Positions 1-32,743 of a stretch of 32,743 nucleotides of DNA are shown here, piece by piece. Source of the stretch: an uncultured Oscillochloris sp. (GTDB lineage Bacteria > Chloroflexota > Chloroflexia > Chloroflexales > Chloroflexaceae); contig CAIRFY010000042.1 in assembly GCA_903877945.1 (NCBI GenBank), positions 1 to 32,743 of the forward strand, written 5' to 3'. Both the position numbers and the translations under genes were made by a program. The notes under the pieces were generated by a model. The model did not search any database and had not been told where the DNA came from. It was given only the letters and a program-made list of their open reading frames with translations. Position 1 is the first letter of the stretch. Every line of letters starts with the position of its first letter.

Positions 1-133
1 CCCAGCCCCCTCTCCCTGAGCGGGAGAGGGGGAGTCGGAGGCATCCTGCTGCGGAATCTCCCCTCTCCCCGTGAGGGAGAGGGGCAGGGGGTGAGGGCTG
101 AGCGGCAGCAGACTCCTTACTTGAAAAGTATTG
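1..133. repeat. Family-1 palindromic MITE-like element, copy A (cut by window edge)
   Basis: The window opens inside a GC-rich element built from nested palindromes: a 'ccccctctccctgagcgggagaggggg' type hairpin, a short spacer (gcatcctgctgcggaatc), then a second 'cccctctccccgtgagggagagggg' hairpin. Its right end, TGAAAAGTATTG at 122-133, matches with one mismatch the terminal inverted repeat of the complete copy at 3950-4093. It ends four bases before the ssb stop codon, so it could act as the terminator of ssb. The left end lies outside the window. Confidence 0.8.
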
Positions 134-136
134 CTA

Positions 137-538
137 CTAGAAGGGCACCTCCTCCTCGGCAACCTCCGTCGGGGCGTCAACCTGCTCGGGGCGTGGGTCG
201 AGGAACATCACCTCCTGGGCGCGCACGAAGGTGCGGTAGCGGGTCTGGCCGCTCTCTTTATCGACCCAACTGTCATTGCGCAGGTTGCCGACCACCCGGA
301 CGCGGCGGCCCTTGTGCAGATAGGTGTTGCACAGCTCGGCGAGGTGCTCCCAGGTCTCAATGTGGGTCCAGTCGGTTTCGTAGAGCCGGGCACCCTGCTC
401 ATCCTGGCCGGCCGAGCGTTTGGTGGCCAGGTTAAAGCGGCACAGCGCCTTGCCGCTCGACAGAAAACGCATCTCCGGGTCGGCTCCCAGGCGGCCGATC
501 AGCTCGACTTGGTTCAGAGTTCCCTTGATTGCGTTCAC
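137..538 (-). CDS. ssb: Single-stranded DNA-binding protein (SSB)
   Basis: Binds single-stranded DNA during replication, repair and recombination. The 133-residue protein begins NAIKGTLNQVELIGRLGADPE, the usual first strand of the SSB OB fold, continues with the conserved 'FNLAT', 'TDWTHIETWEHLAE' and 'GRRVRVVGNL' segments, and ends in EEEVPF, an acidic tip with the terminal Pro-Phe that in SSBs recruits partner proteins. The ORF track starts 19 codons upstream at 595, but the GTG at 538 has a perfect AGGAGG six bases upstream and gives the normal N-terminus. It is shorter than the 160-180 residues common in other bacteria because the linker before the tip is short. It is transcribed divergently from the GAF kinase. 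A second, longer SSB may exist elsewhere in the genome; this cannot be judged here. Confidence 0.93.
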   Translation of the reverse strand: MNAIKGTLNQVELIGRLGADPEMRFLSSGKALCRFNLATKRSAGQDEQGARLYETDWTHIETWEHLAELCNTYLHKGRRVRVVGNLRNDSWVDKESGQTRYRTFVRAQEVMFLDPRPEQVDAPTEVAEEEVPF

Positions 539-544
539 GGCGAT

Positions 545-550
545 CCTCCT
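545..550 (-). promoter_or_regulatory. Shine-Dalgarno site that sets the ssb start
   Basis: On the minus strand AGGAGG sits six bases before GTG 538. It lies inside the longer ORF called from 595 and therefore argues for the internal GTG as the real start. Confidence 0.8.
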
Positions 551-645
551 GTAGATGGGCCGAGCGTCTCCGTCGGCTCGCGTAGGCCAACACATCTGTC
601 GGCGTCGCTATCTGTACCGGGTAGGGGCGCGGGAAGGTTACGCCT

Positions 646-674
646 TTGCGCCGAGCTTTGCGGGGACGTATAAT
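646..674 (+). promoter_or_regulatory. Probable promoter of the GAF hybrid kinase
   Basis: A perfect TATAAT (669-674) is preceded by TTGCGC (646-651) with a 17-bp spacer; the -35 matches three of six consensus bases. Transcription would start near 681, about 30 bases before the ATG at 711. No good Shine-Dalgarno is visible before that ATG. Confidence 0.55.
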
Positions 675-710
675 GGCCTGATGTGATGTTTCACCATAGG
701 CGATCTAGCT

Positions 711-3392
711 ATGCAACCAACTACGATGGAAGCCCTGCTTGATCTGAGCCGTCTCGTCTGTGCATCTCTTGACCTGAATGAGGTGCTTGACCGGGTGATC
801 GCGGCTGTTGCAGACCTGAGTGGGGCCGAAGAAATCTCGATAATGCTGCTTGATGATCGCAGCGATCACCTGATCATCGTTGCGTCGCAGGGGATTGACC
901 GGCAGATCTGTGAGCGTCTGCGTCTGCGGGTTGGCGATGGGATCGCTGGCTGGGCGGTGCTACACGGCCAGTCGGTTCATGTGGTGAATCCGGCCAGAGA
1001 CCCGCGCTACACACAGCTCATGCCTGATGCGCAACAGGTGCTCTTTTCGCTGCCGCTGCGGGTTCACGACCGCACGCTCGGCGCGCTGAACCTGTCTCGG
1101 CGCTTCAGCTCTGAGCCGTTTAGCCCCGATGTGATACAGGGGGTCGAGATTTTTGCTGGCCACGCCGCAATCGCGATTGCAAACGCAAACGCGACCTCAG
1201 CTCTGCGCTATGCCGCCGCCCGTGAGCAGCGCTCACGGGATCTGACGACGGCCCTCAGCCAGTTGGCCAACATCTGTAACGCCATAATTGACCAGGATCG
1301 GGTGCTTGACTTCATCCTTGAGCAACTGGCCCGCTTTGTGGCCTACGACTCGGCAGGGGTCTTTCTTTTTCACGATGTTCAGTACGCCCGACTGGTGGCT
1401 GGGCGCGGTTATCACCACGAGAACGGCCAGGTTATTGTGTTCATGTCCGGGCCGGGTTCGCCCGCCTGGGTTGTTGAGCATAACCATCAGACCGTCTACA
1501 TCCCCGATGTCCAGCAAATTGCCGACTGGCAAAGCGTGTCCAACAGCGGGATCATCCGGGCCTGGATTGGCGTACCCCTGCTGGTCAACGAGGACACGAT
1601 TGGCGTGATGACCATCGACAAATGGACTCCCGACGCCTTCGACACCGCTGATGTGCAGGTGGCCCAGATGTTTGGCGACCACATGGCGGTTGCGATCAAT
1701 AACGCCCGGCTGCTACGTGAGGCAAAGACGAGATCGAGCCAACTCCATGTGATCCATCAGTTGAGTGAGCAACTAAACGCGATCAGCGATGTGCAGACTC
1801 TGCTCGATAAGGTGGCGGGCCTCTTACATCGCTCCTTTGGCTATTACCAGGTGGGGATCGCACTGATAGAGGGCGATTATCTGGTGCTGAGGGCGGCGCG
1901 GGGGATTGTGAACGATGTCGCCGAGTTTGGCGCATTTAAGAGCATCAGCATGCTGCGCGGGTTGACGGGTTGGGTGGCCCGTCACGGCGAGACGTTGCTG
2001 GTGCATGATGTGTCCAAGGATCCGCGCTACGTTGCGGTGGATCGCCTGAGCGACACGCGCTCGGAGCTGATTGTGGCGATCCGGCAAGGCCAGACGATCT
2101 TAGGCGTCATCGACATTGAGGGTAATATCAGCGGAAGCTTTAATCAGAGCGATGTCTACCTAGCCGAGTCGCTGGCCGGGCAGGTGGCGGTGGCGCTGGC
2201 GAATATCTTGCGCTACGAGGAACTGCGCAGCACTCAGGAGCAGTTACTGCGCGGCGAGCGGCTGCGCGCTCTGGGCGAACTGGCCAGCGGGATCGCCCAC
2301 GATTTCAACAACCTGCTGGCGAGCATCCTCGGTCACTCCCAGTTGCTGATCGGTGAGACGCGGGATCTAGTGATGATCGAGGGGCTGGGGATCATCGAGC
2401 AGGCTGCCCACGATGGCGCGGCCGCCGTGCGCCGCCTCCAGAACTTCGCCCAGACAAACCGTTCGCTGCCGACCGAGGAAGTGCTGATCGATAAGATTAT
2501 TGTTGAAAGTCTGGCGATCACCCGCCCGCGCTGGCGTGATAGCTTGCAGAGCCAGGGGTTCCATCTGCAGATCATCCAGTCGCTTGGCGGCCTGCCCCTC
2601 ATGGTGGGCGACGGCCCGGCCCTGCGGGACATGGTGACGAATCTGATTCTGAATGCCCTGGATGCGATGCCGGGTGGCGGCGAACTGCACCTGCGCACGG
2701 CGCTGCTAAACGATGACGAACCCACGGCGCTGATTGAGGTGTCCGATACGGGCGTGGGTATGAGCGCCGAGGTGCGGCAGCGCATCTTCGACCCTTTCTT
2801 TTCAACCAAGGGATCCAGTGGCACCGGAATGGGTCTCGCTATGGCCTACGGCATTGTGCAGCGCCACCAGGGCAGTATCAGTGCGGAGAGCGTGCCGGGA
2901 CACGGGAGCACCTTCCAGGTTCGGCTGCCGGTGCGCAATATGGTTCCGCGCACGTTCACACCGCCGATACCGGAGGTGTCCACGCCAGTCCACTCGATAC
3001 GCATTATGGTGGTGGAGGACGACGAAGCGGTGCGCCGGGTGCTGGTGCAGATTCTGCGTCGGGCTGGCCACGATGTGGTTGATGTTGCCTCGGGCCACAG
3101 CGCGATTGAGGTGTTGGCGGTTGATCGATTTGATATGCTCTGCACCGACCTTGGCATGCCGGAAATGTCGGGGTGGGATCTGATCGCCCATACTCGCGCC
3201 ACGTACCCCCGGATGATGACGATTCTGATCACCGGCTGGGGTGAGCAGATCGATGCCGCCGAGGCTCATCTGCGCGGGGTGGATGCAATTGTCGCGAAGC
3301 CCTTTGACGCCACACGCCTGCGTCAGTTGATCGCCGATCTTCAGCGCGGCAAGAACAATGTCCAGCATGTGCTGACGTCGATGGTGGGCTGA
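711..3392 (+). CDS. Hybrid histidine kinase: GAF-GAF-GAF-HisKA-HATPase-REC
   Basis: A soluble signal-transducing kinase with no membrane segments. Three GAF domains are visible at about residues 8-160, 190-335 and 355-500, each ending in the typical 'AVAIANA/AVAINNARLL/AVALANILRYEEL' helix that leads into the next unit. The dimerisation/phosphoacceptor helix follows, with His530 in GIAHDFNNLL, then an HATPase with N box NLILNALDAM, G1 DTGVGM and G2 GTGMGLAMAYGI. A C-terminal receiver (about 768-885) has the acidic pair VVEDDE, phosphoacceptor Asp813 in CTDLGMPE and the Lys in AKPF. The HDFNN-type H box and short HATPase place it with NtrB-like/hybrid kinases. Ligands of the GAF domains cannot be read from sequence. 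The stop overlaps the next gene's start (TGATG), suggesting one transcript. ATG 711 is taken as start; the ATG at 726 is a possible alternative. Confidence 0.93.
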   Translation: MQPTTMEALLDLSRLVCASLDLNEVLDRVIAAVADLSGAEEISIMLLDDRSDHLIIVASQGIDRQICERLRLRVGDGIAGWAVLHGQSVHVVNPARDPRYTQLMPDAQQVLFSLPLRVHDRTLGALNLSRRFSSEPFSPDVIQGVEIFAGHAAIAIANANATSALRYAAAREQRSRDLTTALSQLANICNAIIDQDRVLDFILEQLARFVAYDSAGVFLFHDVQYARLVAGRGYHHENGQVIVFMSGPGSPAWVVEHNHQTVYIPDVQQIADWQSVSNSGIIRAWIGVPLLVNEDTIGVMTIDKWTPDAFDTADVQVAQMFGDHMAVAINNARLLREAKTRSSQLHVIHQLSEQLNAISDVQTLLDKVAGLLHRSFGYYQVGIALIEGDYLVLRAARGIVNDVAEFGAFKSISMLRGLTGWVARHGETLLVHDVSKDPRYVAVDRLSDTRSELIVAIRQGQTILGVIDIEGNISGSFNQSDVYLAESLAGQVAVALANILRYEELRSTQEQLLRGERLRALGELASGIAHDFNNLLASILGHSQLLIGETRDLVMIEGLGIIEQAAHDGAAAVRRLQNFAQTNRSLPTEEVLIDKIIVESLAITRPRWRDSLQSQGFHLQIIQSLGGLPLMVGDGPALRDMVTNLILNALDAMPGGGELHLRTALLNDDEPTALIEVSDTGVGMSAEVRQRIFDPFFSTKGSSGTGMGLAMAYGIVQRHQGSISAESVPGHGSTFQVRLPVRNMVPRTFTPPIPEVSTPVHSIRIMVVEDDEAVRRVLVQILRRAGHDVVDVASGHSAIEVLAVDRFDMLCTDLGMPEMSGWDLIAHTRATYPRMMTILITGWGEQIDAAEAHLRGVDAIVAKPFDATRLRQLIADLQRGKNNVQHVLTSMVG

Positions 3393-3940
3393 TGAAGGTA
3401 CTGCGGCGACGTGTGATGTGGCAGTCAGTCGGCGTCCAGTTGGTGCGGTTGGCCTCGCTGCTGCTTGTCATCGGGCTCCTTGCGCTGGGCCTTGCCGTCG
3501 CTGTGATCGCCATCCAAGTTCAGCACGACGAGACGCGCAACGTGGATCTGCTGCTGGTGATGGCACCAGATCTGCCGTCCGCCGCCCTGATCGACCATAG
3601 TTTCGACCTCTACCACCGGGGTTACGCGGTGCATCTGGCTCTGGTTGGGCCGGGGCGCGGGCGGGCCAAGGCCGATCTGCTCACCCGTGGGGTGCCGGAG
3701 TCGGCCCTCGTGGTCGCCGCCGAGGGTGAGTCGCTGTTCACGGCTCTGGCTGTTGCTCGTGGCGACGCGCAGAGCCTGCTGGTGGTGAGCGATCCTGCCG
3801 ACCAACTGCTGAGCCTGAAGGTTGCGCAGGATCAGGGTCTCCAGGCGTATGGATCACCGACGCCGTCAGCGTCGTTGGATCTCCTCGATGTGCTGCGTGC
3901 CGCGCTTGACTACTGGCGCTATGTTCTTTTGCAGGTGTGA
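3392..3940 (+). CDS. Small membrane-anchored DUF218/YdcF-like protein
   Basis: 182 residues. One hydrophobic segment at about residues 18-42 (LASLLLVIGLLALGLAVAVI) should anchor the protein in the membrane. The rest follows the order of motifs seen in the DUF218 (YdcF/SanA/ElyC) family: a hydrophobic strand after the anchor (VDLLLVMAP), 'DLYHRGYAVHLALVG', 'LLTRGVPESALVVAAEGESLFTAL', and 'SLLVVSDPADQLLSLKVAQDQGLQAYGSPTP'. It lacks the usual glycine-rich VLGGG strand and the NTxEN acidic motif is reduced to GESLFTAL, so it is a diverged and possibly non-catalytic member. Its ATG overlaps the stop of the upstream hybrid kinase, suggesting translational coupling and perhaps a shared envelope-related response. 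The family match is by motif order only; the function of the family is poorly defined. Confidence 0.65.
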   Translation: MKVLRRRVMWQSVGVQLVRLASLLLVIGLLALGLAVAVIAIQVQHDETRNVDLLLVMAPDLPSAALIDHSFDLYHRGYAVHLALVGPGRGRAKADLLTRGVPESALVVAAEGESLFTALAVARGDAQSLLVVSDPADQLLSLKVAQDQGLQAYGSPTPSASLDLLDVLRAALDYWRYVLLQV

Positions 3941-3949
3941 TCCTCACAC

Positions 3950-4093
3950 CAATACCTTTCAGCCCTCACCCCCCAGCCCCCTCTCCCTGAGCGGGAGAGG
4001 GGGAGTCGGACGCATCCTGATACGGAATCTCCCCTCTCCCCGTGAGGGTGAGGGGCAAGATCGATGCAGGATCGGCTTATGTGAAAGGTATTG
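3950..4093. repeat. Family-1 palindromic MITE-like element, copy B (complete, with 12-bp TIRs)
   Basis: A 144-bp element bounded by perfect 12-bp inverted repeats, CAATACCTTTCA (3950-3961) and TGAAAGGTATTG (4082-4093). The inside is two GC-rich hairpins, as in copies A and C. It has no coding capacity, like a non-autonomous MITE. No clear target-site duplication is visible. It fills the gap between the DUF218-like gene and the methyltransferase, and its right end lies 14 bases before the methyltransferase start, so it supplies the upstream DNA of that gene. Confidence 0.8.
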
Positions 4094-4107
4094 TTTTTAG
4101 GAGTCCC

Positions 4108-4929
4108 TTGAGCATCTACGAGTCTTACGCCCCGATTTATGACGCCATCGGCCAGGGCGCGTTTGCGGAGAACCTGACGGTGCATATTCTGGGATCGCTG
4201 CCCGCACCGCCGCGCCGTGCGCTGGATCTGGCGTGCGGCACGGGGGCGGCGGCCTTGGCTCTGGCTGCGACCGGGGCGCAGGTGGTGGGCGTGGATCGTT
4301 CGTCGGCGATGCTGCGGATCGCCCGTGCCCGCGCCCGTGATCGCGGCCTATCGGTGCGCTGGGTGGCCGCTGATATGCGCAGCCTGGGCCAGCGCACAGC
4401 GGCGCGTGGTGCGCTTCGCCCGGCCTCCTTCGACCTAATCACCTGCCTGTACGATAGCCTCAACTACCTTGCCGACCCGCACGATCTGGCGACGGTCTGC
4501 GCGGGCGTGGCTCGCCTGTTGCGCCCCGGCGGTCGGTTTGTGTTCGATCTAAACACGGTTTATGAGTTCGAAATGTGGGACGAAACCGACCAGGTTGTTT
4601 GTGACTCGCCCGACATGTTGGTCTACAACCAACTGAGCTACGACGCCGAGCAGCGCATCGCCAAGGGGCGGATCGTCTGGTTTGTGCGCGAGATCGACCA
4701 CTGGTGGCGCGGCGAGGAGATCCACGAGGAGCGCTGGTGGAGCGATGACGAGGTGGTGTCGGCCCTGGGCGCGGCGGGGCTACGGGTGGCGGCGCGGCGC
4801 ACGCCGACGTGGGAGCCAGCGCCCGCCGAGGCGCCCAGGGTAGTGTACGAGGCGTGTGCGCTAACCCTCGCGGAAGATCCGCTCGATGGCCGCCCGGCTG
4901 AGGGCGCGGTAGATATTGCGCAGAGCTAG
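4108..4929 (+). CDS. Class I SAM-dependent methyltransferase
   Basis: Transfers methyl from S-adenosylmethionine to an unknown small-molecule substrate. The N-terminus SIYESYAPIYDAIGQ is the typical Y-(D/E)xxAxxYD opening of UbiE/YcgJ-like methyltransferases. Motif I is ALDLACGTGAAALALA, motif post-I VVGVDRSSAMLRIA, an acidic motif II region is WVAADMRSL, and 'FDLITCLYDSLNYL' followed by 'LLRPGGRFVFDLNT' completes the Rossmann core. About 273 residues. The track start at 4042 lies inside repeat copy B; TTG 4108 with AGGAG four bases upstream removes 22 repeat-derived residues. It overlaps the convergent SWIM gene by 69 bp at the 3' end. It has the look of the family seen in many bacteria as 'class I SAM-dependent methyltransferase' without a named substrate. 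Confidence 0.85.
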   Translation: MSIYESYAPIYDAIGQGAFAENLTVHILGSLPAPPRRALDLACGTGAAALALAATGAQVVGVDRSSAMLRIARARARDRGLSVRWVAADMRSLGQRTAARGALRPASFDLITCLYDSLNYLADPHDLATVCAGVARLLRPGGRFVFDLNTVYEFEMWDETDQVVCDSPDMLVYNQLSYDAEQRIAKGRIVWFVREIDHWWRGEEIHEERWWSDDEVVSALGAAGLRVAARRTPTWEPAPAEAPRVVYEACALTLAEDPLDGRPAEGAVDIAQS

Positions 4930-5721
4930 TTCGCTCTCGCCGGGGGGCGGGCCGTAGCGACGTAGCAAGGCCGTCTCCACCTCGGGGGCGACGATATGCG
5001 ATGTCAACTCGGCCAGTTCGGGGCCAGGCTCGTCGAAGGAGCCGAGTTGGTCGGCCAGGGCGGGCACCACCTCGACCGGCGCTACCGTCACGCTGACCGG
5101 ATCGGTCGCCTCGGCCCGGCGGGCGCGTAGGGCGGCGATAATCTGATCCTTGCTGCGCCCGCGCAGTTCGAAGATCAGGAAGGGATCCTCGTCGAAGCGT
5201 TCGCCGAGCAGGAAGTAGACGGCGGCGATGTGTTTGCAAGGGTTGGCGAAGTCTGGGCACGAGCAGGTGGTTGCCAAGTCACCAGAGTGCGCCGGGAACA
5301 GGTCAACGTCCGCCGCCGCAAACGCCTGCTCGATCTCCTGGGGCATCTCGCCGGCCAGGAGCTTGGCGGCGAAGATCGCCTGCTCGGACATCGCATCGGT
5401 GGCCTGCTCCCACTGCGCCTTTGAGAGCGGGATGATCGAGATCGTCACCTTGTAGGGTGTGCGCTGCGAACCCTGCACACGCGCAGCTACCTGGCCGGAT
5501 GCGATATCGATATTCAGCACAGACCCGTTGCGGGCGTAGCTGCGGCCACGGGTGAGCCGACTGCCGAAGCCGAATCCCTCCAGCACGCTGATCCAGCGTT
5601 TGGCCCACCACGACTCGCCGAAGTCGCCGCGCTGGCTCTTGGCCTTGATCCCGTCGGCGGGGATGCGCGGGCGGCGCTCCGGCCAACTCTCGTTATATCT
5701 GCTGCCTTTATGGCGGGGCAT
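4861..5721 (-). CDS. SWIM zinc-finger protein
   Basis: 286 residues. The SWIM signature CxC-x6-CxH is seen as CSCPDFANPCKH (Cys153, Cys155, Cys162, His164), followed by the usual 'IAAVYFLLGERFDEDPFLIFELRGRSKDQIIAAL'. The N-terminal half contains 'FGESWWAKRWISVLEGFGFGSRLTRGRSYARNG', typical of bacterial SWIM proteins that travel with SNF2 helicases. SWIM fingers are predicted DNA- or protein-binding adaptors. ATG 5721 has GAGGAG seven bases upstream; the track start at 5736 is a TTG and would overlap the dprA-like stop. It is the last gene of the SNF2-RecQ-DprA-SWIM series, 11 bp behind the DprA stop. The partner relation to the SNF2 helicase four genes up is likely; its biochemical role is not known. 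Confidence 0.85.
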   Translation of the reverse strand: MPRHKGSRYNESWPERRPRIPADGIKAKSQRGDFGESWWAKRWISVLEGFGFGSRLTRGRSYARNGSVLNIDIASGQVAARVQGSQRTPYKVTISIIPLSKAQWEQATDAMSEQAIFAAKLLAGEMPQEIEQAFAAADVDLFPAHSGDLATTCSCPDFANPCKHIAAVYFLLGERFDEDPFLIFELRGRSKDQIIAALRARRAEATDPVSVTVAPVEVVPALADQLGSFDEPGPELAELTSHIVAPEVETALLRRYGPPPGESELALRNIYRALSRAAIERIFREG

Positions 5722-5732
5722 GGCGAATCTCC

Positions 5733-7067
5733 TCAATCCTCATCGTGGGAATCAAACAAAGGCAATGCCAGGATCGACGATTCCTCGGCCACGTAGCGGA
5801 CTGGCTTATTGAGCTTGCGTACGTGGCCAAGATCAAGGGCACGACGTAACCAGATCTGGGTTTGTTTGATCTCTAGCTGAAAAAGTTCTGCTACCTCCCG
5901 TTCCGTGTGCGCAGCCGCCAGCGCACGTTTGATGTGCGGCCACACGATGGGAAACAGATCAGTGGGATCATCTCTGTCTGCGGTCAGCACGGGTTCCACT
6001 GTTTCAGGATTGGGCCGCGCAGGGGCTGATTCCGCTGGTGCCGGGACAATCATATCTGTCACGACAGCAGCTACCGGCTGTGTAGGTGAGTCAAAGGGAA
6101 GCGGAGTAGCCGATGCCAGATCACGACCATTCAGCCAGGAATCCAGACTAACAGTGTGGGTCAAGACGGTGCGATCAACGGCATTGCCACCCTTCTCGAT
6201 CAGGCGCTGGTTTCCAGAATGCGGATCGGCGCTACGAACGAAGAGCGGCACCCATGACCGGCGCAGATTCTCGATTGCGCCTTCCCAGGTACCGCCTTTT
6301 GCAAGGCTGGCGCTCACAACTAGGGCAAAATCACTTAGAGCGTAGATCGCCTTGTTCCGATTCATCGCATTGCCGGTATTAAAGCCAGCTTCCGGGTCGT
6401 AGGGTGAGACCAGCACCATCCGCCCCGCCCGCAACGCTGGGCGATACTTTCCCGCTACGGCTGCGCGAGCCAGACTATCGGCTAATACGCCCAGCACTAT
6501 TCCTTCGCAGTCGAGGGCGGATTGCATGGCTTCGCTGTCTACGCCACGCGCACCGCCAGAGACCACCGCCACCCCCTGACGGGCGCAGGCGAGGGAGACG
6601 GCGCGGGTAAAGTCGAGAGCTTCCTCGTCGGCATCCCGTGAGCCAACAATGGCGAGGCCACCGCTGTCCAAAAGGGATCGTTCACCGACACCATAAAGGA
6701 TCGGTGGAGAGTAACGACCGAGGCGTGTACGCAACCGTTGCGGATAGCGCGGGTCGCTGCGACCCACCACCCAGAGTCCCTTATGTGTCCAGTTCTCAAC
6801 CGCCAGCGCCAGCGCCGTCCCTCGGGCGACAAGACTCACAACTCGTTCGCCCAACGGCAATTCGGTACCAGCCGTCTGAACCCGCGTGATTCCCTCAGGT
6901 TCCAGCAGATTGGCCGGGCGTAAATCCTGCTGCTGAAGCCACTGGGCAACCTGATTATACTCACCCAAGGTAAGCGGAGACTCGCTGGCCCGTGGTCGGC
7001 CCAGGCTGCCACAGAGCAACAGAATTGCTTGCGTATCTGGATGAAGGATATGGCTGGTGACACTCAT
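5733..7067 (-). CDS. Divergent DprA/Smf-like DNA-processing protein
   Basis: 444 residues. The DprA Rossmann (SLOG-type) core runs from about residue 95 to 300: 'DPRYPQRLRTRLGRYSPPILYGVG', 'LAIVGSRDADEEAL', 'VAVVSGGARGVDSEAMQSAL', 'GIVLGVLADSL', and 'NAMNRNKAIYALSDFALVVSASLAKGGTWEGA'. The usual DprA motif SGSLITA is replaced by AKGGTWEGA and the FPxRNRIIAGLS motif by NAMNRNKAIYALS. A long linker (about 315-365) leads to a C-terminal helix-turn-helix-like segment, 'AHTEREVAELFQLEIKQTQIWLRRALDLGHVRKL'. True DprA loads RecA on incoming single strands; this variant is an accessory paralogue by its sequence and its company. GAGGTGA precedes the ATG. It lies 36 bp after the RecQ gene and 11 bp before the SWIM gene, so it is in one operon. 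Confidence 0.85.
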   Translation of the reverse strand: MSVTSHILHPDTQAILLLCGSLGRPRASESPLTLGEYNQVAQWLQQQDLRPANLLEPEGITRVQTAGTELPLGERVVSLVARGTALALAVENWTHKGLWVVGRSDPRYPQRLRTRLGRYSPPILYGVGERSLLDSGGLAIVGSRDADEEALDFTRAVSLACARQGVAVVSGGARGVDSEAMQSALDCEGIVLGVLADSLARAAVAGKYRPALRAGRMVLVSPYDPEAGFNTGNAMNRNKAIYALSDFALVVSASLAKGGTWEGAIENLRRSWVPLFVRSADPHSGNQRLIEKGGNAVDRTVLTHTVSLDSWLNGRDLASATPLPFDSPTQPVAAVVTDMIVPAPAESAPARPNPETVEPVLTADRDDPTDLFPIVWPHIKRALAAAHTEREVAELFQLEIKQTQIWLRRALDLGHVRKLNKPVRYVAEESSILALPLFDSHDED

Positions 7068-7103
7068 GATCGCTCACCTCTTGACTGACGGCCAGGGTAC
7101 GGG

Positions 7104-9197
7104 CTACGACAGCACCTGCGCCAATGCCACCGGGAAGACCGGCCCGCTTCCTGCTGCACGCAGCAACGCTGCGATGATCGTGAACGTCCATTGCGAGTCC
7201 ACCATATCGTCTACCAGCAACACCGGCCCGGCCATACGTGGCCAAGGGTCAACCACAAACGCTCCCGCCAGATTACGCGCCTGTTGTGCGCTATTCTGCA
7301 TTGTTTTCTGCGGTGCGGTCGCACGAACGCGGCGAACAACCGGGACAAAAGGGATGCGAAGCGTATCAGCAAGGCGCTGCGCAACATCTCTGACGAGGCC
7401 AGGGTGGTTGCCCGATGGAACACAGGTGATCCACGTCGGAGTTGGAGTCGGTTGCCAGCGGACACGGATAAGATCAGTCATGGCCTGGACAAGGGCATCG
7501 TCAAAGTGACCATCCACCTGCTTGCCGCGCTTGACCAACGTGCCCCAGCCGGCATCGCCCCAAAGACAAAGCGCACGCCCCTCTTCGGCCTGTAGGTTGA
7601 GGCTAATCCTTCCACGCCAGCCGTGCGCCGTAACCAGGGTATCACTTGGCCATAGCTTGCGTGGCTCGATCACCTGATCAAGTCGGCGCAGAAACCCGGC
7701 AGCCTGGATTGCCAACTCGTCCGCGTAGGACTCCGAAATCAGCGGGTGACCGACACAAACGGCACAACGCCCACAAGGCTGATCTGTGGGATCATCAAGT
7801 TCATGGCTCAGAAATCGCATCAGGCACTCACGGCTATGCAGATAATCCCGCATACGATCCTGCTCAACGCGGCGCAGCCGGGTCAGTTGCTCAACCTTGG
7901 CCTGGTTCGGCACGTAGTCTATCGGATTCGCAAACCAGCAGGTTCCACGTTTACTCACCGGCGATGGCGTTTCCACCAGCAGCAGCTTCAACACCTTCTC
8001 GATCTGCGAGTGTCTGATATTCAGTTTGCTTTCGAGTTGCGGGATGGTCAGCCCGTTTTCGGCAGCATCCAGCAGCGCAAGCACATCAGCAACATGGGCG
8101 GCAGGTGGAAAGGCCGTGCGGATGAAATAGTCGGAGATCTCGTCGTCCTCATCGCCACTGAGCATAATTCCATAGGCGCGCTCGATGGCTCGCCCAGCCC
8201 GCCCAACCTGCTGGTAGTAGTGGATAACTGAGCCAGGTCGCTGGAAATGAATAACAAACCCGAGATCTGGCTTGTCAAACCCCATACCGAGGGCCGAGGT
8301 GGCAACCAATGCCTTGATCTGATTTTGAAGGAGGCGCTGTTCCAGATCCTCGCGCAGTTCGTTGGCGACATCACCATAATAGGCGGCGACGGCAATACCT
8401 TGCGTTTGCAGCCAGTCGGCGACCCGCTGGGCATCGCGAACGGTGAGGGTGTAAATGATGCCACTGCCAGGCAATTGTGGCACATGTTCCGCAAGCCACG
8501 CCAAACGGGCTGCCTGATCAGGCAGATGGATATTCTGAAGGGCAAGGCTATCGCGCACGAGCGAACCACGCAGCACTTCAACACCAACTCCAAGCTGGGA
8601 GACAATATCGTTGACCACGCGGTCATTAGCCGTGGCCGTTGTGGTGAGGACAGGAATGTTGGCGGGTAGAGCTTGCAGCACACGCACGATCCGGCGATAG
8701 TCGGGACGAAAATCGTGACCCCAATCCGAAATACAGTGGGCTTCATCGACAACGAGGAGGCCGATCCGACCTGCCATCGGCATCAGGTACGTATCGCGGA
8801 ATGTGTCATTGGCCAGTCGCTCAGGCGAGATTAGCAGGATGTCAATCTGATTAGCCAGGAGCCGACCACGTATCGTATTCCATTCTTCCGTGTTGCTGGA
8901 ATTGACCGTCTCGGCGCGCACTCCAATGCGCTTAGCTGCGAGAATCTGGTTACGCATGAGGGCCAGCAGCGGCGAGATCAGCAAGGTCGGCCCGGCACCT
9001 TGGTCACGCAATAGGCGGGTCGCCAGAAAATAGACCAGACTCTTGCCCCAGCCGGTGCGCTGCACAACCAGCAACCGGACGCGTTGGGCAACTAATTGCT
9101 CAATGGCCTGCCACTGGCCTGAGTGGAATGTCGCCGTTGGGTCGTCTAGTGCCTGGCGCAGTAACGTCAATGCGTGATCGTAGGTGGAATGACTCAC
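7104..9197 (-). CDS. RecQ-family DNA helicase fused to a ComF-like phosphoribosyltransferase domain
   Basis: About 697 residues from GTG 9197 (AAGGGG eight bases upstream; an upstream ATG at 9248 is the alternative). Helicase core: Walker A QRTGWGKSL, DEAH box VVDEAHCISDWGHDFRPDY, motif III TTTATAND, RecA2 'LVATSALGMGFDKPDLGFVIHF' and 'YYQQVGRAGRAIERAYGIML', so a 3'-5' RecQ type helicase. A Zn-binding region follows (ECLMRFLSHELDD...CGRCAVC). The last about 110 residues are a second domain: 'WITCVPSGNHPGLVRDVAQRLADTL', 'QNSAQQARNLAGAF', 'GPVLLVDDMVDSQWT', matching the ComF-like phosphoribosyltransferase plan. The PRPP loop DDxxTTGxT reads DDMVDSQWT, so substrate use may differ. RecQ-PRTase fusions are known from Actinobacteria by my recollection. 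It sits between the SNF2 helicase and the DprA-like gene on the same strand. Confidence 0.9.
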   Translation of the reverse strand: MSHSTYDHALTLLRQALDDPTATFHSGQWQAIEQLVAQRVRLLVVQRTGWGKSLVYFLATRLLRDQGAGPTLLISPLLALMRNQILAAKRIGVRAETVNSSNTEEWNTIRGRLLANQIDILLISPERLANDTFRDTYLMPMAGRIGLLVVDEAHCISDWGHDFRPDYRRIVRVLQALPANIPVLTTTATANDRVVNDIVSQLGVGVEVLRGSLVRDSLALQNIHLPDQAARLAWLAEHVPQLPGSGIIYTLTVRDAQRVADWLQTQGIAVAAYYGDVANELREDLEQRLLQNQIKALVATSALGMGFDKPDLGFVIHFQRPGSVIHYYQQVGRAGRAIERAYGIMLSGDEDDEISDYFIRTAFPPAAHVADVLALLDAAENGLTIPQLESKLNIRHSQIEKVLKLLLVETPSPVSKRGTCWFANPIDYVPNQAKVEQLTRLRRVEQDRMRDYLHSRECLMRFLSHELDDPTDQPCGRCAVCVGHPLISESYADELAIQAAGFLRRLDQVIEPRKLWPSDTLVTAHGWRGRISLNLQAEEGRALCLWGDAGWGTLVKRGKQVDGHFDDALVQAMTDLIRVRWQPTPTPTWITCVPSGNHPGLVRDVAQRLADTLRIPFVPVVRRVRATAPQKTMQNSAQQARNLAGAFVVDPWPRMAGPVLLVDDMVDSQWTFTIIAALLRAAGSGPVFPVALAQVLS

Positions 9198-9245
9198 GAA
9201 TAACACCCCTTCACGTGCGAAACTTTGGGATGAAAGGCAATACCG

Positions 9246-9345
9246 CATAAGTCACGCTGTCATAGTGTCACGCTGAGCGAAGCGAAGCGTCCCGGCGGGC
9301 AATACGGACGCCGGGACGTTTCGCTTCGCTCAGCGTGACAGCGTT
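9246..9345. repeat. Palindromic repeat element (family 2), long hairpin
   Basis: Two 31-base arms, GTCACGCTGAGCGAAGCG... (9267-9297) and its complement (9309-9339), pair with a single mismatch around an 11-base loop. Outer parts repeat the GTCACGCTGTC / GACAGCG motif also seen at 13937-14131. The element lies in the gap between the SNF2 stop and the RecQ start, so RNA from the operon would fold a strong hairpin there. It could attenuate or stabilise the downstream message. Confidence 0.75.
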
Positions 9346-9380
9346 ACTTAATGCTCTATTGCGATGAAAGGTTTCATCCC

Positions 9381-12300
9381 CTACTCCGCATCACGCCGCA
9401 GGGCCACCAGTTCGCGCAGTTGGGCGGTGCTCATCTCGGTGAGCCACGCCTCGCCCGCGCCGAGTACCTGAGCGGCCAGGGCGCGTTTGCCCTCGATCAT
9501 CTCGTCGATCTTCTCCTCAAGGGTGCCGCCGCAGACGAACTTATGAACCTGCACGTTCTTGGTCTGCCCGATGCGGAAGGCCCGGTCGGTGGCCTGATCC
9601 TCCACCGCCGGGTTCCACCAGCGGTCGAAGTGGAAGACGTGCGAGGCTCGGGTGAGGTTCAGGCCCACGCCACCCGCCTTGAGCGAGAGGATGAAGATCG
9701 GCGGCCCCTCGGGAGCCTGGAAGCGCCGCACCAGCCCGTCACGGGACTTGGCCGGGGTGCCGCCGTGCAGGAAGAGCGCCTCAACCGAAAGCTGTTTGCT
9801 CAGGTGGGCCTGGAGCATGCCGCCCATCTCGGCGAACTGGGTGAAGATCAGCGCCCGGTCGTCGGCGGCGATCACCTCCTCCAGCATCTCGTCGAGGCGG
9901 GCCAGTTTGCCCGAGCGGTCGTCGAGGGCCGAGCCATCTTTGAGAAAGTGGGCCGGGTGGTTGCAGATTTGCTTGAGCTTGGTGAGCATGGCCAGCACCA
10001 GGCCGCGCCGCCGCGCCTTCTCGCCCTCGTCGTCAGCGCCCTCGATCTGGTTCAGGGCGTCGCGCACAGTGGCCTCGTAGAGCGTGGCCTGCTCCTGGGT
10101 CAGCGGCACAAAAACCTTCATCTCCAGCTTGTCGGGCAGGTCGCTGATGATGCTGCGGTCGGTCTTCAGGCGGCGCAGGATAAAAGGCGCGGTGAGGCGG
10201 CGCAACTGGGTGGCGGCGTCGGCGTCACCGGCACGCTCAATCGGGCGGGCGAACGTGCGCCGGAACTCGGTCTCGCCGCCGAGGTAGCCGGGGTTGAGGA
10301 AGGCCATGATGCTCCACAGTTCGCTCAACCTGTTCTCCACCGGCGTGCCAGTGAGGGCCAGACGACCATCGGAGCGGATGGCGCGTGCCGCCTGGGCCTG
10401 ACGGGTTTCGCTATTCTTGATGTTCTGGGCCTCATCGAGCACAGCCAAACGCCAGGTCATTGCCGTGAGCGCCTCGCGGTCACGGGCGAGCAGCGGGTAA
10501 CTGGTGATCACCACATCGTGTTCAGTGGCCACCTGCTCTAGCTCATCGCCACGGTGACGCTCGGCACCCTGGTGGATGTGGACGCGCAGCGAGGGCGCGA
10601 AGCGGGCCAATTCGCGTTGCCAGTTGCCCACCACCGAAGTCGGACAGACCAGCAGGGTCGGCCCGCCATTGGGGGCGATGTCGCGCTCGTAGAGCAGGAG
10701 GGAGATGGCCTCGGCGGTATTGTGGCAGAGAATAGTGTTGGCGACGAAGTTGTGATGCTCTGTCACCTCTAGGTCATAGACCCAGCCCTCGTGCATCTGC
10801 GTTTCGACCGACCTGATCCGGCAGAAATGCACCTCCTGGTCGAAAGGAGTCTGCTGTCGCTCAGCCCTCACCCCCCAGCCCCCTCTCCATGAACGGGAGA
10901 GGGGGAGCCGAAGGCATCCTACTACGGTATCCCCCCTCTCCCCCGGTGGGAGAGGGGCAGGGGGTGAGGGGGTACGGTTGGCACTGAGAATGTCGTCCAT
11001 CCCTGCAATCACGCGGGCGAGGCTCTGGCGCGAGAATTGCTGCGAGCCATTCAGGTAGACGGTGTTGTGCATGCCAAACATCCGTACCGGCAGGCCCGTA
11101 GCACGAACGCTGTGCGCGACGAGCGTAGATGCGGGAACGCCCTCGACATTCGTGTTTGGCGTGCTGATGCAGATCTGCTCAAGAATCCGTTGCTTGGCTA
11201 CAATCCCAAACCCAACCTCGCGCAGGAATCTGCGCGCCGAGTTGCCACCGATCACGCCGATCTGGTAGGTGCGGTAGATGCCGGAGCCGTTTGTGGCCCG
11301 CTTACGTTTCTGCGAGACGCGCATCCAGATGCCGAGCCGCCGGAGGAGGAGGACAATCTGCTGCATAAGCAGTGACGAGGCCGAGGAGATCTCGATGCTC
11401 GCCATGCTTACGATGACAGATGCCTCCGCATCGAAATAGTTGCGCAGGAAGACCCGCACACCCTCGTCGTTGGCTTGCATGACGAGGTCGGGGATCACTT
11501 TGTCTGCCGATAGCTTGCCCCATTGGTAGCCGTGATTGACGAGAAATCGCTGGTAGGCGCGGCTTGTCCAGCGCAGGTAGGATGCTTTGTGTGCATACGT
11601 GAAGATGATGGCCGACGTGTTCAGCTTGAGGCCGTAGCGATCATCAATAGCATGGAGCGTCGCCCGCAGATCCTCCAGAATCGCCTGGTCGGCCTGTGTG
11701 AGTGTGACTGTGGCATTGTGGTGATTCTCGTGTCCCTCGGCGATCTGCCAGGCGAGTACCTTGATCAGATCGAGATCCGCCGGAGTGCCCTGCCATGTGA
11801 GGTGTGCGGGGACGCAGACGTAGTCGCCGGGAGCGAGATTATTCGTCCAACCCTGGTTGGTGAGGAGCCGGTGACGCCCGGTGATCGTGATGCTGCTGCC
11901 GTCTTCAAGCCTGACCGTGCGCAGCGACTCATTGATCCGCTGACGATAGAGGCGTCGTACCGACGCGGTAACGATCTTGCCGGTCGCTTCGTCAATCGCG
12001 TTCACCTGGAGCAAGGCTGACGGTTCGGCCCAGAAGCCCTCGCCATCGAAGGTCGTTGCGCCAGCGAACTGCTCCCAGATCTGTTCAGCGGGCCTGAGTG
12101 TGCCGTTGACGTAGATCAGACTTGAACCCAAAAGGCACTTGCCGAGTCCCATATCGTCTGCCAGACACGCCCCCATACCGAAGCGGCGCATAAAGGCCAT
12201 CCAGGCCAGGCCGCGTAGCTGGTAGGGGCGCAGCGTGCCGTGGAAGGCGTCAGGCTGGGGCAGGGGCGTAATCGACTCGGTGTTGGACAGCTCACGCAGG

Positions 12301-13889
12301 AGTATCCCCAGGTCGCCCTCGGCGTCCACGCCACCGAAGGCCAAGCCAGCGGGCAGCCCGTCGGAGATGCCGCCGAGCCCCATGCGCAGCAGTTCGGCCA
12401 TGCTCAGTTCGCCGCCCTTGGTGAACAGTTCCATCGCCTTGCGGGCCTGCTCGGGGTCGAGGACCACCCACTCGCCGCGCACCTGGACGAGGGGCTGCTT
12501 CAGCTCGACGAGGCGCTCGAACTCGGCGCGGTCGATTGGCTGCTCACCAACGCTGAGTTCCCAGCGAAAGTCGATCATACTCTGAAAGCTCAGGCGACCA
12601 GGGCCGTCGTTGCGCTTCATCTTACGCGGGGATGCTTTAGCGCGGGCCTTGAGGCGACCAGAGTTGCCCCACCACGCGGGTACCAGCACGCCAAAGCCGC
12701 TCTGTTCCAGCAGCGGAGCGGCGTCCTTGAGGAAGCTAAACGCCTCCTCCACATTCAGGCTGGCGTGGTCGGGAGCCTTGCCACGCAGGCTGCGCTCGAT
12801 AGGCGAGGCCAGACGGGCAGCAAAGCCCAGGCCGCGCAGCAGCCGCTCCTGCGGGTGGTCGAAGCGCCGGTCGAGGTAGGAGAAGTGCTGGCCGCGCTCG
12901 CGCCAGAGTTGGGCGGCGGGTACCAGCAGGCTCGGGTCGTCGGTGGCCTGGAGCAGGTAGCTGAGCGACCAGGGTTCACTGGCCTCAGTCGGCGGCTCCA
13001 GCCGGAAGGTGATGCGGAAGCTCTCGTCGCCGGCCACTTGCTCCTGACCGGCCCACGCCTGCCACGCCTTAAACAGTTCGTCGGCGGGGCGACCGCGCAG
13101 AGAGAGCCCAGGGTCGCGGCCAAGCAGGGCGACCATCCAGGCTGAGCCGGGAGTAGACGGGATGCTGCGCCACACGCTAAGCTGCGCGGAAGCGGTCGGG
13201 TCATCGGCGGCGATCTGACGGGCGAGGGCGTCCACGGCGGCGGCAAGGAAGCTATCGACGATGGTGCGCGGCGCGGGGGCGGCAGCCGGGTCTTCGGTGA
13301 TGGCGCGGCAGAGGGCGGGCATTCCGCTGCGCAGGGCCGCGATCTTACGGGCGGTGGCAGGGACAGGCCGTGGCTCCCAGCAGGCCCGCAGGCTGCCGCT
13401 CTCACGCACCAGCGCGGGGAGGATCTGCTGACCGGCCACCAGTTCCACGGCCAGCAGCGCGGCGGTGCGCCAGACTCGCAGGTCGGCCCCAATGCCGTGG
13501 TCGGGGGAGGGAGGCAGCAGCAGGTCAAGCGCCTGGGCCGCACTGAGCAGCAGGCCACGCACGCGCCAGGGGGCCAGAGTCGGCACGCCCTCGGGGATCT
13601 CGGCTCCGGCCTGGCGCAGTTCGCGCAGCGGCAAGGGCGCACCGCCCACCGAGGGCAGCCAGATCGTCTGCTCGGCGTGGGCCATCGTGCCCGCGCCCGG
13701 ATGTAGCTCGCGCAGGCGCTCATACAGCGCCTCGGGCTGAGCGTGGGCCGGGTGGGATAGGTGCCCTGGTCGTCGTCGCTGTCGTCCGCGCCGCGCCACC
13801 CGCTCGGCCAATTCGCCCCACAAGAAAAGCCGCCCCTCACTGGGTAGCCATGTGCCGTGTATCACGGCGGGGAGGGCCGCATTGGACAT
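9381..13889 (-). CDS. SNF2-family (SWI2/SNF2) helicase precursor, split by an intein
   Basis: 1502 residues before splicing, about 1029 after. The N-terminal 500 residues carry the SNF2-associated region typical of bacterial HelZ-like proteins ('FLKDAAPLLEQSGFGVLVPAWW'). The ATPase: Walker A DDMGLGK|T (interrupted by the intein), 'TLLVCPTSVVGNWQREL', DEAQ box (LAVLDEAQNIKN), 'ALTGTPVENRLSELWSIMAFLNPG', 'FILRRLKTD', 'LKQICNHPAHF', then the C lobe 'RALIFTQFAEMGGML', 'LSLKAGGVGLNLTRASHVFHFDRWWNPAVEDQATDRAFRIGQ'. All motifs for ATP-driven DNA translocation are present once the intein is removed. No strong Shine-Dalgarno is seen before ATG 13889, so the exact start is less sure. It is first in a four-gene series with RecQ-PRTase, DprA-like and SWIM genes. 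Confidence 0.95.
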   Translation of the reverse strand: MSNAALPAVIHGTWLPSEGRLFLWGELAERVARRGRQRRRPGHLSHPAHAQPEALYERLRELHPGAGTMAHAEQTIWLPSVGGAPLPLRELRQAGAEIPEGVPTLAPWRVRGLLLSAAQALDLLLPPSPDHGIGADLRVWRTAALLAVELVAGQQILPALVRESGSLRACWEPRPVPATARKIAALRSGMPALCRAITEDPAAAPAPRTIVDSFLAAAVDALARQIAADDPTASAQLSVWRSIPSTPGSAWMVALLGRDPGLSLRGRPADELFKAWQAWAGQEQVAGDESFRITFRLEPPTEASEPWSLSYLLQATDDPSLLVPAAQLWRERGQHFSYLDRRFDHPQERLLRGLGFAARLASPIERSLRGKAPDHASLNVEEAFSFLKDAAPLLEQSGFGVLVPAWWGNSGRLKARAKASPRKMKRNDGPGRLSFQSMIDFRWELSVGEQPIDRAEFERLVELKQPLVQVRGEWVVLDPEQARKAMELFTKGGELSMAELLRMGLGGISDGLPAGLAFGGVDAEGDLGILLRELSNTESITPLPQPDAFHGTLRPYQLRGLAWMAFMRRFGMGACLADDMGLGKCLLGSSLIYVNGTLRPAEQIWEQFAGATTFDGEGFWAEPSALLQVNAIDEATGKIVTASVRRLYRQRINESLRTVRLEDGSSITITGRHRLLTNQGWTNNLAPGDYVCVPAHLTWQGTPADLDLIKVLAWQIAEGHENHHNATVTLTQADQAILEDLRATLHAIDDRYGLKLNTSAIIFTYAHKASYLRWTSRAYQRFLVNHGYQWGKLSADKVIPDLVMQANDEGVRVFLRNYFDAEASVIVSMASIEISSASSLLMQQIVLLLRRLGIWMRVSQKRKRATNGSGIYRTYQIGVIGGNSARRFLREVGFGIVAKQRILEQICISTPNTNVEGVPASTLVAHSVRATGLPVRMFGMHNTVYLNGSQQFSRQSLARVIAGMDDILSANRTPSPPAPLPPGERGDTVVGCLRLPLSRSWRGGWGVRAERQQTPFDQEVHFCRIRSVETQMHEGWVYDLEVTEHHNFVANTILCHNTAEAISLLLYERDIAPNGGPTLLVCPTSVVGNWQRELARFAPSLRVHIHQGAERHRGDELEQVATEHDVVITSYPLLARDREALTAMTWRLAVLDEAQNIKNSETRQAQAARAIRSDGRLALTGTPVENRLSELWSIMAFLNPGYLGGETEFRRTFARPIERAGDADAATQLRRLTAPFILRRLKTDRSIISDLPDKLEMKVFVPLTQEQATLYEATVRDALNQIEGADDEGEKARRRGLVLAMLTKLKQICNHPAHFLKDGSALDDRSGKLARLDEMLEEVIAADDRALIFTQFAEMGGMLQAHLSKQLSVEALFLHGGTPAKSRDGLVRRFQAPEGPPIFILSLKAGGVGLNLTRASHVFHFDRWWNPAVEDQATDRAFRIGQTKNVQVHKFVCGGTLEEKIDEMIEGKRALAAQVLGAGEAWLTEMSTAQLRELVALRRDAE
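10719..12137 (-). mobile_element. Intein with LAGLIDADG-type homing endonuclease in the SNF2 Walker A motif
   Basis: 473 residues (1419 nt), host residues 585-1057. Cys1 follows GLGK directly; the C-terminus is ...ILCHN, with the extein Thr as the +1 nucleophile, restoring GLGKT. Block A is CLLGSSLIYVNG, block B contains TGRHRLLT with its His, block F is WVYDLEVTEHHNFVAN, block G ILCHN with the penultimate His and final Asn. The middle has two endonuclease motifs, VLAWQIAEGH and FLRNYFDAEASV, each keeping the acidic residue before the last position, although the second has Ala where Gly is usual. All visible splicing residues are intact, so splicing competence is expected. Insertion in the P loop of a helicase is a common intein site, because this stretch is highly conserved. 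Confidence 0.92.
10842..10970. repeat. Family-1 palindromic MITE-like element, copy C, in frame inside the intein
   Basis: The same two-hairpin element as copies A and B, here between the endonuclease and the splicing block F of the intein. The left border, 'aaggagtctgctgtcgctcagccctcacc', is the reverse complement, with one mismatch, of the right flank of copy A. Read on the minus strand it adds a Pro/Arg/Gly/Leu-rich stretch (PSPPAPLPPGERGDTVVG...) of about 45-50 residues. It is about 129 bp (43 codons) long, and the frame is kept. Confidence 0.82.
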
Positions 13890-13936
13890 AATGTAGTAAC
13901 TGCTCTCGCTAAATTAAGGGTACAGGGAATTAAGGT

Positions 13937-14131
13937 ATGTTTCGCACTACCGCAAAAGTCACGCTGTCTTCGTTTTCTTTGCGTCTTCGCGTCTTTGCGT
14001 CACGCCATACTCATGTGTTCGACGCAAAGGCGCAAAGACGCAAAGACTCTCATGTCGTTCAACGTGACAGCGTTCCTTTTGCGGTAGTGCCATGTTTCAG
14101 ATCGGACGATTCCAGCGTGACAGTTCGTAGT
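13937..14131. repeat. Nested family-2 palindromic element upstream of the hypothetical gene
   Basis: Outer inverted arms GCACTACCGCAAAAGTCACGC (from 13944) and GTGACAGCGTTCCTTTTGCGGTAGTGC (14064-14090) enclose an inner hairpin with 25-base arms (13977-14001 and 14021-14045, two mismatches). ATGTTTC occurs on both sides (13937-13943 and 14092-14098). Beyond the right arm, 'catgtttcagatc...ccagcgtgacagttcg' repeats an end shared by the 18321 and 23609 elements. It occupies much of the 374-bp non-coding stretch between the SNF2 start and the hypothetical gene. Confidence 0.7.
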
Positions 14132-14263
14132 GTGCCGATCAGTTCCGCAAGTGGCTGAAGCTACTACAACGAACGACGCAAACTGTAAAGCTGTTCTGAA
14201 CTATCGTGAAGGCCAGCCATGCTATCATGCCACAGTGGTGCAAAGACAGCAAACGAGGTCATA

Positions 14264-14908
14264 ATGGGCAAGAAACAACAACAACAGAAGAAAGGCGTGG
14301 CACAGTTGGCGCGACCGACCGGCGGCATGGCGATCACTGTGGGCTGGTCAGTCCACGAGGTGCTGCTTTCGCAGGGCTGGAATCAGGAGGGCGCCCTCGT
14401 CTCTGTCCTGGTGGCCCGCATGTCACCGCGCTCAGGCAAGGTGGCTGCCGCGTCGTACCTCGTCGATCTGGCCTGCCTGGGGATAAAGGGTACGCAGGTG
14501 ATGATGTTCAAGGATTCGGACGAGTATGCCGCCGGGCTGCGTGCCCATATTGTCCAGCACTTGCCCATGGCTCCGTCCAACATCAACCTGGCGGCGAAGA
14601 TTGTGGGTATCGGCTATGAGTATGCCGCCAGCATGGGCTTCTCGCCCGACCCGATCTTCGCCCAGTCCCGCTACCTGCTTGAGGGAGCCAACCCCAACGC
14701 TGACCCAACGCCTGTTCGCACTGGGGGCAAGGACGGCAAGCCCTGGTTCATCAGCGGCCCGAACGACAATGTCGCCCAGATCCTCGCTCAGCTTCAGCGC
14801 GTGGTCGGCGAGGGAAACTACCACTTCCTGCTCGGCGAGGAACTGATGGACAGTGATGATGATTTTCTCGATGATGGCAAGTTCATCATCGACCACGATC
14901 CCAGATAG
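14264..14908 (+). CDS. Conserved-looking protein of unknown function
   Basis: 214 residues from ATG 14264, which has GAGG five bases upstream; the track start at 14219 lacks this. A charged, Gln-rich N-terminus (MGKKQQQQKKG) leads to a folded region 'VGWSVHEVLLSQGWNQEGALVSVLVARMSPRSGKVAAASYLVDLACLGIKGTQVMMF', and later 'KIVGIGYEYAASMGFSPDPIFAQSRYLLEG'. The 'VLVAR...YLVDLACLGIK' stretch resembles a widespread uncharacterised bacterial family that I recognise only by pattern and cannot name. The C-terminus is very acidic (DSDDDFLDDG). No signal peptide or membrane segment is seen, so it should be cytosolic. It stands alone between repeat DNA and a convergent gene. A weak -10-like TATCAT lies at 14223-14228. 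Confidence 0.75.
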   Translation: MGKKQQQQKKGVAQLARPTGGMAITVGWSVHEVLLSQGWNQEGALVSVLVARMSPRSGKVAAASYLVDLACLGIKGTQVMMFKDSDEYAAGLRAHIVQHLPMAPSNINLAAKIVGIGYEYAASMGFSPDPIFAQSRYLLEGANPNADPTPVRTGGKDGKPWFISGPNDNVAQILAQLQRVVGEGNYHFLLGEELMDSDDDFLDDGKFIIDHDPR

Positions 14909-14918
14909 GATCGTGAAT

Positions 14919-14948
14919 CCGTGAGGCGGCGTGTGCGCCGCCTCACGG
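14919..14948. terminator. Bidirectional hairpin between convergent genes
   Basis: A perfect 13-bp stem, CCGTGAGGCGGCG / CGCCGCCTCACGG, around a TGTG loop. It is 10 bases after the hypothetical gene's stop and just before the stop of the DAHP synthase on the other strand, so it can serve both transcripts. There is no run of T on either side, so Rho-independence is uncertain. Confidence 0.65.
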
Positions 14949-14950
14949 AC

Positions 14951-16012
14951 TCATCCCTTGTGCAGAGCCAGGTGCGCCTCGTGCAGCAGGCGCTCGGTCG
15001 TCTCCCAGCCGATGCAGCCATCGGTAAGTGAGACGCCGTATTTCAGGCTTGCGTGGTCGGCAGTGAGGGTTTGCTTGCCCTCGTTCAGATTGCTCTCGAC
15101 CATCACACCGACAATGGGGCCAACCTTGCGGATTATCTCGTCGATCACCGTGTGCAAGACGGCCTCCTGGCGGCGGAAGTCGCCGCTGGCGTTGGCGTGG
15201 CTACAGTCTACCATCACCGCCGGGCTCAGGTGGGCCTCGCGCATCAGGCGTGCGGCCTGCACCACATACTCCTCGTGATAATTTGGCTCGGCCCGCCCAC
15301 CGCGCAGGATGACAAAGCCGTCGGGGTTGCCGGTGGTCTTCACCACCGCGCTGCGCCCATCATTGTCGATGCCCAGGAAGCTGTGCTGCCCGGCGGCCGA
15401 GACGCAGGCGTGGACCGCAACCTGGATACCGCCATCGGTGCCGTTCTTAAAGCCTACCGGCATCGAGACACCGCTGGCCAGGGCACGGTGGGTCTGGGCC
15501 TCGGTGGTGCGTGCGCCGATGGTACCCAGGCTGATCTGGTCATCAATATACTGCGGGCTGATCGTATCGAGCATCTCGGTGGCCACAGGCATACCCATGC
15601 CATTAATCTCACGCAGCAGGGTGCGGGCGATCGTCAACCCGGCCCCCATATTAAAGCTGCCGTCGAGGTACGGGTCGTTGATCAGGCCGCGCCAGCCCAC
15701 CGTGGTGCGTGGTTTCTCCAGGTAGACGCGCATAATCAAAAAGAGTCGGTCGCCCAGATCGGCCTGGAGCGCCGTGAGGCGGCGGGCGTAGTCGATGGCG
15801 GCCGCAGGGTCGTGGATCGAGCACGGGCCGATCACCACCATCAGGCGAGGGTCTTCGCGACGTAGAATGCGCCGGATGGTCGCTCGCGAGTCGACCACCG
15901 TGCGGGCCACCGCATCGCTCACCGGTAACTGGGCCTTCAGTTCGCGTGGCGACAGGAAGGGCGTCAGTTCGCGGACGTGCAGGTTGGCAACTTTGTGCGT
16001 ATCGTTAGGCAT
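14951..16012 (-). CDS. Class I 3-deoxy-7-phosphoheptulonate (DAHP) synthase
   Basis: Condenses phosphoenolpyruvate with erythrose 4-phosphate to DAHP, the first step of the shikimate pathway to aromatic amino acids. 353 residues, as usual for the AroF/G/H type. Clear motifs: 'LMVVIGPCSIHDP', 'IMRVYLEKPRTTVGWRGLINDPYLDGS', 'INGMGMPVATEMLDTISPQYI', 'GARTTEAQTHRALASGVSMPVGFKNGTDG', 'ILRGG' and 'MVDCSHANASGDFRRQ'. It therefore carries the Cys, His, Glu and Asp expected for metal and substrate binding. ATG 16012 is used: the 75-residue extension in the ORF track passes through a repeat fragment and has no family counterpart; AGAGGA lies nine bases before this ATG. It could be aroF, aroG or aroH; isozyme (feedback) class cannot be told from sequence alone. 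Confidence 0.93.
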   Translation of the reverse strand: MPNDTHKVANLHVRELTPFLSPRELKAQLPVSDAVARTVVDSRATIRRILRREDPRLMVVIGPCSIHDPAAAIDYARRLTALQADLGDRLFLIMRVYLEKPRTTVGWRGLINDPYLDGSFNMGAGLTIARTLLREINGMGMPVATEMLDTISPQYIDDQISLGTIGARTTEAQTHRALASGVSMPVGFKNGTDGGIQVAVHACVSAAGQHSFLGIDNDGRSAVVKTTGNPDGFVILRGGRAEPNYHEEYVVQAARLMREAHLSPAVMVDCSHANASGDFRRQEAVLHTVIDEIIRKVGPIVGVMVESNLNEGKQTLTADHASLKYGVSLTDGCIGWETTERLLHEAHLALHKG

Positions 16013-16026
16013 AGCATCGAGTCCTC

Positions 16027-16077
16027 TTGCTGCGGAATCTCCCCTCCTACCGTGGGCGAAGGGCCGGGGATGAGGGC
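16027..16077. repeat. Family-1 element fragment, copy D (degenerate)
   Basis: 'gctgcggaatctcccctcctaccgtgggcgaagggccggggatgagggc' matches the right half of copy A with scattered changes. Only one decayed hairpin remains. It sits in the leader of the DAHP synthase gene, between it and the GGDEF-EAL gene. Confidence 0.65.
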
Positions 16078-16154
16078 CAAATGCCGCCAGTATACCTGAG
16101 AATCCCCGCCGTGGGATACAGCGTCGGGCGCATCGCAGGGCTGATGTACCGTCG

Positions 16155-18239
16155 CTACGTGTGCATGGTGCCTGATCCCGCGAGCAGCGCACGGACGCCC
16201 TCGTTATCGAGGCCGGGGGCGAAGAGCCAACCCTGGCCAAGGCTGCAGTGCAGGTCGCGCAGTTGCTCGTACTGCTGCTCGGTCTCGATCCCCTCGGCCA
16301 CTACATCCATGCCCAACGTGTGGGCCAGGCCGATGATCGTCTGCACGATCTCGTTCTGCCCGTCTGGCAGGCCGAGGCGACGGATAAACGAGCGGTCGAT
16401 CTTCAGCGTACTTACAGGAAAACTGTAGAGGTAGCTGAGGGACGAGTAGCCGGTGCCGAAGTCGTCAATACAGAGGTGGACGCCCAAGTCGCGGATGTGC
16501 CGCAGGATCTGGCCAGTCTCACCACTCAGATCAACAAAGTTGTGTTCAGTGATCTCAATCTTCAGGCTCGACGAGGGCAGCCCGCTGACCTCAAGGGCGG
16601 TGGCGATCTGACTCACAACATCGGGTTCGGCGAAGAGCCGGGCCGAGAGGTTCACGTTCACCGTGAGAGCCGGATCAGACGCGAATTCATCCTGCCATTC
16701 GCAGGCACGTTGGCATGCTTCGCGCAGCACCCACCAACTGATCGGCACGATCAGGCCCGTCTCCTCCGCAGTATCGAGGAAAGAGCCGGGGTAGAGCAGC
16801 CCGCGTTGCGGGTGCTGCCAGCGCAGCAGCGCCTCAAATCCATTTACCCTGCCGCCCGCCAGAGTGATGATCGGCTGGTAGTGGAGGCGCAATTCGCTGT
16901 GCGCCATCGCTTCGCGTAGGTCGCTCTCAAGCTGAAGATCCGCCATCGCCTGGGTGTGCATCGCGGGTGTGAAAATAGTGTGGCGATCCTTGCCGCTCAT
17001 CTTCGCATGGTACATCGCCGTGTCCGCATCGCGGATCATCTCGGCTGAACCGGTATACTCCAGCGCACTGGTAGTCACCCCAATACTGATGGTCGTGATC
17101 GCCTGGTGTTCGCCCAACATGATCGGTTCGGCAATTGCGCGCTGGATGCGGTTGACGATCACATCGACCGATTGATCGTCAAGAAGATTCTCGACTAGGA
17201 TGGTGAACTCGTCGCCGCCGAGACGGGCCACGGTATCGCCGGGCCGCAGACAGCCCTGGATACGCTCGGCAATAATGATGAGCAACTCGTCGCCCCTGGC
17301 GTGGCCCAGGCTGTCGTTAATCGTTTTGAAGCGATCAACGTCGATAAAGAACACCGCGAAGCGACGCTCCTTTTCGCGGCGGGCAATCGCGATAGTGCGG
17401 TCGAGTCGGTCGATGAAGAGGGCGCGGTTGGGCAGACCCGTCAGCAGATCGTGCAGGGCGTCGTGCTGAAGCTGCTGCTCAACCGCACGGCGGACGGTGA
17501 TGTCCGTCTGCGAGCCAGCGATGCGCGTGGCATGGTTGGTTTCGTCCCAGACCGCCATGCCCCGGCAGAGTACCCAGCGGTAGGCTCCGCTACAATGGCG
17601 GATGCGGTATTCGTACTCAAAAAAGCTGAGCAGCTTGTGGAAGTGAGCGGATAGACGCACCTTGAAGGTTTCCACGTCGTCGGGATGGATGCGGTCGATC
17701 CACTCAGCGGGCGTATCGCTGATCTCACCCTCATCAATGCCGAGCATAGCCTTCCAGCGCGGCGAGAGGTAGACCCTGTCCGTCAGAAGATCCCAGTCCC
17801 ACAGGCCATCGTTCGCCCCGCGTGCGGCCAGGGCGTAGCGCTCTTCGCTCTGGCGCAAAGCCATCTCGGCGCTGCGGGCGGCGCTCATGTCACGAATGAT
17901 GGCCATGCCGCCGCAGATCGCGCCGTTGTCATCGATCTGCGGGCGGGCGGTGATGCTGAGCCAGCGCCCGGTGGGCAGAAAGAACTCGGCGGCATCGGTC
18001 GCGACCCCGACAATCGCACGGGCCAGCGGCGTATCGGCGAGCGGGCAAGGGGTGCGCTGGTCGGGCAGGCAGAGCGAGGCCAGGGCAGTCAGTGGATCTG
18101 CGCCGAGGATCTGGATTGCCGCCGGGCTGACACTCACCAGATCGCCGACCCTATCTACCACCACTACCCCATCCCCCATGCTATCGAGGATGGACTGTAG
18201 CACATCCGCCTGGGTTCGTTCTACCATAGGTATAGTCAC
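16155..18239 (-). CDS. PAS-PAS-GGDEF-EAL cyclic di-GMP protein
   Basis: 694 residues. Two PAS domains (about 10-125 and 130-265; the second with the 'YRIRHCSGAYRWVLCRG' PAC segment and ITVRRAVEQQL linker). The diguanylate cyclase half has an intact RLGGDEF motif, with an RxxD inhibitory site (RPGD) exactly five residues before it. The phosphodiesterase half has intact EALLRW, 'IEITEH', DDFGTGYSSL, KIDRSFI and VAEGIET. Both activities therefore look possible, so the protein may switch direction with its PAS signals. No membrane segment. The start is GTG 18239 in the track; the ATG at 18227 is an equally possible start. It is transcribed away from lysK and toward the DAHP synthase, 142 bp before that gene's start. 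Confidence 0.93.
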   Translation of the reverse strand: MTIPMVERTQADVLQSILDSMGDGVVVVDRVGDLVSVSPAAIQILGADPLTALASLCLPDQRTPCPLADTPLARAIVGVATDAAEFFLPTGRWLSITARPQIDDNGAICGGMAIIRDMSAARSAEMALRQSEERYALAARGANDGLWDWDLLTDRVYLSPRWKAMLGIDEGEISDTPAEWIDRIHPDDVETFKVRLSAHFHKLLSFFEYEYRIRHCSGAYRWVLCRGMAVWDETNHATRIAGSQTDITVRRAVEQQLQHDALHDLLTGLPNRALFIDRLDRTIAIARREKERRFAVFFIDVDRFKTINDSLGHARGDELLIIIAERIQGCLRPGDTVARLGGDEFTILVENLLDDQSVDVIVNRIQRAIAEPIMLGEHQAITTISIGVTTSALEYTGSAEMIRDADTAMYHAKMSGKDRHTIFTPAMHTQAMADLQLESDLREAMAHSELRLHYQPIITLAGGRVNGFEALLRWQHPQRGLLYPGSFLDTAEETGLIVPISWWVLREACQRACEWQDEFASDPALTVNVNLSARLFAEPDVVSQIATALEVSGLPSSSLKIEITEHNFVDLSGETGQILRHIRDLGVHLCIDDFGTGYSSLSYLYSFPVSTLKIDRSFIRRLGLPDGQNEIVQTIIGLAHTLGMDVVAEGIETEQQYEQLRDLHCSLGQGWLFAPGLDNEGVRALLAGSGTMHT

Positions 18240-18320
18240 ATTCTTAGCACCTATGCTGCAATCAGCACAGAATTGTCGCCGTATTAGCGTCCTACTGCGG
18301 CTCCCGTGATCTCACACCAA

Positions 18321-18449
18321 GGCATGTTTCAAAATGGGCACATTCAGATTTACAGTCTTGCGATGCTGCGCCGAGGCGATGACGCGCTCGTATCGAGTCA
18401 TCGCCTCATCGCCTCGGCGCTGAACTGTCACGCTAGATTGAAACATACC
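18321..18449. repeat. Family-2 palindromic element with TIRs
   Basis: Ends GGCATGTTTCAA (18321-18332) and TTGAAACATACC (18438-18449) are inverted copies with one mismatch. An inner hairpin has perfect 15-bp arms, GCGCCGAGGCGATGA (18368-18382) and its complement (18406-18420). The right part shares 'cgcc...gaactgtcacgct..attgaaac' with the element at 23609-23695 and, inverted, with 14089-14131. It is non-coding and lies in the gap before lysK. Confidence 0.75.
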
Positions 18450-18853
18450 CAAGCGCTGGAGTCTCCCGCCGGGGGTATTCAGCGATGTTGCAACAGCTCT
18501 GATAGGCGCTATATCTGCTGGTGGCGTTATGGTATGATCCGCCAGCACGCTTCCTCGTGTGTCGGTTCGATCTACGGGAGAGCAAGAGGGAGCCATGTGG
18601 GCGCATTTGCAAAGGGCGGTACTGAGAATCTGATAACTTCCAGACCGTCGATTGTACGGTATGACAAGCGATACATTGTACACGATCACGAGGCTGAAGA
18701 AGGACGATAACCTGCTGATTACAGGGCTGATGCAAAATCGCTTCCGGCGGGGTTCGGGGGTGGCGAAGCGATGTCGTACGGAACAGATAGTGTCTGGCAC
18801 TGCACGGATACCCAGGAATAGCGATCTGCATTATATGAAGGAGTCCCCCGTCC
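18450..18853. other. Non-coding stretch before lysK
   Basis: About 400 bases without a gene I can support on either strand. The ORFs that the track draws here lack any recognisable motif. No tRNA, riboswitch or T-box could be made out by eye. A candidate promoter pair TTGCAA (18488-18493) and TATATC (18510-18515), 16-bp spacer, is followed by TATGAT at 18533-18538. If one of these starts the lysK transcript, the leader would be over 300 bases long. Confidence 0.4.
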
Positions 18854-19897
18854 ATGGACGAGCTAGCATTTCTCACCGCGCTGTTGCACATCCCCTCGCT
18901 TTCAGGGCAGGAGGCGGCAGCGGCGGCGTTCCTGGTTGAGCAGATGCGCGGGTTCGGCTGGGAGGCGTTCGTGGATCCGGCGGGCAACGCCGTGGGCCAT
19001 CTGGGCGAGTCCGGCCCGCTGGTGGTGCTGCTTGGCCACATCGACACGGTGCCGGGCGAGGTGCCGGTGCGCGTCGAGGACGGCAAACTCTACGGGCGCG
19101 GGTCGGTGGACGCCAAAGGCCCCTTCGCCACCTTTGTGATGGCCGCCCGCCGCGCCCAGCTCGCCGGGCACCTGCGCTGTCGCCTGGCCCTGGTCGGGGC
19201 CACCGAAGAGGAGGCCGCCAGTTCGAAGGGCGCGCACTATGCCAGGGATCAGTACGCCCCGCAGTTCTGCGTGATCGGCGAGCCCAGCAGCTGGGATCGG
19301 ATCACCCTGGGCTATAAGGGTCGCCTGTTGGCCTACTACCGTCACCAGCAGCCCTCCGCCCACAGCGCCGGCGAACTGTGCGCCGCCCCTGAGCTTATGG
19401 CTGATTTCTGGGCCGCTGTGCAGGCCCGCTGCGCCGCGCACAACGCTGGCCGCGAGAAGCTTTTTGAGCAGCTTATCCCCTCGCTGCGCCGTGTGGCTAG
19501 TGGTGGCGATGGCATGGCCGACTGGGCTGAGGCCACGGTGGGCTTGCGTCTCCCCGAGGGTGTGGATCCGTCCGCCCTGGCCGAAGAGTTGGCCGCCCTG
19601 GCCGCCCCCGCCGAGCTGCGTACCGAGGGCGACTGCCCGGCCTTCCGCAGCCCGCGCACCACTCCCCTCGCCGGTGCCTTCGTGCGCGCCATCCGCGCCC
19701 AAGGCGGCCAGCCCGCTTTCCTCCACAAGACCGGCACCGCCGACATGAACGTGGTTGGCCCGGCCTGGGCCTGTCCGATTGTCGCCTACGGCCCCGGCGA
19801 CTCGCGCCTCGACCATACCCCCAACGAGCATGTTGAGGTAGACGAGTACTACAAAGCAATCTCCGTCCTCGCCGATGTACTGGCGCAGGTCGGGTAA
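18854..19897 (+). CDS. lysK: LysK-type [LysW]-lysine hydrolase (M20 metallopeptidase family)
   Basis: Removes lysine (or ornithine) from the LysW amino-group carrier in the alpha-aminoadipate route of lysine biosynthesis. 347 residues, a normal length. Di-zinc M20 motifs: [38 protein letters not shown], '[10 protein letters not shown]' and the C-terminal '[19 protein letters not shown]'. The absence of the larger ArgE/DapE insertions and the '[18 protein letters not shown]' segment favour LysK. AAGGAG lies upstream of ATG 18854 at a suitable distance. Other LysW-pathway genes are not in the window, so the specific substrate is inferred from family resemblance. The next gene starts 10 bp after the stop, which suggests co-transcription with cobC and cobS. 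Confidence 0.85.
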
Positions 19898-19907
19898 GGA
19901 ACCACCG

Positions 19908-20540
19908 ATGCGTACCAGTGTCTGGCTCATTCGCCACGGGCAGACCCAGGCCAACCGCGAGCGGCGCTACCAGAGCCACAGCGACAGCCCGCTTACCAGC
20001 TACGGCCAGCGTCAGGTTGCCGCCCTGGCCGTGCGGCTGCACGCCATCCCCTTCGGCCTGATCATCACCAGCCCGCGTGAGCGCACCCGCCGAGCCGCCG
20101 AGGTAATAATGCAGGGCCACCAGGGCGTCACTCTGCGCGAGGATCCGGCCTGGGCCGAGGTGGGCCACGGGCGCTGGGAAGGACTGACCTACGCCGAGGT
20201 GCGCGCCCAGTACCCTGCCGAGGCCCGCGCCCGCTGGGACGCCGGGATCAACGGTAAGGCCGAGGGCGGCGAGAGCCTAGCCGATGCCAACGTTCGCATC
20301 AGCGCGGCGTGGCGCAGCCTGCTGCGCGATCATCCCGGCGGGCGCGTCCTGATCGCCACCCACGCCACGCCCATCCAGCTCATCCTCTGCGCCAGCCTCG
20401 GCTTGCCCCCTCAGGATCACTGGCACTGGCGGATCGACCTCGGCAGCCTCACCTGTCTCGATGTCTACCCAACCGGGGCGATCATTCGTATGGTTAATGA
20501 GGTGCCGCGTCTCTCCAAGGTTTCTAAGGAGTCGCTGTGA
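19908..20540 (+). CDS. cobC: Histidine-phosphatase-family protein, likely alpha-ribazole phosphatase
   Basis: About 210 residues. The catalytic RHG motif is in VWLIRHGQTQANRERRYQSHSD, the second Arg in TSPRERTRRAAE, the acid in 'WAEVGHGRWEGLTYAEV', and the second His in IATHATPIQLIL. This is the phosphoglycerate-mutase-like histidine-phosphatase fold. It is called alpha-ribazole phosphatase because it overlaps cobS, whose product acts in the same nucleotide-loop assembly step of cobalamin. Sequence alone would not exclude another small phosphatase. ATG 19908 follows AAGGA by seven bases; the track start at 19875 lies inside lysK. Its stop overlaps the next start (GTGA). Confidence 0.78.
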   Translation: MRTSVWLIRHGQTQANRERRYQSHSDSPLTSYGQRQVAALAVRLHAIPFGLIITSPRERTRRAAEVIMQGHQGVTLREDPAWAEVGHGRWEGLTYAEVRAQYPAEARARWDAGINGKAEGGESLADANVRISAAWRSLLRDHPGGRVLIATHATPIQLILCASLGLPPQDHWHWRIDLGSLTCLDVYPTGAIIRMVNEVPRLSKVSKESL

Positions 20541-21319
20541 GCGAACAACAGAACGGCGGCGCGCCGCAATGGGGCATCTGGGGGCCGATCATCAGTCTCG
20601 GCGAGTCGTTGCGCTTCCTGACGATTATCCCGCAGCCCTGGCTGCCGCCCGCAAGTGAGGCCAGTATGGTCGCCTCGATTCCCTGGTTCCCGGCGGCTGG
20701 CGCGATCATTGGTGCGCTGCTGCTGCCCGTCGGCTGGCTGGGTGATCTGGGCTGGGGGGCGATGATTCGCGCCGTCTTTGTCGTGGTCGCTTGGGGTATT
20801 ATCACCAGCGGCCTGCACCTCGATGGCCTGAGCGACACCTTCGACGGCGTGATGAGCTGGCGCACCCGCGAGCGCAAGCTGGAGATCATGCGCGACAGCC
20901 GGATCGGCGCGATGGGAGCCATCGCCATTGGCGCGGTGCTGCTGCTCAAGGTTGCCTTCCTGGCCGGGGCCGGGCCGCGCTGGTGGCAGGCCGCCTTGGT
21001 GGCCCCCGCCCTGGGCCGCTGGGTCAACTGCTACGCTATCTTCTGGTTCCCCTCGGCCCGTGAGGGCGGGCTGGGGCGCAGCTTCAACGCCCAGGTGCGC
21101 CGCCCCGACTTTTGGCTCGCCAGCATCTTCGCCCTCTCCTTCGCGATCATCGTCGCCGGGCCGTCTGGCCTGGTCGCCGCCCTGCTCGTCCTGGCCGGGT
21201 CGCATCTGCTCATCCGCTGGTGGGTACGCGACCTGGGCGGCCTTACCGGCGACACCTACGGCGCGCTCTGCGAGATCGGCGAGGTGGTCGCGCTGGCGGC
21301 GCTTACCTGGGGGGGCTGA
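20537..21319 (+). CDS. cobS: Adenosylcobinamide-GDP ribazoletransferase (cobalamin synthase)
   Basis: Joins adenosylcobinamide-GDP with alpha-ribazole (or its phosphate) to give adenosylcobalamin (phosphate) at the membrane. 260 residues with about six hydrophobic segments. Signature pieces: 'SLRFLTIIPQP', GLHLDGLSDTFDGVMS, MRDSRIGAMGAIAIGAVLLLK and 'LTGDTYGALCEIGEVVALAAL', which carry the Asp residues expected to bind Mg and substrate. GTG 20537 overlaps the cobC stop by four bases (GTGA), so the two are translationally coupled. No cobalamin riboswitch was recognised upstream of lysK-cobC-cobS. A family-1 palindrome follows the gene. Confidence 0.92.
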   Translation: MSEQQNGGAPQWGIWGPIISLGESLRFLTIIPQPWLPPASEASMVASIPWFPAAGAIIGALLLPVGWLGDLGWGAMIRAVFVVVAWGIITSGLHLDGLSDTFDGVMSWRTRERKLEIMRDSRIGAMGAIAIGAVLLLKVAFLAGAGPRWWQAALVAPALGRWVNCYAIFWFPSAREGGLGRSFNAQVRRPDFWLASIFALSFAIIVAGPSGLVAALLVLAGSHLLIRWWVRDLGGLTGDTYGALCEIGEVVALAALTWGG

Positions 21320-21338
21320 TGTAACGTCGCGTGATTGC

Positions 21339-21393
21339 CGCTCAGCCCTCACCCCCCAGCCCCCTCTCCCCGTGAGGGAGAGGGGCAGGGGGC
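21339..21393. repeat. Family-1 palindrome, copy E (single hairpin)
   Basis: 'ctcagccctcaccccccagccccctctccccgtgagggagaggggcaggggg' is one hairpin of the element, with the left border 'gctcagccctcacc' as in copy C. It lies 20 bases after cobS and before tsaD and could end the lysK-cobS transcript. Confidence 0.72.
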
Positions 21394-21430
21394 CGATGTT
21401 GCTATATACCCTGGACGCTTACCTGGGGGA

Positions 21431-21459
21431 CTGATCAAGATTGTAGAATAGCGTATACT
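21431..21459 (+). promoter_or_regulatory. Candidate promoter of tsaD, suggesting a leaderless message
   Basis: TATACT (21454-21459) is 17 bases after CTGATC (21431-21436). The ATG at 21466 is only seven bases after the -10, which is where transcription would start. No Shine-Dalgarno precedes the ATG. The -35 matches only three of six consensus bases. Confidence 0.4.
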
Positions 21460-21465
21460 AAACAC

Positions 21466-22701
21466 ATGACAACACTGCCGGAAGGCTTCACCATCCTGGC
21501 CATAGAGACATCCTGCGACGAGACGGCGGCGGCCGTGGTGCGCGGCGGGCGCACCATCCTGTCCAACGTCGTCGCCTCACAGATGGACATGCATAGCCGC
21601 TACGGCGGTGTAGTGCCCGAGGTCGCCTCGCGCCAGCACATCATCAGCCTGGTTCCCGTGGTGCGCGAGGCGCTGGCGGCGCTGCCCGGCGGCTGGGCCG
21701 ATATTCACGCGGTGGCCGCCACCCACGGCCCTGGACTCAGCGGCGCGCTGCTCACCGGACTCAACGCCGCCAAGGCTATCGCCTGGCAGCGTGGTCTGCC
21801 CTTCGTGGGCGTGAACCACCTGGAGTCGCATATCTACGCGAGTTGGCTGGATGTTGATGACGGAGTGACAAAGCAACCGGGCGATAAGGTGACAGATCTC
21901 ACCCCCTCACCCCGTCACCCCCTTACCCCGTCACCCCCTCACCTCGTCACCCCCTCACCCCCTCACCTCGTCACCCCCTCACCCCCCGAGTTCCCCCTCG
22001 TCGCCCTGGTGGTCTCCGGCGGTCACACGCTGCTGGCCCTGCTGCGCGGCCACGGCGACTACACGATCCTCGGGCAGACCCGCGACGACGCAGTGGGTGA
22101 GGCGTTCGATAAGGTGGCCCGCATCCTGGGCCTGGGCTACCCCGGTGGCCCGGCCATTCAGCAGGTCGCCCAGAGCGCCCAGCCGCCCGTCGGTGTGCTA
22201 CCCCGCGCCTGGTTGCGCGACAGCTACGACTTCTCGTTCAGCGGCCTGAAGACCGCTGTGCTTCACAAGGTACAGGAGCGCCAGGATCGCCAGGATCGCC
22301 TGCCGAAAGTTGACGTTAAAGCGAAGGCTGGTCGCCCGGTGCTTGGCTCCCAGCCTCCCCCAGTCCCTAGCCCTCCGCCCCCCCTCGACGCTGCCTGGGT
22401 CGCCCAGATGGCCTACGCCTTCCAGGAGTCGGTGGTGGACGTACTCTCGACCAAGACGGTTGATGCTGCGCGTCAGCACGGGGCGACCGCGATCATCCTG
22501 GCTGGCGGGGTGGCCGCCAACACCCGCCTGCGCAGCGAACTCTCCCGCCGCGCTGCGGTGCCCGTGCGCTTCCCGCCGATTGCGCTCTGCACCGATAACG
22601 CGGCTATGGTCGCCGCCGCCGCCTTCTATCGCTTCGCGGCTGGGGCGCAGAGCGGGTGGGATCTGGATGTGACGCCGAATCTGAAGCTGGGTATGTCCTA
22701 G
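21466..22701 (+). CDS. tsaD: tRNA N6-adenosine threonylcarbamoyltransferase TsaD
   Basis: Transfers threonylcarbamoyl to A37 of ANN-decoding tRNAs, with TsaB and TsaE; a near-universal gene. 411 residues, against about 340 in most bacteria. Motifs: LAIETSCDETAAAVV, 'GGVVPEVASRQH', metal-binding NHLESH (HxxxH), LVVSGGHTLL, 'GQTRDDAVGEAFDKVARILGLGYPGGP', 'FSFSGLKTAV', 'LAGGVAANTRLR' and 'LCTDNAAM', so the active site is complete. Two insertions account for the extra length. At about residues 133-174 an octamer-repeat peptide (TPSPPHLV units) sits between NHLESH and the SPPEFPLVALVVSGG strand; at about 268-308 a second proline/charged stretch follows SGLKTAVLHK. Both are in loops by alignment logic, which could explain why the gene survives them. 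No Shine-Dalgarno before the ATG. Confidence 0.94.
   Translation: MTTLPEGFTILAIETSCDETAAAVVRGGRTILSNVVASQMDMHSRYGGVVPEVASRQHIISLVPVVREALAALPGGWADIHAVAATHGPGLSGALLTGLNAAKAIAWQRGLPFVGVNHLESHIYASWLDVDDGVTKQPGDKVTDLTPSPRHPLTPSPPHLVTPSPPHLVTPSPPEFPLVALVVSGGHTLLALLRGHGDYTILGQTRDDAVGEAFDKVARILGLGYPGGPAIQQVAQSAQPPVGVLPRAWLRDSYDFSFSGLKTAVLHKVQERQDRQDRLPKVDVKAKAGRPVLGSQPPPVPSPPPPLDAAWVAQMAYAFQESVVDVLSTKTVDAARQHGATAIILAGGVAANTRLRSELSRRAAVPVRFPPIALCTDNAAMVAAAAFYRFAAGAQSGWDLDVTPNLKLGMS
21862..21987 (+). repeat. Octamer-repeat insertion inside tsaD
   Basis: 'gagtgacaaag...aaggtgacag' is followed by degenerate copies of an 8-bp unit (CCCCGTCA, CCCCCTCA, CCTCGTCA). Three units equal 24 bases, so the peptide has an eight-residue period (TPSPPHLV). 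The switch from GTGAC to GTCAC orientation is the same as in the array at 32403-32671, which suggests a common source. Confidence 0.82.
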
Positions 22702-22731
22702 GTACAATACGTCGATCTCGCACCGACCTTG

Positions 22732-22786
22732 CCCCCTCACCCCCGGCCCCTCTCCCTCACGGGGAGAGGGGGCTGGGGGGTGAGGG
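22732..22786. repeat. Family-1 palindrome, copy F, between convergent genes
   Basis: 'ccctcacccccggcccctctccctcacggggagagggggctggggggtgaggg' forms one long GC-rich hairpin between the tsaD stop (22701) and the hisN stop (22810). It may work as a two-way terminator. CAATAC at about 22705 may be a remnant of the TIR seen in copy B. Confidence 0.7.
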
Positions 22787-22809
22787 CCGTTCGGCGGTGG
22801 CCTCGTGTC

Positions 22810-23586
22810 CTACGCCCCCCGGATCAACCCCAACACCTCGTCCAGCACCAGGCCGTTGGTGCCGATCCCCTCGCCGCCGTCAATCGTCGGCGTGCCCTTC
22901 CAGTCGGTGTAGGTGCCACCGGCCTCCTGGAGAATGGGGGCCAGGGCCGCCGCGTCCCAGATGTTCATCGCCGGGTCGAGGGCCAGTTCGGCCCGCCCGG
23001 TCGCCACCAGCAGATAGCCGTAGCAGTCGGCCCAGGTGCGGAACATGCCGGTCGCCCCTAGGATGCGCGCAAACGCCGCGCCCTTGCCCCACTCCTCGTA
23101 GCCCGTCGCCACCGTTGCCACCGCCAGGCTTTCGCGCAGCCTGCCCACGCTCGACACCCGGCACTGTCGCCCGTTCCACCAGCAGCCCTGCCCCGTGCCT
23201 GCGGAGACCACCTCGCCCAAGGCTGGCATATTCACCACGCCCACCAGCGGCTCGCCGTCGCGTAATACCCCCACCATCACCCCGTAGAGCGGCACCCCGC
23301 GTACAAACGACTTTGTGCCGTCAATTGGGTCGAGTACCCAGCGGTACTCGGCGTCGGCCCCGCCGCTCAGTCCATCTTCCTCGCCCAGCACGGCGTGATC
23401 CGGGTAGCGCGCCGTGATCTGCGCCCGCAGGTACGCCTCCGACTCGCGATCCGCCACCGTCACCGGCGACTCGTCGGCCTTGTGGTCTACCGCCACTCCG
23501 CTCTGGAAGTGGCGCAGAGTGATCTTCCCCGCCTGCCAGGCGATGGTGTTGGCAAAATCTAGTAGCTCTTTGATCTTCTCTGCCAT
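22810..23586 (-). CDS. hisN: Inositol-monophosphatase-family histidinol-phosphatase
   Basis: Removes phosphate from histidinol phosphate, the penultimate part of histidine synthesis. 258 residues. Lithium-sensitive phosphatase motifs are intact: 'VLGEEDGLSG', WVLDPIDGTKSFVRGVPLYGVMVGV and 'NIWDAAALAPILQEAGG'. The KSFVRGVPLYG segment is typical of HisN rather than of SuhB/CysQ. ATG 23586 follows AAAGGAG at seven bases. The track ORF starting at 23772 adds 62 residues, of which the first part is a translated heptamer array (LWIVDCG units), and is not real. hisC lies upstream on the same strand, with a kinase gene between, which supports the histidine assignment. Confidence 0.87.
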   Translation of the reverse strand: MAEKIKELLDFANTIAWQAGKITLRHFQSGVAVDHKADESPVTVADRESEAYLRAQITARYPDHAVLGEEDGLSGGADAEYRWVLDPIDGTKSFVRGVPLYGVMVGVLRDGEPLVGVVNMPALGEVVSAGTGQGCWWNGRQCRVSSVGRLRESLAVATVATGYEEWGKGAAFARILGATGMFRTWADCYGYLLVATGRAELALDPAMNIWDAAALAPILQEAGGTYTDWKGTPTIDGGEGIGTNGLVLDEVLGLIRGA

Positions 23587-23608
23587 GAAGAATCTCCTTT
23601 GGATTGTG

Positions 23609-23695
23609 GAGAGGACGCGAGGACACGATACGAGTGCCTCATCGCGTCCTCGCCTCGTCGCCGAACTGTCACGCTGAATTGAAACCTTGTCTTGT
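23609..23695. repeat. Family-2 palindromic element fragment
   Basis: GAGGACGCGA and TCGCGTCCTC pair as a hairpin, followed by 'ctcgcctcgtcgccgaactgtcacgctgaattgaaacc', which matches the right end of the 18321-18449 element. The left TIR is missing. It lies in the leader of hisN. Confidence 0.65.
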
Positions 23696-23700
23696 AGCGA

Positions 23701-23770
23701 AATCCACAATCCACAATCCACAATCCACAATCCACAATCCACAATCCACAATCCACAATCCACAATCCAC
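23701..23770. repeat. Perfect tandem array: ten copies of AATCCAC
   Basis: Seventy bases are ten exact copies of the 7-bp unit AATCCAC, with an earlier part copy. The array begins two bases beyond the stop of the hybrid kinase (23773) and ends before the family-2 fragment. On the minus strand the array has no stop in one frame and so inflates the hisN ORF. Such exact short arrays change length by slippage. Confidence 0.95.
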
Positions 23771-23772
23771 AC

Positions 23773-27356
<3,584 letters not shown>

Positions 27357-27360
<4 letters not shown>

Positions 27361-28490
27361 ATGCCGGTGCTGGCGTGCTGAAGCGCGGCGATTACCACAT
27401 CAGTCTGTGCGGGGGTGCCCACACTAATTCGGATGTAGTCGCGCAGCAAGGGGGTATTGTAGTAGCGCACCAGTACGCCCATGCGCTCCAGGGCCAGCTT
27501 CAGCTCGTGGGCGTTGCCCCGCGTCACCCGGCAGAGGATGAAGTTTGACTCGCTGGGATACGGCACGAGGAAGGGCAGATTGCTCAGGTGCGCCAGCAGC
27601 CGACTGCGCTCGGCCACAATCCGGGCCACATTGGCCCGCAAGTAGTCCAGGTCGTCGAGGGCGGCGATGGCGGTTATCTCGGCGCCAAGGCTGAGGTTAT
27701 AGGGCTGCTTGATCTTCCAGAGTTGGGTGATCATCCAGTCGGGGAAGATTCCGTAGCCGATACGCATCCCGGCTAGACCGGCCCACTTGCTGAAGGTGCG
27801 CAGCACCGCCAGGTTCTCGTGCTGGCTCACCCAGGGTATCACGCTGGCGTCGCCGTCTGGATCGACAAACTCCATATATGCCTCGTCCACCACCACGAGC
27901 AGCGGCAGGCGCAGCAGCCGCTCGATCTCGTCGGGCGGGGTGAGGTTGCCGGTGGGGTTGTTCGGCGAGGTGAGGAAGAGGACTTTGGCCCGGCTGACAG
28001 CGGCAGCCACCTCAATCGCCGGGATGTCCAGGGAAAAGTCGGCGCGGCGCGGCACGCGGATCACCCGCCCCCCGTTCACGCCGGTATCGAAGCTGTACAT
28101 GCCGAAGGTGGGTGGACAGTCGATCACCGCATCGCCGGGCGACAGAAAGAGCCGCAGCACCAGATCGATCAACTCATCAGCACCTGCCCCGCACAGGATG
28201 CGCTCAACCGGCTGACCCACATAGCCGCTCAGAGCTGTGCGCAGCCTGGTCTGGTTGGGGTCGGTGTAGATCGCGATTGAGAGACGGCCCGTGGGGCCGT
28301 CTGTCGTCGCCAGATCCGCCAGAGCTTGCGCAGTTCGCGGCGATGGGCCGTACGGATTTTCATTAGCATCGAGCTTCACCAGCCGCTCAATGGGAATTCC
28401 TAAGCGAGCTGCCAGCACGTCAAGGGGTAGGATGGGCGTGTAGGGCTCAAGCCCAGCGATCTCGGGCCGGATCAGGTTGGTAATTGACAT
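27357..28490 (-). CDS. hisC: Histidinol-phosphate aminotransferase
   Basis: PLP enzyme that converts imidazole-acetol phosphate and glutamate to histidinol phosphate. 377 residues. Fold type I motifs: KLDANENPYGPSP, LTSPNNPTGN, VVVDEAYMEF, the PLP lysine in TFSKWAGLAGMRIGYG, and 'YPSESNFILCRV' near the C-terminus. The small N-terminal length fits HisC and not the tyrosine/aromatic aminotransferases, although broad specificity is possible. ATG 28490 with GAGGA upstream is preferred to the track start at 28523. Its stop overlaps the start of the hybrid kinase. The gene is divergent from the FHA-clostripain gene. Confidence 0.92.
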
Positions 28491-28543
28491 CAGGGTATTC
28501 CTCAGCTTAGCTGCGCACCCCATGATACCATGCGCAGACGTGC

Positions 28544-28573
28544 GTCACATCCAGGACGGTGGTCTGCTACAAT
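28544..28573 (+). promoter_or_regulatory. Candidate promoter of the FHA-clostripain gene
   Basis: TACAAT (28568-28573) with GTCACA (28544-28549; four of six consensus) at an 18-bp spacer. Transcription would begin near 28580, about 80 bases before the GTG start. Confidence 0.5.
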
Positions 28574-28649
28574 AGAGGTGTGTGCCGCAGCACACCCATC
28601 TCCTCTGCATCACCATATTACACTCCACATGTACCCTCCGCCACAGAAC

Positions 28650-28664
28650 AGGAGGTTTGTCGTG
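28650..28664 (+). promoter_or_regulatory. Shine-Dalgarno plus GTG start of the FHA-clostripain gene
   Basis: AGGAGG at 28650-28655 is six bases before GTG 28662. The protein then begins PLQIVALSGPLAGRIFPL, the usual opening of an FHA domain. This removes 44 residues from the ORF-track protein. Confidence 0.82.
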
Positions 28665-31112
28665 CCGTTGCAGATCGTGGCGCTCAGCGGCCCTCTGGCG
28701 GGCCGCATCTTTCCACTTGGCAACGTGCCCCTGAGCCTGGGGCGAACCCCTGAGAATGCGGTTGTTCTTGCCAGCGCCCTGGCTTCGCGCCACCACGCCG
28801 AGCTGCGTTACGAGGGCAATGGCTATGTCCTCTATGATCTGGGCAGTTCTAACGGCACGTTGGTGAATGGCCAGCGCGTCCAGACCGTACACCTGAACCC
28901 CGGCGATGTGATCACCATTGGCGATGAGTCGTTTCGCTTCGACGCACCGGCGATGGACAAGACGTTGCTGGTCGGCGGTACTCATCCACCACCAGCCTTT
29001 GCTGCCCAAACCCCGCTGCCGCCTGTTGCGCTGCCCCCCGCCTATGCGCCCACCCCGTCCCGCCCCAGGTCGCGCACGCCGATTGTGATTGTCGTCGGCC
29101 TGCTGCTGGCCTGTGCGGTGGTCGCGGGCCTGGCTGGCGGCGCGCTGCTGATCACCCGTATCTCTGGCGGTGGTTCTGCGACCACGCAGCCCGTGGCGGG
29201 AACCAGCGCCGCCGGGGGCCAGGCAGCGCCCGCCCCGGTGCCCACCCGTGTCCCCGCTTCTGGACAAGACGCCGCCTGGACGGTGATGGTCTACCTGGAC
29301 GGCGACAATAATCTGGAGGCCGACGCCCTGGCCGACTTCGCCGAGATGGCCAAAGTCGGATCGAACGACTCGATCAAGATCGTCGTCCAGTTCGACCGGG
29401 TGCAGTCGCGGGAGGCGTGGGACGACACCTCGGCGGGGGACTGGGACAGTACCAAGCGTTTCTTGGTGGGGAAAGATATGCGGCCCACGCCGGGGAATGC
29501 GCTTGAGGATCTTGGCGAGCAGAACATGGGCGATCCGACCGTCCTGGCCGACTTTGTCGCGTGGGGGGTGACGACCTACCCTGCCCAGCACTACGCCCTG
29601 ATCATCTGGGATCACGGCGGCTCGTGGCTGGGGCTTGCCAGTGATGACACCGACCAGGATCAGCTAAACCTGCCGGAACTGAGCGCGGCTCTGGAAACGG
29701 CCCGCCAGAAGACAGGATTCGGCACCCTCGACCTGATTGGCTTCGACGCCTGCCTGATGGCGCAACTCGATGTTCTGATGGCGATTGAACCCTACGCGCA
29801 CGTGGCGGTGGCCTCGGCGGAACTGGAGCCACGTCAGGGCTGGGCCTGGGATACGTGGCTAGAATCCCTGGCCGCAGACCCGTCCCAGGACGCGCTGACC
29901 ATCGCGCCGGTGATTGTGCAGACCTACATCGACTCGTACCAGTCTGTTCATGAGAACGACGTGACCCTCTCGGCGTTCGACCTGCGCAAGCTACCCGCGC
30001 TGACCCAGCAGGTTGACCGGCTGGCACAGGCGATGCTCGCTGATATGCGTGGCTCGTACACCGCAATCGGCCAGGCCCGCTCGTATGTGGATGTCTACGC
30101 GCCCGCGTACTCCGAGCAGTTTAACTCCGTGGATCTGGGGCAGTTCGCTGGGTTGCTGCCTGAGCAGGGGGCGAAGGGCGAGGTGGCGGCGGCGGCGGCC
30201 GATCTGGGCAACGCCCTTACGCAGGCCCGCATTGCCAACGGCACCGGGAGCTACCACGCGAAGGTCAGCGGCCTGTCGATCTACTTCCCGCAACTGGCCG
30301 AGCTGTATGTGGACGCCTACGAGCGCGGGTCGCCCCTGCCACGCGCCACAAAATGGGCCGACTTCCTGAAGAACTACCAGAGCGCGGGCGACACGGCGGT
30401 GACGACGCCGACGATCAGCGACCTGCAGATTGACCGCACCAGTGTGAGTCCACATACGCCGGTGACGCTGAGCGGCTCGCTCAGCGGCAGCGATAGTGCC
30501 TACGTCTTCTCCTTCATCGGTATCCCCAACGCCAGCCGCGACACGGTGGATCTGATCTCGGTAGATTTCATCTACCCGCCGGGGGCGGGGCCGGGCAGCG
30601 CTGCGCCGAAGTGGCCCAATGGTAAATTTGACCTGAGCCTGAACTGGGACGCAACCAACTGGTACTTGAGCAACGGCAGGGATCAGATCGAGGCGCTGCT
30701 GGGGCCGGTGAAGTACGGCAGCGGATTCTACGGCGTGGAGGGCGTCTATACCTCGCGGGCCACTGGCGAGCAGATCGACGCTGGCTTGATCTTCAGCGTG
30801 AGCGGCACTCAGGGCGAACTGACCCGGATCTGGGGCTTCCCGAAGTCAGCGGGCAAGCAGGAGGCCCAGCCCTACGAACTGAACCCGGCTGCGGGCGATA
30901 CGTTCACCGCCTACACACGCAGCTACACCGATACTGGCGGCAGCCTCAAGCCCGCCCGCGTGAAGGGGCAGACGATCACGTTTGGCGACACGCCCCTGAG
31001 CGCGAGCGACGGGCCAACCCTGAGCGGCGATTATGTGATGGGCTTTCTGGTGCGCGACATCGCTGGGAACTATAGCTATGATTATGTTGATGTGACTGTG
31101 ACGAATCCGTAA
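28662..31112 (+). CDS. FHA domain - transmembrane - clostripain (peptidase C11) protein
   Basis: 816 residues from GTG 28662. N-terminal FHA domain (about 1-100) with LSLGRTPENAVVL, the SRHHAEL phosphothreonine-binding piece and 'YDLGSSNGTLVNG'. A Pro-rich linker precedes one membrane segment (about 140-162, TPIVIVVGLLLACAVVAGLAGGALLI). A Thr/Pro/Ala-rich spacer then leads to a C11 cysteine protease domain (about 205-540): 'WTVMVYLDGDNNLE', catalytic His318 in IIWDHGGSW, catalytic Cys364 in IGFDACLMAQ. The last ~200 residues look like a beta-rich extracytoplasmic domain (TISDLQIDRTSVSPHTPVTLSGSL). The likely arrangement is a cytoplasmic phosphothreonine reader controlling an external protease, which points to signalling by Ser/Thr kinases. 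This is inference. Domain order is seen directly; the cleavage target is unknown. Confidence 0.9.
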   Translation: MPLQIVALSGPLAGRIFPLGNVPLSLGRTPENAVVLASALASRHHAELRYEGNGYVLYDLGSSNGTLVNGQRVQTVHLNPGDVITIGDESFRFDAPAMDKTLLVGGTHPPPAFAAQTPLPPVALPPAYAPTPSRPRSRTPIVIVVGLLLACAVVAGLAGGALLITRISGGGSATTQPVAGTSAAGGQAAPAPVPTRVPASGQDAAWTVMVYLDGDNNLEADALADFAEMAKVGSNDSIKIVVQFDRVQSREAWDDTSAGDWDSTKRFLVGKDMRPTPGNALEDLGEQNMGDPTVLADFVAWGVTTYPAQHYALIIWDHGGSWLGLASDDTDQDQLNLPELSAALETARQKTGFGTLDLIGFDACLMAQLDVLMAIEPYAHVAVASAELEPRQGWAWDTWLESLAADPSQDALTIAPVIVQTYIDSYQSVHENDVTLSAFDLRKLPALTQQVDRLAQAMLADMRGSYTAIGQARSYVDVYAPAYSEQFNSVDLGQFAGLLPEQGAKGEVAAAAADLGNALTQARIANGTGSYHAKVSGLSIYFPQLAELYVDAYERGSPLPRATKWADFLKNYQSAGDTAVTTPTISDLQIDRTSVSPHTPVTLSGSLSGSDSAYVFSFIGIPNASRDTVDLISVDFIYPPGAGPGSAAPKWPNGKFDLSLNWDATNWYLSNGRDQIEALLGPVKYGSGFYGVEGVYTSRATGEQIDAGLIFSVSGTQGELTRIWGFPKSAGKQEAQPYELNPAAGDTFTAYTRSYTDTGGSLKPARVKGQTITFGDTPLSASDGPTLSGDYVMGFLVRDIAGNYSYDYVDVTVTNP

Positions 31113-31161
31113 ATTACGAAGAATGTAGACATGAAACCCTGCGTAAAAAGTGAGGTGGGCG

Positions 31162-32433
31162 ATGTCGCACCCGATGAATGCGTTTATGGCCCGGCTCCAG
31201 CACGTAGGTGTGGGCGTGATCAGCGGATGCTATACACCGGCGACGATTGCCCAACTCGCACAAAGCCTCGGTCGGTTGGCCTTTTTCGGTGATGAGAGTG
31301 TCTTGTTGGTAGCCGGCGGCGATCAGCAGCGGGCCTGGGCCGACCTAGCGCTGCGCGGGGTGGATGTCCAGGTACGGCGGATAGATCTGTTGGCCGCGCC
31401 GAACGTGGGAACGGGCTTTATCCTGATCGGCGTCGGCCCGGCCCACGGCTTCGCCCTGCTGGCCTACCCGATTGAGCCGGTGGAACGCGATGAGAGCGTG
31501 CGACTGCACGATGTATGCTGGTGTGTTAGCCCGGCGGCTCTGCGCGAACTCGCCGACATGCTGCACGAGGCAATCAGTGCCGATGTGATCCGGCGAATTG
31601 CCGCGCTCCACGCCCCCGCATCCGAGCTACTGCTGCGCCTGAGCAGCAACCTGCTCGACTTCGCCGCCCGCCAGCACAGCACCCTCGGTGTGGCCAACCG
31701 CGCGCTTAGTGAGCGCATGCGCAACCAGGAGGATCAGACGCGCATGATCGTCCACGATATGCGTGCGCCTCTGCATACGCTGCTGATCAGCATCAAGGCT
31801 CTCCAGCGCCAACGCTTTGACCCTGACGGCCAGAACGAGTTGCTTGGCGTGGCCAGGGATAGCGCCAGTTACCTGCTGACCCTCACCGAGACGGTGCTGG
31901 ACTCAGCGCGCCTGGAGACTAACGACTGGTCGCTGAAGCGCCAGCCGGTGCGCCTGATCAACCTGGTGCAATCGGTATGCGACCCGCTGGAGGTTGCGGC
32001 GCGTCCAGATCAGGCTCGGCTGCGGCATATGGTGGCCGACGATCTGCCGATGATCTGGATCGACCGCACCCTGATGGAGCGCGTATTGATGAACCTGATC
32101 ACCAACGCGATTAAGTACACCCCGGCCAGCGGCGAAATCAGCGTGACGGCCCGGCTGATCCACGATGGTCATACGGTTGAGATGAGCGTGAGCGACTCGG
32201 GCCAGGGCATCTCGAAAGAGGCGCAGGCCCACATCTTTGAGCGATTCTACCAAGCCAACGAGAACGACCGTCGTCGTGGTACGGGCCTGGGCCTCTACTT
32301 CTGTCGGCTCGCTGTGGAAGCTCACGGCGGTAGTATCGCGGTGCAAAGCGCGGTGAGCCAGGGTAGTTCCTTTATTATTTCGCTCCCGATTACCACTGGA
32401 GGGGGTGACAGGGTGACATTGGTGACAGGGTGA
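31162..32433 (+). CDS. Soluble sensor histidine kinase with a possible DICT-like input domain
   Basis: 423 residues from ATG 31162 (GAGGTGGG just upstream; the track start is a GTG at 31150). Residues 1-145 form an input domain that has the look of DICT sensory domains ('GCYTPATIAQLAQSLGRLAFFGDESVLLVA...'), with low confidence. A short coiled coil precedes the H box, His198 in MIVHDMRAPLHTLL. HATPase: N box NLITNAIKYTP, G1 DSGQGI, G2 GTGLGLYFCRL. No membrane segment and no receiver domain, so it needs a separate response regulator, which may lie past the window edge. The last residues, GGGDRVTLVTG, and the TGA stop are encoded by repeat DNA at 32403-32433. The family end normally falls near LPI, just before it. 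Confidence 0.87.
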   Translation: MSHPMNAFMARLQHVGVGVISGCYTPATIAQLAQSLGRLAFFGDESVLLVAGGDQQRAWADLALRGVDVQVRRIDLLAAPNVGTGFILIGVGPAHGFALLAYPIEPVERDESVRLHDVCWCVSPAALRELADMLHEAISADVIRRIAALHAPASELLLRLSSNLLDFAARQHSTLGVANRALSERMRNQEDQTRMIVHDMRAPLHTLLISIKALQRQRFDPDGQNELLGVARDSASYLLTLTETVLDSARLETNDWSLKRQPVRLINLVQSVCDPLEVAARPDQARLRHMVADDLPMIWIDRTLMERVLMNLITNAIKYTPASGEISVTARLIHDGHTVEMSVSDSGQGISKEAQAHIFERFYQANENDRRRGTGLGLYFCRLAVEAHGGSIAVQSAVSQGSSFIISLPITTGGGDRVTLVTG

Positions 32434-32671
32434 CTTGGTGACTTGGTGACTCCCCGTCACCCCGTCACCCCGTCACCGCGTCACCCCGTCACCGCGTCAC
32501 CCCGTCACCCCGTCACCGTGTCACCCCGTCACCGCGTCACCGCGTCACCGCGTCACCCCGTCACCCCGTCACCCCGTCACCGCATCACCGCGTCACCCCG
32601 TCACCCCGTCACCCCGTCACCGCATCACCGCGTCACCGCGTCACCCCGTCACCCCGTCACCCCGTCACCGT
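32403..32671. repeat. Octamer minisatellite, orientation-switched
   Basis: From 32403 there are GTGAC-type units (ggtgacag, ggtgactt), then from about 32452 some 27 units of CCCCGTCA with variants CCGCGTCA, CCGTGTCA and CCGCATCA. The two halves are inverted, so the array can fold back on itself. ORF 32443-32673 in the track is only the translated array (PRHPVTPS period) and is not a gene. Confidence 0.93.
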
Positions 32672-32684
32672 GAAGGATACAGGT

Positions 32685-32713
32685 TTGACGGTCTGTGTCA
32701 CGGATGCTATGAT
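32685..32713 (+). promoter_or_regulatory. Strong sigma-70-type promoter for a gene past the window end
   Basis: TTGACG (32685-32690) and TATGAT (32708-32713) are 17 bases apart, matching five of six consensus bases each. Transcription would start near 32720, leaving the gene outside this window. It begins 14 bases after the octamer array. Confidence 0.7.
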
Positions 32714-32743
32714 GCCGCGCAAGCCACCCCTTCTACGTCTACA

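Follow-up and report, generated by a model that had tools for sequence, protein, structure and literature searches.

In several described systems parts of the protein considered here are already known. In the LapD-LapG system (PMC3032545, PMC3032553) a cytoplasmic c-di-GMP signal governs a cysteine protease across the membrane. In DgcB, OdhI and GarA the FHA domain binds a phosphorylated stretch of the same protein, and these self-ligands have hydrophobic residues at positions -3, +2 and +3, an acidic residue at -2 and Ser at +1 (PMC6733907). Clostripain and PmC11, members of MEROPS family C11 (9cip, 3uws, 6mzo), have a caspase-like fold and a His/Cys dyad with an Asp two residues before the Cys, these being Asp177 and Cys179 in PmC11 (PMC4850288). 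Finally, YscD-type inner-membrane components of type III secretion systems combine an FHA-fold cytoplasmic domain with a single helix.

The protein described below carries an FHA domain, a membrane helix and a C11 peptidase on one chain. The parts are known but the combination was not found described in the literature, most subscription journals lying outside the search, and an earlier note on this DNA likewise knew of no described function for such an architecture. The one paper that named both an FHA domain and clostripain in our literature search was a toxin survey which did not describe the architecture, and an annotation paper on Chloroflexus listed one C11 protein, without an FHA domain.

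The FHA-C11 gene

The gene is located on a stretch of 32,743 nucleotides from an uncultured Oscillochloris sp., which is called the window here. Its 816-residue product consists, from the N- to the C-terminus, of an FHA domain, one membrane helix, a C11 peptidase and a C-terminal beta domain (Table 1). The earlier note, made from the sequence alone, had proposed an FHA-TM-clostripain fusion at 28662-31112. Pfam, hydropathy, predicted fold and orthologues all bore this out, but the description had left out the C-terminal beta domain (residues 583-816) and a conserved Thr motif between the FHA domain and the helix.

Table 1. Features of the FHA-C11 locus and of related loci (positions refer to the window unless a locus is named)
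Feature	Position	Strand	Remarks
Ribosome-binding site AGGAGG	28650..28655	+	6-nt spacer to GTG at 28662; from sequence
FHA-TM-C11 gene	28662..31112	+	816 aa; GTG start, TAA stop 31110-31112; Pfam and orthologues
FHA domain	28734..28922	+	Residues 25-87 by Pfam, E 1.2e-19; fold ~3-95; R28, S42, R43, H45, N64, G65 intact
Cytoplasmic Pro-rich linker (predicted)	28947..29078	+	Residues 96-139; predicted disordered, pLDDT <50; variable among orthologues
Thr motif M98-D99-K100-T101-L102-L103-V104	28953..28973	+	Candidate kinase site and FHA self-ligand; T101 in 24/25 orthologues
Single transmembrane helix (predicted)	29082..29150	+	~Residues 141-163; hydropathy; basic residues on N-terminal side
Outside stalk (predicted)	29151..29270	+	Residues 164-203; predicted disordered
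Peptidase_C11 (clostripain family) domain	29289..30374	+	Residues 210-571; Pfam E 1.4e-49; Foldseek 9cip, 6mzo, 6n9j
Catalytic His318	29613..29615	+	27/27 orthologues
D362-A363-C364 (S1-pocket Asp, catalytic Cys364)	29745..29753	+	27/27 orthologues; roles by analogy with PmC11 Asp177/Cys179
C-terminal all-beta domain	30408..31109	+	Residues 583-816; no match to a Pfam family; PDB search gave no confident fold
Soluble histidine kinase (HisKA + HATPase_c)	31162..32433	+	49 nt after protease stop
FHA-linker-helix proteins with other ectodomains	L082 6574-8553; L083 4240-6858; L084 5677-9728; L144 289-1917		

An upstream ATG at 28530 was rejected as the start because the GTG at 28662 is preceded by a ribosome-binding site and the matches to orthologues begin there. 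A spurious reading frame is ruled out by the profiles, the folds, the occurrence in 29 genomes and the dN/dS values, and an assembly chimera by the presence of the same fusion in the single-contig genomes G032, G035 and G042. Orthologues down to about 47-50% identity retain all features of the protein. In the orthologue alignment dN/dS was about 0.08-0.20 in the FHA, C11 and C-terminal domains, indicating purifying selection which was as strong on the FHA domain as on the protease domain; in the linkers it was 0.3-0.5. Because divergent orthologues keep all features and the domains are under purifying selection, this is a genuine gene and a genuine fusion.

Pfam matches in the protein were restricted to FHA, Peptidase_C11 and PF16697, the last overlapping the FHA domain only. 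The likeness to YscD ends at the membrane: beyond the helix follows a C11 protease and not the YscD periplasmic part, and membership in a type III secretion system was therefore rejected.

Elsewhere in the window, an SNF2-type helicase gene (9381-13889, minus strand) has an intein insert at about 10719-12002 (residues 630-1057, matching Intein_splicing and LAGLIDADG_3). There are also three tandem repeats: 11 copies of the 8-bp unit CTCACCCC at 21898-21986, 27 copies of the 8-bp unit CCCCGTCA at 32452-32669 and 10 perfect copies of the 7-bp unit AATCCAC at 23701-23771. The first of these falls within the TsaD gene without breaking its frame, giving the TsaD protein an insert of the TPSPPHLV type.

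Distribution and relatives without FHA

A search of 158 Chloroflexia genomes yielded FHA-C11 proteins in 29, which are all phototrophs. Twenty-three belong to the Chloroflexaceae, the family of the window, and six to a second family, probably Roseiflexaceae-like, which was sister to the Chloroflexaceae in a tree based on the C11 and C-terminal domains. All 27 FHA proteins in this tree lay on one side of a single branch with support of 100/100, although long branches meet there. The reaction-centre family PF00124 was present in all 29 genomes but also in 35 without the gene; as both follow the tree, we make no claim of a functional link to phototrophy. Beyond Chloroflexota the search consisted of one peptide-pattern scan of genome contigs, which returned Chloroflexota records only.

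Forty other C11 loci of Chloroflexota were read, and no FHA domain occurred in frame in any of them; 18 encoded the same C-terminal domain. These relatives (e.g. L042, L087, L095, L097) resemble the window protein in placing the C11 and beta domains behind a lipobox or a membrane helix. They differ in their N-termini, which are lipobox signals (L042, L094, L119) or membrane helices preceded by a short N-terminus, by a basic QRRRxG one or, in L095, by a zinc ribbon. The comparison with these 40 loci shows the FHA domain as a lineage-specific, putatively cytoplasmic addition. In the Anaerolineae-type proteins L097, L099, L100, L101, L102, L104 and L107, which have the same C-terminal domain, the QRRRxG sequence is a conserved basic cytoplasmic tail before the helix.

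The FHA domain and the threonine motif

The FHA domain scored 70.9 bits with PF00498 (cut-off 20.7). Its nearest sequences and folds were those of GarA/OdhI, and its model matched the FHA domain of GarA with a Foldseek E-value of 9e-7 and a TMt of 0.83. Twenty-five of the 27 aligned orthologues include the FHA region, and in all 25 the residues of the canonical GR/SxxH/NG pocket were invariant. The domain is predicted to read phosphothreonine.

This conservation bears on a rival account of the protein, namely a constitutive surface protease for nutrient or sheath turnover in which nothing about the FHA domain depends on phosphorylation. Chloroflexota has further C11 proteins that share the C-terminal domain and do manage without FHA. 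An invariant pocket in a domain with dN/dS of 0.08-0.20 is nevertheless difficult to reconcile with such an account, and we consider it hardly probable at all.

T101 is the sole conserved residue of an otherwise variable stretch after the FHA domain; among the 25 orthologues only L025 lacks the Thr. In the 24 others an acidic residue occupied position -2 in 19, and position +1 was Leu or Val. MDKTLLV of the window protein has the hydrophobic -3, acidic -2 and hydrophobic +2 and +3 residues of the OdhI, GarA and DgcB ligands. It differs from them in having Leu instead of Ser at +1 and in lying just C-terminal to the FHA domain, whereas theirs precedes it. Moreover, the output of those proteins is an enzyme inhibitor or a diguanylate cyclase; here it would be a surface protease. 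The motif is the best lead toward a mechanism, and its composition and conservation make T101 a candidate phosphorylation site.

Soluble FHA proteins encoded in the same genome also possess a Thr near the end of the FHA domain (DPEATV, DPDPTVV), which means that the motif is perhaps not peculiar to FHA-C11 proteins. Four Roseiflexaceae-like proteins (L082, L083, L084 and L144) consist of an FHA domain, a linker and a single helix joined to other ectodomains, and carry QDATLL, QDATVL or GTATVL at the equivalent place. It is possible that FHA-linker-helix with a Thr after the FHA domain is a general module with interchangeable ectodomains.

Membrane topology and linkers

The hydrophobic peak at residues 141-159 (mean Kyte-Doolittle value 2.83) has RPRSR on its N-terminal side and just one Arg on its C-terminal side. 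From this charge distribution, and because related C11 proteins have lipobox or membrane-anchor N-termini, we infer that the FHA domain is inside the cell and the C11 and C-terminal domains outside. AlphaFold models of 11 orthologues gave FHA and C11 folds and a C-terminal domain made up of beta structure only, and the connecting segments were of very low confidence, with pLDDT below 50 for residues 96-202.

Could occupancy of the FHA domain inside alter C11 activity outside directly through the helix, as the wording of the earlier note suggests? That both ends have been kept together in one clade is compatible with such an allosteric switch. However, the single helix is flanked by segments of 44 and 40 residues that are predicted to be disordered and are of very different lengths among orthologues. 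This argues against a direct switch, which we regard as very improbable. For the same reason we think control by clustering or recruitment likelier.

The protease and the C-terminal domain

The C11 domain reached 170 bits with PF03415 (cut-off 25.8). Its model matched clostripain (9cip) with a Foldseek E-value of 4e-13, and TMt values of 0.62-0.74 with 9cip, 6mzo and 6n9j indicated a caspase-like fold. His318 and Cys364, which the earlier note had named as the catalytic residues, are both present and correctly numbered. Their loss in orthologues, which by that note would have refuted its reading, was not seen in any of the 27. D362 is an acidic S1 residue corresponding to PmC11 Asp177 and clostripain Asp229, and by this analogy suggests cleavage of substrates after Arg or Lys. 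PmC11 cleaves itself at Lys147, 14 residues after its His133. The window protein has no Lys or Arg within 29 residues after H318 and hence lacks a PmC11-type activation site, so that its C11 domain may become active without such a cut; in only a few orthologues did a Lys or Arg stand at about +14. In contrast to clostripain and PmC11 the window protein is predicted to be membrane-anchored, with an FHA domain inside and an extra C-terminal beta domain.

The C-terminal domain was modelled well (pLDDT 84.5), yet its fold had no confident match in the PDB. It is strongly conserved in the orthologues and recurs in other Chloroflexota C11 proteins. Chloroflexus orthologues (L070 8841-12059, last 150 residues) end in an additional PsbP-like domain which is absent from the window protein.

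Neighbouring kinases

The earlier note had suggested a search for Ser/Thr kinases in the neighbourhood, and the outcome differed between the two lineages. In five of the six Roseiflexaceae-like genomes FHA-C11 is followed directly, on the same strand, by a gene for a transmembrane Ser/Thr kinase with SH3-like and carboxypeptidase-regulatory-like outside domains. No such kinase occurred near FHA-C11 in the Chloroflexaceae neighbourhoods checked, nor is there any Ser/Thr kinase on the contig of the window, where a histidine kinase adjoins instead; the genome of the window has 20 Pkinase-family matches.

Linkage of FHA-C11 to this histidine kinase or its orthologue was seen in 16 of the 23 Chloroflexaceae genomes. 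The two genes adjoin in the window and eight Chloroflexus genomes, and in seven an FtsX/MacB-like permease gene lies between them, one of these loci being split over contigs. The permease, found between the two in several Oscillochloris-like genomes, is weakened as an obligate partner because the best copy in the genome of the window is only 31% identical and the Chloroflexus loci have none at this spot. The histidine kinase can persist without FHA-C11, as genome G034, which lacks the gene, has an orthologue (61%; contig C43, 12727-13980).

The membrane kinase that adjoins FHA-C11 in the Roseiflexaceae-like genomes invites the view that the FHA domain is an address tag only. Its ligand would be a phosphothreonine of some other protein, for instance a membrane kinase or a division or wall protein, and binding would position the protease, T101 being unphosphorylated. 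The pocket invariant in 25 of 25 orthologues agrees with this, and disordered linkers suit a tether, but the retention of T101 in a fast-changing linker would be left unexplained. We judge this view possible, if rather doubtful.

Kinase genes linked in both lineages would also fit information flowing the other way. The protease or the strongly conserved C-terminal domain would meet a ligand outside, possibly with self-cleavage at R196 in the stalk, and the FHA end, freed or rearranged, would relay this to the histidine or Ser/Thr kinase encoded alongside. Arg occupies the R196 position in 20 of 27 orthologues and a basic residue is found nearby in the Roseiflexaceae-like ones. L029, however, has no basic residue at the equivalent place, stalks rich in Pro, Thr and Arg are perhaps conserved for other reasons, and neither a membrane part nor an FHA part is predicted in the linked histidine kinase. 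We think such outside-in reporting unlikely, and R196 as a site of self-release is speculative.

A possible mechanism

We tentatively favour a surface C11 protease anchored by one helix, in which binding of phosphorylated T101 by the FHA domain inside governs clustering or recruitment, though we would put this at somewhat less than an even chance. A Ser/Thr kinase would phosphorylate T101. The phosphothreonine might then be bound in cis by the protein's own FHA domain, closing it to partners, or in trans by that of a neighbour, linking protease molecules into clusters. Binding in cis would either leave the FHA domain available to partners or make it inaccessible to them. As a result protease molecules might gather in clusters or be drawn to a phosphorylated partner, for instance a membrane kinase, and their position would set where on the surface substrates are cut after Arg or Lys. 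In this way phosphorylation inside may govern cleavage outside, as the earlier note had supposed. Favourable points are the intact domains and residues, the conserved T101, the similar Thr motif in FHA-linker-helix proteins with other ectodomains, the linked kinase of the sister lineage, the 20 Pkinase-family matches in the genome of the window, the selection on the FHA domain, the single clade and the lipobox or anchored relatives. Less favourable are the missing kinase near orthologues of the window's family, L025 without the Thr, the position of the motif after the FHA domain and the Thr in soluble FHA proteins.

As in LapD-LapG, a cytoplasmic signal would govern a cysteine protease across the membrane. 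The window protein, however, has no c-di-GMP receptor, and its protease is not a separate protein but part of the same chain as the reader; the signal would be Thr phosphorylation. FHA-C11 would thus unite the LapD-LapG and FHA self-ligand ideas in one chain, a resemblance of working and not of membership. In a bolder form, which we consider a minority possibility, the protein would be a one-protein inside-out switch and counterpart of LapD-LapG: phosphorylated T101 would alter FHA binding in cis or trans and turn on or place C11 surface cleavage, and the FHA-linker-helix family with other ectodomains would share the same handle.

The question reduces to one residue (T101) and one pocket (R28/S42). 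If the proposal is true, it would connect Ser/Thr phosphorylation directly with cell-surface proteolysis in bacteria, by an enzyme of caspase fold, and would do so in multicellular filamentous phototrophs, of whose surface biology little is known. It would also draw attention to FHA-linker-helix proteins as a wider set whose outside domains are interchangeable.
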